From Centipeda flueggei ATCC 43531 (GTDB lineage: Bacteria; Bacillota; Negativicutes; Selenomonadales; Selenomonadaceae), in assembly GCF_000160695.1 (NCBI RefSeq), contig NZ_GG694008.1, positions 118,902-182,901 on the forward strand: a DNA stretch of 64,000 nucleotides, read 5' to 3'. The notes under the pieces were generated by a model. That model saw nothing but the letters and a program-made list of their open reading frames with translations, had not been told where the DNA came from and ran no database searches. Below, piece by piece: positions 1 to 64,000 of this stretch. The position numbers and the translations under genes were made by a program. Positions within the stretch are counted from its first letter, which is position 1, and each line of letters begins with the position of its first letter.

Positions 1-367
1 CCGGCTCCTCCTCGTAGGCATCCGAGAGCTTCAGATCAAACTCCTGCAGGACTTCCTTCATCGCCTCCTCAAGGCCGAGATTGATGAGATTGGCGCGCAG
101 GAGGCGGCCGAGCAGGAACTCAATGGAAAAATAGTAAATCTGCTTGACGCGCTTTTGTGCATACTGTCGGTTCGTTTTGATCCAGTTGTCTGAGATGGAC
201 TGCTTCGCCGTTGCCGCAACCGTCTTGTAGATTTCAGCCTCAGTCAGCTCGTCAACATCTCGTCCGAAGAGCACATGTGCCGTTGTGACAAAGCGGCTCT
301 TCAGAATTTTCTTCATCGTCTCGTAGCTTTTCCCTGTAGGTCTTACATCCTTTTCCTCATGTGCCAA
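1..367 (-). CDS. glgP: Glycogen/starch phosphorylase, N-terminal part (truncated by window edge)
   Basis: The gene runs off the left edge, so only about the first 122 residues are visible. The reading frame contains YFSIEFLLGRLL, the hallmark of the N-terminal region of glycogen/maltodextrin phosphorylases, which release glucose-1-phosphate from alpha-1,4-glucan using phosphate and pyridoxal phosphate. The proposed start is a TTG at 365-367, because an AGGAG motif lies about 7 bases upstream and no better in-frame ATG is present. It follows glgD on the same strand, so degradation and synthesis of glycogen are encoded together. A terminator-like hairpin separates it from glgD. The identity is confident; the catalytic C-terminal part cannot be checked here. 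Confidence 0.85.
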   Translation of the reverse strand, partial: MAHEEKDVRPTGKSYETMKKILKSRFVTTAHVLFGRDVDELTEAEIYKTVAATAKQSISDNWIKTNRQYAQKRVKQIYYFSIEFLLGRLLRANLINLGLEEAMKEVLQEFDLKLSDAYEEEP

Positions 368-430
368 AACGTCCACTCCTTTTCCAAAGCCCCGAAAGTT
401 CCCTCACTCCGTTTTCTGCCGACGGCAGGC

Positions 431-467
431 ATCCCCAAAAGCAAACCAGAAGCCGCTTGCGGCTTCT
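431..467 (-). terminator. Hairpin with U-rich tail between glgD and glgP
   Basis: Arms AGAAGCCGC (448-456) and GCGGCTTCT (459-467) pair perfectly. Read on the minus strand, the hairpin is followed by a T-rich stretch (431-447, including TTTT). It lies just after glgD and before the glgP ribosome binding site, so it may attenuate rather than end the operon. Confidence 0.55.
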
Positions 468-475
468 GACAACCC

Positions 476-1582
476 CTATATCGTCGTGTTCTTGCGTATC
501 ACAAGCGGATATTCTGCGGCTCCCTTCAACCACTTGTCCGCCGTGATGACAACATTCTTATCACAGATGACGTTCTCGACGAGTGCGCCATTCTGGATCT
601 CGCATTTCTGCATAATAATCGAGTTGCGGATCTTCGCCCCGCGCCCGACCGTCACGCCGCGAAACAGGATGCTGTTCTCCACCTCGCCGCGCACGATGCA
701 GCCGTTCGCGATGAGGGAGTTCTCCACCTTCGCCGTTTCCTTGTACTGGACCGGAACACCGTCCTTGATCTTCGTATAGATCGGGCGATCGCCCATGAAA
801 AGCTTCTCCCAGACGACGGGGTCAAGGATCTCCATGTTCGCACGGTAGTATGTGGACATTGAATCCACGTGTGCCATATAGCCGTCATGCGCATAGGCAA
901 ATATCGTGTAGTTCCCGGCACGGCGGATGATGCCGTCGAGGAGGAACATCTGCCCGCCATGCTCGTAGGCATAGCGGACACATTCGACGAAGACGGCCTT
1001 CTCCATCAGGTAGACCCCCATGGAGACCTTCATCCCCTCATAGGCGACCGGCTTTTCTGCAATATCAAGAACAAGCCCGTTCTCCGCCGTCTCAATGACC
1101 ACGTTGCTGCCCATGTTTTCATCTTCGGTCGTATGCGATACGAGCGTGATGTCTGCCCCCGTATTCTGATGAAAGCGCAGCACCTCGTCAAAGTCCACGT
1201 TGTAGACGAAGCTGCCGTTCGCGAGCAGAATATAGTCTGTCGATGCGTGCTCGATAAAGTCAAGATTGTGATAGAAATTCTTAAGATCACCCTTGCGCCG
1301 CTGCGCCTCATCGGGAGCGGCGGGGAGGTAGAAGAGACCGTCATGGCGGCGTGCCAGATCCCAATCCTTGCCGGAACGCAGATGATCGAGGACAGAGCGC
1401 GGCTCGTCGGGGAGCATCACGCCCACCTTGTGCACACCGGAATTGACCATACTCGACAGAGCGAAATCGATCAGGCGATAGCGTCCGGCAAAGGGAATGG
1501 ATTCCACCGCACGGCGGTCGGCAAGCTCACGGATCAGCGAACTGTCCTCCTGCAGATTGATCAGTCCCATTATCGTGTTCAT
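476..1582 (-). CDS. glgD: Glucose-1-phosphate adenylyltransferase, GlgD (regulatory) subunit
   Basis: This 368-residue protein has a nucleotidyltransferase fold followed by a left-handed beta-helix C-terminus, like ADP-glucose pyrophosphorylase. The N-terminal GGxGxRL nucleotide-binding loop of GlgC is replaced by LINLQEDSSLIREL. That is the known signature of Firmicutes GlgD, a subunit that forms a hetero-oligomer with GlgC and modulates its activity. The frame is open further upstream, but the ATG at 1580-1582 is chosen because a GGAGAGG motif sits 7 bases before it and the protein then begins MNTIMGLINL as in relatives. It lies 25 bases after glgC and is clearly co-transcribed with it. Confidence 0.92.
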   Translation of the reverse strand: MNTIMGLINLQEDSSLIRELADRRAVESIPFAGRYRLIDFALSSMVNSGVHKVGVMLPDEPRSVLDHLRSGKDWDLARRHDGLFYLPAAPDEAQRRKGDLKNFYHNLDFIEHASTDYILLANGSFVYNVDFDEVLRFHQNTGADITLVSHTTEDENMGSNVVIETAENGLVLDIAEKPVAYEGMKVSMGVYLMEKAVFVECVRYAYEHGGQMFLLDGIIRRAGNYTIFAYAHDGYMAHVDSMSTYYRANMEILDPVVWEKLFMGDRPIYTKIKDGVPVQYKETAKVENSLIANGCIVRGEVENSILFRGVTVGRGAKIRNSIIMQKCEIQNGALVENVICDKNVVITADKWLKGAAEYPLVIRKNTTI

Positions 1583-1607
1583 CGTCATACCTCTCCATTC
1601 CCACAGC

Positions 1608-2762
1608 TCAGCCGACTTGCTGCTCACCTGCCGCGGCAGTCACCGTCTCCCCCTCCGGAATGACGGCGATCTGTGACTGCTCACCGATGACCTGTGCGCC
1701 AGCTTCAACCGTAACATTCTGTGCAAGGATGGCGTAGTCCACCACTGCGCCTTCAGCGACGCGCGCCGACGGCAGAAGAACGGAGTTGCGTACCACTGCG
1801 CCCTTTGCGACGCGTACGCCCGGAAAGATCACAGAGTTCTCGACCGTGCCGAAGATCATGGTCCCCTCACTGATCATGGCGCGTACAATATGGGCATCCT
1901 TGCCGACGAACTGCGGCGGCATCGACGGATTGAACGAGTAGATGCGCCACTTGCCTGACAGCTCGAACGGCGGCTCATCCTGCAGGAGATCCATATTCGC
2001 CTGCCAAAGGCTCTCAATCGTGCCGACATCTTTCCAATAGCCATTGAATGCGTAGGAATAGAGTCGTCCGCCATCCGACAGCATCTGCGGAATGATGTCC
2101 TTGCCGAAATCGTGGCTGGATGTCTCGCTCTTTGCATCTGCTGTAAGGTATTTCTCCAAATAGTCGCGGCTGAAGATATAGATGCCCATCGACGCGAGAT
2201 TGCTCTTGGGCTTCGCGGGTTTCTCCTCGAACTCAACAATGCGTCCGCTCTCATCCGTATTCATGATGCCGAAGCGCGACGCCTCTTCCCACGGCACCTC
2301 AAAGACGCCGATGGTGGCTTCTGCCTTCGTCTTCTTGTGCTGCTCGAGCATCCACGCATAGTCCATCGTATAGATATGGTCGCCCGAGAGGATGAGCACA
2401 TAGTCGGGATCCGACATATCAATGAAGTTGAGGTTCTGGTAGATGGCATCCGCCGTGCCGCGGTACCACTCTGCGCCCTTCTCACGTGCATATGGCGGAA
2501 GGACGAAGAGCCCCCCGTCGCGCTTGTCGAGATCCCATGCACTGCCCGAGCCGAGGTACTGGTTCAGCTCAAGCGGACGGTACTGCGTCAGCACACCGAC
2601 ACGCTCAATGCCGGAGTTCACGCAGTTGCTGAGCGGAAAATCAATGATGCGGTACTTTCCGCCAAACGGGACGGCGGGCTTTGCAACACGCTTTGTCAGG
2701 GCACCGAGGCGGCTGCCTTGTCCGCCCGCCAAAATCATTGCCAAGCATTCAATCTTTCTCAT
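1608..2762 (-). CDS. glgC: Glucose-1-phosphate adenylyltransferase, catalytic subunit GlgC
   Basis: The product (384 residues) makes ADP-glucose from ATP and glucose-1-phosphate, the committed step of bacterial glycogen synthesis. The nucleotide-binding loop GGQGSRLG is at residues 13-20. Other family motifs are [35 protein letters not shown] and FEEKP, followed by a hexapeptide-repeat C-terminus. The frame extends 30 codons upstream, but the ATG at 2760-2762 has an AGGGGAG site 8 bases away and gives the usual [14 protein letters not shown] start. It is the first gene of the glgC-glgD(-glgP) operon and is preceded by an unusually long leader with its own promoter. Confidence 0.96.
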
Positions 2763-3047
2763 AGGACATTCTCCCCTCTCGGATACCGAGCGGTATCCCA
2801 ACCATGTATGCAATGGCCGCGCAACGAGGTTTATCGTACGCTTGTTTGACACGCCATATTTCTGCCAATGTGATCCATATTTCTGCTGCTTGTCCCCAGC
2901 ATTCTCTTTCGTGTTTTCTCCCTCTGCCTATTATTTATAGGATATTTATTCGATGTACGAAAGAAATTTCCTGCATTTTTCTTTCAATTCTTAAAAAATA
3001 TTTTTTTCGCAAAGCCCCTGTATTTCAAGGTTTCAAGCACTTATCAT
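2763..3047 (-). promoter_or_regulatory. Long (about 285 nt) 5' leader of glgC with a hairpin next to the ribosome binding site
   Basis: No gene is seen between the glgC start and its predicted promoter. The predicted transcript start is near 3047, so the mRNA has a leader of nearly 300 nt. A perfect hairpin, GGATACC (2781-2787) with GGTATCC (2792-2798) around the loop GAGC, sits directly upstream of the glgC Shine-Dalgarno. The rest is A+T-rich and matches no riboswitch I recognise. Regulation of translation is an inference. Confidence 0.4.
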
Positions 3048-3053
3048 ATCATT

Positions 3054-3082
3054 ATTATAGTATATGATTACTTTAATAGCAA
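3054..3082 (-). promoter_or_regulatory. Sigma-A type promoter for the glycogen operon
   Basis: On the minus strand there is a -35 TTGCTA (3077-3082), a 17-base spacer and a perfect -10 TATAAT (3054-3059). It points toward glgC. It lies back to back with the rpsT promoter, so this gap is a divergent promoter region. Confidence 0.75.
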
Positions 3083-3139
3083 GCGCGAAAGTAATAATAA
3101 TTTGCATACAATTTTCACATGAGCTCTACGAAAAAAATA

Positions 3140-3168
3140 TTGCATTCTCGTTTGGCTTGTGATAGAAT
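3140..3168 (+). promoter_or_regulatory. Sigma-A type promoter for rpsT
   Basis: The -35 TTGCAT (3140-3145), 17-base spacer and -10 TAGAAT (3163-3168) lie just upstream of the rpsT Shine-Dalgarno, giving a leader of about 29 nt. Spacing and position are ideal. Confidence 0.75.
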
Positions 3169-3203
3169 TACGCAGTACATTTTTCATTGAGGAGGTGAAC
3201 GAT

Positions 3204-3470
3204 TTGCCAAACATTAAGGCATCCATTCTGAGTGTAAAATCTGACGCCAAGCGCCATGCACGCAATGTTGCGGAAAAGACGCGCGTCCGCCGTGCCATCC
3301 GCAGTGTCAATGATGCTGTTGCTGCCGGCAACGCAGATGAGGCGAAAACCCTCCTCGTCGCAGCATATAAGTCCATCGACCAGGCTGCTGCAAACAACGT
3401 CTACCACAAGAACGCTGCGGCACGCAAGAAGTCGCGCCTTGCCAAGAAGGTCAACGCGCTGGCACAGTAA
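3204..3470 (+). CDS. rpsT: 30S ribosomal protein S20
   Basis: The product is a basic 88-residue protein beginning PNIKASILSVKSDAKRHARN after its start codon and rich in Ala, Lys and Arg, as expected for S20, which binds 16S rRNA early in 30S assembly. The start is a TTG at 3204-3206: the Shine-Dalgarno GGAGGTG (3191-3197) is six bases away, and the family N-terminus begins exactly here. An upstream in-frame ATG would add an unrelated 15 residues. Rare TTG starts are typical of rpsT genes, where they limit expression. It is monocistronic, with its own promoter and terminator. Confidence 0.95.
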   Translation: MPNIKASILSVKSDAKRHARNVAEKTRVRRAIRSVNDAVAAGNADEAKTLLVAAYKSIDQAAANNVYHKNAAARKKSRLAKKVNALAQ

Positions 3471-3476
3471 GGATAG

Positions 3477-3511
3477 AAAAACGCCATTCCGTGCGAAATG
3501 GCGTTTTTTTG
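3477..3511. terminator. Intrinsic terminator between rpsT and a convergent MFS gene
   Basis: The arms AACGCCATT and AATGGCGTT surround CCGTGCGA-type loop sequence and are flanked by A-rich and T-rich tracts, so the hairpin can terminate both rpsT and the convergent gene at 3519. Confidence 0.85.
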
Positions 3512-3518
3512 TATCCAT

Positions 3519-4670
3519 TTATTTGATGCGTTTGAAGACACAGAACCCGATCGCCGCCTGCAGGATGCTGAGCACAGCGAGCATTGCAAATGCCGTCTGC
3601 AGCGTTGTGAGCGACGAGACGAATCCGATGGCGGCCGGCCCTGCCAGAATGCCGAGGTAGCCCATGGTGCTGACAGCGGAGACCGCCGCACTGACCGGCA
3701 TGACGTTCTGCCGCCCCATCAGAGAGAAGAAGACGGGCACGATGTTCGCGCTCCCGATGCCGATGGCAAAGAATCCGACATAGAGCAGCGTATCCACGGG
3801 CGCAAACATGACGAGCAAAATCCCGCCAAATGCGAGCAGCGCACCGCCGACGGCAACGGGGAGTGCGCCGATGCGCTGCACAACGCGGTCGCCGAGAAAG
3901 CGCATCGTAAGCATTGCGGCGGAGAAGACGGAATAGCCTGTGCCCGCAAGTGCGAGATCCATTCCGCGCACCGTGGTCAGATAGACGCCGCCCCAGTCCA
4001 TGACCGCCCCCTCACTGAGGAACGCAATGAACGCCGTCATGCCGACAAAGACAATGATGCCGCGCGGCAGTGCAAGCAGCGTTCTGCTGCCCCCGCCGTA
4101 CGGAATCAGATGGCGTCCGAACACCGCCGTCAGGAGAAAGATGAGCCCTGCCGCAATCGCCGTCGACTGAAATGGCGAGAGTCCGAGCAGCCCGACCCAG
4201 ACACCGTAGAGGCCGGCGCCGACGAAGCCGCCAAGGCTCCAGAAGGCGTGCATCCCGCTCATGATGCGCCGCCCGATGCCCTTCTCCACCAGTACGGCGA
4301 CGATGTTGACCACAACGTCGATACAGCCCATCACCGCACCGAAGATGAGCACCGCCGGCACGGCCAGGACAAGTGCATCCACGCATGAGACGAGCAGAAG
4401 AATCACGGCAAAGAGAATCGCTGCCGTCATGACGACGCGACGGCACCCGAGCCGCATGGCGAGTGCGCCCGAGAGCGGCATCGTCAGGAGCGAGCCGACA
4501 CCGATGCAGAGCAGCAGCATCCCGAGCACGTCGTCCCCCACCATCAGCCGCTCGCGCAGGAGAGGGACGAGCGGCGCCCACGTCGCCGTGCCAAATCCAC
4601 CGATAAAGAAGAAGGCACGCGTCGCGTGCACCTCACGCATCCCAATTTCTTTTTTCCCTGTATCTCCCAT
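3519..4670 (-). CDS. MFS transporter, 12 membrane segments (YbjJ-like)
   Basis: The product (about 383 residues) is hydrophobic throughout, with about twelve predicted membrane spans and the MFS loop motif R-L-G-C-R-R after the second span. Its start, with a TRAFFFIGGFGTATWAPLVP-type first helix, resembles the YbjJ-like group of MFS proteins, whose substrates are largely unknown. The ATG at 4668-4670 is preferred over an upstream GTG at 4704-4706, since GGGG lies six bases before it and the GTG has no ribosome binding site; the choice is uncertain. It is divergent from the second MFS gene at 4787. Substrate unknown; export of a small molecule is the likeliest role. Confidence 0.75.
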   Translation of the reverse strand: MGDTGKKEIGMREVHATRAFFFIGGFGTATWAPLVPLLRERLMVGDDVLGMLLLCIGVGSLLTMPLSGALAMRLGCRRVVMTAAILFAVILLLVSCVDALVLAVPAVLIFGAVMGCIDVVVNIVAVLVEKGIGRRIMSGMHAFWSLGGFVGAGLYGVWVGLLGLSPFQSTAIAAGLIFLLTAVFGRHLIPYGGGSRTLLALPRGIIVFVGMTAFIAFLSEGAVMDWGGVYLTTVRGMDLALAGTGYSVFSAAMLTMRFLGDRVVQRIGALPVAVGGALLAFGGILLVMFAPVDTLLYVGFFAIGIGSANIVPVFFSLMGRQNVMPVSAAVSAVSTMGYLGILAGPAAIGFVSSLTTLQTAFAMLAVLSILQAAIGFCVFKRIK

Positions 4671-4786
4671 GATTCGCCCCATTTCGCCGTACCGTCCAAA
4701 ACTCACGCCATTCTACCATGGAAATAGAAAAAGTAAACCATGCTTCTTGACAGATATGAGGTATCATTGATAAAGAGGATGATAAC

Positions 4787-5965
4787 ATGAACGAACCGGC
4801 AACAAAGGGAGTGCTCTGGACGCGCGAATTTCTCGGCATGAGTCTCGTCAGCTTCCTCATCTATCTGACGCAATACGCGATGATCGCGGCACTCCCCATC
4901 GTCATGATGCAGGAGTACGGAGGCGGCGACGTCGAAGCAGGTCTCGCCATGACCTTCTTCCAGATCGGCACGGTTGCTGCGCGCCCCTGTGCGGGCATTC
5001 TCATCGACGCCGTCAACAAGCGGCGCCTCATGATCGTCATCAGCATCCTGTTTTTCATCGTTATGGCGCTCTTCCTCGTCGCCTCTGCGATCTCCATGCT
5101 CTACGGCCTGCGCCTCCTCCACGGCGTCATTTTCGCCGTGGCGACAACGACGGCAGCAGCGCTCGCAGCACTGATTCTTCCGCCCTCGCGCAAGGGAGAG
5201 GGCATCGGCTACTTTGCCCTCTCCACCAATCTCGCGATGGTCGTCGGGCCCATGGTCGGACTGCTCATCATGGAGCATCTCTCGAGCACAGTGCTCTTCG
5301 CTGCACTCAGTGTACTTGCCGCACTCTCCATCGTGATGAGCACGATGCGTCTGCCCGATGCCGTCATCCTGCCGCAGGGTGCACGGCACCGTCTCTCCAT
5401 TCAGACATTTATCGAGCGGCGCGCGCTCGCGCCCGCCCTCATCGCGGGGATTCTCTTCTTCGCCTACGGCAGTGTGCTCACCTTTATCCCGCTCTATACG
5501 CGCAGTCTCGGGCTGTCGGCAGAGACGAGTCTCTTCTACGCCTGCTATGCGGGAGCGATTCTCGTGACACGTCCCTTTGTCGGACGCATCTTTGACCGCA
5601 TGGGGCCGGACTATACGGTCTACCCGGGGGTACTTCTCTTTGCCGTTGGCATGGCGCTCCTCGGCAGCATCATGGGACTCACGGGACTGATCGGCGCCGC
5701 CCTGCTCCTCGGCACAGGGTTCGGCGCAGTCACGCCTGCGCTTCAGACGCTTGCCGTGCGCAGTGTCCCCGCGTCACGTGCCGGCGTCGCCACAGCGACC
5801 TACTTCTGGTCACTCGACATCAGCGTTGGGCTTGCTGCTGCAGGGCTCGGCATCGTCGCTGTCACATACGGCTATGCATTCACCTACCGCATCGTAGATG
5901 TCGCCGTCATCGCCGCCGCCGCACTCTGCTACACCATCTGGCGGCGCATGGGGAAAAAGGAATAG
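4787..5965 (+). CDS. MFS transporter (arabinose-efflux-like), 12 membrane segments
   Basis: This 392-residue protein has about twelve hydrophobic segments. The first helix region contains FLGMSLVSFLIYLTQYAMIA, and an MFS signature is seen in the loop 2-3 region (GILIDAVNKRRLM), as in drug/sugar exporters of the AraJ/YfcJ type. The ATG at 4787 follows an AGAGG motif with suitable spacing. It is transcribed divergently from the unrelated MFS gene at 3519-4670, with about 116 bases between them. The substrate cannot be read from the sequence. A strong terminator follows. Confidence 0.78.
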   Translation: MNEPATKGVLWTREFLGMSLVSFLIYLTQYAMIAALPIVMMQEYGGGDVEAGLAMTFFQIGTVAARPCAGILIDAVNKRRLMIVISILFFIVMALFLVASAISMLYGLRLLHGVIFAVATTTAAALAALILPPSRKGEGIGYFALSTNLAMVVGPMVGLLIMEHLSSTVLFAALSVLAALSIVMSTMRLPDAVILPQGARHRLSIQTFIERRALAPALIAGILFFAYGSVLTFIPLYTRSLGLSAETSLFYACYAGAILVTRPFVGRIFDRMGPDYTVYPGVLLFAVGMALLGSIMGLTGLIGAALLLGTGFGAVTPALQTLAVRSVPASRAGVATATYFWSLDISVGLAAAGLGIVAVTYGYAFTYRIVDVAVIAAAALCYTIWRRMGKKE

Positions 5966-5977
5966 GGATCGTCAAAG

Positions 5978-6020
5978 CGGCTGCTGTACGAAGAAATCAT
6001 ACGTACAGCAGCCGATTTTT
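5978..6020. terminator. Bidirectional terminator between MFS and M48 genes
   Basis: Thirteen-base arms (5978-5990 and 6002-6014) pair perfectly around an 11-base loop. A T5 run follows on the plus strand, and the T-run overlaps the stop of the convergent protease gene. Confidence 0.85.
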
Positions 6021-7806
6021 ACATTCCGCTCTCCTTTTTCTGCTCCTCCTCTGCTTCCCGCGCCTTCTTCTCTGCCTTCTTGCGCGCCTGATAGGCACGT
6101 CCATCGATCTGCTCCAGATAGCTGTCGGGGATGCGTGCAGCCGCCTTCGGCTCGACCGCATAGAGTTTTTTGTAGTAGTCCTTTGCCGCATCACCGTCGC
6201 CCAGCTCATCGTAGATCTCTGCGGCGATCAGATACCCATAGGGGCTCTTTGCGTCCACCTCGATTGCCTTCAGTGCATCAGTGAGTGCGCCGTCGCGCTC
6301 GCCGAGCATGCGCCGCACATCCGCGCGGTTGACCCACGTGAGGACATCTGACGGGGCATCGGCGACACCGCGGTCGGCGTCGGCGCGGGCACGGTCAGCG
6401 TCGCCCAGCACGGCATAGGCACGCGCACGAATGACATAGCTGAGGGCAGGCTTGTCGTCGTGCGCCGCACCAAAGACACGCGCCATCAGCATGAGGGCAC
6501 GCATCCCGTCGCCATAGTCACTGTAGGCGTCGCTGTTCTCGCGTATTTTATCCACTGCCTTCGCATCGGCGGCCTCAACCGCCGCACGCTCCGCCTCTCG
6601 TTCCGCGGCACGCGTCTGCTCCTCGCTGCGCAGCTTCTCCCGCGCGCCGCTCGCCGTCTCCCCGGCATACGCATCCCCAACGAGGGCGATGAGCTGCGCC
6701 CCGGCCTTAGACTTCTCCACAAGGGGCAGCAGTGCCGCATTGATACGGGCATCACCGCGCAGCGATACGCCCCCGCCGCGCGTTACAGAGAGTCCCCAAT
6801 CCGCTGCACTGTCATAGTCATGAAAAGCACGAGCAAGCGCACCTGCCGCGAGATAGGCATTCTCGGGGCTGTTGTCATAGTCCTCATCCGTCTGCGTCGC
6901 CGTGAGGAGCGGCGTGCCGTCGATGCAGACCGTCCGCCGATCCGCCACCGTCACGTGCCCCGCACTGTATGCCGCAAGCATCTCCGCGAGCTTTGCCTCG
7001 CGCCGCTCCGTCGCAGGGTGGTCGGAGTAATCGTCCTGCGGAAGATCCTTGTCCTTTGGATTCTGGTACTCCTGCAAATCCTGCGTGACATAGGTTAGAT
7101 AGTAACCCATCCGTGCCATTGCCGCCGCACCGCCGCCGGGGTTGAAGCCGGCGCTCGTCATGATATGGAAGCCGCCCTCGTCCGCCTCGTACTCTGTGGG
7201 CAGAGTGATGTTTTTTGCAATGGAATAGCCCGCCAGTGCATTGAGCTTGTTCCAGTCCATCAGCCCCGCATCCATGTTGAGAAAGCTCATCCCATAGTAC
7301 TGCGCTGCCGCCTTCGCATAGTTATGTGCGCTGTGCTGACGGATACCGTGCGTCATCTCGTGACCGAGCACCGCCGCAATCTCATCCACGTTTCCGTTCA
7401 GTCCGCGAATCAGCCCGCGATTGATGCTCACGTAGTCCGTCGGATAGCATGCAGCGTTAAAGACAGAGCTGTCGTTCACCGCCCAGACAAAGGGAAGCGA
7501 GTTCACGCGGAGCACATAGTCTCCGTCCTGCACGAGCCGCTGCATCACATGATCGATAAGAGCAATATCGCGTGCATTTCGTGCGCGTCCGTTTTCCTCA
7601 ATATCCTGCCGCTCGCTCTCATGCTGCGCGTGAACATCGTTGCCGAGCGCGAGCACCGCACCGAGCGTTGAATGGTATGCACCGAGCACGCCGAGTGCCT
7701 GTGCCGCAATACCCCATGCGTCGATTGCCTCGGCGCGCAGAGGAGAAACAAGCAGCCCAAGCCCCGTGATGAAAGCGGCGAACACCGTAAGATTTTTCTT
7801 CCGCAT
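6019..7806 (-). CDS. Secreted or periplasmic M48-family zinc metalloprotease with TPR-like C-terminus
   Basis: The product (595 residues) starts with a signal peptide (MRKKNLTVFAAFITGLGLLV, then an Ala-rich cleavage region around residue 25). The zinc motif HEMTH is at residues 149-153, and the third ligand lies in the EYEADEGG segment, as in M48 proteases of the BepA/LoiP type. The C-terminal half is helical, Ala/Asp-rich and looks like tetratricopeptide repeats, also as in BepA, which handles outer-membrane protein quality control. The second of two adjacent ATGs is used, because GGAGG lies five bases before it. In a diderm Firmicute a periplasmic or envelope-maintenance role is a reasonable inference. 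Confidence 0.85.
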   Translation of the reverse strand: MRKKNLTVFAAFITGLGLLVSPLRAEAIDAWGIAAQALGVLGAYHSTLGAVLALGNDVHAQHESERQDIEENGRARNARDIALIDHVMQRLVQDGDYVLRVNSLPFVWAVNDSSVFNAACYPTDYVSINRGLIRGLNGNVDEIAAVLGHEMTHGIRQHSAHNYAKAAAQYYGMSFLNMDAGLMDWNKLNALAGYSIAKNITLPTEYEADEGGFHIMTSAGFNPGGGAAAMARMGYYLTYVTQDLQEYQNPKDKDLPQDDYSDHPATERREAKLAEMLAAYSAGHVTVADRRTVCIDGTPLLTATQTDEDYDNSPENAYLAAGALARAFHDYDSAADWGLSVTRGGGVSLRGDARINAALLPLVEKSKAGAQLIALVGDAYAGETASGAREKLRSEEQTRAAEREAERAAVEAADAKAVDKIRENSDAYSDYGDGMRALMLMARVFGAAHDDKPALSYVIRARAYAVLGDADRARADADRGVADAPSDVLTWVNRADVRRMLGERDGALTDALKAIEVDAKSPYGYLIAAEIYDELGDGDAAKDYYKKLYAVEPKAAARIPDSYLEQIDGRAYQARKKAEKKAREAEEEQKKESGM

Positions 7807-7856
7807 CATATCCTCCATTCCTTTTACAGATGATAGCACAACTTTCTTATCTTCTG

Positions 7857-9860
7857 CTATAATAAATTGATAAAATATGACAAGGAGCGTGAAATCAGAA
7901 ACATGTGACCCATCTCGTGCATGAACGTCGATTCATCCGCACTCTCAAAAAGCGTGATGATGCGCTTTCCGTCCTCTTTGGAGATTTCACCATGCACTTC
8001 TTGACGGAGCATCTGTTTAAGCATAGAAAAAGCACCCTGATCTTCAAGGTGCTTTTGCATATCATTATAGAGTTTGTCAAAATGTGCCCGTGCGCCCGAG
8101 CGTTCGCCGCTTACTGCACGAGATACCCCGCGAGTGCCATGTCTGCCTGCTTCTCCCACTCCTCGTCCGTCATTTCGCCCGGGAAGAGCTGCTTGCCCAG
8201 TTCGATGTATGTCTTGCGGTCGTTCGTGTCCGTCCATTTGTCGAAGAGTTCCATGTTGTACTCTTGGGTCATTATCGAAGCACCTCCTTGCGTACTCAAT
8301 CTTTACCGCCAAACGATCCCGATAGGCGGGCTTATTCTGAATGGTATTCGTATTGTAGTCTGCCAACATCTTACGAATGTACGGAAGACGGTCGCGTGCC
8401 GAATCCCGTTCCACAGGATCATGCATCACCGACAGATCAACGTATTCGCCAATTTCAGCAGATACCCTGTCGCGTACCATCTCCATGATACCGTCGTTCA
8501 GGTACTTCTGAAAAACCGCATCACTTATCCTGCTCTCATTATCGCCGTCTGCGTTCCCGTTGTCAAGCGAATTTATCTGATGATAGATATTCGCATCCGT
8601 ACCGATTCCGCCGAGGTCAAAGCCGTCGAAGTCATGCGGCGTACCGTGCCATGCGCTTTGTGCATACACATTTCCATCTGCATCCTTGACACCGGAGAGC
8701 ATATCGCGTATACTGATTGTAGTAAGGTTTCCCGCCGACCCCATCACAGGTGAAATTCCTGCCGGGGTGCGGGAAGTCTTTTTTTCTACAATCACATCAT
8801 AGAGGTTGACATCTGTCGGTTCAATGGTAATCGCACCATTTTGTTCCTCTGCAACAATACGAATCGTATACAGTTTTCCATTCATCTGTACGGGAACGTA
8901 GAAACGATGATACGCGCGCACATTTGGTTTTTTTGATGTTTTACGGTTCGGGGTACTTTCGATAAGCACTGCGTTTTCCAAAAGGTTCTCAATCGAAACA
9001 ACGCTTGCTTTTCTTGTTCTGAACTCCGCCGCGTTTGCCTTTTTGTTGCTGGAAAACGTGATATGGCGTACATCTTTGGGGAGAATGCTGAATACAGCTT
9101 TCCCATCCGCAGATGTAATCGTATCGTTTTTCTGCACGAGCCCGCGAATAAAGTTCAGCACGTCCTTGTTCGACATTTTCTTCTGCGGCAGAGCGGCAGT
9201 AATATCAACAATAGGCACTTGTTCATCCAGATTTACATCTGCGTTCATCGCCTGATGAAGCGTCGCCGCGTCAGGCGCATACCGCCCGCCATCACGCAAT
9301 CCGAATTTCTGCTCGAAATAGTCCAGTGCCGTGTATTTCTCTTTCCCCTCCTGCGTGCGCATTGCCGCCGCGAAAATATCCGCGTGATGTGCAAACAGCA
9401 TGGCGTTCATACGCGCGACTTTTGTCTGTTTGTCCTCCTTCTGCTTGCCGCCGATCTTCTCCAGCATCTCAATGATTTGACGGTAGAGCTTATACCCTTC
9501 GGGCGACAGTCCAGCAGAGCCCTTGACCTCGAACGAATCGACCTTCATCATGCGCTCTTTGATATTCTCCAGCGTCTTGATGTGCCCGTCCAGTTCATCC
9601 AGTTCGCCGCGTGCCGCGTCCATTGCCTCCGCCGCTTCACGCGTTGTCGGTATCCATCCCTCCACATTTGGAGCAGACGCATCCCCCACCGTCAGGAGAT
9701 AGGCAAGGTCACGCAGCTGTGCCTGATTCGGGGCTTTCCCGTGCTGCTTGTAGTACTCCTGATACCACGGCGCATTATTGGACACACGTATCCCGCGCCC
9801 ATCTTCACCAAGCGACAGAATGTCAACGCCCTGTTTCATCCCCTTTGAGAGTGCATCCAT
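7857..9860 (-). pseudogene. Remnant of a phage or integrative-element 'large polyvalent protein'
   Basis: A 667-codon frame covers this stretch, but it is not an intact gene. The upstream part carries features of the giant multi-domain proteins of phages and conjugative elements: helical segments rich in charged residues, then a SAWHGTPHDFDGFDLGGIGT motif. In those proteins this motif continues into a GWGLYFA segment, which is missing here. The frame is open upstream of its first ATG to about 9905 with similar coding character, so the N-terminus is cut off. Between about 8110 and 8290 the frame reads low-quality sequence and overlaps a small real-looking gene in another frame. The end, with STFMHEMGHMFLI (a zincin motif), stops abruptly at about 7900. 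I read this as several deletions inside an old mobile element. Confidence 0.65.
8111..8272 (-). CDS. Small hypothetical protein, 53 residues, inside the mobile-element remnant
   Basis: An ATG at 8270-8272 is preceded by GGAGGTG with good spacing. It opens a frame for an acidic peptide (MTQEYNMELFDKWTDTNDRK..., ending in ALAGYLVQ). Codon use looks genuine, whereas the larger overlapping frame here reads like noise. Small acidic proteins of this type are common between structural genes of phages, which fits the context. No function is recognised. Confidence 0.45.
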   Translation of the reverse strand: MTQEYNMELFDKWTDTNDRKTYIELGKQLFPGEMTDEEWEKQADMALAGYLVQ

Positions 9861-9967
9861 TGCGGGCGGCAGGATCTCATCTAGAAGAAGGCTCCACCCC
9901 CTTAACTATAGCGGATTATCCCATTCGTTTTTTGTTTTCTGCTGAACGGGTATTGGTTGCACAGCTA

Positions 9968-9976
9968 TGATATAAT
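9968..9976 (+). promoter_or_regulatory. Extended -10 promoter for the nitroreductase gene
   Basis: TG at 9968-9969, one base, then a perfect TATAAT at 9971-9976. No convincing -35 is seen. The predicted leader is about 20 nt and includes the AGGAGG site. Confidence 0.6.
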
Positions 9977-10004
9977 AAACGTATTGGAGAAAAGGAGGAA
10001 CATG

Positions 10005-10517
10005 ATGGAATTTAACGAACTCATCCGTGAACGGTTTTCCTGCCGTGCCCTTTCCGACAAGGAAATCCCGCACGAATCCATGAACCGTATCTTTGAGGCG
10101 GCACGTCTCGCTCCTACGGCAGTCAACAAACAGCCGTTTAAGGTCTGGGCGATCCAGAGCCCCTCCGCCCGTGCAAAACTCGCGGAGGCAACGAACTATA
10201 CCTTCGGTGCCGGCGTCTTTCTCGTCGTTGGTGGAAAAGCAAATGAAGCATGGGTGCGCTCCTATGATGAACGCAACTTCGCCGATGTCGACGCCTCCAT
10301 CGTCGCGACGCACATCATGCTTGCCATCCACAACGAAGGCCTCCGCTCGACATGGGTCGGACACTTCGACGCACCGAAGCTGAAGAAAGCATTCCCCGCA
10401 ATGGCAGACTATGATCTCATCGCCATCTTCCCCGTCGGCTATCCGACCGAAAAGGGTGTCCCCTCCCCACGCCACAAGGAGCGCAAGAGTGCCGTAGACA
10501 TCGTGCAGGTATTGTAA
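10005..10517 (+). CDS. Nitroreductase-family flavoprotein
   Basis: The product (170 residues) contains FSCRALSDKEIP near residue 10, followed by EAARLAPTAVNKQPF, the usual FMN-binding start of the nitroreductase superfamily, and a C-terminal VGYPTEKG element. Members are NAD(P)H-dependent FMN enzymes that act on nitro compounds, quinones or flavin. The physiological substrate is not predictable, and the small size matches the compact group common in anaerobic Firmicutes. Two adjacent ATGs exist; the second is chosen because AGGAGG is six bases upstream. The gene stands alone with its own promoter and terminator, next to mobile-element debris. Confidence 0.85.
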   Translation: MEFNELIRERFSCRALSDKEIPHESMNRIFEAARLAPTAVNKQPFKVWAIQSPSARAKLAEATNYTFGAGVFLVVGGKANEAWVRSYDERNFADVDASIVATHIMLAIHNEGLRSTWVGHFDAPKLKKAFPAMADYDLIAIFPVGYPTEKGVPSPRHKERKSAVDIVQVL

Positions 10518-10538
10518 GTAAGTGACTGACGGAAACAA

Positions 10539-10580
10539 GGGACTGTTGCACGAAGCTATCCGTGCAACAGTCCCCTTTCT
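10539..10580 (+). terminator. Intrinsic terminator after the nitroreductase gene
   Basis: Fourteen-base arms (10539-10552 and 10561-10574) form a perfect stem with an eight-base loop, followed by CCTTTCT. Confidence 0.75.
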
Positions 10581-10632
10581 ATACACAACATGCAGCACTC
10601 ATGTAACTTCATTGCTCATATTATTTGTATCA

Positions 10633-10998
10633 TCAGTACCCTGTTTCCAAACAAAAATCACTGATGAACACTTGATATACAATTGCATAAATAAAATTAT
10701 CGCCATTTTGCTCTAAAAAATGTCGAATGTACGCAACGGCTTTTTCTTCACCCACTTGTATGTTCTCCCGTGCATTTTTCGTTATGATTGGATCATAATG
10801 CCAGCCAGCGTAGGCTGTCTCGATCTGATTGCCCATTATTTTATAAACATCACCACCTAATATAACGGCGTTCTGTTCCGACAGATATGAAATCACCACA
10901 AGTGCATCCCGTGCGCGCCACGCACACCCATCAATACCAAACGATTTCAGCGAGATCGCCATTTTCATTATATCGCTAGGGATTTCGACTTTTTTCAT
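10633..10998 (-). CDS. Orphan immunity-like protein (Imm40-type, tentative)
   Basis: The product (about 121 residues) contains GIDGCAWRARDALVVISYLS followed by AVILGGDVYKI and a later AGWHY segment. This order resembles polymorphic-toxin immunity proteins of the Imm40 family as I remember it; no profile search was possible. The gene is more A+T-rich than eno beside it and follows mobile-element remains. No toxin gene is adjacent, so if the assignment holds it is an orphan immunity gene, kept as protection against neighbours or left from a lost toxin cassette. The start is uncertain: the ATG at 10996-10998 has only a weak Shine-Dalgarno, and in-frame ATGs exist further upstream. Confidence 0.5.
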   Translation of the reverse strand: MKKVEIPSDIMKMAISLKSFGIDGCAWRARDALVVISYLSEQNAVILGGDVYKIMGNQIETAYAGWHYDPIITKNARENIQVGEEKAVAYIRHFLEQNGDNFIYAIVYQVFISDFCLETGY

Positions 10999-11024
10999 GT
11001 GCAGACACTTTCTTTTCATCAAAG

Positions 11025-11060
11025 AATACAAAAGGAACCCACCGCAGTGCAGTGGATTCC
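11025..11060 (-). terminator. Terminator downstream of eno
   Basis: Arms GGAAtCCAC and GTGGgTTCC (11034-11060) form an imperfect stem that on the minus strand is followed by TTTTGTATT. It lies about 20 bases after the eno stop codon. Confidence 0.65.
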
Positions 11061-11079
11061 TCCCATACGTGATTGATGC

Positions 11080-12396
<1,317 letters not shown>

Positions 12397-12462
12397 TCAT
12401 CACCATAACGAAAGGGCATCCCCTTTAGACGCATCAATTCTCGGATGCGCTGTCTCGGTGAT

Positions 12463-12491
12463 ATTATACGTTCTTTCCAACCAAAAATCAA
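12463..12491 (-). promoter_or_regulatory. Sigma-A type promoter for eno
   Basis: Minus-strand -35 TTGATT (12486-12491), a 17-base spacer and a perfect -10 TATAAT (12463-12468). It is divergent from the candidate small RNA promoter at 12.65 kb. Confidence 0.75.
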
Positions 12492-12619
12492 TGTTCCATC
12501 CCGATCTGGCGAGACTTCCTCAGAACTTTTGCGCAAAGCACGAAAACAGTCGAAAAAGATTAAGCCACAAAAATAGAAGTTCAATATTTGCCATTATTAA
12601 TACATATTTTTTTTTATTG

Positions 12620-12635
12620 TGTGACCTAGGTTACA
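12620..12635 (+). promoter_or_regulatory. CRP/FNR-family binding site centred at -41.5 of the candidate small RNA
   Basis: TGTGACCTAGGTTACA is a near-perfect palindrome matching the CRP/FNR family form TGTGA-N6-TCACA with one mismatch. Its centre is 41.5 bases upstream of the start predicted from the extended -10 at 12654-12662, the classic class II activator position. Which family member binds is not visible in this window. Confidence 0.6.
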
Positions 12636-12653
12636 AAATTTTCAAACAAAACA

Positions 12654-12662
12654 TGATAAAAT
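12654..12662 (+). promoter_or_regulatory. Extended -10 promoter of the candidate small RNA
   Basis: TG (12654-12655), one base, then TAAAAT (12657-12662). There is no good -35, which fits activator dependence on the CRP/FNR-like site just upstream. The predicted start is about 12669. Confidence 0.55.
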
Positions 12663-12668
12663 ACGAAG

Positions 12669-12860
12669 TGTCAACGGGGAACACGAAACGTCCTCCCCGA
12701 CATCTTTCCCCCCCGTTGATCATCCCTCTATAGGAACGTCTCCCTGCGTTCCTGATGGTAAGGCAAATCCTTACATCCCATTTCTCAAGCCGCAGGTATT
12801 CCCAGCCTGCGAGCATCCCTTTCCATGAAAAAGAGCCGACACCCATGTCGGCTCTTTTTC
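12669..12860 (+). ncRNA. Candidate small regulatory RNA, about 190 nt, with three CAUCCC motifs
   Basis: This stretch has a promoter, an intrinsic terminator and a regular series of hairpins, but no open frame with a ribosome binding site. The stems are 12671-12679 with 12711-12719, 12732-12738 with 12747-12753, 12758-12763 with 12769-12774, and 12791-12796 with 12806-12811, then the terminator. CAUCCC occurs at 12721, 12774 and 12814, in the linkers after stems. Unpaired C-rich motifs are the targeting elements of many Firmicutes small RNAs, and CAUCCC could pair with GGGAUG at translation starts. I considered 6S RNA but see no long closing helix. No gene lies downstream on this strand, so it is not a leader. 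Confidence 0.55.
12828..12859. terminator. Bidirectional terminator shared by the small RNA and the ZIP transporter gene
   Basis: Arms GAGCCGAC (12833-12840) and GTCGGCTC (12847-12854) have A5 before and T5 after. It works for the plus-strand small RNA and for the minus-strand gene ending at 12870. Confidence 0.85.
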
Positions 12861-12869
12861 TGTACGCAT

Positions 12870-13649
12870 TTATCCGAGCGCGACATCGAGCATCATCATG
12901 AGCGTAAAGCCAACCGCAAACGAGAGCACGCCGATGTTCGAGTGCTCTCCCTCGCTCATCTCCGGGATCAATTCCTCCACCACGACGTAGATCATCGCGC
13001 CCGCCGCGAAGGAAAGTGCATAGGGCAGAACGGGCACGATGAGTGCCGTTGCAAGCACCGTCAGTACGCCGCCGATCGGTTCGACCGCACCTGAGAGGAC
13101 GCCGCCCGCAAAAGCACGCCACTTTCCCATCCCCGCCGCGCGCAGCGGCATCGAGATGATCGCCCCCTCGGGAAAGTTCTGGATGGCAATGCCGAGTGAG
13201 AGCGCAAGAGCCGCACCGAGCGTAATGCCCTCGCTGCCGCTCAGCCAGCCCGCATAGATCGCACCGACTGCCATCCCCTCCGGGATGTTGTGCAGGGTCA
13301 CAGCAAGGACGAGCATCGTCGTCCGCGAAAGGCGGCTGTGCGGCCCCTCCGCCTGCTGCGCATTCATGTGCAGATGCGGGATGATGTGATCGAGGATGAG
13401 GAGAAAGAGCGTCCCCGCCCAGAAGCCGACGACAGCAGGAACAAAGGCGAACTGCCCGAGATCGCCAGAGCCCTCCATCGCAGGGATGAGAAGGCTCCAG
13501 ACCGATGCCGCCACCATAACGCCTGCGGCAAAGCCTGTCAGACCGCGCTGCACACTGCGGTTGAGCGTATCCTTCAGAAAGAAGACACAGCCGGCACCGA
13601 GCGCCGTACCAATGAAGGGGATCATCAGTCCCTCAAAAACATCTGACAT
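12870..13649 (-). CDS. zupT: ZIP-family divalent metal transporter (ZupT/GufA-like)
   Basis: The product (259 residues) has about eight membrane spans. It carries the ZIP signature TLHNIPEGMAVG in the fourth span and a second conserved NFPEGAIISMPL segment in the fifth; both line the zinc/iron pathway. A His-containing loop (DHIIPHLHMN) lies between early spans, as is usual in the family. It imports Zn, Fe or Mn into the cytoplasm. The ATG is preceded by AGAGGTGAT. It is monocistronic, with a recognisable promoter; an imperfect TGATAAT-type inverted repeat beyond the -35 could be a Fur- or Zur-like site, but that is weak. The gene symbol rests on family resemblance. Confidence 0.85.
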   Translation of the reverse strand: MSDVFEGLMIPFIGTALGAGCVFFLKDTLNRSVQRGLTGFAAGVMVAASVWSLLIPAMEGSGDLGQFAFVPAVVGFWAGTLFLLILDHIIPHLHMNAQQAEGPHSRLSRTTMLVLAVTLHNIPEGMAVGAIYAGWLSGSEGITLGAALALSLGIAIQNFPEGAIISMPLRAAGMGKWRAFAGGVLSGAVEPIGGVLTVLATALIVPVLPYALSFAAGAMIYVVVEELIPEMSEGEHSNIGVLSFAVGFTLMMMLDVALG

Positions 13650-13669
13650 AGCATCACCTCTTTATGAAA

Positions 13670-13698
13670 AGTATATCAGATGATTAGGTTAATATCAA
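13670..13698 (-). promoter_or_regulatory. Promoter of the ZIP transporter gene
   Basis: Minus-strand -35 TTGATA (13693-13698), a 17-base spacer and -10 TATACT (13670-13675). An imperfect inverted repeat around 13697-13715 might be a metal-regulator site. Confidence 0.65.
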
Positions 13699-13717
13699 TG
13701 ATAATTCTTCTCATTTA

Positions 13718-14029
13718 TTACGGCATCTTATGATAGTCTATGGCCCCGCCATAGCAATCGCAGAGTTTCTGCGCGTATGGATCATGTTCCTCGTCGAAAT
13801 TTTTTACGGCGATTGTGCCCAAGGAATATCGTTTGTAGAGAACAGATCTGGGAATCACCATGCCGCGGTCAATCACCTGTTCTTTTAGATCCATCAGCTG
13901 CGCATAAATCACCTCATACATGGCAACGTCAGGAGACATCCTCCGCAGCTGATCTGTTTCTGCCATCGCCTGTGCCATGATCTCCTGATAATATGCCTTG
14001 GTTCTCCGCGCACTGAGTCTGATATACAT
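13718..14029 (-). CDS. Hypothetical protein, 103 residues
   Basis: I do not recognise this gene. It encodes a charged, mostly helical soluble protein that begins MYIRLSARRTKAYYQEIMAQ, has a middle helix YEVIYAQLMDLKEQVIDRG and ends with a Cys-containing CDCYGGAIDYHKMP. AAGGA lies before the ATG at 14027-14029. It is followed on the same strand by the zupT promoter and preceded by the terminator of the response-regulator gene, so it is probably transcribed alone. Length and codon use support a real gene. Confidence 0.6.
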   Translation of the reverse strand: MYIRLSARRTKAYYQEIMAQAMAETDQLRRMSPDVAMYEVIYAQLMDLKEQVIDRGMVIPRSVLYKRYSLGTIAVKNFDEEHDPYAQKLCDCYGGAIDYHKMP

Positions 14030-14054
14030 AGTTCCTTACTCTCCATCGAACAGG

Positions 14055-14092
14055 CAAAAAACGGCACGCTGCTCCTGTGCGTGCGTGCCGTT
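14055..14092 (-). terminator. Terminator after the response-regulator gene
   Basis: Ten-base arms (14060-14069 and 14083-14092) form a perfect AACGGCACGC stem with a U-run on the minus strand, five bases after the stop codon of the regulator. Confidence 0.85.
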
Positions 14093-14096
14093 TCCT

Positions 14097-14768
14097 TTAC
14101 TCCAACGAAACGATTTTATTCTTCAGTACGTAGACGAGTGCCTGCGTGCGGTCATTCACCTTCAATTTGTGGAAGACGCTGGTGAGATGGTTCTTGACCG
14201 TCTTTTCGGAGAGCCCTAGTGCCTTGCCAATGTCCTGATTCGACAGCCCCTTTGCGATGCAGCCGAGCACGTCCATCTCGCGCGGGGTGAGGCGTTCCCC
14301 GCGGCTCTCGTCCCAGATTTCCTTCGCCATGCGCCCGACGTCGCCCGAGATGGAAGACGTGCCAAAGAGGCGCTCGGCGAGCTTCGGATAGACGAAAGGA
14401 TTCCCCTCATTGACCATGTGGATCGCCTTAATGAGCACATTTGGCTCAACATCCTTCAGCAGGTAGCCGAGTGCACCGTTCTTCAAGAGTTCAAGAACGT
14501 AATTATCGCTGTCATGAATCGTGAGTGCGATGATCTTGACACGCGAACGTGCCTGCTTCAGTTGTTTCGCTACATCCAGTCCCGTCAGCCCCGGCATATT
14601 AATGTCAAGCAGAAGGATGTCCGGTTTGAGCATGAGTGTTCGCGCCAGCGCCTCCTGTCCGTCCTCTGCTTCACCGACGACCTCGAGATCGTCTTCAAAA
14701 TTCAGTACACGCTTGATCCCCTGCCGCAGCAGGGCATGATCGTCAGCCAAAAGTATTCTGATTGCCAC
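14097..14768 (-). CDS. NarL/FixJ-type response regulator (DegU-like)
   Basis: The product (223 residues) has an N-terminal receiver domain with the acidic pair at residues 9-10, the phospho-acceptor D55 in LLLDINMPG, and the conserved Thr and Lys regions (ALTIHDSDN; YLLKDVEP). The C-terminal LuxR-type helix-turn-helix contains LTPREMDVLGCIAKGLSNQD and LSEKTVKNHLTSVFHKL. It acts as a transcription factor activated by phosphorylation. The start is GTG (14766-14768) with a GAGGGGG site at good spacing. It is the last gene after the PilP-like and secretin genes, 33 bases after the secretin stop. No partner kinase is present in the window. Confidence 0.92.
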   Translation of the reverse strand: MAIRILLADDHALLRQGIKRVLNFEDDLEVVGEAEDGQEALARTLMLKPDILLLDINMPGLTGLDVAKQLKQARSRVKIIALTIHDSDNYVLELLKNGALGYLLKDVEPNVLIKAIHMVNEGNPFVYPKLAERLFGTSSISGDVGRMAKEIWDESRGERLTPREMDVLGCIAKGLSNQDIGKALGLSEKTVKNHLTSVFHKLKVNDRTQALVYVLKNKIVSLE

Positions 14769-14801
14769 CCGGTACCCCCTCTTTCCGCATTTTCTGCCTC
14801 A

Positions 14802-16088
14802 TCACTCATCCAGCACATGTGCTGTGAGAAAGATCATCAATTCGCTCTCGTTTTTGCTTGTTCGTACGGTACGGAAGAATGCCCCCAAGAGCGGCAGATC
14901 ACCGAGAAACGGAATCTTCGCAAGCGTACGCGACTCATCGCTGTCGATGAGCCCGCCGATCACCATGGTTTCTCCATTCTTCAAACGGACGGTCGTGTCT
15001 GCACTTCTCTTTTGAAAGCGGTATGCCTTCAAATCATCGACAAATACAGGTGTACTGACCTCTGTGTGGACATGTGCGACAATATTTCCATCTGCCGTAA
15101 CACGCGGCGTATAGCGCAGGATAATCCCCGCCTCACGATACTCGATGCCGGTCGTCGTCACGTTATTGGACGTCGTCACAACCGGCACGGGCACCTCCGC
15201 ACCGATGTTGATGAGAGCCTCGCGCCCCTGCACGGTCGTCACATTCGGGCGGGCAAGCATCTTCGCCTTTCCCTCCGTGATAAGCGCACGAATTGCCGCC
15301 GAGTAGTAGAACTCATACGGCAGCCCTTCAGGACCTCGTCCAAATCGGATGACTCCCGGTGCGCTCCTGCCCGCCGTTCCCGCATTGCGGCCACTGACGT
15401 GCCAATTGCCCGCAGAGTCACGCGTCACGTTCGGATACTGCGGCAGAGATGACCACGACCAATCGACGCCGAGCTCCTTTGCCGCCCGCTTTGATACGGC
15501 AACGACACGCGCCTCGAGCGACACCTGACGCGGTGCAGTGTCAAGCGCAGAGACGATCTCGCGCACAGCAAATGCCTCTGATTCCGTCCCGTAAAAAAGG
15601 AGTGTATTCGTCGCGGTATCGACAAGAACACGCCGCTGCACATCAGAACTTTGGTCCCCACTTTCACCTATATCCTTATTAGGTTTCGACACGATCGCTC
15701 GTTTTCCTTCACCCGTCAAGGATAAATTTGCCGCATGAGCAAGTTCCTCGGGGTCTGCGTAGCGGACAGTATAAGTATGCACGCGCCGCTGAGCGTCGTG
15801 TACTTCCGTGCCAAGTGCCAGCCAGACATCTCCGTGCCGCTCGAGATGAATCCCGCGTGCAGCGGCAATGAGGTGCAGCACCTCCTCCGCTTCCCCCGTA
15901 AGATGTGCCGTTACCGTTCCCGTGACACTATCGTCTACGATAAGCGGCAGATTCCCCATGCGCGCCGCTGCGAGGAGCACAGACCGCACATCGCCGCCCG
16001 TCACATCGACGGTCACGGACGCAGCAGAAACCGGCGCAGCAGAGAGCAGCAGACCTAGGAGTGCCGCCGTTATGATCCATCGCTTCAT
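14802..16088 (-). CDS. Secretin (PilQ/GspD-like outer-membrane channel)
   Basis: The product (428 residues) begins with a signal peptide (MKRWIITAALLGLLLSAAPV). An N-terminal short secretin domain (GDVRSVLLAAARMGNLPLIV) follows, then a second N-type domain (ADPEELAHAANLSL..., TNTLLFYG). The C-terminal secretin core contains VPVPVVTTSNN, TVRLKNGETMVIGGLI and LAKIPFLGDLPLLGAFF. Secretins form the outer-membrane pore of type IV pili or type II secretion, which confirms a diderm envelope. The ATG at 16086-16088 follows GGGAG by seven bases. It lies four bases after the PilP-like gene. Whether it serves pili or secretion cannot be decided without the rest of the machine. Confidence 0.9.
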   Translation of the reverse strand: MKRWIITAALLGLLLSAAPVSAASVTVDVTGGDVRSVLLAAARMGNLPLIVDDSVTGTVTAHLTGEAEEVLHLIAAARGIHLERHGDVWLALGTEVHDAQRRVHTYTVRYADPEELAHAANLSLTGEGKRAIVSKPNKDIGESGDQSSDVQRRVLVDTATNTLLFYGTESEAFAVREIVSALDTAPRQVSLEARVVAVSKRAAKELGVDWSWSSLPQYPNVTRDSAGNWHVSGRNAGTAGRSAPGVIRFGRGPEGLPYEFYYSAAIRALITEGKAKMLARPNVTTVQGREALINIGAEVPVPVVTTSNNVTTTGIEYREAGIILRYTPRVTADGNIVAHVHTEVSTPVFVDDLKAYRFQKRSADTTVRLKNGETMVIGGLIDSDESRTLAKIPFLGDLPLLGAFFRTVRTSKNESELMIFLTAHVLDE

Positions 16089-16092
16089 CCTA

Positions 16093-16635
16093 TTACTCCC
16101 TTGTGAGCGTGACGACACCATGTGCTGTGCGCAGCGTTGCTGCTCTGTCGGTTAGTGCGTCAAGCGTATATCCATGCCATGTGTCGCCTGCGGCAAGTGC
16201 CGCGCTGTCCTTCCCCGCGGCGACAATGGCGATGCGCCGACCGTCTGCTCCTGTCACAACACCGCGCAGGACGAGCGTGGTTTTTGCTTCTGCAGACACT
16301 TCCTGCAGCTGTACCGGAGGGGCAGCGGGAACGGTCTGCGGCGGCACATTCCTCTCGCGGGACGTCACAGCGCGCGGTGCGGCATTCACTGCCCTCTCCG
16401 TCTCATGTGCCGCCGTGAACGGATCACGCAGCGCACTGCGGCGTGCTGCTGCAGAAAGTCCCCGCACCTCCGTCACGGATGTCTCCGCATGGCTGACAGG
16501 AGGCAGTGCAGGCGGCGGTGCCGGATCCTCCATGAGGATCGCACAAACGGAAATGAGAAGGATAAGACCGCCGCCGAGTGCTATCTGCTGCCGTCGATAC
16601 GCCGCGCTAAAGTATTTCTTCCACTCGTGCTGCAC
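16093..16635 (-). CDS. PilP/GspC-like inner-membrane partner of the secretin
   Basis: The product (180 residues) has a short cytoplasmic start, one membrane span at about residues 17-36, a Pro/Ala-rich linker, and a C-terminal beta domain (TLVLRGVVTGADGRRIAIV..., GDTWHGYTLDALTDRAATL). That layout matches PilP of type IV pili and the HR domain of GspC, which dock to the secretin. The start is GTG at 16633-16635, because a strong AGGAGGTG lies four bases upstream. The frame is open much further back, but that DNA overlaps the pgi terminator. Its position directly before the secretin supports the assignment; sequence identity alone is modest. Confidence 0.65.
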   Translation of the reverse strand: MQHEWKKYFSAAYRRQQIALGGGLILLISVCAILMEDPAPPPALPPVSHAETSVTEVRGLSAAARRSALRDPFTAAHETERAVNAAPRAVTSRERNVPPQTVPAAPPVQLQEVSAEAKTTLVLRGVVTGADGRRIAIVAAGKDSAALAAGDTWHGYTLDALTDRAATLRTAHGVVTLTRE

Positions 16636-16649
16636 GGTGCACCTCCTGC

Positions 16650-16676
16650 AAAAAGGGGACTGCCGCAGCAGTCCCC
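16650..16676 (-). terminator. Terminator between pgi and the PilP-like gene
   Basis: Nine-base arms (16655-16663 and 16668-16676) with a four-base loop and a U5 run on the minus strand. The next Shine-Dalgarno follows within a few bases, so the downstream genes need read-through or a promoter inside the end of pgi. Confidence 0.8.
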
Positions 16677-16738
16677 CCCCCGAAGCATATTCATACATTC
16701 TGCCGTGCAGTTCCCACGCCGCGCAGCAGAGCAGCCGC

Positions 16739-18187
16739 TCAGCCCTTGAGAGCCTGCAGCTTCGGCCCCATGATACGTTTGTACGCCTCGACACCCGGCT
16801 GATCAAATGCATCGACATCCGCCAGTTCCCCCTCGTAGGCAATGGACATCGCGAGCATATAGAGCAGCTCACCGAGATGATACGGCGTCAGTTCCGGCAG
16901 TCCAAACACTGCGCTGTAGCGCTTGTTTGAGGCGAGTGCATCTGCATTTGACTGACGTGCGACCTCGAGGGCCTCCCCCATTGTTACCCCCGCAATATCA
17001 GCGAGCTTTTTGACCTCAGGGAATACGTTCGGAATGACAAGATCATCCGCCCACTTGTCGATGCGGATAAACTGCACGACTTTATTGAGCTTGCCCTGCT
17101 GATGCTGCTGCGTCTGCGCGTGCATATCCGTCGTGCCGACCGCAACGACAGGGGTACGACCGTAGCAGACTTCCTTGCCCTCCTTGTTGAACTGCTTGCC
17201 GAGCGACTCGGCAAGCAGCTGAATGTACCACTCGGAGACGGACTTCAGATAGTCGCCGTACGGCATCATGACCTCGATATCGCGGCCGTGCTTTTCGGAT
17301 GCCGCAAACTTCAGTGCCGCATTGAGCATCGCGGGGTTCTGCCAGAGATCATCATTCTGACACGCCTTGTCCATATCGCGTGCACCCGCAAGGAAACTCT
17401 CGATGTCAAAGCCAATGCACGCGGCAAGCGTCAGCCCGACCTCGGTAAAGACAGTGAATCGTCCGCCTACGCCATCCGGCACGGCGAACTGCTGCCACCC
17501 CTTCTCAATGGCGAGTTTCTTCAGCAGAGTTGGCTTCTCCTCGTTCGGATCGGTGACCGCGACCACCTCGACCTCAATGTTGTCCGCCTTCGTGAAGGCA
17601 TCATACATCACCATGAAGTTCGACATCGTATCGAGCGTGCCGCCCGACTTCGAGATGACGAGGAGCATGATGCGCAGCGGCTGTCCGCCATGTGTTTTCT
17701 TGATCTGCGCGACATCCTTCATGTGATTGATGATGTCACCCGTGCGGCGCGGATCGATGTTGTTGCCGCTGAAGTAGATCCGCGGATAGTTGCCGCGCTG
17801 CTCATTCGAGAGCGAATTCCAGAGCTCGCCGCAGTGCACATCAAACAGCACCTTGTTCCCGAGGTACGAGCCGCCGATGCCAAGGGAAATCACGACATCC
17901 GTATTCTCCTGTGCGTGCTTTCCAAGCTCTTTCAGCCGTGCAAGGGACGCAGGAGAGTTGATATTGCCTTCCTTGATGTATGGTGTCTGCGAGAACAGTA
18001 CCTTCTCCGGCTCCCCATCCTTCGAGAGATGTGCGCGGATAAAGCCCGTCTCGCGCATAACCTTCATTGCGGCATGTGCCTTCTTCAGATCTTCTGCATA
18101 GAAGGCAAGATCGGCATCCGTCACTTTCCCCTCGCCGTAGAGGTTGTCATAGTCAAACGTAAACCCCGACTTCAGTACAAGACTCAT
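16739..18187 (-). CDS. pgi: Glucose-6-phosphate isomerase
   Basis: The product (482 residues) interconverts glucose-6-phosphate and fructose-6-phosphate. Family motifs are VVISLGIGGSYLGNK, ISKSGGTLDT, the segment GVGGRFTVFTEVGL and the QQHQQGKLNKVVQFI region. AAGGGG is upstream of the ATG at 18185-18187, and the bases around the start read GGGATG. It lies 18 bases after the phosphohexomutase gene, so the pair forms an operon linking glucose-1-phosphate, glucose-6-phosphate and fructose-6-phosphate. This complements the glycogen genes earlier in the window. Confidence 0.95.
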   Translation of the reverse strand: MSLVLKSGFTFDYDNLYGEGKVTDADLAFYAEDLKKAHAAMKVMRETGFIRAHLSKDGEPEKVLFSQTPYIKEGNINSPASLARLKELGKHAQENTDVVISLGIGGSYLGNKVLFDVHCGELWNSLSNEQRGNYPRIYFSGNNIDPRRTGDIINHMKDVAQIKKTHGGQPLRIMLLVISKSGGTLDTMSNFMVMYDAFTKADNIEVEVVAVTDPNEEKPTLLKKLAIEKGWQQFAVPDGVGGRFTVFTEVGLTLAACIGFDIESFLAGARDMDKACQNDDLWQNPAMLNAALKFAASEKHGRDIEVMMPYGDYLKSVSEWYIQLLAESLGKQFNKEGKEVCYGRTPVVAVGTTDMHAQTQQHQQGKLNKVVQFIRIDKWADDLVIPNVFPEVKKLADIAGVTMGEALEVARQSNADALASNKRYSAVFGLPELTPYHLGELLYMLAMSIAYEGELADVDAFDQPGVEAYKRIMGPKLQALKG

Positions 18188-18205
18188 CCCAAAAATCCCC
18201 TTTCT

Positions 18206-19561
18206 TTACGCGCGGATCTCCGCGAGCAGTTCATCCGTCTTCTCCTTCAGCAGGGCTTTGTCCTGGCGCGTCTCAACATTGAGACGGATCACAGGCTCTG
18301 TGTTTGACATGCGCAGGTTGAACCGCCACTGCGGGAACTCGATCGAAAGACCATCCACCTTCGTCACCGTGCCGCCCGCACCGTACTTTGCCTCGATGCG
18401 ATCCATGACCGCCTTGGCATCGGCAACCTTGCTGTTGATCTCCCCCGAGGTCGGATAGCGATCCATGCGTGCCTGCATGAGCGCCGACAGCGTCTTGCCG
18501 CCCGCCGCACTCATCAGCTCTGCAACGAGCAGCCACGGAATCTGTCCGCTGTCGCAGTAGGAGAACTCACGGAAGTAGTGGTGTGCACTCATCTCGCCGC
18601 CATAAATTGCATTGACCGCGCGCATCTTGTCCTTGATGAATGCGTGACCGCTCTTGCACATGACTGCCTTGCCGCCCAGCTGCTCCGCGATTTCAAGCGT
18701 ATTCCATGTCAGACGCGGATCGTAGATGATGCTCGCACCCTTGTTCTTTTTCAAAAATGCCTCAGCGAGGAAGCCGACCATGTAGTATCCCTCGATGAAG
18801 CCGCCCTTTTCATCAAAGAGGAAACAGCGGTCAAAGTCACCGTCCCACGCCACACCAAAGTCTGCGCCTGTCTCGCGCACGACCTTTGCCGTCGCCTCAC
18901 GGTTCTCCTGCAGAATAGGGTTCGGCACACCGTTTGGAAAGTTGCCGTCCGGCTCATTGTAAACTTTGACCAGCTCGAACGGCAGGAACTTCTCCATGGC
19001 GTTGATGATGGGGCCCGCCGCTCCATTGCCCGTGTTGACGACGATCTTATAGGGCTTCAGTTTGCTCACGTCAACATAGGAGAGAATATGCTTCACATAT
19101 TCATCCAGAATATCCTTTTTTTCAACGTGGCCCGCCGAACGTGCGGGCGCAGGATAGGTCTCTCCGACCGCCATCGCCGCGATATCCTTGAGCCCCGTAT
19201 CGCTGGAGATTGGGCGCGACTCCGCGCGGACGAACTTCATCCCGTTGTACTGCTTTGGATTGTGGCTCGCCGTAATCATGATGCCGCCGTCAAGTCCCAG
19301 ATGTGCCGTCGTGAAGTAGATCATCTCCGTACCGCACTGACCGATGTCCACGACGTTGCAGCCGGCTTCCGTCAGCCCCTTCACAAGTGCATCGCGCAGC
19401 GCCGGCCCCGACAGACGTATATCGTGTCCGACAGCGACCGTTTCCGCGTGAAAAAGCGTCGGAAAACTGCGCCCGATACGATAGGCGAGCTGCTCATTGA
19501 CCTGATCCGGATAGACACCGCGCACATCATACGCACCAAATCCGCTGTCTGTTACCGTCAT
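18206..19561 (-). CDS. Phosphoglucomutase/phosphomannomutase
   Basis: The product (451 residues) belongs to the alpha-D-phosphohexomutase family. It has the catalytic serine loop MITASHNPKQYNGMKF, the metal-binding loop VAWDGDFDRCF, a sugar-recognition loop GGEMSAHHYF and the C-terminal phosphate-binding segment RMSNTEPVIRLNVE. It moves phosphate between C1 and C6 of glucose or mannose, via a bisphosphate intermediate. The GEMSAHH form is typical of enzymes acting on both sugars. The ATG at 19559-19561 follows AGGAGGGG by eight bases; the frame extends upstream but lacks another good site. It is the first gene of the pair with pgi. Confidence 0.92.
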   Translation of the reverse strand: MTVTDSGFGAYDVRGVYPDQVNEQLAYRIGRSFPTLFHAETVAVGHDIRLSGPALRDALVKGLTEAGCNVVDIGQCGTEMIYFTTAHLGLDGGIMITASHNPKQYNGMKFVRAESRPISSDTGLKDIAAMAVGETYPAPARSAGHVEKKDILDEYVKHILSYVDVSKLKPYKIVVNTGNGAAGPIINAMEKFLPFELVKVYNEPDGNFPNGVPNPILQENREATAKVVRETGADFGVAWDGDFDRCFLFDEKGGFIEGYYMVGFLAEAFLKKNKGASIIYDPRLTWNTLEIAEQLGGKAVMCKSGHAFIKDKMRAVNAIYGGEMSAHHYFREFSYCDSGQIPWLLVAELMSAAGGKTLSALMQARMDRYPTSGEINSKVADAKAVMDRIEAKYGAGGTVTKVDGLSIEFPQWRFNLRMSNTEPVIRLNVETRQDKALLKEKTDELLAEIRA

Positions 19562-19683
19562 GTAACGTCCCCTCCTTATGAGATGCACCATGTATTCCCC
19601 TTCGGCACAGCAATGCCGAAAAGTCATTTAAAAACATTGTATATAATTGTAATTCGCCGCCTTTTTTACATTTCCTTTTTGTC

Positions 19684-19699
19684 TCTCAAAATTTTGAGA
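19684..19699. promoter_or_regulatory. Perfect 16-bp palindrome upstream of the AEC permease promoter
   Basis: TCTCAAAATTTTGAGA is a perfect inverted repeat 14 bases upstream of the -35 at 19713. The gap is divergent (phosphohexomutase on one side, permease on the other), so it is a good candidate operator. No regulator gene lies beside it. Confidence 0.45.
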
Positions 19700-19712
19700 A
19701 CGTTTCACAAAG

Positions 19713-19741
19713 TTTACATCGATCTGTACTTGTGCTAGGAT
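19713..19741 (+). promoter_or_regulatory. Promoter of the tandem AEC permease genes
   Basis: -35 TTTACA (19713-19718), a 17-base spacer and -10 TAGGAT (19736-19741), with a TG extended element directly before the -10. Confidence 0.6.
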
Positions 19742-19804
19742 AAAAAATCATAGAACGGCACGATGTATCCGCTCCCACCCATAGCATGAAAGTCTGGTGT
19801 TCCC

Positions 19805-20761
19805 ATGGACGAAGTGATGTCCCGTCTGATTTTTCTCGTCACCGATCTGATCCTGCCGCTCATCGTCGGCTATGTGCTCTATCAGCGGCAGCTGCTCTCC
19901 GACACGGTGATCAACCGCCTCATCCGCATCAATATCGTCGTATTCTTCACCCTGCTCTCGCTGTTCAGCTTCTGGGCCCTGCCGCTGACGCGCGATGTTC
20001 TTATCCTGCCCTTGTTCTTCGCGTTCATCATCCTCTTTCCCGGTTTTGTCAGCTGGCGTTTCCTCGGCCGGCGGTTTCACAGCCCCATCGACCGCGGTAC
20101 GCATCTGATCTCCGCATTACTCTCAAACATTGGCACCTTAGGCGGCGTCTGCGCCTACATTATCTATGGTGAACGCGGCTTCGCCTACGCACAGATCGGC
20201 GGCGCATGCCAGAATCTCGTGCTCGTTCTCCTTGCTTTCCCCATTGCTCAGTACTACTATCTGCTGCAGAAAAACCATGGACGCAGTGCACGCCTCAACG
20301 CACACGGATTTCTGAGACTCCTCATCTCGTGGAACCAACTCAGTATTCTCGGCATGGCAGCAGGTCTCGCTCTCAACGCAGGCGGGGCCGCACGTCCGCC
20401 CATCCTTGCGGAGGCATTTTCCTATATCATCCATGTTTCTGCATGGATCGCAATGCTGCCGATCGGCTCCCTCATCAATTTTCATCGTGCACGCCGCTTC
20501 ATCTATCTAACTCTTGACATGATCTTCCTGCGCTTCCTCCTCGTCCCTGCCGCCACCTTCATCGTGGCGCGGCTCATCATCAGCGATCCGATCATCCAGA
20601 ACGCCCTTGTCCTCTTCGCAGGTGTTCCCGCCGCGATCAACGCCACCCTCACTGCCCGCCTTTACCATCTGAATGTTGACTACACCATCGCCGTCTTTCT
20701 TGTGACCACCGTACTTTACCTCTGCGTCATCTTCCCCATCACCTTTTTCCTGTTCCGATGA
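19805..20761 (+). CDS. AEC-family permease, first copy of a tandem pair
   Basis: The product (318 residues) has about ten membrane spans and the auxin-efflux-carrier layout, with a central NQLSILGMAAGLALNAGG segment and the C-terminal motif VPAAINATLTARLYHLNVDY that resembles the conserved end of AEC transporters. Family members carry malate, other organic anions or auxin-like compounds; the substrate is unknown here. Only a weak ribosome binding site precedes the ATG at 19805. The next gene is a clear paralogue, with the same TTCCCATGGAC context around the start codon, so the two arose by tandem duplication. Confidence 0.75.
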   Translation: MDEVMSRLIFLVTDLILPLIVGYVLYQRQLLSDTVINRLIRINIVVFFTLLSLFSFWALPLTRDVLILPLFFAFIILFPGFVSWRFLGRRFHSPIDRGTHLISALLSNIGTLGGVCAYIIYGERGFAYAQIGGACQNLVLVLLAFPIAQYYYLLQKNHGRSARLNAHGFLRLLISWNQLSILGMAAGLALNAGGAARPPILAEAFSYIIHVSAWIAMLPIGSLINFHRARRFIYLTLDMIFLRFLLVPAATFIVARLIISDPIIQNALVLFAGVPAAINATLTARLYHLNVDYTIAVFLVTTVLYLCVIFPITFFLFR

Positions 20762-20833
20762 TGTGAATCATGGTTTGCGCGGAACATCACACGAAGGCAC
20801 ACAACAATCATTGCGATAGAAAGAAGTTTTCCC

Positions 20834-21787
20834 ATGGACAATTCCGATTTCCGCATCATCTACCTCTTCACCGACCTCCTCGCGCCGCTCATCGTCGGCT
20901 ATCTCCTCTATCGGCACGGGAAGATCTCCGACGCACTCATCAGCCGTATCCTGCGCCTGAACGTCATCATCATCTACACCGTGCTCGCCCTCATGAGCTG
21001 CTGGACACTGCCGATCTCGTGGGATCTTGCCCTCATCCCGGTCTACGGCATCCTCATCGTCCTTGTTCCGGGGCTTGTCGGCTGGGCATTCTTCATCCGT
21101 AAATATCATAATCCCCTCGACCGCGGCGCATACCTCGCGAATGCGATGATGTCCAACATTACCACCCTCGGCGGTGTCTGCGCCTACATCCTCTACGGCG
21201 AGCAGGGCTTTGCCTACGCGCAGATCATGGGCATCTTTCAGACACTTATGCTCGTGCTCGCCGTATTTCCAATGGCGCAGTACTACTATCTGCAGCACAA
21301 AAATCACGGACACGGCGGCAAGATCCACATGCGCTTTCTCGATATCTTCCTCTCGTGGAACCAGCTCAGCATCCTCGGTATGGCCGCGGGGCTCATGCTT
21401 AACGCGGCGGGCATCGAACGCCCGCCCGCCGTCGGTACTGCGTTTGAGGGGCTGATCCACTTCGGCGCATGGTTCGGCATGCTGCCCGTCGGTGCACTTG
21501 TCAACCTGCACCGTGCACGCCGCTATGCCCCATACACCCTCGACCTCTTCGCCTTGCGCTTCCTCATCCTGCCCGTGTTTATGATGGCGATCACCTATCC
21601 CTTTGTCAGCGATCCCATCCTTCTCGGTGCAATTCTCGTCTTCTCCGTCACCCCCGGCGCGATCAACTCCGTCACGGCGGCAAAACTCTACCGTCTCAAC
21701 GTGGACTATACCATCTCAGGCTTTCTCACCACGAGCATCGCCTTCTTCTTCCTCGTCTATCCCGCACTGTTCTTCCTGCTGCGGTAA
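20834..21787 (+). CDS. AEC-family permease, second copy of a tandem pair
   Basis: The product (317 residues) is closely similar to the preceding gene along its whole length. Shared segments include LTDLLAPLIVGYLLY-type first helices, LGGVCAYILYGEQGFAYAQI and SWNQLSILGMAAGLMLNAAG. About ten membrane spans are seen. The start lies in the same TTCCCATGGAC context, and the Shine-Dalgarno is again weak (GAAAGAAG), which suggests translational coupling or low expression. The substrate is unknown. The two proteins might form a heteromer or differ in specificity; neither can be judged from the sequence. Confidence 0.75.
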   Translation: MDNSDFRIIYLFTDLLAPLIVGYLLYRHGKISDALISRILRLNVIIIYTVLALMSCWTLPISWDLALIPVYGILIVLVPGLVGWAFFIRKYHNPLDRGAYLANAMMSNITTLGGVCAYILYGEQGFAYAQIMGIFQTLMLVLAVFPMAQYYYLQHKNHGHGGKIHMRFLDIFLSWNQLSILGMAAGLMLNAAGIERPPAVGTAFEGLIHFGAWFGMLPVGALVNLHRARRYAPYTLDLFALRFLILPVFMMAITYPFVSDPILLGAILVFSVTPGAINSVTAAKLYRLNVDYTISGFLTTSIAFFFLVYPALFFLLR

Positions 21788-21801
21788 AACCGCACGTATG
21801 C

Positions 21802-21835
21802 AAAAGCCCTGCCGCAATCCTGCGGCAGGGCTTTT
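21802..21835. terminator. Bidirectional terminator between the AEC pair and the chemoreceptor gene
   Basis: A perfect stem AAAAGCCCTGCCGCA / TGCGGCAGGGCTTTT with a tiny loop serves both convergent units. Confidence 0.88.
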
Positions 21836-21862
21836 CAATGTCAATATACAGGTAACCGACGA

Positions 21863-23998
21863 TCAGACGCTGAAGCGCGAGACCTCGTTCTGCAGATCCG
21901 TTGCGATCTGGGCAAGGCTCTCACTCGCCTCGGCAATATCCGCAAGTGCCTGCGTCTGCGTGTCGACGGCGGCTTCTGCCTCATCCGTCGTCACGTCATT
22001 TTCTTTCGCCATATCCATGAGCTTGTTGCTGACGGCAGCGATTGCCTTATTCTTCTCCGTCAGCTTCTCGGCAGATTCGTTCAGTTTCGTAACGACACTG
22101 TTCGCGCCTTCGACCGCCTCGGCAATCATCTCAAAGCGGCGCTGTGTGCGTCCGAGATTGACGTTGCTCTCCTCGACGAGCTTTTTGGAGACTTCCATCG
22201 TATCGACCGCCTGCTGCGACTTCGTCTTGAGCTCACCGATGATGCCGCTGATCTCATCCGTAAAGCCGCGCGACTGCTCGGCGAGCTTGCGGATCTCCTC
22301 GGCGACAACGGCGAATCCGCGCCCCGCCTCACCCGCACGAGCTGCCTCAATGGCAGCATTGAGCGCGAGAAGGTTCGTCTGCTCGGAGATGGATTGAATC
22401 ATCGCGCTTGCCTCTTCGATGCGCTCGGCACGCTGATTCGTCTCCTCGACCACGCGCGAGACCTCCTGCGTAGCATCGGCAGTCTCGGCGGATTTCTTCA
22501 TGAGGTCGGCGAGGATCTCCGCGCCCTCGGTCTGGCGCTTCTGGATATTCTCCGTCGCCGCGTTCATCTCCGTCATAACCTTGCGGTTGTCATCGAGCAG
22601 TTCAAGAATTTCATCTGTATGATTCACGGCGTCCTGCGTGTCATTGGCCTGTACGCGGGCACTCTCGGCGATGTCATGGATCCCCTTGCGCACCGTCTCG
22701 GCAGAGTGTGCCGTGTTCTGCGCCGTCGCCGTCAGCTCCTCACTCGTCGCTGCAACGGACTGGGAGGCGCCGTTGATCTTGCTGATGATATCACGCAGAC
22801 TGTTCGCCATACGGGAGAGCGAATGAATCATCGCACCAATCTCATCGGAACGCTCCAGATAGATCGCGGCATGCTTGCCCTTCTCACGATCCAAATCGAG
22901 ATCGGAAAAACGCGTCAAAATCTCCGTCACAACGCCAATTGGAACAATGAGGCGGCGCTGGATAAACATGGCGAGTGCAATGACGAGCACCACGGTACAG
23001 ATCACCGCCAGCACAACGGAGAAAATGACCATATCGCGTGCTGCGCCGGTAAACTTATCCTTGTCCGTAATGGAGAAGATCGACCACTTCGCATCCACCC
23101 CTGCAAAATTAACAGGGTGGAAAATGTAGACGGAGTCCTTGCCCGTGCTCGGTGAGACCTGCGACTTGCTGTACGGAGACTCTGCGAATACATCCTTCTT
23201 CTCCGACTCCGGAGACTGCATGATCGTGAAGGCGTTCTTCATGATCGACTCCGGGCTCGTCCCATGCGCGACGAGATCGCCCTCGTTGTCCATCAGCAAA
23301 TAGATGTTGTCCGGCGTACTGACCTTGGCAAGAGCCTCCTGAAGCTGGCTGACATCAAAGTCGAGTGAGAGCGCACCGACGAAATGCCCGTCCACGATGA
23401 TCGGCATGCCAATGGAGACGAGCAGTGCTTTTTTCCCGGCCACTTCGTCATAGTACGCCTCCGAGAGAACCAACTTCGATGTAGACTTCGGCTTCTGATA
23501 CCACGTCTCCGTCTCATAGCCCGTACGGCCCTCAAACTCTATCGCGTTCCCCTCACGGTTCGCATACGGCATCACACGCCCGGACTCATCCGAAAGCGGA
23601 TCTCCAACATGCGCCGCATCCTGCCCGTCGAAGGCGTTCGGCTCAAACACAACACCAATTCCCGCGAGATTGTCATTCGAAGCAGCCGCATCGGCAAGCA
23701 TCTCGTTCAGCGCCTCGCGGCTGCGTGCTGCGGGCGGATGCTGCTGCATGTACGTATAGATGCGCTGGCGCACATCCTCTCCCGACTGTTGGACAGACTC
23801 ATAGCGGCTGATGACCGCCTTTGAACGCTCGCCCAATTCGTTGTACTGCGCCACCGTCCCCATCCTGAGCAGCTCATCATAAGCTCTGTAGCCAACGAAC
23901 GAGACAAGGATCGTCACCATCACGACAATCCCGATGAGCGTGATCGCGTTCAGCTGGAAGCCGATACCCCTTCCCTTCTTTAGCCCTTGTTCCTGCAA
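21863..23998 (-). CDS. Methyl-accepting chemotaxis protein with dCache sensor
   Basis: The product (711 residues) has an N-terminal membrane span (about 15-37) and a large extracytoplasmic double-Cache domain with motifs such as [30 protein letters not shown] and a second lobe near [17 protein letters not shown] second span follows at about 330-352, then a HAMP domain and the signalling domain with the hairpin tip [20 protein letters not shown] and [18 protein letters not shown]. It senses a small ligand outside the cytoplasmic membrane and controls CheA, so the organism is probably motile. The start is TTG (23996-23998), with AGGAGAG at correct distance. No other chemotaxis gene is nearby. 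Confidence 0.93.
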
Positions 23999-24230
23999 AA
24001 TATTCTCTCCTTTCTCCGCGCCCGGCCATTCTAACGCAGAACGAGGCGCCCTCTGCCATAACCGCGCGCAAAAACAGCAACATCCGCTACCATTAAAAAT
24101 AACTTTCGTTACGGTTCTCTAATTCTGTCTAATTCGCCGCATATATATATATTCCTGCCTTGGCAAAATATATTTATGCATGTGCTCCCGGCAAAAGAAA
24201 TTTAGCCCCGCAATTTTTCATCCGAACCTT
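23999..24230. other. A+T-rich intergenic stretch between the chemoreceptor and nhaC units
   Basis: No open frame with a ribosome binding site and no clear promoter toward the chemoreceptor gene could be found. A short alternating TA run (about 24142-24151) is the only obvious feature. Confidence 0.4.
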
Positions 24231-24258
24231 TTGCCAAATTCCGATTTTTTGCTATAAT
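24231..24258 (+). promoter_or_regulatory. Promoter of nhaC
   Basis: -35 TTGCCA (24231-24236), a 16-base spacer and a perfect -10 TATAAT (24253-24258), preceded by TGC (extended -10). The start is near 24265, giving a leader of about 200 nt that is mostly an intergenic repeat. Confidence 0.75.
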
Positions 24259-24277
24259 GGTAAGCGGTTTCGTAAAG

Positions 24278-24427
24278 GAGTCGCTGATAAAATAAAGTCT
24301 GTCAGATTGGCGCAGATTATTTCATCCGGTTAGGGCGGCAAACCAGACGCATAGCCAAAGCTATGCGGGATTTGCTGACAAAATACGGGCAAAAAGATGC
24401 GATAAGACGGCGGTGCTGAATTTATCC
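24278..24427 (+). repeat. Dispersed intergenic repeat, copy A (inside the nhaC leader)
   Basis: This 150-base stretch is homologous to 36629-36724 on the other strand. Both begin with GGA[G/A]TC[G/A]CTGAT, share TTGGCG[C/T]AGATT, then ACGGG and AAAAAGATGC, and end with GGCGGTGCTGAATTTATC. Copy A has an extra internal hairpin (GCATAGC caaa GCTATGC). The two halves can fold into one long imperfect stem. Because the same element occurs elsewhere, I treat it as a repeat rather than a riboswitch, although it will be transcribed as leader RNA here. Confidence 0.65.
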
Positions 24428-24467
24428 GTACTTTCTTAAATACTATCTTAGGGAGTGTATCTAACTT

Positions 24468-25979
24468 ATGACAGCAACCGCATGGTCGATTCTGCCGCCA
24501 ATCATCACCATCGTCCTTGCACTCTGGACGAAAGAAGTCTATATGTCGCTCATCATTGGCATCTTCTCGGGGGCAATGCTCTTTGCAGGAGGGAATTTCC
24601 TGCAGGCGACACTCACGATGTTTCAGGTCATGGCAGACAAGGTGGGCGGCAACGTCAACATTCTTGTCTTTCTCGTCATCCTTGGCATTCTCGTTGCCGC
24701 CATCACACGCTCGGGTGCGATGAATGCTTACGGCGAATGGGCGACACGGGCGATCCACGGCAAGCGAAGCGCGTCGCTCGTCACGGTGCTCCTCGGCATC
24801 GTCATCTTCATCGATGACTATTTCAACTGCCTCACCGTCGGCACGGTCATGCGCCCCGTTACGGACAAGTTCCAGATTGCGCGGACAAAACTCGCCTACA
24901 TCATTGATGCGACGGCGGCACCGATCTGCATCATCGCTCCCGTCTCAAGCTGGGCTGCAGCAGTCGGCTCATCGCTCCCGGAGGACTCGCCCATCGACGG
25001 CTTTATGCTCTTTTTGCAGACGATCCCATTCAACCTCTACGCATGGCTGACAATTCTCTTCATGCTCTACATTATATGGACGGGGCGTGACTTCGGAGCG
25101 ATGCGCAGGAGTGTCGAGAAGTCCAATGTGGAGTTCGAGATTCCGAAGGAGTATCAGGACACGGCGGAGGCATCGGCAAGTGCAGCGAGCGAGGGACGCG
25201 GCAAAATGATCGATCTTGTGCTCCCCCTGCTCGTCCTCATCGCCGCCTGCATTTACGGGATGCTGTATACGGGCGGCATTCACGAGGGCAAGAGCATTGC
25301 ACAGTCGTTCGCCGACTGCGACTCGTCAAAATCCCTCGTGCTTGGGTCGTTCATCGCCTTCGTCTTTACGGGGCTGCTCTACCTGCCGCGCCGCGTCGTC
25401 TCGTTCAACGTGTTCTGCGACAGCTTCGGCTGGGGATTCAAGGCAATGACCCCTGCCATCTTCATCCTCTGCCTTGCATGGACGCTCTCGGGGATCTGCA
25501 GCAAGGAGTACCTTAACCTCGGCGGCTTCGTCGGCACGATTGTCGCCGCCAATGCGGGCGTTGTCATGTTCCTGCCGCCGCTCTTCTTCCTCGTTGCAGC
25601 AGGGCTTGCCTTTGCGACGGGCACGAGCTGGGGCACATTCGGCATCCTCATCCCAATCGCCATCGCCGTCCTCGGACAGACGGCGCCCGACATTCTCGTC
25701 GTCTCTGTCGCCGCTATCCTCTCGGGCGCGGTCTGCGGCGACCACGCCTCACCCATCTCCGACACCACCATCCTCGCCTCGGCAGGGGCACAGTGTCACC
25801 ATCTCGACCACGTATCGACCCAGCTGCCCTACGTTGCCGTCGTCGCTTCCTGCTCCCTCATCGGCTACATCACCGACGGACTGACCGAAAACGGCTATAT
25901 TGGACTCGCCGTGGGCATCGCAGCCCTCGCCATATTCATGGTCGTGCTCTCCTCACGCATCACATCGGCAGAGCGATGA
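24468..25979 (+). CDS. nhaC: NhaC-family Na+/H+ antiporter
   Basis: The product (503 residues) has about 11-12 membrane spans. Family features include IFIDDYFNCLTVGTVMRPVTD, ISSWAAAVGSS-like and AFATGTSWGTFGILIPIA segments, and GAVCGDHASPISDTTI near the end, all matching the NhaC/NhaC-like group of antiporters (some members carry amino acids such as lysine or tyrosine instead). The ATG at 24468 is preceded by GGGAG at a longer than usual distance. The gene is monocistronic, with a promoter about 210 bases upstream and a strong terminator. Sodium/proton exchange is the default call; substrate specificity is not certain. Confidence 0.85.
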   Translation: MTATAWSILPPIITIVLALWTKEVYMSLIIGIFSGAMLFAGGNFLQATLTMFQVMADKVGGNVNILVFLVILGILVAAITRSGAMNAYGEWATRAIHGKRSASLVTVLLGIVIFIDDYFNCLTVGTVMRPVTDKFQIARTKLAYIIDATAAPICIIAPVSSWAAAVGSSLPEDSPIDGFMLFLQTIPFNLYAWLTILFMLYIIWTGRDFGAMRRSVEKSNVEFEIPKEYQDTAEASASAASEGRGKMIDLVLPLLVLIAACIYGMLYTGGIHEGKSIAQSFADCDSSKSLVLGSFIAFVFTGLLYLPRRVVSFNVFCDSFGWGFKAMTPAIFILCLAWTLSGICSKEYLNLGGFVGTIVAANAGVVMFLPPLFFLVAAGLAFATGTSWGTFGILIPIAIAVLGQTAPDILVVSVAAILSGAVCGDHASPISDTTILASAGAQCHHLDHVSTQLPYVAVVASCSLIGYITDGLTENGYIGLAVGIAALAIFMVVLSSRITSAER

Positions 25980-25996
25980 ACAAACATACATATATG

Positions 25997-26039
25997 AAAA
26001 CGCCGCCAACGAAGCATAGAGCCCGTTGGCGGCGTTTTG
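25997..26039. terminator. Bidirectional terminator between nhaC and the glucitol operon
   Basis: Fifteen-base perfect arms (AAAACGCCGCCAACG and its complement) with a 12-base loop; it also ends the convergent glucitol operon at 26058. Confidence 0.9.
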
Positions 26040-26057
26040 TCACGTGCTGTTTTCTTG

Positions 26058-26867
26058 TCAGCCCCGCGTCTTTCCTCCCGCCACATTATATGTGACGCCG
26101 TGGATATAGGATGCGCGGTCGGAGGCGAGATAGGCGACGAGGTCGGCGACCTCGGAGAGCTTGCCGCTGCGCCCAAGAGGCGTGGTCTTGGTACTCGCAT
26201 ATCCCTTGCGCAGGTCATCGACGGTGATGCCGCGCGTGTAGGCGAGAGCCTCCTCATAGGCCAGAGTACGCAGCCCCGTCGCCTCAAGGATACCGGGCGC
26301 AACGGCAACAACGCGCACGCCCAGCTTGCCGAACTCCTTCGCCCACGAACGCGTAAAGGAATTGACCGCATTCTTCGTTGCCGCATAGATGCTCTGCCCC
26401 TCAGAGCCCTCGATGCCGCTCTCCGAGCTCATGTTGATGATAACGCCGTGTCCCTGTGCGGCGAGCTCTCGCCCAACTTCCTGTGCACAGAGATAGACGC
26501 CCTTGAAGTTAACTGCCGTTACCTTATCAAAGACAGCATCGTCCAGTTCATACTTACCGTGCGGATCCTTCGGATCAACCAGGAGGCGCGGAATATTGAT
26601 GCCTGCATTGTTGACGAGGATATCGATATGTCCAAACTTCTCCTTCGCCGCAGCAACCATCGCTGCAACACTGGCACGCTTCGTCACATCAGTAACGACG
26701 TAAAGCACCTTTCCATTCTTCTCATCAAAGGCAGGTGCCTGCGGGTTCATATCGCAGACGACAACATTCGCACCCTGCGCCAAAAACTCCTCGGCGACCG
26801 CCTTGCCGATCCCCGACGCGCCGCCCGTAACAATCGCCGTCTTTCCCTCGAGATTCAACCAACTCAT
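26058..26867 (-). CDS. srlD: Sorbitol-6-phosphate 2-dehydrogenase (SDR family)
   Basis: The product (269 residues) is a short-chain dehydrogenase with the NAD-binding loop TGGASGIG (14-21), NNAG, the catalytic Ser region NMSSESGIEGSEG and the YAATK active site. It most resembles glucitol-6-phosphate dehydrogenases, and its place at the end of a glucitol PTS operon fits the oxidation of sorbitol-6-phosphate to fructose-6-phosphate. The start at 26865-26867 gives MSWLNLEGKTAIVTGG, with GGAG-type pairing just upstream. It is the last gene of the operon, directly before a terminator. Confidence 0.85.
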   Translation of the reverse strand: MSWLNLEGKTAIVTGGASGIGKAVAEEFLAQGANVVVCDMNPQAPAFDEKNGKVLYVVTDVTKRASVAAMVAAAKEKFGHIDILVNNAGINIPRLLVDPKDPHGKYELDDAVFDKVTAVNFKGVYLCAQEVGRELAAQGHGVIINMSSESGIEGSEGQSIYAATKNAVNSFTRSWAKEFGKLGVRVVAVAPGILEATGLRTLAYEEALAYTRGITVDDLRKGYASTKTTPLGRSGKLSEVADLVAYLASDRASYIHGVTYNVAGGKTRG

Positions 26868-26908
26868 ATCGTATTCTCCTTTTCCCTTACGAAAGAAAGC
26901 AAAATATC

Positions 26909-27907
26909 TCAGTTCTCATACAGCCCCGCACTGGCGATCCACGCAATGATAACGGCGAGCGGGCCTGTCATGAAGCGAGAGTAAAGGACAGCGGGCACAC
27001 CGATCTCCACCGTCTTGGCATCTGCCTCGGCAAGACCGAGGCCGACCGGAATAAAGTCGCAGGCGCACTGCACGTTGATCGCAAACACAGCAGGGAGAGC
27101 AAGATTCGGCGGGATGTGCCCAAGCCCGATCTCCACACCAATCAGCACACCGACCACCTGTGCGATGACTGCCCCCGGCCCAAGAAACGGAGAAAGAAGC
27201 GGAAACGAGCAGATAAGAGCTAAGATAACCAGTCCAATCGGAGAGGATGCAAGCGGCGAGATAAAATGCGCCACGAAGTCGCCAAATCCCGAACCGAGGA
27301 TAACGCCAATCAGCATGGAGACAAAAGCCATGAATGGAAGGATCGTCGTAATCATGGTATTGACGGACTCGCGTCCCGCCTGATAGAACGTAGCGACGAT
27401 GCCGCCCATCATCTGCCCGATCTTTGCCATAAGGCCGCCGGACTGCTCCGTGATTTTCTTCGTCGTATCGTACTTCGGAGCGGGTGCCGCCGCAGCTGCA
27501 TCGGATGCAGCCGGCGCAGCAGGCGCTGCCGAGCCGTCGCTGAATGCGATATTGTTCGGCTTGACCGCCGAGACGTAGATATCCTCCTTGATGTACTGGG
27601 CAAGCGGACCAGAGGGTCCCGTCTGCTTAACGTTCACCGTAAAGATGCGCTTCTGCGGGTAGATGCCGCAGCGCAGCGTGCCGCCGCAGTCAATGACCAC
27701 GGCGAGGATTTCCTCCTCCGGAACACTGGTCTTGAAGCCATCCACAACCTCTGCGCCCGTCATTTCGCCGAGACGAAGGGCAACATCCGAGATGACCCCG
27801 CCCGTGATATTGACGATTTTATTTCTCTTCTCGTCCGGCGTCAGCGTGAGCGGGCCGCCAAAGCCGCCCGAACCTGCTGAGACGACAACACTTTTATACT
27901 CTGCCAT
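26909..27907 (-). CDS. srlE: PTS glucitol/sorbitol transporter subunit IIBC
   Basis: The product (332 residues) begins with the IIB domain of the glucitol type, including [14 protein letters not shown], whose Cys is the phosphorylation site in this family. An Ala/Pro-rich linker of about 25 residues follows (around 128-150), then a membrane IIC2 part with about four spans ([19 protein letters not shown] and later). It phosphorylates sorbitol during import together with SrlA. AAGGGAG precedes the ATG at 27905-27907. It sits between srlA and srlD. The IIA gene (srlB) normally found in such operons is not present beside it. Confidence 0.9.
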
Positions 27908-27926
27908 GGTATTGCTCCCTTCTTCC

Positions 27927-28478
27927 TTACTTCATCACAGTGGGCTCTTTGCTGAGCTCAACGCCCTGCTGACGCTGCACATACGCCGTCGTGAAGTCCG
28001 TCAGCCAGCCGCGCAGGAAGTTGACCACGAGACCGACGAGCAGATAGCGGACGGCAAGATCCGTATAGGGCAGTCCGAGCGTCGTAATGCCGTTGGCAAC
28101 GCCGAGGAACACGAACATCTCACCGGGATTGACATGCGGGAACATACCGTTCATCGTATGGCATGCCGAAGACGATGCTGCATAATACGAGGGCTTGTAA
28201 AATTCCGGGAGGAATTTTCCCAGCGAGAGTGCCATCGGGTTGCAGAGGAAGAACACCCCGATAAACGGAAGAATGACATAGCGGGAAAATGGATTGCCTG
28301 CACAGAAATGTGCAAATCGCTCCACGCGCTCATTTCCGACGAAGAGAACGATTGCGTTCATCGCGACGAGCAGGCAAAGCAGCGTCGGGATAATGCCCGT
28401 CACCCAGCTGATGAGTGTCTCACCGCCCTTGTTGAACATCCCGATGAATCCCTGTGCGAAAAGAATGAGTGTGTCCAT
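27927..28478 (-). CDS. srlA: PTS glucitol/sorbitol transporter subunit IIC
   Basis: The product (183 residues) is hydrophobic with several spans and the family signatures [20 protein letters not shown] near the start and [19 protein letters not shown] in the middle. It forms the sugar channel together with the IIC2 part of SrlE. The ATG at 28476-28478 follows AAAGGAGACAAACGC; an in-frame ATG six codons upstream lacks such a site. It lies 20 bases before srlE and follows gutM, the standard glucitol operon order in Firmicutes. Confidence 0.9.
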
Positions 28479-28512
28479 GCGTTTGTCTCCTTTCACATGG
28501 AAAAAATTAGTC

Positions 28513-28905
28513 TTATGCTGAACCGGCGAATGCCGTGCCCTGCTCCTGATAGATCATATATTCCTCACGCGCGCCAAGCACGGCGCGGCGCGTTTGGCGA
28601 TCATAGCGGGCGACATGCTCCTCATCGAGATCGAGGAGATTCACCCCGTTGAAGTCGTCAAATGGTCGGAACCCCGCGAAGACGGTGACGCCCTTCATGA
28701 TCTCCCCACGCAGGATATTGCAGTCCCCATCGATCACAAAGAGCACAATCGCCCCTGCGGCAAAACGCCCCTTTGCCTTGCCGATGGCGACGCGCCCCTC
28801 ATGGCGCAGTTCACGCACATGTGCGGCAAAGCGACGAAACTGGAGGATACTCAGCACGAGCTGAAGGACCCACATACTCACCGCGATAACGATCAGCCAA
28901 AACAT
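28513..28905 (-). CDS. gutM: Glucitol operon activator GutM
   Basis: The product (130 residues) starts with a membrane span ([20 protein letters not shown]) followed by a soluble domain with [20 protein letters not shown] and [20 protein letters not shown]. This matches the GutM/SrlM family, which helps activate glucitol operons. The chosen ATG at 28903-28905 has a GGGGGTGAG site six bases upstream and begins 16 bases after the stop of the SorC-family gene. An earlier in-frame ATG overlapping that stop is possible. Confidence 0.85.
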
Positions 28906-28921
28906 TGTTCTCACCCCCGAA

Positions 28922-29860
28922 TTATTCATTGAGTAAAATCTTTGCTGTCTCCTCATCCGTGATGAGAACATTGATATAGCGGCCGCGCAGTGCGCCGAGA
29001 ATGGCAGGCACCTTCTCACGCGATGCCGCCATGCCGATGCAGTACGGCAGGCTGCGGAGGCGCTCAAGCTGTACCGCGATGATGCGGTCATGGAACTCGT
29101 TCGTCACGGGGCGGCCGTCCGCATCGTAAAACACGGAACAGATCTCCCCCACAGCACCGCTGCGCAAGAGGCTCTCGATTCCCTCTCGACCAAAGCTCCC
29201 CATCCAAACCAAGTTGGAGGATTTGACGGGGGCGCCGATGCCGACAATCCCAATATCGAGCTTTTCCCAGAGCTTTGAAATCTGCTCGAAATTGATATCC
29301 TGTCGAATCGCCTCTGCGATCTCGCCCGTGCGCGCAATAGCAGGGGCATAGATATAATGACTGCGCCCGCCAAAGGCGTTTGCGAGTTCATAGCAGAGCG
29401 TATTCACATGAAGTTCGCTGTCGAGGCTCTCAGGCCCTCCATCAAGCGGAACAAAATCCGCACGCACCGCACGAATTTGCTCCTCGGCCGCGCAGCGCGT
29501 CAGCTCGCGGATGCTCGTCCCCCACGCCAGACCGATGGTCTGTCCATCGGCCGCAATTCGGCGCAGCAGGCTGAGCCCCGCCTGTCCCATGCGTTTCTTG
29601 ACCTGCTCGAGGTCAATGCTGTGTGCGACGACGCACGCCTCACGCAGGCCGAAACGGCGCTCCAAGGCACTTTCGAGTTCCTCGTTGCTGTCCATCTCAA
29701 CGGTGATGCGAACGATCCCCGACACAAGCGCACGCCGCAGGTACTTACTGACCGTCGTGCGGTCAACGCCAAGCCGCTGTGCAATCTCGCTCTGCTTCAA
29801 GCCTTCTGTATAGTATAGATTTGCCGCCTTGATAAGGATCCGTTTATCAACGGCCTGCAT
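28922..29860 (-). CDS. SorC/DeoR-family sugar-responsive regulator of the glucitol operon
   Basis: The product (312 residues) has an N-terminal helix-turn-helix (about residues 18-45, LKQSEIAQRLGVDRTTVSKYL) and a C-terminal sugar-phosphate-binding domain with GLAWGTSIRELT, a GIGAPV segment and LPYCIGMAAS. This is the SorC arrangement: a phosphorylated sugar acts as inducer. It is the first gene of the operon gutR-gutM-srlA-srlE-srlD, so it probably controls itself. Three ATGs lie in tandem; the third (29858-29860) is chosen because GGGGG is six bases upstream. Confidence 0.88.
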   Translation of the reverse strand: MQAVDKRILIKAANLYYTEGLKQSEIAQRLGVDRTTVSKYLRRALVSGIVRITVEMDSNEELESALERRFGLREACVVAHSIDLEQVKKRMGQAGLSLLRRIAADGQTIGLAWGTSIRELTRCAAEEQIRAVRADFVPLDGGPESLDSELHVNTLCYELANAFGGRSHYIYAPAIARTGEIAEAIRQDINFEQISKLWEKLDIGIVGIGAPVKSSNLVWMGSFGREGIESLLRSGAVGEICSVFYDADGRPVTNEFHDRIIAVQLERLRSLPYCIGMAASREKVPAILGALRGRYINVLITDEETAKILLNE

Positions 29861-29887
29861 CATCATCCCCCTTTCCTATCAGTTTTC

Positions 29888-29914
29888 ACATATGTGACGA
29901 ACTGGCTCATATGT
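29888..29914 (-). promoter_or_regulatory. Inverted repeat near the glucitol operon start, possible SorC operator
   Basis: ACATATG followed by a short GA, and TCATATGT on the other side, form an imperfect inverted repeat (left 29888-29897, right 29907-29914). It lies about 10-35 bases downstream of the predicted transcript start, a position suited to repression. Binding by the SorC protein is an inference. Confidence 0.45.
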
Positions 29915-29929
29915 TTCTGTTATAGATAG

Positions 29930-29958
29930 AATATAGCGTGTTTTATTCTTTATCGCAA
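29930..29958 (-). promoter_or_regulatory. Promoter of the glucitol operon
   Basis: Minus-strand -35 TTGCGA (29953-29958), a 17-base spacer and -10 TATATT (29930-29935). Confidence 0.7.
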
Positions 29959-29996
29959 GAAAAAAAGACCGTGATTTGAAATAATCACAGTCTTTT
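29959..29996 (-). terminator. Terminator after the DUF488 gene
   Basis: The arms AAAGACtGTGATT and AATCACgGTCTTT form a stem that on the minus strand ends in T7. The glucitol -35 follows directly, so the two units are tightly packed. The 60 bases upstream (30001-30062) hold five alternating TCAC and GTGA half-sites. Confidence 0.82.
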
Positions 29997-30057
29997 CCCG
30001 ATGATTGATCAAACATCGTCACATAGGTGATATCACTATATCAAAAGTGACAATGTA

Positions 30058-30429
30058 TCACTTATCCATCATTCCGTTCATCCAGTCGCGCAGAACAACT
30101 GCCTGATTGAGCTTCGGATCCTTCGCTCCGTAGAGAAGTGTGACGTTCTCCCCTTTTGCAAGGTGCTCAGCGGCCGTTTTCATGTGCGCAGGTGCGGCAC
30201 TGCCTGTCGAGAGTTCCGTCCGATACTTTTCGGTAAACTCCGCAAAGTTTTCCGCCTTGTGTCCAAACCACTTGCGCAGTTCGGGGCTCGGTGCGATATC
30301 CTTCCACCAGTCCGCAAGGGCGGCATGCTCCTTCGAGATGCCGCGCGGCCAGAGACGATCCACAAGAACGCGGAATCCATCGTTTTCTGTCGGTGTTTCA
30401 TAAACCCGTTTAATGCGAATTTCTGCCAT
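30058..30429 (-). CDS. DUF488-family protein (YeaO-like)
   Basis: The product (123 residues) has the family motifs VLVDRLWPRGISKE near residue 22-35, WWKDIAPSPELRKWFGH and TLLYGAKDP near the end. DUF488 proteins are small, soluble and of unknown function. GGGAGG precedes the ATG at 30427-30429. It begins directly after the stop codon of the zinc-ribbon gene, two bases away, so the two are co-transcribed. A terminator follows. Confidence 0.88.
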   Translation of the reverse strand: MAEIRIKRVYETPTENDGFRVLVDRLWPRGISKEHAALADWWKDIAPSPELRKWFGHKAENFAEFTEKYRTELSTGSAAPAHMKTAAEHLAKGENVTLLYGAKDPKLNQAVVLRDWMNGMMDK

Positions 30430-30431
30430 CG

Positions 30432-31079
30432 TTACGACGCCTCCCGTACCATATACTCCTGAATCGAGCGAACCTCACCCATCCGCAGTGCCGCAATCAT
30501 GCGGTTAATGCGCGGCGGCGGCGTCCATGCAAGCGGGAGAAAGCAATTCTCACAACAGTTATACATCTCGTGCAGATCATTCTCCGCCTGTCGGCACAGC
30601 ATGGCATACTCCGCCGCACGATGCTCGTATCGCCGGCCTGCACGCAGGTAGCCAATCGCGCTGACCGCCGCCCACAGGACAAAGTAATATGTCCAGACGA
30701 AATGCGGCAAAAAAGGAGAGAGAGGGAAATAGACAAGTGCAGCGGCAAGTCCGCCGACGAGCAGCCAGAACGGAAAGGATGGGTGCGACACCCCGCACTC
30801 AATGCTGCGCAGGTCGTCGACAACCTGATAGAGATTACTGTACTTCACAAAATAGTCCCGCAGGCGTTCGAGTTCTGCCAGCTGTTCCGCCGTATCTGCC
30901 GGCGGCACAGTTGGTTCATTCGGCGCGATCGCTGCCGGCATCTCATGGCGTTTTCGGGCCGCCGTATCGGCGAGAAAACTCCATGTCTCAAGCTCGTCAT
31001 CGACGAGGGCGCGCCCTCCGCAGTGCGGACAAATGCGTGTCAGATTCTCGATCTTCGCGCCGCATTCTTTGCAGATCAT
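30432..31079 (-). CDS. Zinc-ribbon membrane protein of unknown function
   Basis: The product (215 residues) begins with a zinc ribbon, MICKECGAKIENLTRICPHC, with two CxxC pairs. A soluble, acidic and helical part follows (residues about 25-100), then two close membrane spans (FPFWLLVGGLAAALVYF and FVWTYYFVLWAAVSAIGYL), and a C-terminal soluble tail. AAGGAGGAG lies before the ATG at 31077-31079. This 'zinc ribbon plus membrane helices' design is common in Firmicutes, usually without known function. It is the first gene of a two-gene unit with the DUF488 gene. Confidence 0.75.
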   Translation of the reverse strand: MICKECGAKIENLTRICPHCGGRALVDDELETWSFLADTAARKRHEMPAAIAPNEPTVPPADTAEQLAELERLRDYFVKYSNLYQVVDDLRSIECGVSHPSFPFWLLVGGLAAALVYFPLSPFLPHFVWTYYFVLWAAVSAIGYLRAGRRYEHRAAEYAMLCRQAENDLHEMYNCCENCFLPLAWTPPPRINRMIAALRMGEVRSIQEYMVREAS

Positions 31080-31114
31080 CCGTCTCCTCCTTTCCTTTCA
31101 AAAATTTAGATCAT

Positions 31115-31151
31115 ATTCTACCACAGATTATTATTTCTGTCTAATAGACAG
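31115..31151 (-). promoter_or_regulatory. Promoter overlapped by a 15-bp perfect palindrome
   Basis: Minus-strand -10 TAGAAT (31115-31120) and -35 TAGACA (31138-31143), 17-base spacing, drive the zinc-ribbon gene. The -35 lies inside CTGTCTAATAGACAG (31137-31151), a perfect inverted repeat that would block the promoter if a repressor bound. Confidence 0.6.
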
Positions 31152-31165
31152 ATTTTATTGCTCTA

Positions 31166-31205
31166 TGCAAAAAGATGCGTCCCCGAAGGCAACATCCCTT
31201 TGCAT
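31166..31205 (-). terminator. Probable terminator after the amino-acid permease gene
   Basis: A minus-strand stem GATG/CATC capped by a CUUCGG tetraloop region is followed by TTTTTGCAT, and the outer bases ATGCAAA and TTTGCAT also pair. The stem has mismatches. Confidence 0.5.
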
Positions 31206-31215
31206 ATATGTTCCG

Positions 31216-32565
31216 TCAGTTTTTCCCGCGCTTCGAGCGATAGCCGAGCCAGAGCACGATCAGCCATATAGGCAGGATCGGCACGGCAATCTGCATCCCG
31301 GGGATCTGTGCCATCATGATGACAACCCCCGCGAGGAAGATGAGGCAGAGGTAGTTGATCCACGGATAGAACGGCGTGCGGAATTTGATCGGCTTTCCCT
31401 CACGTGCACATTGCTCACGAAACTTCAGATGCGTAACGACGATGGTCGTCCAGCTGATGACAGCCGCGCAGGTTGCGATCGCGATCAGATAGAGAAATGC
31501 ATCGCCCGGGAAAAAGTAATTGAGAAAGACGACAATGAGCGTCATCCCCGAGGAGATGAGAATGCCGCGCACGGGCACCCCGCGGTGCGAGAGACGGCAG
31601 AGTGCCTGCGGTGCATCGCCGCGCTGCGCGAGACCGTAGAGCATGCGACTGTTGCTGTAGATCGCGGAGTTGTAGACCGAGACCGCCGCCGTGAGCACGA
31701 CGAAGTTCAGGATATGCGCCGCCGCAGGGATGCCGACGTTGCGGAAAATCTGGACGAAGGGGCTCGCATCCGCGCCGACCTCGTTCCACGGCCAGAGTGC
31801 CATGAGGATCGCCATGGTACCGACGTAGAAGATGAGGATACGCCAGATCACCTGGTTGATCGCCTGCGGGATGGTGCGGTCGGGATCCTCCGCCTCCCCC
31901 GCCGTGATGCCAATGAGCTCGATGCCGCCGAACGAGAACATGACGACCGCCGTTGCAAGGAGGAAGCCCCACCAGCCGTTCGGCAGGAAGCCTCCGTGCG
32001 CCCAGAGGTTGCTGACGTTCTCGGGGAACGGTGCCCCCGTCACGAGCAGCCAGCCGCCGAGCCCAATCATGAGCACAATCGCCGTGATTTTGACAAGTGC
32101 CATCCAGAACTCCATCTCCCCATAGGCACGCACATTCGTGAGATTGAGGATGGTGATGACCGTGAGACAGACGAGCGCAGAAAGCCACTGCGGCAGATCG
32201 GGCAGCCAAAAATTCATGTAGATGCCGACCGCCGCCAGTTCCGCCATCGAGACAATGATGTAGTTGAACCAATAGTTCCAGCCGGAAAGAAACCCTGGAA
32301 AGTCGCCCCAGTACTTTCCCGCATAGTGACTGAAGGAGCCCGAGACCGGCTCATCCACCGCCATCTCGCCGAGCATCCGCATGATGAAAAAAATCATGAT
32401 GCCGCCAAGCAGATAGGCGAGCATGACGGCAGGTCCCGCGAGGGCAATCGTCGAGACCGAGCCGTAGAACAGCCCGGTCCCGATTGCCCCGCCGAGAGCA
32501 ATCATCTGTAAATGCCGGTTCTTCAGTCCGCGTCGAAGTGCGGGCGATGCTGACTTTTCCTGCAT
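31216..32565 (-). CDS. Amino-acid permease (APC superfamily, AroP/GabP-like)
   Basis: The product (449 residues) has twelve predicted spans and the AAT-family signatures: LKNRHLQMIALGGAIGTGLF at the start, GEMAVDEPVSGSFSHYAGKYW after the third span, and GGIELIGITAGEAEDPDRTIP in the middle. Members import amino acids by proton symport; the substrate is open (aromatic, branched or gamma-aminobutyrate-like). GGAGG lies before the ATG at 32563-32565. It begins 21 bases after smpB with no terminator between, so it may be the last gene of the secG-est-rnr-smpB unit, an unusual addition. Confidence 0.88.
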   Translation of the reverse strand: MQEKSASPALRRGLKNRHLQMIALGGAIGTGLFYGSVSTIALAGPAVMLAYLLGGIMIFFIMRMLGEMAVDEPVSGSFSHYAGKYWGDFPGFLSGWNYWFNYIIVSMAELAAVGIYMNFWLPDLPQWLSALVCLTVITILNLTNVRAYGEMEFWMALVKITAIVLMIGLGGWLLVTGAPFPENVSNLWAHGGFLPNGWWGFLLATAVVMFSFGGIELIGITAGEAEDPDRTIPQAINQVIWRILIFYVGTMAILMALWPWNEVGADASPFVQIFRNVGIPAAAHILNFVVLTAAVSVYNSAIYSNSRMLYGLAQRGDAPQALCRLSHRGVPVRGILISSGMTLIVVFLNYFFPGDAFLYLIAIATCAAVISWTTIVVTHLKFREQCAREGKPIKFRTPFYPWINYLCLIFLAGVVIMMAQIPGMQIAVPILPIWLIVLWLGYRSKRGKN

Positions 32566-32586
32566 ATATCCTCCGATTGAATCATT

Positions 32587-33060
32587 CTACCCGCGCTGAC
32601 GTGCCTTGAGCGCCTGCTCCACATCACGCTTCGCCGCTTTTTCCTTCAGCGACTGGCGCTTATCGTAGTTGTGCTTGCCGCTCGCAAGTGCCAGCTCAAG
32701 CTTTGCTTTTCCGCGCTTAAAATAGACCTTCAGGGGGATGAGCGTCATCCCCTTTTCCCGCGTTTTGCCGAAGAGTTTCAGAATCTCTGCCTTGTGCATG
32801 AGTAAACGGCGTACGCGCAGCGGGTCGTGATTGAACTGATTGCCCTGATCGTAGGGGCTGATATGCATGTGATCGAGGAACACTTCCCCGTTCTTGATGT
32901 AGGCGTAACTGTCGCGCAGATTTGCCTTGCCGGCGCGCAGGGATTTGACCTCCGTACCGACCAGCTCCATCCCCGCCTCATAGGTCTCGTGGATGAAGTA
33001 GTCATGCCGCGCCTTGCGGTTTTCACAGGCGGTCTTGACGCCTTCGTTTTTCTTTCCCAT
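32587..33060 (-). CDS. smpB: tmRNA-binding protein SmpB
   Basis: The product (157 residues) has the SmpB motifs [21 protein letters not shown]-type beginning, [17 protein letters not shown], the conserved HMHISPY and a basic C-terminal tail ([20 protein letters not shown]). SmpB brings tmRNA to stalled ribosomes. GAGGAA precedes the ATG at 33058-33060. It follows rnr by nine bases, the usual Firmicutes order; RNase R and SmpB work in the same ribosome-rescue pathway. No tmRNA gene is seen next to it. Confidence 0.95.
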
Positions 33061-33069
33061 TGATGTTCC

Positions 33070-35766
33070 TCATTCGGCGTTGCGCGTGCCGCCCTCCGTC
33101 CTGCGGTTCATACGGCGTGACGGGCGCGGGGCGCGGCGCGGCTTCTCCGTCCGCTCCGTCTCCTCACTCCGGCTGCGGTAGCCCGGAGGATCGGGCCAGA
33201 CCGCGCTGTTGAGCCCTGTCACCTTAACGCGGTGGTAGTCACGCCCGCTGCGTTCATCATCACGGCGGCTGTCACTGCGCTCGCCGCGCTGCAGTCGGTC
33301 AGTATGACGCCTTGTATCACGTTCACTGCGCTGCGATGCCGGTTTTCCATCCATACGGCCCTTGCGCGGCACACTCTCCGCCGCTGCATGGGCGGCGCGA
33401 TCCCCCTTCTGGGCGCGGCTGCCGCTTGAGCCATGGGCCCCTCGTGTCTTTTTGCGGCGCTCACCATATCCCGCGCCTGCCGCAGTGGATGTCGGTCCAG
33501 GGCGGCGTTCGTTCTTTTTTCGACGGGAAGAGTGTTGCTGCTCTGCCCCCGCCGATTCCTTCACAGGCCTCGGTGAAGTATTCTTCTTGGCGGGAGCAGC
33601 CGCCCCCGGTTCATAGACACCATTGTCCTTCAGCACGAAGTCGAGCGTTCGCGCCTGTACATCAGCGCGCGTGATGATGATGGTCACTGTATCACCGAGG
33701 CGGTAACGCGTGCCCGTACGCTCTCCCACCATCGCATACTGATCCTCAATATAGCTGTAGTAGTCGTTGACCATGGTCGAGACGTGGACCAGTCCCTCGA
33801 CGCCGTTCTCCAGCTCGACGAAGATGCCGAACGCCGTCACACCGCTGATGACGCCCTCGTAGGTCTCGCCCACAAACTGCGCCATGTACTCGATTTTTTT
33901 CATATCGGTCGTCTCGCGCTCCGCCTCGATGGCGATGCGTTCACGCGCCGAGGAGTGTTCCGCTGCCTCGGGGAGGAGCGCACGCAGACGCTCGCGTTTC
34001 TCCGCCGCAATATGCCCCGTGGCAAACGTCTCGCGCAGGAGGCGATGCACCAGGAGGTCAGGGTAACGTCGGATCGGCGAGGTGAAATGCGTATAGTAGC
34101 GCGCCGCAAGGCCAAAGTGCCCAAGGCTCGCCGTCGAATAGCGCGCCTGCTGCATCGACCGCAGGGCAACCGCCCCAATGATGCGCTCCTCAGGCTGTCC
34201 CTTAACGCGGTCGAGCACCTGCTGGATGTCGGAGGGGCGCACCTTGCCGTCCTCATCGACATGGAGGCGCAGACCGAGTGCGGCGAGAAGACTCTGCAGG
34301 CGCTCTATCTTCTCGGCGGCGGGCGTCTCATGCACGCGGTAGACGAACGGCTCTTCCTTCAGCTCCATGTGACGCGCCACGGTCTCATTTGCCGCGAGCA
34401 TGCACTCCTCAATGATGGACTCGCCGATCGAACCCGTACGTTTTTCGAGCGCGACGGGATGTCCATCGGCATCGAGCTTTACCTTGACCTCGGGCAGCTC
34501 AAAGTCAATCGAGCCGCGCCGATGGCGCTTGGCACGCAGTACCTCGCGCAGACGGCGCAGTGTCTCGAGCATTGGGCGGATGTCGCCGTTGTCCGAGACA
34601 AACGGTTCCTCACCGGCGAGCACCTTATTGACAAGCGTATAGGTAAGGCGGCGCGCAACATGGATCACGCACGGCACGATCTCATAGTTCCTGACCTCGC
34701 CGTCCATGCCGATCTCCATCTCGCACGCCATCGAGAGACGATCCACGCCCTCGTTCAGGCTGCAGATCCCGTTCGACAGCTCCTTCGGGAGCATCGGAAT
34801 CACGCGGTCGACGAGATAGACGCTCGTCCCGCGCCGAGCCGCCTCACGATCAAGCGGCTCGCCCGCCCGGACGTAGTGGCTGACATCGGCGATATAGACA
34901 CCGAGAAAGAAAACGCCGTCCTTCTCATAGGCGTAGACACCGTCGTCAATGTCCTTCGTATCCTCGCCGTCAATCGTGACGATGGGGAAATCACGCCGAT
35001 CACGCCGCCCTGCATACTCCTCGGGAAGCGGATCCTTCGGGCAGCGCGCCGCCGCCTCTGCAACATCGGGCGGGAACTTCTCATCGAGATCGTAGGCGCG
35101 CATGACGGCGAGTACGTCCACGCCGGGGTCGCCCGTCTTGCCGAGCACCTCGACGACGCGCCCTTCGGCGCTTCTTCGCTGCTCCGGCCACTTCGTGATC
35201 TCGACCACGACCTTGCTGCCCGTCTTTGCCCCGCCGAAGTCCTTTTTCAGCACAAAGACATCGCGCCCGATCTTCGTGCTGTCGGGCGTGACGAACCCGA
35301 ACGCCTTGCTGCGCTCGAATGTGCCGACGATATGCGTATTGACGCGCTCGAGGATGCGGATGATCTCCCCCTCGCGCGCGCGTCCCGGCTGCTCGGACGG
35401 CGTGACGCGTGCGACCACGCGGTCGCCGTGCATCGCCGTCCCCATCGCGCTGCCGGGGACAAAGACATCCGTCTCCTCCTCCGTCTCACGCACGTCGGGG
35501 ATGATAAAGCCGAACCCCTTCGGCGACATGGAGAGCCGCCCCACCACGAGATTCATGCGGCTCGGCAGGCCGTAAAGGCCGCTGCGGTTGCGGATGACCG
35601 CACCATCGGTCTCAAGCGCCGCAAGGGCAGCGGAGAGCTCCTTCCCTTCGCTCTCCGGGAGCCCCAGCCCCGTACGCAGCTCCGCCTCAGGCAGCGGGCG
35701 ATAGGCGTCCTCCCGCATAAAGGCATAGATCCTCTCCTTGAGCGTATCCAGTTGTTCCTGTTCCAT
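33070..35766 (-). CDS. rnr: Ribonuclease R
   Basis: The product (898 residues) is a processive 3'-5' exoribonuclease. It has two cold-shock RNA-binding regions (for example SPKGFGFIIPDV at about 81-92 and ERSKAFGFVTPD at about 151-162) and the RNB catalytic domain with EDTKDIDDGVYAY at about 268-280. An S1 domain follows (YEGVISGVTAFGIFVELENG). From about residue 715 the protein is a long low-complexity tail rich in Arg, Lys, Ser and Gly; such basic tails help RNase R act on structured RNA, but this one is long. AGAGG precedes the ATG. It lies between the esterase gene and smpB. Confidence 0.95.
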   Translation of the reverse strand: MEQEQLDTLKERIYAFMREDAYRPLPEAELRTGLGLPESEGKELSAALAALETDGAVIRNRSGLYGLPSRMNLVVGRLSMSPKGFGFIIPDVRETEEETDVFVPGSAMGTAMHGDRVVARVTPSEQPGRAREGEIIRILERVNTHIVGTFERSKAFGFVTPDSTKIGRDVFVLKKDFGGAKTGSKVVVEITKWPEQRRSAEGRVVEVLGKTGDPGVDVLAVMRAYDLDEKFPPDVAEAAARCPKDPLPEEYAGRRDRRDFPIVTIDGEDTKDIDDGVYAYEKDGVFFLGVYIADVSHYVRAGEPLDREAARRGTSVYLVDRVIPMLPKELSNGICSLNEGVDRLSMACEMEIGMDGEVRNYEIVPCVIHVARRLTYTLVNKVLAGEEPFVSDNGDIRPMLETLRRLREVLRAKRHRRGSIDFELPEVKVKLDADGHPVALEKRTGSIGESIIEECMLAANETVARHMELKEEPFVYRVHETPAAEKIERLQSLLAALGLRLHVDEDGKVRPSDIQQVLDRVKGQPEERIIGAVALRSMQQARYSTASLGHFGLAARYYTHFTSPIRRYPDLLVHRLLRETFATGHIAAEKRERLRALLPEAAEHSSARERIAIEAERETTDMKKIEYMAQFVGETYEGVISGVTAFGIFVELENGVEGLVHVSTMVNDYYSYIEDQYAMVGERTGTRYRLGDTVTIIITRADVQARTLDFVLKDNGVYEPGAAAPAKKNTSPRPVKESAGAEQQHSSRRKKNERRPGPTSTAAGAGYGERRKKTRGAHGSSGSRAQKGDRAAHAAAESVPRKGRMDGKPASQRSERDTRRHTDRLQRGERSDSRRDDERSGRDYHRVKVTGLNSAVWPDPPGYRSRSEETERTEKPRRAPRPSRRMNRRTEGGTRNAE

Positions 35767-35786
35767 ATTTTCCTCTTTTTTCGTTT

Positions 35787-36548
35787 CTACGATCTTCTTC
35801 CCTGCACAGCCTTCTCCAAAAAATCTGCCGTGCGCTCAAATACGCGCTCCCTGATCCCCTCGTCGAGTGGGAGCAGATGCCCTGCGTCAGGGAGAATCAC
35901 GGTCTCGCAGTCCGCGCTTGCCACATGTGCACGCAGCTCCTCCGCACTCTTCGGGTCCGCCGTATGGTCACGCGATCCATGGACGATCAGGAGCGGCGCA
36001 CATACCTTGCCCAGCTCGCTTCGGGCGGCGGCAATCACATCCATCATCTCATGGACAGAGACGAGCGGCATGCGCCGATAAGTGTTGTTCGCCCCCTGCG
36101 GAACGTTCTCCAGTTTGCGGCGCGCCTTCGGCACATAGCGTCCGACGCTCGCCGCGCGCGTCGGCAGGTGCTCGATCCCCTGCTCCTGTGCGATAATGAG
36201 CGGTGCGCCGAGGCTCACGACACACGTGACCTCCGCCTCGACTGAGAGCAGAAGAGCAAAGATCGCCCCCATCGAGTGTCCCACGACGGCGATGTCGTCA
36301 CACGCACCGCGCAGAATCGCATAGCCGTCGCGCACGGAGTCCATCCAGTCCTCATGATCCGTGCGGCTGAGATCCTCCGCCGTCGTTCCGTGTCCCGCGA
36401 GGCGTATGGCGAGCACCGTAAAGCCGCGTGCATGAAGGTACTCTCCCATGAGACGCAGCTCAGCAGGAAGCCCCGTAAATCCATGAATGAGGAGGACACC
36501 ATGCCGTCCGCCCGGCAGAAAAAAAGGCTCTGCGCCCAGTAAATGCAC
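35787..36548 (-). CDS. Carboxylesterase / monoacylglycerol-lipase-like alpha/beta hydrolase
   Basis: The product (253 residues) has the alpha/beta-hydrolase pattern: LLIHGFTGLP (oxyanion region) near residue 19, the nucleophile motif GHSMG at about 91-95, an Asp within VHGSRDHTADP and the catalytic His in LPDAGHLLPLD. It closely follows the Est30/YvaK carboxylesterases found between secG and rnr in Firmicutes. These hydrolyse short acyl esters in the cytoplasm; the natural substrate is unknown. The start is GTG (36546-36548), with GGAGGAG eight or nine bases away. It lies 20 bases before rnr. Confidence 0.9.
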   Translation of the reverse strand: MHLLGAEPFFLPGGRHGVLLIHGFTGLPAELRLMGEYLHARGFTVLAIRLAGHGTTAEDLSRTDHEDWMDSVRDGYAILRGACDDIAVVGHSMGAIFALLLSVEAEVTCVVSLGAPLIIAQEQGIEHLPTRAASVGRYVPKARRKLENVPQGANNTYRRMPLVSVHEMMDVIAAARSELGKVCAPLLIVHGSRDHTADPKSAEELRAHVASADCETVILPDAGHLLPLDEGIRERVFERTADFLEKAVQGRRS

Positions 36549-36565
36549 GGCGATCTCTCCTCCTC

Positions 36566-36601
36566 AAAATAAAGCCCTGCCCCGCATAGCGGCAGCAGGG
36601 T
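36566..36601 (-). terminator. Terminator-like hairpin between secG and the esterase gene
   Basis: Arms GCCCTGCCCCGC and GCGGcaGCAGGG fold into a strong stem, followed on the minus strand by TTTATTTT and directly by the next ribosome binding site. It may act as a partial terminator within the cluster. Confidence 0.6.
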
Positions 36602-36628
36602 TCATTCACTGATACGGTCAGAGAACCA

Positions 36629-36724
36629 CGATAAATTCAGCACCGCCATCTTGATGCATCTTTTTCCCGTACGCCGACGGAAAATCTACGCCAACCTGGC
36701 GGACTTCATTTGATCAGTGATTCC
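36629..36724 (-). repeat. Dispersed intergenic repeat, copy B (directly after secG)
   Basis: On the minus strand this begins at the secG stop codon and is homologous to 24278-24427: GGAATCACTGAT, GTTGGCGTAGATTTTCC, TACGGGAAAAAGATGC and GGCGGTGCTGAATTTATC appear in the same order. It lacks the internal extra hairpin of copy A. The centre GCGTAGATTTTCCGT / ACGGGAAAAAGATGCA can fold into a stem. Confidence 0.65.
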
Positions 36725-36952
36725 CTAACTCGACATCCGCGCAATGATGATCGTAATTACCCCGAACAGAATGGCAAACACGACCGTCACGCGTGCGAGC
36801 AGCGCATCCATGCCGCGCGCCTTGCCCGAAAACACCGTATCCTCGCCGCCGTCCAGTCCGCCCATACCGGCAGACTTTGCCTCCTGTCCGAGCACAGACG
36901 CAATGAGAATGATCGCAACAATTGCATCAAGTACCATTAAAAGTGTGAGCAA
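36725..36952 (-). CDS. secG: Preprotein translocase subunit SecG
   Basis: The product (75 residues) has two membrane spans (LLMVLDAIVAIILIASVLGQ and ARVTVVFAILFGVITIIIA) joined by a Gly-rich loop with the typical GGLDGGEDTVFSGKARGMD. SecG stimulates protein export through SecYEG. The start is TTG (36950-36952) with GGAAGGGG seven bases away. It is the first gene of the secG-est-rnr-smpB cluster, the same order as in Bacillus. Confidence 0.93.
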   Translation of the reverse strand: MLTLLMVLDAIVAIILIASVLGQEAKSAGMGGLDGGEDTVFSGKARGMDALLARVTVVFAILFGVITIIIARMSS

Positions 36953-36996
36953 GAAAAAGCCCCTTCCTGAACGAATATACGCAACTACATTTAGTT

Positions 36997-37026
36997 ATGA
37001 TAGCACATACTACGCAAAAGTGGCAA
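36997..37026 (-). promoter_or_regulatory. Promoter of the secG cluster
   Basis: Minus-strand -35 TTGCCA (37021-37026), an 18-base spacer and -10 TATCAT (36997-37002), with an extended TGC element before the -10. Confidence 0.65.
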
Positions 37027-37084
37027 GTGAAATGTCTCAACATGAATATTCTCCCACAAGATTTTATGTAAACCTGCCGCACAC

Positions 37085-37121
37085 GAAAATACTGCCGATA
37101 CGCAGACAGCGATCGGCAGTA
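37085..37121 (-). terminator. Terminator of the sugar/polyol operon
   Basis: Perfect ten-base arms TACTGCCGAT and ATCGGCAGTA (37090-37099 and 37112-37121), followed on the minus strand by TTTTCGT, directly after the last dehydrogenase gene. Confidence 0.8.
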
Positions 37122-37132
37122 CGACAATATTT

Positions 37133-38173
37133 TTAGTTACGAACGTTGACCATTGTTTCCCCAGTAAGATACCGCTTTAAATCCTCCATCCCAATTTCCA
37201 CGGAGGTCATCATCGTATCACAGGAAGTTCCGGCAAGATGACTGGTCAAGGTAATATTGGAAAGCTTCAAATACGGATGATCCATCGGCAGCGGTTCCTC
37301 GTCATAGACATCGATCGCGGCACCGCCGATGGCATGATCACGCAGAGCCTCTGCCAGAGCCTTCGTATCGACCAGTCCGGCACGTGCTGTATTGATGAGA
37401 TACGCGGTCTGCTTCATTTTGGACAGCTCCGCCTTGCCGATAAAGTGTTCTGTTTTCTCTGACAGACGCAGATGAAGCGTCACTATATCCGACTGCTCCA
37501 GCAGCTCCTCCAGCGATACAAATTCGACATTCTGATCGGCACACTTTTTCGGATCAGCATACGGATCATGAACAATCACCTTTGACTCAAAACCCTGCAG
37601 ACGCATTCTCACGCGCTGACCGATGTAGCCATAACCAATAATGCCGACCGTCATCTTGCGCATATCGTGGATATAGCTCTGGTTATCGTATTTCTTGCAC
37701 CATTTCCCTTCCATAATCAAATGGTGACTGCGTGCAATATTCTTGTTCTCTGCGATCATCATGCCAACAGCGAAATCGGCGACTGCATTCGCGCTGCGCC
37801 ATGGCGCGTTAATGAGCTTTACCCCTTTCTCAGTAAGACGGGGAACATCCGCATTCTCATAGCCGCCGCGCAAAACTGCTGCTACCTTGAGATTCTTTGC
37901 CTTCTCAATGACCTCTTTGTTGATGGATGCCACATGAACGACAAGAATATCTTTATCCGCACAGTTGTCGAGGAGTGCCTGGCAGGTCGGTGCAGCATCA
38001 ATGCCCTCATGTTCGATCAAGGTCATACGATCTGTAATCGGTCCCATCGCATACATATCCTTATCTTCGACAATGGTAATTTCAGCGCCAAACTTCTCCA
38101 ATGCACTCAGTTCTTCCATCATCTTCACAGTGATACCACCATCTGCAACACAAAGAATCTTTGTTTTTCCCAT
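37133..38173 (-). CDS. D-isomer 2-hydroxyacid dehydrogenase (first of two in the operon)
   Basis: The product (346 residues) has the split substrate domain and NAD-binding domain of this family, with GIIGYGYIGQRV (NAD loop), HLRLSEKTEHFIG, LINTARAGLVDTKAL containing the catalytic Arg region, a Glu in DVYDEEPLP and a His in LTSHLAGTS. Members reduce 2-ketoacids or oxidise 2-hydroxyacids. The substrate is not predictable, but the beginning (CVADGGITVKMMEELS) differs from serine-pathway PGDH. GGAGGG lies before the ATG. It is the last gene of the eight-gene operon. A relative with the same fold lies at 42028-43059, so two oxidation or reduction steps are likely. Confidence 0.85.
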   Translation of the reverse strand: MGKTKILCVADGGITVKMMEELSALEKFGAEITIVEDKDMYAMGPITDRMTLIEHEGIDAAPTCQALLDNCADKDILVVHVASINKEVIEKAKNLKVAAVLRGGYENADVPRLTEKGVKLINAPWRSANAVADFAVGMMIAENKNIARSHHLIMEGKWCKKYDNQSYIHDMRKMTVGIIGYGYIGQRVRMRLQGFESKVIVHDPYADPKKCADQNVEFVSLEELLEQSDIVTLHLRLSEKTEHFIGKAELSKMKQTAYLINTARAGLVDTKALAEALRDHAIGGAAIDVYDEEPLPMDHPYLKLSNITLTSHLAGTSCDTMMTSVEIGMEDLKRYLTGETMVNVRN

Positions 38174-38246
38174 GAATGATTCCCTCCAACAGCTTTACCA
38201 CCCTCTTCCCGTATGATGGGAAGGGACACCCTCAAAGATGAGGACC

Positions 38247-39131
38247 TTACGCCTTCCCTGCCGAGCCGACCAGGTCGATCTTCTGACGCACGACCTCCTG
38301 CAGGGCAGCAAGCGGCTTCTGATACAGCTGATGCGGCCATATGGCCAAATGCTCTGCATGCTGCAGCTCCTCCTTGAGTGTGCCGTTAAATGCCGTCAGC
38401 ATCTCAGAGAAGATATTCAGCTTACATATACCGTTGGCAACAGACTTACGAATCAGCCCATCCGGTGTCCCGGATCCTCCATGCATCACCATAGGAACAG
38501 GCGATATTGCATTCAGTTCCTGCAGCCGGTCAAAATGAATGTGCGGTTTATGCACGTAAAGTCCATGCGCCGTTCCCACAGCAACAGCGATGCAATCAAC
38601 CTGGGAACGTGCAACGAACTCCGCCAGCTCACTCGGCTGTGTAAGGAAATCATCAGGGTTATCAAAGGTATCCTTCTTCACAGCCCCAATTTCGCTGTTT
38701 CCGACAATGCCGTCCCCCACATGTCCGAGCTCCGCTTCTACACTGACATCAAACCGATGTGCATACGAGACGACCTCGCTTGTCTTTCGCAGATTCTCTT
38801 CCAGAGGAAGCATAGAGCCATCAAACATCACCGAAGAAAAGCCTCCATCGATGCACCGCTTGATGAACGGAATATCCACTGCATGATCCAGATGAACAGC
38901 CACGGGAACAGATGCAGCTTCTGCAATTCTACGCAAATATCCGAGCCAATAGGAAAGCCGATCACCGACAAGATCGACAGCCAACCCCATCAGAATGACC
39001 GGCGACTTTTTTTCCTCTGCAGCCTCAGTCACTGCCATAGCCATATCGAGATTGCTGACATCAAACGCGCCGACAGCATACTTTCCTGCGCGCGCATCCG
39101 TCAGCATCTTGTTCATATTTACTAAAGCCAT
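38247..39131 (-). CDS. Class II (zinc) ketose-bisphosphate aldolase
   Basis: The product (294 residues) matches the class II fructose/tagatose-bisphosphate aldolase family. It has the metal-binding VAVHLDHAVD segment, EAELGHVGDG, DCIAVAVGTAHGLY with a zinc His, and MVMHGGSGTPDG. These enzymes split a ketose-phosphate into dihydroxyacetone phosphate and an aldehyde. In this operon it most likely cleaves the phosphorylated product of the FGGY kinase. The usual glycolytic function is possible but less likely in this context. GAGGAGGGG lies before the ATG at 39129-39131. Confidence 0.88.
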   Translation of the reverse strand: MALVNMNKMLTDARAGKYAVGAFDVSNLDMAMAVTEAAEEKKSPVILMGLAVDLVGDRLSYWLGYLRRIAEAASVPVAVHLDHAVDIPFIKRCIDGGFSSVMFDGSMLPLEENLRKTSEVVSYAHRFDVSVEAELGHVGDGIVGNSEIGAVKKDTFDNPDDFLTQPSELAEFVARSQVDCIAVAVGTAHGLYVHKPHIHFDRLQELNAISPVPMVMHGGSGTPDGLIRKSVANGICKLNIFSEMLTAFNGTLKEELQHAEHLAIWPHQLYQKPLAALQEVVRQKIDLVGSAGKA

Positions 39132-39155
39132 AGATACCCCTCCTCATGCACCGAC

Positions 39156-39719
39156 TCAGTCGGGCGAACACCAACCCCACATGGACTGCGTGCTCGTCAT
39201 GACCCCATCAAACCCGCGCTGACAGAGCCGCTCAGCAAACTCACTCCGATCGATAAAACCACTCGCAAAAATTCTGCCGGAAAACACCTTGTGAAATTGA
39301 CCAAGGAAGTCATAGGCACAAACCGCAGGCCTCAGTTCAATGGCATCGGGCTTCGTTACTTCAATGGAGCGGAATGCCATTTCCAACGACAGGGAATCCA
39401 AAAGAGCGACTTTCCAAATGGTCTTTAACCCGGCAGACCTCGCCCTGCTGATGTGATATGCGTTCGAACCAATGACCGTGTCTACCTTATAGGCTTTTTT
39501 CAGCATTTCAAAGGCAATCGCATCCGTTCCGAGCCCTCCGATCAACTCATGATTGACAATGACCTCCTGTCCATTTTTGTGGCATTGCGTCGTGAGTTCG
39601 GCAAGATTTCCGATATGCGATACCGTACTCAGCAAAATCTCGCCCTGGGATGATTTCAGTGCTCGGTCCAGATGCCGTATATCCCGTACCGACGGAATGA
39701 CCGTGAAGGTTCTATCCAT
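39156..39719 (-). CDS. GlpP-family (glycerol-3-phosphate-responsive) antiterminator
   Basis: The product (187 residues) resembles GlpP: FTVIPSVRDIRHLDRALKSS at the start, LSTVSHIGNLAELT, a middle segment VNHELIGGLGTDAIAFEML, VDTVIGSNAYHISRA and the ending IFASGFIDRSEFAERL. GlpP of Bacillus binds glycerol-3-phosphate and lets RNA polymerase pass a leader terminator in glp mRNAs. No glp gene is next to it here; it lies inside a sugar operon whose leader has a terminator, so it is probably that operon's antiterminator. The ATG lies eight bases inside the end of the kinase gene, with GGGAGG before it. Confidence 0.8.
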   Translation of the reverse strand: MDRTFTVIPSVRDIRHLDRALKSSQGEILLSTVSHIGNLAELTTQCHKNGQEVIVNHELIGGLGTDAIAFEMLKKAYKVDTVIGSNAYHISRARSAGLKTIWKVALLDSLSLEMAFRSIEVTKPDAIELRPAVCAYDFLGQFHKVFSGRIFASGFIDRSEFAERLCQRGFDGVMTSTQSMWGWCSPD

Positions 39720-41241
39720 CCTGTCCTCCCTCCCAGTACCGCAGCAAATGTTGATTCAGGCGCTGCCATTCCGCATATCTTTTTTGATAGAATGCGGCCT
39801 TTTCCGCATTGGGGAGAACGCGAGGCTTCAGCTTGACCGAACGCGCAAACGCCTCTTCATAGTTCTTGTATATGCCTGCTCCAATACCGGCAACAATGGC
39901 AACACCATGCGCTCCTGTTTCGTCACATTCGACGACCTCTACGGGAAGTCCCATAGTATCGGCAAAGATCTGCGTCCACACAGAACTCTTTGCCATGCCG
40001 CCGGTCAGGCGAATGAGCTTTGCCGGCAACCCGGCAGAGATCAGGAAATCGATGTGATGTTTATGAATAAACGCGATTCCCTCGACAACAGCATAACACA
40101 GTTCTCCGTAGCTTGTATGCATATTGAGGTTGCTGAAGCCCGCGCGTGCGTTCACATGGATACTGGGTGATGCAACAAACGGTTGAAAATACGGTGTGTC
40201 CATATTCGGATCTGCCTTCAGAATCCACTCGTTCAGCACATCATAATAGTCGCGTTGTTCATAGACAGCCGCCAGCCTCGCCTTATCTCCGAGGACATGA
40301 TGAAACCATTCGTAGTTGGTCGCGGAGGCTCCCGTATAGGAACAGTTGAGATACTCATTCTTGTGAATGTAGGGCATATTGCTCGATGCATTTGGTATCA
40401 CACGATCCGAATGCGTCTCATTGATGCACCATGATCCGGCGATTGATGTGATCACCCCATCGCCCGTTGCTCCGGCTCCGACAAGACTTGCCAGAATATC
40501 CATCATACCCGCGGCGATCGGAGTGCCCTCTTTGAGGCCGGTCATCTCTGCTGCTTCCTGCGTCACTGTACCGACGATCTGTTCCGGACTCGAATAGAGC
40601 GCTGGCAACTTGTCAAACATCTCGGGAATACCATAGAGATCCATCAGCTCTCGCGAGTACTCCATCGTGTCCATGTCAACCATGAAGGAACCGCCGAAGA
40701 CATTGAGATCTGTAGCAAACCGACCGGACAGCCGATACATCAAGTAGTCTTTGAACATCAACACGCTGCCGATTCTGTCATAGACAGGACGCTCATGCTC
40801 TTTGTACCAGCGCAGAATCGGCCCCGGCTCGCCCGCGAACAGTGTTCCATGTACCATACGGTTGATCTTATCGTATGTGCCTTCCTTCTGATACAAAGAA
40901 ATGATGTCATTGGCGCGGTAATCCTGTGAAAAACATCCAGGGGCAATGGACCAGCCGCTCTCATCGAGAAACACGACACCATTGCCGAACGACGTCACAC
41001 CAACCCCGGCAATATCCTCTGCAGAAACCCCAGCCTTCCCGATCGCACGCTTGATGCATTGGGAAACCATGCTCCAGAGCTCATCGACATCAAATTCTTC
41101 AAAGCCCCTGCCGCGCGGTGCAAGATGCATACGCTCAGAGCTCTTCGTGGAAGATGATGCGACCATCTTCCCCCCTTCATCAAAAACAACCGCCTTACTC
41201 GACGTGTTTCCGGCATCAATGCCAATCAAAAACTTTGCCAT
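39712..41241 (-). CDS. FGGY-family carbohydrate kinase (L-xylulokinase/erythritol-kinase-like)
   Basis: The product (509 residues) has the FGGY kinase pattern: FLIGIDAGNTSSKAVVFD at the start (phosphate loop), SFGNGVVFLDE, a middle segment GEPGPILRWYKEHERPVYDRIG, and LTGGMAKSSVWTQIFADTMG near the C-terminus. By eye the middle is closer to L-xylulose kinase (LyxK) than to glycerol or xylulose kinase. It phosphorylates a ketose or polyol with ATP. The ATG at 41239-41241 has AGGAGG about 8 bases away; the frame extends six codons further. It is central to the operon between the SDR and GlpP-like genes. The exact sugar is unknown. Confidence 0.85.
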   Translation of the reverse strand: MAKFLIGIDAGNTSSKAVVFDEGGKMVASSSTKSSERMHLAPRGRGFEEFDVDELWSMVSQCIKRAIGKAGVSAEDIAGVGVTSFGNGVVFLDESGWSIAPGCFSQDYRANDIISLYQKEGTYDKINRMVHGTLFAGEPGPILRWYKEHERPVYDRIGSVLMFKDYLMYRLSGRFATDLNVFGGSFMVDMDTMEYSRELMDLYGIPEMFDKLPALYSSPEQIVGTVTQEAAEMTGLKEGTPIAAGMMDILASLVGAGATGDGVITSIAGSWCINETHSDRVIPNASSNMPYIHKNEYLNCSYTGASATNYEWFHHVLGDKARLAAVYEQRDYYDVLNEWILKADPNMDTPYFQPFVASPSIHVNARAGFSNLNMHTSYGELCYAVVEGIAFIHKHHIDFLISAGLPAKLIRLTGGMAKSSVWTQIFADTMGLPVEVVECDETGAHGVAIVAGIGAGIYKNYEEAFARSVKLKPRVLPNAEKAAFYQKRYAEWQRLNQHLLRYWEGGQDG

Positions 41242-41263
41242 GACAGTCCCTCCTTTCAATCAT

Positions 41264-42019
41264 TTACCGCATCAGCATACCGCCTGTGGCATCGAGTGTA
41301 ATTCCTGTCAGGTAGTCTGCTTTGTTCGAACACAGAAAGAGAATACTGTATGCGACTTCCTCCGGCTCGGCGACTCTGCCTAAGGGAATCCGCTGACAGT
41401 AATAATCCCTGCGCGTCTTCAGTGCCTCATGAACCATAGGAGTCTCCATAAGGCCGGGCGCAACTGCATTGACGTTGATACGATGTGATGCAAGTTCCCG
41501 TGCAAGTGAAATCGTAAAGGACACCAATCCGCCTTTGGAAGCCGCATAATGTGCGTGTCCCGTCGTAGATCCGGAAAATGCAGCCTGCGACACGACATTC
41601 ACAATCTTTCCCGGCTTTTTTTGATCGACCAAACAGCGTGCAAAATCACGACATAAGACAAACGGACTGATCAGATTGACCTCCAAGGTATGCCGAAAAT
41701 CCTCTTCCTCCATATCAAGGACATAGGACTGCGGCCATATTCCGGCAGCATTGACGAGAATGTCCAGCGTACCGAATGCGGAAAGTGCTCTGCGCACGAC
41801 ATCATTGCGGTGGCTGCTGCTCAGATCACATGCGATTCCCGCAGAACGTATGCCGTACCTGTTCTGCAGATCCGCGGCAAGTGCAGTGCATTCATCTCCA
41901 TGTCGGCTGACGGCAATAACATTCGCTCCCTCCTGTGCAAAGAGCTCACATACCGCTCGGCCAAGGCCCTTTGTACCACCGATCACGAGTGCATTTTTTC
42001 CCTGTAAACCGAACTCCAT
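41264..42019 (-). CDS. Short-chain dehydrogenase (SDR) of the sugar/polyol operon
   Basis: The product (251 residues) is a classical SDR with the NAD(P) loop GGTKGLGRAV, the NAAG motif, a Ser region near VNVVSQAAFSGST and the catalytic YAASK. It ends with a typical YLTGITLDATGG. It probably oxidises or reduces the sugar or polyol. The ATG at 42017-42019 has GAGGTG at good distance and lies a few bases after the stop of the upstream dehydrogenase. The 22-base gap to the kinase shows co-transcription. Confidence 0.85.
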   Translation of the reverse strand: MEFGLQGKNALVIGGTKGLGRAVCELFAQEGANVIAVSRHGDECTALAADLQNRYGIRSAGIACDLSSSHRNDVVRRALSAFGTLDILVNAAGIWPQSYVLDMEEEDFRHTLEVNLISPFVLCRDFARCLVDQKKPGKIVNVVSQAAFSGSTTGHAHYAASKGGLVSFTISLARELASHRINVNAVAPGLMETPMVHEALKTRRDYYCQRIPLGRVAEPEEVAYSILFLCSNKADYLTGITLDATGGMLMR

Positions 42020-42027
42020 TGTGCACC

Positions 42028-43059
42028 TCATTTCTGCCGTACAATACAGCGCGATGTCAGATCACCGGAAAGACTCCCCTCCATCTCACGGGAAAGCAAG
42101 ACAGGAGAATGCAGGAATGCATCGACTGTCCCACCTGCCAAATGCGGCGTGATGGTAACATTATCGAGACCGACCAACGGATCATCTCCAGTAAGCGGTT
42201 CATGCTCAAAAACATCAAGTGCCGCCCCTTGAATGCGCTTTTCCTTCAGTGCCGCGTACAGAGCAGCTTCATCAACAAGCCCGGCGCGCGCCGTGTTGAT
42301 AAAATACGCCGTTGGTTTCATCAAGGAGAATGCACGCGCATTCATCAGCCCCTTCGTCTCCTCTGTTAGGCGTCCATGAATCGTCACGAAGTCCGCCTGT
42401 ACGAGCAGGTCGTCAAAAGAAACACGCGTGACATCATTCGGCAACACATCCACATAGGGATCGTAGCCGATCAGCCGTACATCAAAGCCACGCAGGCGCT
42501 TGGCAACCTTCTGTCCGACCTGCCCCAGTCCGATAATGCCGACCGTCTTATCCTCCAGATCGGGTACCGATGCAGCATTTGCATAGTCGCGAACCCAGCG
42601 TCCCTCCTTAAGGTTCGCATGGGCACGGGCAATATTGCGGCACTCGCCCAGAATCATCCCAACAGTAAAGTCAGCAACAGCTGTCGCATTGCGTCCCGGC
42701 GTATGATAGACTGTGATCCCTTTCTGCATCGCATAGGGCACATTCACATTTTCGTAGCCGCCGCGCAGAACACCGATGAACCGCAGTTTTGTGCAGGCGT
42801 CGATCACCTTCTTTGTGATCGGACAAAACTGTGTAATAAGGATCTCCGCATCACGCAGTTTCGCGATGAGCGCGTCCGGCACCGCATAGACTTCGCTTCC
42901 CTGTGTCTCGACCTGCAGATTGATGCTCTGCAGCTCCTCATAGTCTTTCAGCGGCCAGTCAACGACCTCAACATCGACCCCCTTGGCACGATAGCGGGAA
43001 AACCCCTCTTCTATATACCGTGACGGTATCAGGAGATCACCAATCCCAATGAGTTTCAT
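42028..43059 (-). CDS. D-isomer 2-hydroxyacid dehydrogenase (second of two in the operon)
   Basis: The product (343 residues) has the family motifs GIIGLGQVGQKVAKRL (NAD loop), VTIHGRLTEETKGLMN, FINTARAGLVDEAAL, DVFEHEPLTGDD and TPHLAGGT. Only the general fold is shared with the gene at 37133; the N-terminal substrate domains differ (MKLIGIGDLLIPSRYIEEG here). It follows the IIC gene by 15 bases, with AGGGGTGG before the ATG. Two different enzymes of this family in one operon suggest an acid intermediate, or that one acts on a phosphorylated compound. Confidence 0.85.
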   Translation of the reverse strand: MKLIGIGDLLIPSRYIEEGFSRYRAKGVDVEVVDWPLKDYEELQSINLQVETQGSEVYAVPDALIAKLRDAEILITQFCPITKKVIDACTKLRFIGVLRGGYENVNVPYAMQKGITVYHTPGRNATAVADFTVGMILGECRNIARAHANLKEGRWVRDYANAASVPDLEDKTVGIIGLGQVGQKVAKRLRGFDVRLIGYDPYVDVLPNDVTRVSFDDLLVQADFVTIHGRLTEETKGLMNARAFSLMKPTAYFINTARAGLVDEAALYAALKEKRIQGAALDVFEHEPLTGDDPLVGLDNVTITPHLAGGTVDAFLHSPVLLSREMEGSLSGDLTSRCIVRQK

Positions 43060-43074
43060 CTACATCCACCCCTT

Positions 43075-44346
43075 TTACTTTCCGATCAGTTCACCCACTT
43101 TAACCAGCGCCCAGCCAACAGGTGTATTATATGCCGACACCAAATTCCCCAGTTCCGTCGAGGTTACATTGCTCGGCAGGCGCACATTCGCCTGATCGGC
43201 TGCTACGCCGTAAATGCCCGACAGATTACTGCCCGCATAAAGTGCAATGGTCACGATAAAAAGCCCTGTAATAAAGATACGGAACATATTGCGCTTACAG
43301 AATGGCGCAACCATAGAAATGACAAACACGATCGACGCGAGGTCGACAAACGGAAGCATGCGGTTCCCCGGCAAAATGATCGAGATGAAAAGCGTGGCAG
43401 GAATAAGAAGGAGGCCTGTCGCAATAATGCACGGCTCTCCGATCAGAAGAGCGGTATCCATGCCGATATTGAACTCCCGTCCCGGAAAAATTCTCTTGAG
43501 TACCGTCTCTGCCTGATCGCGAACAATCATAACTCCCTCGACGGTGATCTCCACCATCTTCGGCAGCAGGATCATAACGGCAGCCACTTGAACCGCCAGG
43601 AAGGCACATTGACCAACGCCCCAACCGGCAAGGATGCCCATTCCTGCACCAAGAATGGTTGCGAGTGTAATCGGTTTTCCAAGGACGCCAAGTTTCTGTA
43701 TGACTCCCTCTGGACTGAGGTTGATCCTGTTGAGTCCCGGAATCCGTTCAATAATGGCATTAACCGCTATACCGATCGGGACATAGACACCGCATGTGGC
43801 ATGAACAAACGCGACCCCTTTGATGTTGTACATCTTCTGAATCGCCGGCGCTGTTTTATCTCCAATGATAAACGCGATCAAATACAGGATAAGTGCCGCG
43901 GCTGTGCCGAGCATCAGACTCCCCGTCTCATAGTAAACCATCGAGCCCGGCAGGAGAATTAGCCAGTAATTGAATATATCGATATTCAAGATCTGCGTTC
44001 GCTTTAACGCCAACAGCACAATATTCAAAATGATTGCCCCCGGCACAACCAGTGGGATGAGGGGGGACGACCATCCGATTGCGGCGCTTGTTGCCCAACC
44101 GGCATCAATAACCGTCAGGCTCGCACCAAAGCGCTCAACCATATCCTCCGATGCAGGCCCCAGACTATTTAGAAGCATGGATACAATCAGGTTAATCCCG
44201 GTAAATCCAACGCCGACCAGCATTCCCGCTTCAAAAGCTCTGCCCACGGACAATCGGAAACAAATACCCAAGATAAAGAAAATCACGGGCATCATGACCG
44301 TTGGTCCCAATGCTAAGATTTCATTCAAAAATTCCATGATGGTCAC
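43075..44346 (-). CDS. GatC-like PTS IIC membrane component
   Basis: The product (423 residues) is a hydrophobic protein with about ten spans. It resembles the galactitol IIC family, with signatures GRAFEAGMLVGVGFTGINLIV, IDAGWATSAAIGWSSPLIPLV, the cytoplasmic LPKMVEITVEGV and GMDTALLIGEPCIIATGLLL. GatC-type proteins import a polyol or pentitol while it is phosphorylated by separate IIA and IIB proteins. Neither IIA nor IIB is encoded in this operon; only an HPr-like protein is. So it either borrows IIA/IIB made elsewhere or works without phosphorylation. The ATG is at 44344-44346. Confidence 0.82.
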   Translation of the reverse strand: MTIMEFLNEILALGPTVMMPVIFFILGICFRLSVGRAFEAGMLVGVGFTGINLIVSMLLNSLGPASEDMVERFGASLTVIDAGWATSAAIGWSSPLIPLVVPGAIILNIVLLALKRTQILNIDIFNYWLILLPGSMVYYETGSLMLGTAAALILYLIAFIIGDKTAPAIQKMYNIKGVAFVHATCGVYVPIGIAVNAIIERIPGLNRINLSPEGVIQKLGVLGKPITLATILGAGMGILAGWGVGQCAFLAVQVAAVMILLPKMVEITVEGVMIVRDQAETVLKRIFPGREFNIGMDTALLIGEPCIIATGLLLIPATLFISIILPGNRMLPFVDLASIVFVISMVAPFCKRNMFRIFITGLFIVTIALYAGSNLSGIYGVAADQANVRLPSNVTSTELGNLVSAYNTPVGWALVKVGELIGK

Positions 44347-44382
44347 CTCACAATCAGAATATCTTGCTTAACTGATCGGCCC

Positions 44383-44646
44383 TCACCGATAAATCTTCTT
44401 TGCTGCCAGCATTCCGGCCAATGTGTAAACCGCTGCTGTCTCTTCTTCACCAGATGCCTCTACCGTGACCTCAGTTCCACAGGTAATGCCAAGCCCCATG
44501 ATCTGCAAGACATCCGTAGCAGCCGCCGTTCTTCCATTCGCATGAAGTTTCACATCTGCTTGAAACTGTCCCGCCTCTTCTGCAATCATCGCTGCTGGGC
44601 GTGCGTGAAGACCGGAAGCATTCTCCACCGTAAGCGTAACCTTCAT
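44383..44646 (-). CDS. HPr-like phosphocarrier protein with Asp at the regulatory Ser46 position
   Basis: The product (87 residues) aligns without gaps to HPr. The catalytic His is His14 in ASGLHARPAAMI, and the following NGRTAAATDVLQIMGLGI matches the HPr segment NGKTVNLKSIMGVMSLGI, so Asp45 replaces the serine that HPr kinase phosphorylates. Asp at this site is the textbook mimic of phosphoserine. The His would allow PTS phosphotransfer, while the Asp may permanently favour CcpA-type signalling or slow Enzyme I transfer; this is inference. The ATG at 44644-44646 has GGAGGGG close by. It is the first gene of the operon. Confidence 0.85.
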   Translation of the reverse strand: MKVTLTVENASGLHARPAAMIAEEAGQFQADVKLHANGRTAAATDVLQIMGLGITCGTEVTVEASGEEETAAVYTLAGMLAAKKIYR

Positions 44647-44684
44647 CTCGTCCCCTCCTTTCATATCATAAAGCGCTATCCTAC

Positions 44685-44735
44685 AAATAAAAAACGGTAT
44701 TAGGAGACAGACTCTCGTCATATCTCATAATACCG
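44685..44735 (-). terminator. Leader terminator (attenuator) of the sugar/polyol operon
   Basis: On the minus strand CGGTATTA (44728-44735) pairs with TAATACCG (44695-44702), an inner GAGA/TCTC extends the stem, and TTTTTTATTT follows. It lies between the promoter (44806-44834) and the first gene (start 44646), so it can abort transcription of the operon. Upstream in the leader is a small hairpin GAAGG-agaaaa-CCTTC. Relief by the GlpP-like protein encoded in the operon is a natural inference. Confidence 0.7.
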
Positions 44736-44805
44736 AATTCATCTACATACTTCAGTAGTCCGCTATTTTGTTGTATGAAGGTTTTCTCCTTCTTTAATTA
44801 TCTCA

Positions 44806-44834
44806 ATCTTATCACATCTCGAAAAAATACGCAA
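44806..44834 (-). promoter_or_regulatory. Promoter of the sugar/polyol operon
   Basis: Minus-strand -35 TTGCGT (44829-44834), a 17-base spacer and -10 TAAGAT (44806-44811), with a TG extended -10. An inverted repeat AGAAG-N9-CTTCT lies just upstream of the -35 and may bind a regulator. Confidence 0.7.
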
Positions 44835-44879
44835 GAAGAAATTTTTACTTCTGCTACACAAAAATAGTGAAAGGCTTTC

Positions 44880-46172
44880 CTATCCGCGTGCCGCCATTGC
44901 CGCTGCGAGTGCTGCACCTAGTCCCGAGCCGCCGCACGAGAGGAAGGTGTCTGCCTTTGCTGCGTCCTCACCGAGAAGCTCGGAGAAGGCGCGCATCATG
45001 TTCTGCTGCACGAGCGGCATCTTCTCATATATCGAGCCATCCACGGCAATGTGCTGCGGACGCATTTCTCCGCTTCCCGTGATCTGCCACAGCGTTCCGA
45101 CGAATGTCGCTGCGATGAGCCGCACAGAACGGGCAACGACGGCATGTGCAAGGTCACGCACGCATACGGCATCCTGCACGGAGAGCTCCACTCCCGTCCG
45201 CGTACGAACAAGGGCAGCGGCAGTCTCCCCGCCCGTATCTGCCAGCATCCGACTGAGGTCGATGCTGGTAAAGCCATACGTGCATCCCTTCTCGCCCAAA
45301 AGCTCCGCGAGAGCCATGGCAAAAAGCACGCCCATGCAGCGTCCGGCAGCCATCTTCTCAAGGCGCTGCTCGCCGGGCTTTTCCGATGCCGCATCAAGTG
45401 CTGCGTCAAAGCGGTTCGGCACAAGCTTGCGGAAGCCTCCCGACTCCATATTGAGGATCATCGGCGGCTGTGCCGTCCCTGTATATGGTTCCAAATAGCA
45501 CGTGTTGTACCCCGCCGCATAGACTGCGCCGATGGCGGTATCACCCTTTACGTAGGCGGCGGCGAGCAGGACAGCGACCGTATCGTTGATGACGGCGATC
45601 GGCGTGACGTTCGTCAGCCCCTGCCGCACGAGTGCCTCCCACAGAAGATCGTTGACCGCCTCGCCCTCCACGCCGCGCGCCGCGAACCCCTTTGTCCAGA
45701 TGACGAGGCGTGCATCGTTGATGTTCGTCTGCCGCGACGGAAAGGAGAAGGTATGCCCAAGCAAATACGGCGTCTCGTGATCACCGCCGACCGTCTCATC
45801 AACGAGTGCCGCGATGAAATCGAACATCTCCTTCCCCGTCGCCTCTGGACCGATGAAGTCATAGATGCCGTCCACCTTCAGGGGTTTTGCCGTCTGGGAA
45901 AGGACGTCGTACTTCCCATTTCCCAGGAGACGGTAGAGCACAACGTGCACATTGGTCCCGCCGAAGTCCAGTGCGAGATAGTCGCCGCGCTCCTCTCCTG
46001 TCGGCAGTCCAAGATAGGACGGCAGCATCCGCAGGGAGGAGTCAGGGGAGCCCATGAGCCCGAGCCGCATATCCTGCCGAAAATCTGCCGCCACTTCACG
46101 CAGTTCCTCTGCGTCAATCGTAAAGGCATTGACAATCGCATCATAGTGTGCACGGTCAAACGCCACTGTCAT
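44880..46172 (-). CDS. Hexokinase of the eukaryotic type
   Basis: The product (430 residues) is a two-domain hexokinase. It has the phosphate loop LALDFGGTN (66-74), the sugar-binding segment LGHTFSFPSRQ (138-148), the catalytic Asp in AVINDTVAVLL (about residue 197), and the C-terminal adenosine-loop segment FLSCGGSGLGAALAAAMA. These are motifs of the yeast/animal hexokinase family rather than of bacterial ROK or Glk glucokinases. Such genes are rare in bacteria. It phosphorylates free glucose or other hexoses, complementing PTS uptake. The ATG overlaps the stop of the CNNM gene (ATGA), with GGAGG before it. Confidence 0.88.
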   Translation of the reverse strand: MTVAFDRAHYDAIVNAFTIDAEELREVAADFRQDMRLGLMGSPDSSLRMLPSYLGLPTGEERGDYLALDFGGTNVHVVLYRLLGNGKYDVLSQTAKPLKVDGIYDFIGPEATGKEMFDFIAALVDETVGGDHETPYLLGHTFSFPSRQTNINDARLVIWTKGFAARGVEGEAVNDLLWEALVRQGLTNVTPIAVINDTVAVLLAAAYVKGDTAIGAVYAAGYNTCYLEPYTGTAQPPMILNMESGGFRKLVPNRFDAALDAASEKPGEQRLEKMAAGRCMGVLFAMALAELLGEKGCTYGFTSIDLSRMLADTGGETAAALVRTRTGVELSVQDAVCVRDLAHAVVARSVRLIAATFVGTLWQITGSGEMRPQHIAVDGSIYEKMPLVQQNMMRAFSELLGEDAAKADTFLSCGGSGLGAALAAAMAARG

Positions 46173-47512
46173 TTTCCTCCATGTGCGGCCGGCAGCTCCT
46201 GCACCACAAGCATCGTATGGGAAAGGCGAACGAGTACGCGCGTGATGCGGATGCCGTCTACCTCCTCCACATAGAGCAGTGCACCCTCGTGTGCCGCCAT
46301 CTGCCCGACGCGCGGTGCCTCACCGAGCTGGTCATACAGCCAGCCGCCGATGCTGTCCACATCCTCGTCCTCGATGCGTATGCCGAGAAGATCGTTGACC
46401 TCCTCAAGGAGCAGCTTCGCATCGATGGAGCAGATATCGAGATCACGCCACTCGACACTCTCACGCTCGACATCGAATTCATCACGGATGTCGCCGACAA
46501 TCTGCTCGATGATATCCTCGACGGTCACCATACCCGCCGTCCCGCCATACTCATCGACCACGATGGCAAGCTGATATCCCTGCTCCTGCATCGTGCGCAG
46601 AAGGATACTCCCGTCCATGCTCTCGGGCACGATGAGCGCCTTGCGAATATAGCGGCGCAGGTTCAGCTGCTCACCGCGCATGAGCGGTGCCAAGAGATCC
46701 TTGACATGAATAAATCCGATGATATGATCTTTATCCTCATAGCAGACCGGGTAGCGTGTCTGCTGCTCCTCGAGGATGGTCTTGATGCGCTCTGCGGGCG
46801 AGTCATCCAGATAGAGACAGATCATATCCGTGCGCGGCACCATGATTTCACGTGCATTCAGTTCCGTAAAGGAGAACACCTTGTCAACAAAGTCCGCCTC
46901 CGTGCTGTTGATGAGTCCCTGACGATAACTCTCCTTCATCAGGAGGCGAATCTCCTCCTCCGTATGGGCATCCTCGTTTTCGCCTTTGGCCTCGTAGCCG
47001 AGCTTGCGGCTGATATGATTGGCCACCGTGTTGAGCACCCAGACAAAGGGGCGCATCACGCGGCCAAAAAGTACCATGGGAAAGGAAATTGCGAGAAGAA
47101 TGCGCTCCACGTTGGCGATGGCCATGGACTTCGGCGTCAGCTCGCCGAGCACGATATGGAGCGAGGTGATGAGCGTAAAGGCGATGGCAAGCGCAGCCGT
47201 GTGCCCGACCTCATCAGGGAGTCCGACACTCTGCGTGACAGGCAGGATCAGCACGGCAATCGCCGGCTCACCCACCCAGCCGAGGCCAAGTGAAGCAAGC
47301 GTGATGCCAAGCTGTGTCACAGACAGCGAGGAATCGAGATGATCGGTCAGCTGCTTCGCGTACTTTGCACGGCTGACGCCCTCGGCGATCAGGGTCTCCA
47401 GACGTGACGGACGGATTTTGACACAGCAGAACTCTGCCGCGACGAAGAACCCATTCATGAAAATCAGAAAAACAACGAGCAGTAAATCGAGTAGTGTGGG
47501 CAATATGTCCAC
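46169..47512 (-). CDS. CNNM/CorC-family (hemolysin-like) membrane protein with CBS domains
   Basis: The product (447 residues) has an N-terminal DUF21 membrane domain with about four spans (LLDLLLVVFLIFMNGFFVAAE; SVTQLGITLASLGLGWVGEP; TPKSMAIANVERIL), a pair of CBS domains (VPRTDMICLYLDDSPAERI; FIHVKDLLAPLM; VVDEYGGTAGMVTVEDIIEQ) and a C-terminal CorC/HlyC domain. Family members are linked to magnesium/cobalt efflux or homeostasis. The start is GTG (47510-47512), with AAGGAGG nine bases away. It overlaps the hexokinase gene by four bases (ATGA), so the two are translationally coupled. Confidence 0.9.
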   Translation of the reverse strand: MDILPTLLDLLLVVFLIFMNGFFVAAEFCCVKIRPSRLETLIAEGVSRAKYAKQLTDHLDSSLSVTQLGITLASLGLGWVGEPAIAVLILPVTQSVGLPDEVGHTAALAIAFTLITSLHIVLGELTPKSMAIANVERILLAISFPMVLFGRVMRPFVWVLNTVANHISRKLGYEAKGENEDAHTEEEIRLLMKESYRQGLINSTEADFVDKVFSFTELNAREIMVPRTDMICLYLDDSPAERIKTILEEQQTRYPVCYEDKDHIIGFIHVKDLLAPLMRGEQLNLRRYIRKALIVPESMDGSILLRTMQEQGYQLAIVVDEYGGTAGMVTVEDIIEQIVGDIRDEFDVERESVEWRDLDICSIDAKLLLEEVNDLLGIRIEDEDVDSIGGWLYDQLGEAPRVGQMAAHEGALLYVEEVDGIRITRVLVRLSHTMLVVQELPAAHGGK

Positions 47513-47540
47513 GAATCAAGGCCTCCTTTGGGAAGGAACA

Positions 47541-48635
47541 TCAATTGATCTTTTTCAAATCAAGTTTCATGCGGACAGCGAGGGCTTTCAGCCGCTCCAC
47601 TTCCTTCGCATCGACAAGCGAGATGACTGTGCCCTCCTTGCCCGCGCGTGCCGTCCGTCCTGCGCGGTGACGATAGGTGCGCACGTCCTCGGGCAAATCG
47701 ACCTGAACGACATAGTCCACATCCTCGATATCCAGGCCGCGCGCAGCAAGATCGGTGGAGATGAGAAGCTGTACACGCCCCGTGCGGATTGCATTGAGAG
47801 CGGCGCGCCGCTGATCGCGCCGCTCGCTGCCGAGCAGGGCGGCAACACGAATGCCTTCGTACTGCAGCTTCTCTGACGCTTTTTCTGCGTCAAAGCTGCG
47901 CCCGACAAAGACCAGTCCCCGCCGAATCGGCAGGCGGCGCGTCAATTTCTGCACAGCCTTTATTTTATCACGAAACGGCACAATATGATAGTAGTTTTCA
48001 CACGTCGTCTCCTGCACTGCCGCACGGATGATGCGCAGTGCGCAGAGTTCCTCCGCCGCATGCACAGCCGCCGCAGCCGCTGTCGCCGAGAGGAGGAGCA
48101 TCTGCCGCTCACGGGGCAGGAGGTGCAGGACGGCACGCACCTCCGCACTGTGCTGCTTGTCGAGGAGGCGGTCGAACTCATCGAGTACACAGAGGCGCAC
48201 CTCCTGCAGTTTCAGTTTGCGGAGGCGGTGCAGCTCCACGATGCGCGGCGCAGAGCCGACGATGAGCGCCGGCTTTTTCTTCAGCGCGTCGATCTGCCGC
48301 TGTACATTCGCCCCGCCGATGAGGGCCTGCACGCCGACAGAGAGCCCTGCCGCCTGAATAAGATCCCGCGCGGCGCCCGCGATCTGCATCGCGAGCTCAT
48401 GCGTCGGTGCGAGAACGAGTACCTGTGCCGCGCGCACGGCGGGGTCAATGCGCATGAGTGCGGGCAGGAGGTAGGCGAGCGTCTTGCCCGTCCCCGTCGG
48501 AGCCTCGCCGATCAGGTTCTCGCCTGTGCACGCGGCAGGAATCACCTCCCGCTGGATCTCCGTCGGCTCCGTGATGCCGTGCGCAGCCAGTGCCGCCGCG
48601 AGCGGCTCGGGCACGCCAAGTGATGTAAAGTCCAT
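47541..48635 (-). CDS. DEAD-box RNA helicase (motif II is DEFD)
   Basis: The product (364 residues) has the helicase core: Q-motif FTSLGVPEPLAAALAAHGIT, Walker A APTGTGKT (45-52), motif Ia APTHELAMQ, motif II VLDEFDRLL (DEFD at 152-155), SAT motif, then the second domain with GLVFVGRS, TDLAARGLDIEDVD and YRHRAGRTARAG. It unwinds RNA with ATP. DEFD in place of DEAD is a recognised variant. The N-terminal and C-terminal extensions of larger helicases are missing, so it is a minimal core protein. TAGGAGG precedes the ATG. It lies 28 bases before the CNNM gene. Confidence 0.9.
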   Translation of the reverse strand: MDFTSLGVPEPLAAALAAHGITEPTEIQREVIPAACTGENLIGEAPTGTGKTLAYLLPALMRIDPAVRAAQVLVLAPTHELAMQIAGAARDLIQAAGLSVGVQALIGGANVQRQIDALKKKPALIVGSAPRIVELHRLRKLKLQEVRLCVLDEFDRLLDKQHSAEVRAVLHLLPRERQMLLLSATAAAAAVHAAEELCALRIIRAAVQETTCENYYHIVPFRDKIKAVQKLTRRLPIRRGLVFVGRSFDAEKASEKLQYEGIRVAALLGSERRDQRRAALNAIRTGRVQLLISTDLAARGLDIEDVDYVVQVDLPEDVRTYRHRAGRTARAGKEGTVISLVDAKEVERLKALAVRMKLDLKKIN

Positions 48636-48775
48636 CGTATCCTCCTAAGCTTCAGCAGACGTATCCTTCAAACGCCTCCATCGCCGCGCATTCGCACGGC
48701 AGTCCTCGTTCCCCAATGCCTTAGAGGGGGATCTTTGCGGTGGTGGGGCGCCATGGACGATACAGGAGGCTCACC
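48636..48775. other. G+C-rich gap between topB and the helicase gene
   Basis: No gene with a convincing start is seen. A minus-strand stem GCCGTGC-GAAT-GCGCGGC (near 48686-48703) has no U-tract and so is unlikely to be a terminator. Another region (48707-48725) is rich in C on the minus strand. Confidence 0.3.
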
Positions 48776-50911
48776 TTACTGGTCAAAAAACAGCGCATCC
48801 ATCTCCGCCTGCTCATCTGCCGTCGGTGTGTAGCTGCGGCGCGCCGTCATCGCGGCGGCAGTGGGATGTGCCCCCATCCCGTCCGCAGAACCGCGCGGCA
48901 CACGCCGTCCCGCAAAGTTCGGCTTGCCGCCCGCATCATCCGCCGTCATGCGGCACTGCGGGAACGCCGAGCAGCCCCAGAAATCGCCGTGCTTTCCCTT
49001 GCGTTTCAGCATGACGCCGCGCCCGCAGGCAGGACATGGTATCCCCTCGCCTCCCGTGATCTGCGCCGTCCGTGCCGCGTCGCAGAGATCACGTGCGAAT
49101 GCCGCCTGCCCCGCGAGGAATTCCTCGGGCGTCCCCACGCCGTCCGCCATCGCGTGCAGCTGATCCTCCCAGATCGCCGTCGCATCGGGATACGTCATCG
49201 TATCGGGCAGCGCGTCGATAAGGAGATATGCCTCCGCCGTCGGCGTCAGCACCTTCTTCTTTCCCGCAGCATGGAGGAATTTACGGCGGATGAGATCCTC
49301 GATGATGCTCGCACGCGTCGCCTCCGTCCCAATGCCGGACACATCGCGCAGCATCTTTTTCGCCGCCTCGTCCTTGACGTACTTGTGAATCTCCTTCATC
49401 CCCTGGAGGAGCGTCGCGGGCGTAAACCGTGCGGGCGGCTTTGTCTGCCGCTCCTTCGTCTCTGCCGAGACGAACGCCGCCGCGTCGCCCTTTTTCATCG
49501 GCGGGAGTACCGTACTCTCCTCGTCCTCCTTCTCCGCATCCTCGGACTCATTCTTCCCCGCACGGTACATCGTGCGCCATCCCGCCGTGCGTTCCGTACG
49601 GCCGCGCGCCGTGAACGTCTCACCGTGATGCGTCACCTCCGCCTTCGTCTGATCGTAGACATAGTTCGGACAGAACTGCGCAATGTAGGCACGCGCGATC
49701 AGCTCGTAGATATTGCGCTCCACCGCCGTGAGCCGCGCGAGGTTCACGGGCACGGTTGTCGGGATGATCGCATGATGTGCCGAAATCTTTGCGTCGTTCC
49801 ACGCACGCGACTTCTTCGCAGAATCTGCCGCCTGTGCCCACGCCGCAAGCGGCGTATCCGAGAGGGCGGCGAGATTGCCGAGAATCTTTGCCGCATCCTT
49901 GTGCTGACTCACGGGCAGATACTCTGCATCCGAGCGCGGATAGCTGGTCAGTTTTTCCTCGTACAGCTTCTGTGCCGTATCGAGCACCTGCTGCGGTTCA
50001 TAGCCGTAGCGTTTGCCTGCGAGCACCTGCAGTGCCGAGAGCGAAAAGGGCAGCGGCGGCGGCTCCTCCTTTTTCTTGCGCTCATACTTTGTCACCACGC
50101 CGTCTGCGGGCGGCTCGCCGAATGACGCCGCAGCAGCATCTGCTGCTGCCCGATCCACGAGACGCCCCTCAGGATCGAGCGGCGTGCGCTCCTCCGACGG
50201 TTTCCACCGCGCACGAAAGGGCTCCCCTGCCTCTGTGCGGAACAGTGCATCGACAAGATAGTAGGTCGCAGGCGTAAAGTGCTCGATCTCGCGCTCCCGC
50301 CGCACCACGAGTGCCAGCGTCGGCGTCTTGACCCTCCCGATGGGCAGGACGAGCCGCGCATGCCCCGCCCGCCGCGCCGCGAGCGTATAGGCGCGTGAGA
50401 GATTCATCCCGATGAGCCAGTCCGCACGCGCCCGTGCGAGTGCCGAGAGCTTCAGCGGAAGGAAATCCCCGTTGTCGCGCAGGTCATTCAGCGCATCGTG
50501 AATGCTCTTATCGTCAAGTGCATTGATGAGAATACGGCGCACGGGCTTTGTATTGCCGAGGAAGTCCAGCACCTCATCCACCAAGAGCTGGCCCTCTCGA
50601 TCAGGGTCGCCGGCATGCACGATCTCATCGGCACGCGCGATCAGCCCTTTCACCACCGCGAACTGCTGCGCCGCGCTCTCATTGACGACGAGATGCCACT
50701 CCTTCGGCAGGATCGGCAGATCCTCCGCGCGCCAGCGTTTCAGCGCAGGATCGTACTCCTCCGGCTCCGCCTGACGCAGCACATGACCAAAGAGCCACGT
50801 CACCACGCCGCCGCCCGTCTCAATCCATCCGGAGCCTTTGCGGTGCGGCGCAGGAAGACATGTGGCAAGCGCGCGGCCGACGCTCGGCTTCTCCGCAATA
50901 TAGAGCCTCAC
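48776..50911 (-). CDS. topB: DNA topoisomerase III
   Basis: The product (711 residues) is a type IA topoisomerase. It has the Toprim domain (RLYIAEKPSVGRALA; HAGDPDREGQLLVDE at about 100-114), LSRAYTLAAR, and the active-site Tyr in EEKLTSYPRSDAEYL (about residue 324). It ends with one zinc-binding region CPACGRGVMLKRKG and FWGCSAFPQC. It relaxes and decatenates DNA by single-strand passage. The start is GTG (50909-50911), coupled by a GTGA overlap to the YkvA-like gene, with AAGGTG before it. The longer upstream frame overlaps that gene and was rejected. Confidence 0.93.
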   Translation of the reverse strand: MRLYIAEKPSVGRALATCLPAPHRKGSGWIETGGGVVTWLFGHVLRQAEPEEYDPALKRWRAEDLPILPKEWHLVVNESAAQQFAVVKGLIARADEIVHAGDPDREGQLLVDEVLDFLGNTKPVRRILINALDDKSIHDALNDLRDNGDFLPLKLSALARARADWLIGMNLSRAYTLAARRAGHARLVLPIGRVKTPTLALVVRREREIEHFTPATYYLVDALFRTEAGEPFRARWKPSEERTPLDPEGRLVDRAAADAAAASFGEPPADGVVTKYERKKKEEPPPLPFSLSALQVLAGKRYGYEPQQVLDTAQKLYEEKLTSYPRSDAEYLPVSQHKDAAKILGNLAALSDTPLAAWAQAADSAKKSRAWNDAKISAHHAIIPTTVPVNLARLTAVERNIYELIARAYIAQFCPNYVYDQTKAEVTHHGETFTARGRTERTAGWRTMYRAGKNESEDAEKEDEESTVLPPMKKGDAAAFVSAETKERQTKPPARFTPATLLQGMKEIHKYVKDEAAKKMLRDVSGIGTEATRASIIEDLIRRKFLHAAGKKKVLTPTAEAYLLIDALPDTMTYPDATAIWEDQLHAMADGVGTPEEFLAGQAAFARDLCDAARTAQITGGEGIPCPACGRGVMLKRKGKHGDFWGCSAFPQCRMTADDAGGKPNFAGRRVPRGSADGMGAHPTAAAMTARRSYTPTADEQAEMDALFFDQ

Positions 50912-51267
50912 GAAAGCACCTTCACGAGTGCCCAAACAAAGATGACAATCCACAGGAGCATGAGCACAGAGGCCCCTACAAGCAGCCACGTGCCGTAGCG
51001 CTCCACACGGCGTTCCCCCTCCATGCGCGTATGTGCGGGCAGCATGCGGATCAGCAGCGACGTCGCCGCAGGGAGAATCACCATATCATCCACCGCACCG
51101 AATAGAGGAATCGTATCCGGGATAATATCAATCGGGCTGATGAGATAAAGCAGTGAAAGCGGAAAGAGAACCTTCACGGCGCGCGGTGTATCGCGCTGCA
51201 GCATCGCGTAGAGCAGCAGGGCAATATTGCGCCGCATGGCACGCAGAAGCACCAAAAATCGCAGCAT
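50908..51267 (-). CDS. YkvA-like DUF1232 membrane protein
   Basis: The product (119 residues) carries the DUF1232 signature LISPIDIIPDTIPLFGAVDD in its centre, and a C-terminal membrane span (WLLVGASVLMLLWIVIFVWAL). Function unknown; the family is widespread in bacteria and plants. GGAGGTC precedes the ATG at 51265-51267. The gene is directly followed by topB with a GTGA overlap, so the two form an operon. Confidence 0.85.
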   Translation of the reverse strand: MLRFLVLLRAMRRNIALLLYAMLQRDTPRAVKVLFPLSLLYLISPIDIIPDTIPLFGAVDDMVILPAATSLLIRMLPAHTRMEGERRVERYGTWLLVGASVLMLLWIVIFVWALVKVLS

Positions 51268-51330
51268 AAAGACCTCCGATCATGAAATGAATAGATTTAG
51301 TATACCATTCCGCCCGCTCTCTTTCAAACG

Positions 51331-51360
51331 AAAAAGACAGGTGCATACGCACCCGTCCTT
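51331..51360 (-). terminator. Terminator of the lower-glycolysis operon
   Basis: Arms GGACgGGTGC and GCACCtGTC form a stem with a U5 run on the minus strand, just after gpmI. Confidence 0.78.
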
Positions 51361-51375
51361 TCAAACAAAACGATC

Positions 51376-52932
<1,557 letters not shown>

Positions 52933-52970
52933 AATATTGACATCTTTCTAAGAGCTTTTGCTCAAAACTC

Positions 52971-53013
52971 GTATGGCGCTTCATTTCCGCCGAGCGGAAA
53001 ATCCACGCCATAC
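52971..53013 (-). repeat. Hairpin between tpiA and gpmI, weak relative of the dispersed repeat (copy C)
   Basis: On the minus strand GTATGGCG pairs with CGCCATAC, and inside it TTTCCGC pairs with GCGGAAA. The segment TGGCGTGGATTTTCCG nearly matches TGGCGTAGATTTTCCG of copy B at 36.7 kb; the flanks do not match. It may be an mRNA processing or stability element, or a relic of the same repeat family. Confidence 0.45.
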
Positions 53014-53031
53014 AAAATGAGGGTACGATCA

Positions 53032-53781
53032 TCAGAAATTCACGATTGCCGCGAAATCCTGTGCCTTCAGCGAAGCGCCGCCGACAAGTGCACCGTCGAC
53101 ATTCGGCTGCTTCATGAGATCCTTGATCGTCGCCGGCTTGACACTGCCGCCGTACTGAATGCGGATCGCGTCGGCTGCCTGCGCATTGAACTTCTTCGCG
53201 ACTGCCTCGCGGATCGCCTTGCAGACCTCCTCAGCCTGCTCGAAGCTCGCCGTCTTGCCCGTGCCGATCGCCCAGATTGGCTCGTAGGCGATGACAAGCT
53301 TGCCCGCCTCATCTGCCGTAAAGCCCTCGAGCGCGGCGTTGATCTGCGCAACGACGTGCTCAATGTACTTGCCTGCCTCACGGACCGCAAGCGACTCGCC
53401 GCAGCAGATGATCGGCGTGATGCCTGCCGCGTATGCAGCACGGGCACGCTTGTTGACGCCCTCATCCGTCTCACCGAAGTAGTCGCGGCGCTCGCTGTGT
53501 CCGAGGATGACGTAGTCTGCGCCGATCTCCTTCAGCATATCTGTCGAGATCTCGCCCGTATAGGCGCCGCTCTTCTCCCAGTGCACATTCTGCGCACCAA
53601 TGTGGATGTTCGTTCCCTTGACCGCATCGGCGACAGCGGCGAGTGCCGTTGCTGTCGGGCAGGCGACGACCGTGGCCTTTGCATCCTTAACGAGCGGGAT
53701 GAGCTCCTTGACGAGCGAAACACCCGCTGCGATCGTGTTGTTCATTTTCCAGTTTCCGGCGATAATCGGAGTCCGTGCCAT
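53032..53781 (-). CDS. tpiA: Triosephosphate isomerase
   Basis: The product (249 residues) interconverts dihydroxyacetone phosphate and glyceraldehyde-3-phosphate. It has ARTPIIAGNWKMN at the start (catalytic Lys), YVILGHSERRDYF (catalytic His), AYEPIWAIGTGKTA (catalytic Glu and loop 6) and IQYGGSVKPATIKDLM. The ATG at 53779-53781 has AAGGAG nearby; seven upstream in-frame codons are rejected since the family starts here. It lies 33 bases after pgk, in the order gap-pgk-tpiA-gpmI. Confidence 0.97.
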   Translation of the reverse strand: MARTPIIAGNWKMNNTIAAGVSLVKELIPLVKDAKATVVACPTATALAAVADAVKGTNIHIGAQNVHWEKSGAYTGEISTDMLKEIGADYVILGHSERRDYFGETDEGVNKRARAAYAAGITPIICCGESLAVREAGKYIEHVVAQINAALEGFTADEAGKLVIAYEPIWAIGTGKTASFEQAEEVCKAIREAVAKKFNAQAADAIRIQYGGSVKPATIKDLMKQPNVDGALVGGASLKAQDFAAIVNF

Positions 53782-53814
53782 AGTTTTCTCCTTCTGTATC
53801 AAACGTAGATGTTC

Positions 53815-55032
53815 TTACTTGTCTGCGATGGCCGCGATGCCCGGCATCTCCTTGCCCTCAAGGAACTCAAGCGTCGCGCCGCCGCCCGTCGAGACGTGGG
53901 AGATCTTGTCCGTCAGCCCCGTCTTCTTGAGCGCCGCGATGGAGTCGCCGCCGCCGACGATGCTCGTCGCACCGGCCTCGGTCGCATCCGCAACCGCCTT
54001 TGCCACTGCCAGTGTGCCCTTTGCAAACTCGTCGCACTCAAAGACGCCCATTGGTCCGTTCCAGATGATCGTCTTGGCGCCCTTCAACGCATTGACGTAC
54101 TCCTCAGAGGTCTTCGGGCCGCTGTCGAGTGCCTGCCAGCCATTTTCGACCTTGTCGACATCGACGATCTTGACCTTGCCCTCGGCCTTCCACTTCGCCT
54201 CGTCGGCGAGCGGGAACATATTCGCGGCGGCAACGTCGAGCGGAAGGACAACCTTGACCCCCTTTGCCTCCGCCTTCTTGAGGAGGTCACGTGCGAGATC
54301 CATCTTATCCGGCTCGCAGAGGGAGTCGCCGATCGGCAGCCCCTTCGCCGCATCAAAGGTGTGTGCCATGCCGCCGCCGATAATGATCGTGTCGACCTTC
54401 TCGATCATATTGCTGATGACGCCGATCTTGTCGGAGACCTTCGCCCCGCCGATGATCGCAACGAACGGACGCTGCGGCGTCTCAAGCGTCTTGCCGATGT
54501 AGTTGATCTCCTTCTCCATCAGAAAGCCCGCAACTGTTTCAATGTACTTCGGCACGCCCGCATTCGATGCATGCGCACGATGCGCGACACCGAACGCATC
54601 GTCCACAGCGACATCGGCGAGTGACGCGAGCTGCTTTGCGAAGGCAGGGTCGTTCTTCTTCTCTTCCTTGTGATAGCGCAGGTTCTCGAGAAGCAGCACC
54701 TCCCCCGGCTTCAGTGCCGCCGCGAGCTTTTCCGCCTCGGGGCCGACGCAGTCAGATGCCCACTTGACCTCGCGGCCGAGGAGCTCCGCGAGATGCTTCA
54801 CGAGATGCTTCGTGCTGAACTTCTCCTCGCGTGCCTCGGTCGGGCGGCCGATGTGGCAGGCGATGATGAGTGCCGCACCGCCGTCGAGCAGATAGTTCAG
54901 CGTCGGCAGTGTGCGCACCATGCGCGTATCGTTCGTGATGTTCATCTCGGCATCGAACGGGACGTTGTAGTCCACGCGGACAAACACTTTCTTCCCCTTG
55001 ACGTCGATATCCTTGATTGTCTTTTTGTTCAT
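53815..55032 (-). CDS. pgk: Phosphoglycerate kinase
   Basis: The product (405 residues) transfers phosphate from 1,3-bisphosphoglycerate to ADP. Motifs: KKVFVRVDYNVPFDAEMNIT at the start, CHIGRPTEA, LLENLRYHKEEKKNDP, AHRAHASNAG, VAIIGGAKVSDKIGVI, TIIWNGPMGVFE and VSTGGGATLEFLEGKEMPG at the end. GGAGGAG lies before the ATG at 55030-55032. It follows gap after a terminator-like hairpin and precedes tpiA by 33 bases. Confidence 0.97.
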   Translation of the reverse strand: MNKKTIKDIDVKGKKVFVRVDYNVPFDAEMNITNDTRMVRTLPTLNYLLDGGAALIIACHIGRPTEAREEKFSTKHLVKHLAELLGREVKWASDCVGPEAEKLAAALKPGEVLLLENLRYHKEEKKNDPAFAKQLASLADVAVDDAFGVAHRAHASNAGVPKYIETVAGFLMEKEINYIGKTLETPQRPFVAIIGGAKVSDKIGVISNMIEKVDTIIIGGGMAHTFDAAKGLPIGDSLCEPDKMDLARDLLKKAEAKGVKVVLPLDVAAANMFPLADEAKWKAEGKVKIVDVDKVENGWQALDSGPKTSEEYVNALKGAKTIIWNGPMGVFECDEFAKGTLAVAKAVADATEAGATSIVGGGDSIAALKKTGLTDKISHVSTGGGATLEFLEGKEMPGIAAIADK

Positions 55033-55074
55033 GCTGTCTCCTCCATAAAGGAATCGCTGAATGGATCAGTGCTC

Positions 55075-55116
55075 CCTAAAAGAAACGAGGTCCGGCCCAA
55101 ACATCGGCCGGACCTC
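55075..55116 (-). terminator. Strong hairpin between gap and pgk
   Basis: Eleven-base perfect arms (55087-55097 and 55106-55116, GAGGTCCGGCC and its complement) are followed on the minus strand by GTTTCTTTT. It probably lets only part of transcription continue, so gap mRNA exceeds pgk mRNA. Confidence 0.7.
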
Positions 55117-55182
55117 GAAAGATCGTATGCTGAGGGGGTGCAGAAAAGACCTCTGCCCACCCAAGAAAACAATGTTTACTTA

Positions 55183-56196
55183 TCAGCCGAGTTCAGCAAA
55201 GTACTTGATCGTGCGAACCATCTGGCTCGTGTAGCTGTTCTCGTTGTCATACCAGGAGACAACCTGGACGAGCGTATTGCCGTCGCCCGTATCGCTGACC
55301 ATCGTCTGCGTCGCATCGAAGATCGAGCCATAGGTCGTGCCGATGATGTCGCTGGAGACGATCTCGTCCGTGTTGTAGCCGAACGACTCCGTCGCCTCTT
55401 TCTTCATCTGTGCGTTGATCTGATCAACTGTGACCTTGCCCTCGACCACCGCGTAGAGGAGCGTCGTCGAACCCGTCGGGGTCGGAACACGCTGTGCCGA
55501 GCCGATGAGCTTGCCGTTGAGCTCGGGGATGACAAGGCCGATCGCCTTTGCCGCACCCGTCGAGTTCGGAACGATGTTGACTGCTGCTGCACGGCTGCGG
55601 CGCAGGTCACCCTTACGCTGCGGGCCGTCAAGCGGCATCTGGTCGCCCGTGTAGGCGTGGATCGTCGTCATGATGCCGCTCTTGATCGGAGCGAGATCAT
55701 TCAGTGCCTTTGCCATCGGCGCAAGGCAGTTCGTCGTGCAGGATGCTGCCGAGATAACCTTGTCCGCCTTCGTCAGCGTTTTGTGGTTGACGTTGAAGAC
55801 AATCGTCGGGAGATCGCTGCCCGCAGGAGCAGAGATGACGACCTTCTTTGCGCCGGCCTTGAGATGTGCCTCAGCCTTTGCCTTTGCCGTATAGAAGCCC
55901 GTGCACTCGAGCACGACATCGACGTCATGCTTGCCCCAGGGGATCTGCGAAGCATCCGCCTGTGCATAGATATTGATCTTCTTGCCGTTGACCGTGATGG
56001 AGTCCTCACCGGCCTCAACGGAATCTGCATACTTATAACGCCCCTGCGTGGAGTCATACTTCAGGAGATGGGCGAGCATCTTCGGGCTCGTCAGATCGTT
56101 GATTGCGACGACTTCATAGCCGGGTGCATCGAACATCTGACGGAAGGCGAGACGACCGATACGACCGAATCCATTGATAGCAACTTTTACTGCCAT
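55183..56196 (-). CDS. gap: Glyceraldehyde-3-phosphate dehydrogenase (type I, NAD)
   Basis: The product (337 residues) begins [20 protein letters not shown] and has the catalytic Cys153 in [12 protein letters not shown], the conserved [24 protein letters not shown]-type segment, and the C-terminal [14 protein letters not shown]. Asp34 in AINDLTSP points to NAD rather than NADP. It makes 1,3-bisphosphoglycerate during glycolysis. AGGGGG precedes the ATG at 56194-56196. It is the first gene of the lower-glycolysis operon, divergent from the aldolase gene at 56410. No CggR regulator gene is adjacent. Confidence 0.96.
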
Positions 56197-56269
56197 TGAA
56201 ATACCCCCTGTGTGTCCCTATACAACATGCGCCGCAGGGCTTTCCTGCCGCGCGCTCATTACGTTTTAT

Positions 56270-56297
56270 ATTATAAACCATTCCCAATAAAAGTCAA
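56270..56297 (-). promoter_or_regulatory. Promoter of the gap operon
   Basis: Minus-strand -35 TTGACT (56292-56297), a 16-base spacer and a perfect -10 TATAAT (56270-56275). Confidence 0.7.
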
Positions 56298-56350
56298 ACC
56301 ATTTATCCTTTGATTGGCACTCATTTTCACTATTTTCTGCGGGAAAATAC

Positions 56351-56380
56351 TTGCAAAATCCCGTGAATTTTCGCTAAAAT
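56351..56380 (+). promoter_or_regulatory. Promoter of the methylthioribose salvage unit
   Basis: -35 TTGCAA (56351-56356), an 18-base spacer and -10 TAAAAT (56375-56380), divergent from the gap promoter. Confidence 0.65.
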
Positions 56381-56409
56381 ATAGACTGTACGTAAAGGGG
56401 GAGAACACC

Positions 56410-57054
56410 ATGTTGGAAACGATCAAAGAAACGGTACTCCGCTGCGCACAGCAGGCAGAGCACGACGGACTGTGCCGGCACCGTGCGGGCAATTTCAGCA
56501 TTCGCGACGCAGAAAGCGGCTATATCTGCATCACACCGACAGGCATGGACCGCATGGAGATGCAGACAGACGACATCGTCGTCATCGACGGTGCAGGGCA
56601 TACGGTCGAAGCGCGCAGCGGAAAGCGTCCAACCAGCGAACTGATGATGCACTGCGCCATCTATCGGAACCGCAGCGACGTGCACGCTGTCGCACATACA
56701 CACTCGCGCACAGCAACTGCCTTTGCCGTCATGAATAAGCCCATCCCTGCCATCGTCTACGAACTCTCCCTCCTTGGCTGCCGCAAGGGTTACGTGCCTG
56801 TCGCGCCCTACGGGCGACCGGGAACGAAGGCCGCGGCAGAGAACGTCCTCGCCCCCCTCTCCATCGCAGACGTTGCCCTCATGCAGGCACATGGTGTCGT
56901 CGCCGTCGCCGCCGATCTCAAGGAAGCTCTCCTGCGTGCAAACTACGTCGAAGAACTCGCCGACATCTACTACCGCACCCTCACCGTCCTCGGGCACGAG
57001 CCGGAGACCATCCCGGCGGACGAACTCACCCAATGGAAGTATCCGACAGTTTAG
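56410..57054 (+). CDS. Class II aldolase, probably 5-methylthioribulose-1-phosphate aldolase
   Basis: The product (214 residues) is a class II aldolase/adducin-domain protein like L-fuculose-phosphate aldolase. It has [38 protein letters not shown] (catalytic Glu), [16 protein letters not shown] (zinc histidines) and [11 protein letters not shown]. The ATG at 56410 has AAAGGGGGAG upstream. The next gene is mtnA, and pairs of a fuculose-type aldolase with MtnA define the anaerobic DHAP shunt of methionine salvage: the aldolase splits methylthioribulose-1-phosphate into dihydroxyacetone phosphate and methylthioacetaldehyde. The assignment rests on context; fuculose-1-phosphate remains possible. 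Confidence 0.75.
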
Positions 57055-57064
57055 GAGGCATACA

Positions 57065-58117
57065 ATGAGCACTAACATCCTCGATATGGAAACCGTCGCC
57101 CTCGACGACAGCGAATGCGCCCTCGTCATCATCGACCAAACACAGCTCCCCAGGCGTGCCGAATATCTCCATCTCAAAACGCAAGGCGAAATCTGGACGG
57201 CAATCCGCGAGCTGCAGGTGCGCGGTGCGCCTGCCATCGGCGATGCCGCCGCCATCGGCATTTACCTCGCCGCGCTCGAAATTGACACCGATGACTACGG
57301 TGAATTTGCACGCCGTTTTCACGAAGCTGCCGACTACCTCAACTCCTCCCGCCCCACCGCCGTCAACCTCTCATGGGCGCTGAACCGTATGAAAGCTGTC
57401 GTCAAAAACGCTGAGGGCAAATCCATCCCCGAAATCCGCGCACTCCTGCGTGACGAAGCCCTCCGCATCAAGCAAGAGGACATCGACATCTGCAAAAAAA
57501 TAGGCGAGCACGCGCTCACCCTCGTAAAGCCCGGCGACGGACTCCTCACCCACTGCAACGCCGGACAGCTCGCCACCGCCAAATACGGTACCGCCACCGC
57601 TGTCATGTACCTTGGACACGAAAAAGGCTACAACTTCCGCATCTTTGCCGACGAGACACGCCCCCTGCTCCAGGGTGCACGCCTCACCGCGTATGAACTC
57701 AGTGCCGCCGGCATGGACATCACCCTCATCTGCGACAACATGGCAGCCACCGTCATGAAAAACGGCTGGATCGACGCCGTCTTCGTCGGCTGCGACCGCG
57801 TTGCCGCCAATGGAGACGTGGCGAACAAAATCGGCACCTCCGGCGTCGCCATCCTCGCCAAACACTACAGCATCCCCTTCTACGTCTGCGCCCCCACCTC
57901 CACCATTGACAAGAATACCCCAACAGGTGCCGACATCCACATCGAACAGCGCCCCCCCGAGGAAGTCACCGACATGTGGTACAAAGAACGCATGGCACCA
58001 AAAGGCATAAACGTGTACAATCCCGCATTCGATGTCACGAATCACGAACTCATTACGGCGATTGTGACGGAGGAGGGAATCTTTAGCGATTTCACAAAGC
58101 TTCATGAAGAGCCATAA
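57065..58117 (+). CDS. mtnA: S-methyl-5-thioribose-1-phosphate isomerase
   Basis: The product (350 residues) belongs to the eIF2B-related MtnA family, with [37 protein letters not shown] (conserved Cys), [36 protein letters not shown] and the ending [17 protein letters not shown]. It isomerises methylthioribose-1-phosphate to methylthioribulose-1-phosphate. The ATG at 57065 has AGGAGG seven bases upstream; the frame extends earlier but overlaps the aldolase gene. The gap of ten bases shows co-transcription with that aldolase. No kinase or nucleosidase of the pathway is in the window. Confidence 0.93.
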
Positions 58118-58221
58118 ATATACCTTTGCCCTTCTAAATTTGCCAAGGAAATGAAGAGATTTCCCGCCTCTTAAAGTTTCAATTCTCTAACTCAAACTTA
58201 GGAGCAAATTTTTCATAAGCC

Positions 58222-61200
58222 TTAATTCTCTTTATGATCTTGCCTAGACGCACTATTCACGTCAAAACCTCCTATTCTATTGGCTAGCTCTTTTATGTTT
58301 TCATCTACACCACTGAGTTTCTGAATTTTATCATCAAAATCCTCATGCTCATCAGCACTCGCTTGTCTGTATATTTTAACAACCTTCGTGAAATTATGAA
58401 GAAGAATCTTGACGCATTCTTCATCATCTAGCAATTCTGGTGGGATGAGCCGCCTCATTGTCTTGTCATCAAGCTCCACCTTATTGTATTTAAAAAGCCA
58501 TTCTCCCCAAAATTTAAATTCTTCTACAGAGATTGCTTCTGTTTTGAGACTATCATAGAAGACTCCTAAAATACGCCCTATTTGCTTTCGTTTTTTTAGA
58601 AATTCTTCTATATATTTTTTCCATGTATCAATATCCTCAGGAAGACTTCTATCATTAACCAACCCCTGTAGATAGTCCTTTATTTTAGTCCAAACGAGAT
58701 CTGGCCAATCATAGGCAATAATCCGCCCCGCAGAAATTCCATATGAATCAATTCCCTGCTCAATATAGTGAGCCCATTGCTCCTCAGATCGTGTATCAAG
58801 ATAGTCTTTCACGCGAGTACGACAATTTTCCGAAAAATCATCCTCCACCTCATCAATAAGCGATAGAAAATCTACCGGCAAGTATTTTTCCACTTCATTG
58901 TCGGAGATTTTTACAAACTTCCACCGTGATAGTTGAGCAGAAAGGTCTTCCTTAGAAACCTTTGAACACACTATAACCATTTCAAATTGCAATAACAACT
59001 CCTTAGGATTTGCCCTTAATGGTCTTTCTATATCGCCAGTAACAATCTTACATATTGCACAATACAACGAAGAAGTTTTGTACTGTGTTGATCGGAACAT
59101 AAGATCAGAATAACTCATATATAAAGAAATTTTATCTGAAATCTCCTCAGCCTTATCTTCTTGGTTGAGATAAGACGTAATTTCTGAGTAATTTTCGACT
59201 GTATTGAAATCAAATTTTGAAAATATGTAGCATAATAAATCCGACTCAATATCGGAATGCTGGTGCTCTTTCGCTTCACGAATATACTGATCAAGATATT
59301 CTATGTCCAAGTTAATTTCGATTTTATCCGAAATAACTTCCCGATAATTACGCCATAAAGTGCAAAACTCATTATATGAATTAGTTTGTTCCGCACCTTC
59401 TTTCGCCCTCTCTTTAAATTGTTCCAATTTATATCCACTTTTATGCAGCTCGCCAATATAGCTAACCTTTGCTAACTGTTCAACAGTTAAATCTGTCAGA
59501 AATTTATCAACCTCCTCTTCTTTACTCCGAAGCCTATACTGGCTAGGAGTTCCTTTAGAATCAGTAATTATCTTTTCCAGTTGTTCCCATGGAACAACAA
59601 TTTCCCCAAGGAGATCAAGAACTTGAATGTCTTTGGGAGCGACAATCTCTTCAACTTCCTTGATGCAATCAATATACCTAGCTGCATTAATTCCTTCTAG
59701 TTGATTAAATTGTGGAATTAGTTTTGCTAGTATAGCTTCAATTTGTTCCTTGCTTCCATGTTTTATCAGGACTTTTTGATATTGGAATAAATACCCGTCT
59801 TTAGATGTATCCAGTTCAAGGTCTATATCCAAAACCCCCTGAAATATCATATTCCAACGATTAGCATAGATTTCCTCCCCACCATAGTCTTCTGGAGATA
59901 AACCATCCAAGGCACAAATAGGCATTTGAAGACTATCCACTGTGTTGAACTCTCTTAGCAAAGTCTCTAGAATCGATGGGAAAGTCCGTATTTTTGAAAT
60001 TTCTTTTACTTTATCAGCATCACCATTCTCAAGAGCCAATCGCAACACTCTATGAATTGCAATCTCCTGACCTCGCTCTAATGTCACCTGATGTGAAAGT
60101 GCCGGAATTGTTTGAAAGAACTCTTCGTCTTGCTCAAACACTCGCTTCAATCCCTTTAAGTACGCTAAATCACTTAACGCCTCAATAATATTCTTTAGAA
60201 TGTGCTCTTTATGGGAGATAAACACAGCATAGTAGCGATATTTTATACCATGACCTTTATGCAATAAAGAAAGTATAAGGCATTGATTAATAAAAGCATG
60301 AATTTTTCTTGGTGTAATCGTTTCTGTATAGCAATCATAAATGCGTTTTACATAGTCTAATTCTTGCCTATCCCCATTCACCTCATCTTGACCGAAAGCC
60401 TTTTCCCACTGACGATCAAAATATTCTTCCCAATCATTCAAGACAGGTAAGGCAACTCGGAAAACGGCATCAAAAGTTTTATCTGTATAATCATGTATAT
60501 TATTCCCTGCACTATCTTGTTCATCATTCACACACAAATGTGTTCGATCAAAGGGTATAACAATTTTTATTTTTGGGAACTCTACAACACCATCACTGAA
60601 ACATGATTGTATTATTGTCCACACTTCTTGAACATTAGCTCGCGGCAGCCTATCTAGATTATCAAGAACAATGATTAACACATGTTTCTCAGGTATACTC
60701 TCATCAACATCATGAAAAAATTGTCGAAATACTACTGTAGAAGGTCTCTTTGTATCCGTATATTCTCGTTTGGTGGACTTTGTATTACCTTGTTTATACG
60801 CACCTATCAGCTGGTTTTTGATGTGTTCCAAATGACCCATACTAAAAAAATCTTTACGTTGTTTTCTCATTGAAATGAAAACAGCAAATAAAATACATCC
60901 TATTGGCATCAAAGATATCACATAGTTTATCCATTCAAACTTCAACGTCGTACTCAGTTGTATTGCTGCTGGTGTAAGGATAATACTGCAAACCAAGAAA
61001 AAACTTGCCCATGTAAAGGATGACTGAAGCTCTGTTTCTGTTTCAACGACTGTACCTAATGCTTTTATTTTAACGTAATTCAATTTATCTTTTGTTACTA
61101 AGAGACCATCCTCCCTATCAATAAATTCTACAATTTCCTCTATAATCGCACGACGTTGGAAATCCATCTGATGTGCCCAAGCATCGTAAATAAAGAAGAA

Positions 61201-61404
61201 ATATTTTTTGTCTTTATTACTCAATTTCTGCTGTAGAATTTTTACTAGATTGCTCTTTCCAGAGCCCCACTCCCCCTCCAAACCAATCACATGGAGGCGC
61301 TCTATATTATCACATATTGTCTCTGCAACATGCTCTTGGGCACGTCCTGAAAACAAATCTTCTCCAATCGGTTCATTCTTTAAAAATTCAGCCAATCTTC
61401 TCAC
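58222..61404 (-). CDS. KAP-family P-loop NTPase with two membrane segments (probable defence protein)
   Basis: The product (1060 residues) has Walker A GEWGSGKS (44-51). Two membrane spans are inserted after it (about 131-150 and 158-179), and Walker B VLIIVLDNLDRL is at about 242-253. Insertion of two spans between Walker motifs is the hallmark of KAP NTPases (Kidins220, ARMS, PifA). The remaining 800 residues are helical and charged with no domain I recognise. PifA excludes phage T7, and many bacterial KAP genes lie in defence islands. The gene is strikingly A+T-rich compared with its neighbours and borders an insertion sequence, pointing to horizontal transfer. The start is GTG (61402-61404) with AAGGA close; a TTG three codons later is possible. 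Confidence 0.75.
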   Translation of the reverse strand: MRRLAEFLKNEPIGEDLFSGRAQEHVAETICDNIERLHVIGLEGEWGSGKSNLVKILQQKLSNKDKKYFFFIYDAWAHQMDFQRRAIIEEIVEFIDREDGLLVTKDKLNYVKIKALGTVVETETELQSSFTWASFFLVCSIILTPAAIQLSTTLKFEWINYVISLMPIGCILFAVFISMRKQRKDFFSMGHLEHIKNQLIGAYKQGNTKSTKREYTDTKRPSTVVFRQFFHDVDESIPEKHVLIIVLDNLDRLPRANVQEVWTIIQSCFSDGVVEFPKIKIVIPFDRTHLCVNDEQDSAGNNIHDYTDKTFDAVFRVALPVLNDWEEYFDRQWEKAFGQDEVNGDRQELDYVKRIYDCYTETITPRKIHAFINQCLILSLLHKGHGIKYRYYAVFISHKEHILKNIIEALSDLAYLKGLKRVFEQDEEFFQTIPALSHQVTLERGQEIAIHRVLRLALENGDADKVKEISKIRTFPSILETLLREFNTVDSLQMPICALDGLSPEDYGGEEIYANRWNMIFQGVLDIDLELDTSKDGYLFQYQKVLIKHGSKEQIEAILAKLIPQFNQLEGINAARYIDCIKEVEEIVAPKDIQVLDLLGEIVVPWEQLEKIITDSKGTPSQYRLRSKEEEVDKFLTDLTVEQLAKVSYIGELHKSGYKLEQFKERAKEGAEQTNSYNEFCTLWRNYREVISDKIEINLDIEYLDQYIREAKEHQHSDIESDLLCYIFSKFDFNTVENYSEITSYLNQEDKAEEISDKISLYMSYSDLMFRSTQYKTSSLYCAICKIVTGDIERPLRANPKELLLQFEMVIVCSKVSKEDLSAQLSRWKFVKISDNEVEKYLPVDFLSLIDEVEDDFSENCRTRVKDYLDTRSEEQWAHYIEQGIDSYGISAGRIIAYDWPDLVWTKIKDYLQGLVNDRSLPEDIDTWKKYIEEFLKKRKQIGRILGVFYDSLKTEAISVEEFKFWGEWLFKYNKVELDDKTMRRLIPPELLDDEECVKILLHNFTKVVKIYRQASADEHEDFDDKIQKLSGVDENIKELANRIGGFDVNSASRQDHKEN

Positions 61405-61511
61405 ATCCTTACAGAGTAAACGCCAGCAGCATCTTGAACTATTCCATATCCATCAACCACATATTCACTCTTTGATCTAAAGCCTCTAGTAGAGTAATAT
61501 ATTGCTCTTTA

Positions 61512-62875
61512 AGATAGTGTAAAATAAAATGTGTAAACTACATGGGGTAAAATAGAGATTGAAAAAGAAGCCCTTTTTCTGTAATGTGTTAAGCGACAAA
61601 ACCAAACACAAGAAAAGGAGCTTCCCTCATGTCAGATTTTACCACAGAACTTATGAATGCGCTACAAAAGGATTTCCCGCTGAACGAATTTTTCCGTCAG
61701 CAGCTTGAATCCGCTGTCAATGGTCTGCTCCAGAGCGAGATCACGGCCTTCCTCGGATACGAGAAACACTCCTCGGACGGCTGGAACTCCGGGAACAGTC
61801 GGAACGGTTCCTATGTGCGTACACTCACAACTTCCTATGGAGATCTGCGGCTCCTCGTCCCGCGCGATCGGAATGGTTTGTTTGCCCAAAAAAACCATCC
61901 CACGACACACACAGCACACCGATGCCCTTGAAACCACCGTCATCCAGCTCTACCGTCACGGTGTGACAACACGCGAAATCAGCAGCCTCATCGAACAGAT
62001 GTATGGACATCACTACACACCGTCCACCGTGTCGAATATCGCCAAAGCGGCTGATGAGCAAGTACGCCAGTTCCATTCCCGCCCCGTTGCCAAGCGATAC
62101 GCCGTTATTTATGCAGATGCCACTTACCTGAACGTACGTCGCGATTCTGTCGCAAAGGAAGCTCTGCATGTCCTACTCGGCATTACCCCGGAAGGATACA
62201 AGGAGGTGCTGGATTTTGCGCTCTATCCAACCGAGACAGCCGCCAACTATAGGGAGATGCTACAGGGATTGAAAGAGCGCGGATTGGAGGAGGTTCTGCT
62301 TTTCGTATCGGACGGGCTGAACGGGCTTTGTGCCGCCTTGCGGGAAGAATTCCCCGCAGTACGCCATCAATCCTGCTGGGTACATCTTTCCCGTCTCGTA
62401 GCAAGATATGTCCGAAAGACGGAGCGCAAGGATGTATTAAGCGCCCTGTCAGCCGTCTACAAGCAGCAGAATGCCGGCGATGCAGCGTGCGCCTTGGAGG
62501 AATTTCTCGTGTGTTATGGCAGCAAATATCCCAAGCTGAAGAGGATCTTCTCAGAATGTGACAGTCTGTACACCTTTTATGAATTTCCGCCCTCCATATG
62601 GGCGAGCATCTACACATCGAATCCGTTGGAAAACAACAACAAAGGCCTAAAACATCTGACCAAGAAAAAAGAGCAGTTTCCAAACGAGGATTCCCTAGAA
62701 CGTTTTGTCTGCGCCTATTATAGCGAATACAACCGCAAAAGTGGCGACCGCGTCCAAAAAGGTTTTCAGGAAGCTACGCCTCTGCTGCTGGATATGTTTC
62801 CTTAACCGATTTGATATTGCAATTTAGGGTTGCTACACTTGCAGAAACGTTTACACAAAAAACTTGACACTATCT
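61512..62875 (+). mobile_element. IS256-family insertion sequence
   Basis: The element is about 1.36 kb. Its ends are imperfect inverted repeats: left 61512-61538 and right 62849-62875 (reversed), both starting AGATAGTGT and including TGTGTAAAC, with roughly 20 matching positions of 26. It contains one transposase gene of the IS256 (mutator) type. The neighbouring 8-bp sequences do not match, so no target duplication is visible, which suggests an old or recombined insertion. It lies about 110 bases upstream of the KAP gene start and may have separated that gene from former partners or its promoter. Confidence 0.8.
61629..62805 (+). pseudogene. IS256-family transposase, frameshifted
   Basis: The N-terminal frame (from 61629) reads MSDFTTELMNALQKDFPLNE and later VPRDRNGLFAQKN, then fails. 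The rest of the protein continues in another frame from about 61890: KTIPRHTQHTDALETTVIQLY, DATYLNVRRDSVAKEAL (with a catalytic Asp), VSDGLNGLCAALREEFP (second Asp) and SNPLENNNKGLKHLTKKKEQFP (with the catalytic Glu). The break lies at a run of seven A (61889-61895 area). A six-A run would restore the expected FAQKTIPRH. This is either an inactivating one-base insertion, a sequencing error, or a site of transcriptional slippage. Confidence 0.8.
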
Positions 62876-63021
62876 CCACTTTCATTCAGAGACGTATTAT
62901 ACGTTAATCTTTCCAGCTTGCCTCAATGTTTATATATCCAATTCTTATATTCATCAAAAACTATCAATTATCCTTCTTATTGTCAAAATTTTTTCTTTCT
63001 TCTTTGATTTATCAAATAAAT

Positions 63022-63058
63022 AACGGCATCAAGAAAGCCCTGCCTTCTCAATGCCGTT
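63022..63058 (-). terminator. Probable terminator after the methyltransferase gene
   Basis: Arms AACGGCAT (63022-63029) and ATGCCGTT (63051-63058) with a second inner stem make a long hairpin; on the minus strand ATTTATTTG follows, a modest U-tract. Confidence 0.6.
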
Positions 63059-63096
63059 TCGTGATTCGTCTTTAAAGAATACACTATCTCACAATA

Positions 63097-63810
63097 TTAT
63101 CTTCTCGCCACACACTTGATCTCATAAGTAAAGATTCTCGGACTTGGTGCGTGATAAGCACTCCCGGTAACCTTATTCCAAAACAGCTTGTTTTTGATAT
63201 ACGCCCACAAAAGTACTTTGCGCACACCCCTTTTCCAACCTTTTGCGTCCCCCAGTCCATCAACATCCAAAAATTGGATGTCGTGAAATCCTGCCTCGCG
63301 CAAGACGAAAAGGACACTGCCTGCCGTAAATAGTGTGTAATGTGTAAAATCTTCATACGCCCAATAACAATCTGTATTGGATTGCGCATTTGGTACCATC
63401 AAGACAAGCTTTCCATGCTCTTTGAGGACGTCGCTCCGTATCTTGCGGAGCATTGGTATCACATGATCTTTAGGAAGATGTTCCAATACATGGCTCATCA
63501 GCACACAATCATACTTCTTACCCGCATACTGCATAACGTCGCCCATTACAACGGGTAGACCCTGCGACTGACAATACGCTACCGCCTGCTCAGAAATATC
63601 TAATCCGCTAACTTTTTTGTATCCGGCATTCATGAACGCGCGCAGGTTCTGTCCAAAACCGCAGCCAAGCTCCAGTATGGTCTCCGCCGGAGCGATCACA
63701 TGCATAAGATACGACGGCAGTTTTACATCATCGTACATGGCAGGATCTACACCACGGCTTGAGTAATATGTCGCATATGCCTCTCTGTTATTCACTTCGT
63801 CCATCATCAT
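63097..63810 (-). CDS. SAM-dependent class I methyltransferase
   Basis: The product (237 residues) has the Rossmann motif ILELGCGFGQNL (45-56), VSGLDISEQAVAYCQ (motif II), YDCVLMSHVLEHLPKDHV (motif IV-like) and a later LVLMVPNAQSNTD. The C-terminal part includes a DFTHYTLFTAGSVLFVLREAGF segment typical of methyltransferases in surface-polysaccharide clusters. The ATG at 63808-63810 follows AGGAAGG. It overlaps the end of a GT9-like glycosyltransferase gene by 23 bases, which supports a role in modification of a glycan or lipid. The methyl acceptor is unknown. It is A+T-rich but less so than the KAP gene. Confidence 0.85.
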   Translation of the reverse strand: MMMDEVNNREAYATYYSSRGVDPAMYDDVKLPSYLMHVIAPAETILELGCGFGQNLRAFMNAGYKKVSGLDISEQAVAYCQSQGLPVVMGDVMQYAGKKYDCVLMSHVLEHLPKDHVIPMLRKIRSDVLKEHGKLVLMVPNAQSNTDCYWAYEDFTHYTLFTAGSVLFVLREAGFHDIQFLDVDGLGDAKGWKRGVRKVLLWAYIKNKLFWNKVTGSAYHAPSPRIFTYEIKCVARR

Positions 63811-64000
63811 CCGTATCCTTCCTGATTAGGCGTTCATTCATGTGCAAGACTGCTTGTACCACCACACCTGCGGAAATCCGCATGATGCAATGCGGCTCAT
63901 TGTGCTGACATCCATGCTCGCACCCTGGAAACGGTGTAGGACGCAGAATCGTCATATCACGCTTATACGGACCAAAACGACTTGGAGAGTTACAATGATT
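63788..64000 (-). CDS. C-terminal end of a GT9-like glycosyltransferase (heptosyltransferase family), truncated
   Basis: Only about the last 70 residues are visible. They read SRFGPYKRDMTILRPTP, then a Cys-rich CEHGCQHNEPHC followed by IMRISAGVVVQAVLHM. A 'FGPY', several spaced cysteines and a final amphipathic helix are characteristic of the end of GT9 heptosyltransferase-like enzymes of lipopolysaccharide synthesis. The stop codon TAA lies inside the start of the methyltransferase gene, in another frame (overlap of 23 bases). The 5' part is beyond the window, so the call is tentative. Confidence 0.5.
   Translation of the reverse strand, partial: NHCNSPSRFGPYKRDMTILRPTPFPGCEHGCQHNEPHCIMRISAGVVVQAVLHMNERLIRKDTDDDGRSE

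Follow-up and report, generated by a model that had tools for sequence, protein, structure and literature searches.

A new family of UCCC-repeat small RNAs with a predicted CRP/FNR-type promoter in oral Selenomonas and two related genera

The 64,000-nucleotide stretch of the Centipeda flueggei genome analysed here (the window) contains an interval between eno and a zupT-like gene, for which a sequence-only reading had proposed a small RNA under CRP/FNR control. This poses the question whether the interval encodes an RNA in its own right, and if so, which regulator would act on it and what the RNA may do. The features of the locus are as follows.

11080–12384, − strand: eno (TIGR01060), divergent neighbour, outside the RNA gene
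12620–12635, + strand: predicted CRP/FNR-family dimer site TGTGACCTAGGTTACA, centre at −41.5
12639–12644, + strand: TTTTCA element, conserved just downstream of the dimer site
12654–12662, + strand: extended −10, TG-A-TAAAAT (TGATATAAT in most relatives); no recognisable −35 hexamer
12668–12860, + strand: predicted small RNA gene of ~193 nt, based on fold z-score, genus-wide conservation and covariation
12670–12720, + strand: hairpin 1 with a small inner hairpin; compensatory changes at G-C/A-U pairs
12721–12731, + strand: linker 1, CAUCCCUCU, invariant in 14 genomes
12732–12753, + strand: hairpin 2 with UCCC in its loop; stem and loop almost invariant
12758–12774, + strand: hairpin 3, from the fold
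12774–12788, + strand: linker 2, containing CCCAUUUCUCAA (12777–12788), identical in all three genera
12789–12813, + strand: hairpin 4 with UUCCC in its loop, from the fold; absent from the other genera
12814–12824, + strand: linker 3, CAUCCCUUUCC, invariant in the genus; AUCAUCCCUUCC in the other genera
12827–12860, + strand: terminator hairpin and U run, from sequence and fold
12870–13649, − strand: zupT-like ZIP transporter gene (PF02535), convergent neighbour

A conserved, structured RNA with a repeated motif

On its own strand, the RNA region contains no annotated-type gene, as the sequence-only reading had held; it has no conserved ORF, and indels between species within it do not come in threes. 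Folded from 12660, the RNA is predicted to form four hairpins and a terminator at −77.7 kcal/mol. The mean of 200 dinucleotide shuffles was −41.1 ± 3.8 kcal/mol and none of them was as stable (z = −9.67), which bears out the four hairpins and terminator first described from the letters of the sequence. Read on the − strand, the terminator hairpin probably also serves zupT.

Using blastn, we found the RNA in 13/13 other genomes of the genus and in 0/46 genomes outside it. In the genus alignment the box, the −10 and the loop ACGUCCUCCCCGACAU are invariant or nearly so, and Selenomonas artemidis, S. infelix, S. noxia, S. felix, S. massiliensis and Centipeda periodontii are among the species with the 18-nt loop. 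The loop CGUCCUCCCCGACAU of hairpin 1 is invariant across the genus, and a homologous stem is present in the other two genera. With strict filters, a covariance model matched only the 14 genus genomes; with lax filters, it also matched two genomes among 23 other genera (G028, 3.7e-4, and G015, 0.002). Judged by their shared elements, these two are real relatives of the RNA, since they have in common CCCAUUUCUCAA, AUCAUCCCUUCC, UCCC loops, a terminator and an upstream TTACA with a −10. A third model match (L140 in G014) had none of the UCCC motifs and was set aside as a chance match.

A core search pattern, CCCATTTCTCAA-N4-34-ATCCCTT, was then run across 189 Selenomonadaceae genomes and found in 38 of them, distributed over three genera: the oral genus (14/14) and two related ones, here called g16 (20/22) and g3 (4/6). 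The reversed pattern gave 0 matches. One of the four g3 carriers has two copies of the RNA; in G193, two RNA regions (L176, L177) with identical RNA and promoter lie ~63 kb apart, which could reflect a duplication or an assembly artefact.

Across the 22 distinct g16/g3 RNAs, 97.5% of cells in stems 1, 2 and the terminator are paired, and both sides have changed in 10/24 pairs. Their covariation score is 0.404 versus 0.212 for shuffled data (0/500), and sliding the partner by 1–3 columns lowers pairing to 38–61%. Hairpin 4 of the oral genus is missing from these RNAs, and their terminators differ from the oral ones. The stems of the oral genus show low variation (98.4% paired, double changes in three pairs). 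The covariance-model search in relatives that had been suggested as a check came out in favour of the RNA: it is present in 14/14 genus genomes, with CAUCCC kept and compensatory changes in the stems.

The three CATCCC copies named in the sequence-only reading lie at exactly 12721, 12774 and 12814, and are invariant or nearly so in the genus alignment (a single species has CACCCC in place of one of them). That they stand unpaired after stems holds in part: relatives leave the copy at 12721 free, but its state is uncertain in this species, where alone it can pair with GAUG near 12754. The repeat unit is wider than CAUCCC, namely UCCC, of which this RNA has seven copies, five of them unpaired, in loops and linkers. 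Between 5 and 7 UCCC occur per RNA, compared with 2.1–3.8 in dinucleotide shuffles, the sole exception being one member with 4. Most copies are unpaired, in agreement with the suggested likeness to the C-rich motifs typical of Firmicutes antisense RNAs, and in all but one member UCCC is exposed in loops or linkers. In the g16/g3 RNAs, (A)AUCCC sits in both loop 1 and loop 2 and, in many members, also in the terminator loop. GGGA occurs only 0–2 times per RNA on the transcribed strand, unlike the repeated GGA of a CsrB-like RNA. A CsrB-like transcript of the minus strand was ruled out: the −10, the box and the U run all lie on the plus strand, and the hairpin of the other genera is without a minus-strand U run.

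The constant parts of the RNA are, as far as the alignments tell, the displayed motif and CCCAUUUCUCAA, and the stems drift by compensation. Since motif and CCCAUUUCUCAA stay invariant while the stems drift, the pattern is that of a base-pairing (or motif-binding) RNA. The RNA, present in oral Selenomonas bacteria and in both related genera, had not been catalogued before. Rfam 15 gave 0 matches above the gathering cut-off for the window and seven homologous loci, in keeping with the earlier statement that no described RNA matches. The best sub-threshold matches were chance-like; the only one to CsrC was a 13-bit minus-strand match to the terminator. In the open-access literature searched we found no trans-acting small RNA of Selenomonas or Selenomonadaceae, and the accessible part of a 26-genome survey of non-coding RNAs gives only cis motifs for this class. 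The RNA is thus a new small RNA family of a known functional kind, the UCCC RNAs.

Promoter anatomy and the candidate regulators

The box is kept in 13/13 aligned genus genomes as (T)GTGAC-N4-GTYACA. In the other two genera it either reads TGTAAC-N4-GTTACA or shows just the proximal half, TTACA; most boxes of the oral genus combine TGTGAC with GTTACA. In all three genera TTTTCA(T/A) follows the box after 3–5 nt, before the −10 (two species have TTTCTCA and TTTTTCG). Box and −10 are 21 nt apart in the oral genus and about 22 nt apart in the other two. If +1 is at the predicted position, 12669, N21 places the box centre at −41.5 and N22 at −42.5. The 21-nt spacer thus confirms the claimed position of the box relative to a start set by the extended −10. 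The class II CRP/FNR promoter that had been proposed also gains from the conservation of N21, the same spacing as at narK; the RNA promoter has the dimer site at −41.5 and the weak −35 of this class, for a +1 that is predicted. From this anatomy, which can be read directly, we infer activation and the identity of the activator. Transcription would start ~6–7 nt after the −10 and would require a CRP/FNR-family dimer at about −41.5.

Searching the whole of this genome with the pattern TGTGA-N6-TNACA-N21-TANNNT returned four exact matches: the RNA, the fnr/narK intergenic region (in both directions) and the region upstream of narG. The genome has a divergent fnr/narK pair (L039 903–1583, − strand, and L205 2227–3576, + strand), in which one TGTGA-N6-TCACA box faces both directions, and narGHJI with a box of this type before narG, which together make up a small Fnr/nitrate regulon of Bacillus type in oral Selenomonas. 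CRP and cNMP-fold domains are found in the fnr product, which ends in CENCGVEIC (CX2CX4C); CENC-X4-C is found at the C terminus of all genus copies except the most divergent. We take this to be the arrangement of B. subtilis Fnr, and the recognition helix, ARESLNR, presumably retains the CRP residues that read TGTGA. A TGTGA-N6-TCACA site is present in the fnr/narK intergenic region of 13/13 Fnr-bearing genus genomes. Based on the exact box matches at the nar loci, the CX2CX4C motif and these 13 sites, Fnr is the leading and most likely candidate for the activator in the oral Selenomonas group, where the RNA would belong to one regulon with narK, fnr and narG. The suggestion of a Bacillus-type Fnr thereby gains ground, as the genome encodes an Fnr with CX2CX4C, and the box and its spacing recur at narK/fnr and at narG. 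The proposed link to the carbon state was not supported. A further box, TGTGATTTTTTTCACT (L051 1501–1528), lies directly before a type II NADH dehydrogenase-like gene and is possibly an Fnr-repressed site.

A CX2CX4C Fnr with sites common to RNA and nar genes is what a Bacillus-type regulon would have, but the regulator is not present wherever the RNA is. Fnr is absent from five of the RNA carriers checked (G013, G028, G175, G015 and G193), namely one genome of the oral genus (G013), 2/4 g16 and 2/2 g3 genomes examined. G013 retains a near-intact box, and Fnr is therefore not the sole regulator. The genome also encodes a second CRP/FNR-family protein (L041 504–1202, + strand; recognition helix RPSLSREL), a type that is widespread in Selenomonadaceae (orthologues L126–L136, L185, L186, L189, L190, L192 and L193). 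This homologue ([STA]RPSLSREL) may be the real, ancestral activator, with Fnr secondary or non-binding, a reading that we regard as a serious contender without preferring it. It is the only CRP/FNR type in every RNA carrier examined (oral genus, four g16 and two g3 genomes), and in G015 no other CRP/FNR protein reaches E ≤ 1e-7. Boxes of g16 read TGTAAC-N4-GTTACA, and the GTTACA right half is retained in most oral boxes, in contrast to those of narK; the TTTTCA element is common to the genera. Further in favour, the protein presumably has no equivalent of CRP Glu181, which reads TGTGA, and would in this resemble NtcA, which reads TGTA. However, no other site was identified for it and no such box lies near its own gene, the left half of the oral box is TGTGAC with spacing exactly as at narK, and the G013 box is a poor fit to TGTA. 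In the simplest history, an ancestral L041-type regulator would have been joined by Fnr, recruited in the oral genus. There, Fnr would act with or instead of the second homologue.

Through its promoter, the RNA would be tied to the nitrate/anaerobic regulon of these oral bacteria, which have been linked to periodontal disease.

Mode of action and candidate targets

As best explanation, we consider it probable that the RNA is a stand-alone, trans-acting small RNA with a class II CRP/FNR promoter, whose UCCC motifs pair at start regions. The loops and linkers of the folded RNA would expose 5–7 UCCC and the invariant CCCAUUUCUCAA, and these would pair with the G-rich Shine-Dalgarno or start regions of several mRNAs, blocking translation. 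We infer base-pairing and repression by analogy: LhrC, RsaE, RNAIII, SprD and FsrA have repeated UCCC as their seed, which contacts Shine-Dalgarno sequences, and such pairing has been demonstrated for LhrC and RsaE (PMC4132741, PMC9217828). Gene silencing through binding of the RNA to ribosome-binding sites on mRNAs is therefore the probable outcome. Hfq, the gene of which was found in sampled stretches of two relatives, would probably assist pairing.

In the oral genus the RNA lies between divergent eno and convergent zupT throughout, and most species have GGGAUG in the eno leader. Both points would suit a role in cis, as leader or attenuator, or antisense regulation of eno or zupT, a reading that is highly improbable and largely refuted. 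The RNA has its own terminator, which faces a convergent gene, and other genera place it beside M48 or M20 peptidase or brnQ genes; in the g16/g3 sequences examined it usually adjoins a divergent M48 peptidase gene, with varying convergent genes (M20 peptidase, brnQ). No co-directional gene was seen downstream of the RNA in the sequences examined from the three genera, so that it is not a leader. Moreover, S. felix (GGGATA) and S. artemidis (GGGAGG) no longer have the motif of the eno leader. Having one short motif in 5–7 copies in loops and linkers, kept while the surrounding hairpins change between genera, the RNA could alternatively be a multivalent sponge like CsrB/RsmZ, the repeats of which titrate an RNA-binding protein or G-rich small RNAs instead of pairing with individual mRNAs. 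We deem this quite unlikely: CsrA reads GGA, to which UCCC is complementary, the long, non-repeated, invariant CCCAUUUCUCAA would be unexpected in a pure sponge, and we know of no bacterial UCCC-binding protein. An unlikely variant would be a UCCC array, a CsrB-like scaffold under an oxygen/nitrate-sensing CRP/FNR switch, which might globally damp G-rich start sites or capture a C-rich-binding protein.

For a trans-acting RNA that pairs at start regions, we scanned 319 translation-start regions from about 460 kb of this genome. Pairing was in marginal excess over shuffled C-rich controls (4/100 for linker 1; other segments not significant), and no conserved target was established among these 319 regions and the relatives' counterparts of the candidates checked. 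The top predicted target is a putative diadenylate cyclase gene (L214 17427–18269, − strand), the leader of which could pair over 12–13 bp with linker 3; it was rejected, as only about 8 bp are left in the relative G006. The earlier proposal of pgi as a target was likewise given up, since its start contains GGGATG in this species only (TGGATG in the nearest relative, and nine others are without GGGATG). The eno leader (12385–12450, − strand) contains a small hairpin of the GGGGAUG...CUCCC type ~35 nt before the start codon, kept in all genus species with compensatory variation; as a target it was set aside, the hairpin being conserved but GGGAUG lost in two species. In this genome the start region of narI (L217 781–1446, − strand), GGGAGGACG, matches the hairpin-1 loop CGUCCUCCC perfectly, with pairing at the Shine-Dalgarno sequence, and a feedback on the nitrate reductase operon is possible.

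Comparison with known systems

The family would represent a promoter-anchored, covariation-supported small RNA family in Selenomonadaceae. The closest UCCC RNAs have fewer motif copies, and the unusually high number here makes multivalency testable. In the LhrC family of Listeria monocytogenes, each RNA has several interchangeable binding sites, three of which were demonstrated on lapB (PMC4132741). The Selenomonas RNA would be similar in having several interchangeable sites, but there is no sequence relation (no Rfam match), LhrC has three UCCC compared with 5–7, and it is controlled by LisRK and not from a CRP/FNR-type site, in different hosts. RsaE/RoxS is redox/NO-linked and pairs with Shine-Dalgarno sequences through C-rich UCCC(C) seeds (PMC9217828, PMC8139620). 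The redox link, predicted for the Selenomonas RNA, and the C-rich UCCC motifs are the points of likeness; RsaE/RoxS has two UCCCC seeds and is under SrrAB/ResDE control, and no homology to the Selenomonas RNA was found. It is also shorter.

In enterobacteria, the small RNA FnrS is controlled from an Fnr-type activator site (PMC8139620). This site is the common trait, the RNAs being unrelated, and the E. coli FNR cluster is N-terminal, whereas the Cys motif of the Selenomonas Fnr is C-terminal. FnrS is not known to be a UCCC-repeat RNA. CsrB, CsrC and RsmY/Z have a like architecture, in which loops and linkers carry copies of one short motif, but their motif is GGA and that of the Selenomonas RNA is UCCC.

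In B. subtilis, the Fnr cluster is C-terminal (PMC8139620). Its Fnr regulon (narGHJI, narK-fnr) and the one described here are alike in an Fnr with a C-terminal Cys motif, in the adjacency of narK and fnr, in TGTGA-N6-TCACA sites and in narG. In contrast, narK and fnr are divergent here, and the regulon would have a small RNA as a further member. Taken together, the Selenomonas RNA would be an independent case of a redox-controlled UCCC small RNA, with a logic like that of FnrS, RoxS/RsaE and LhrC and an unrelated sequence.
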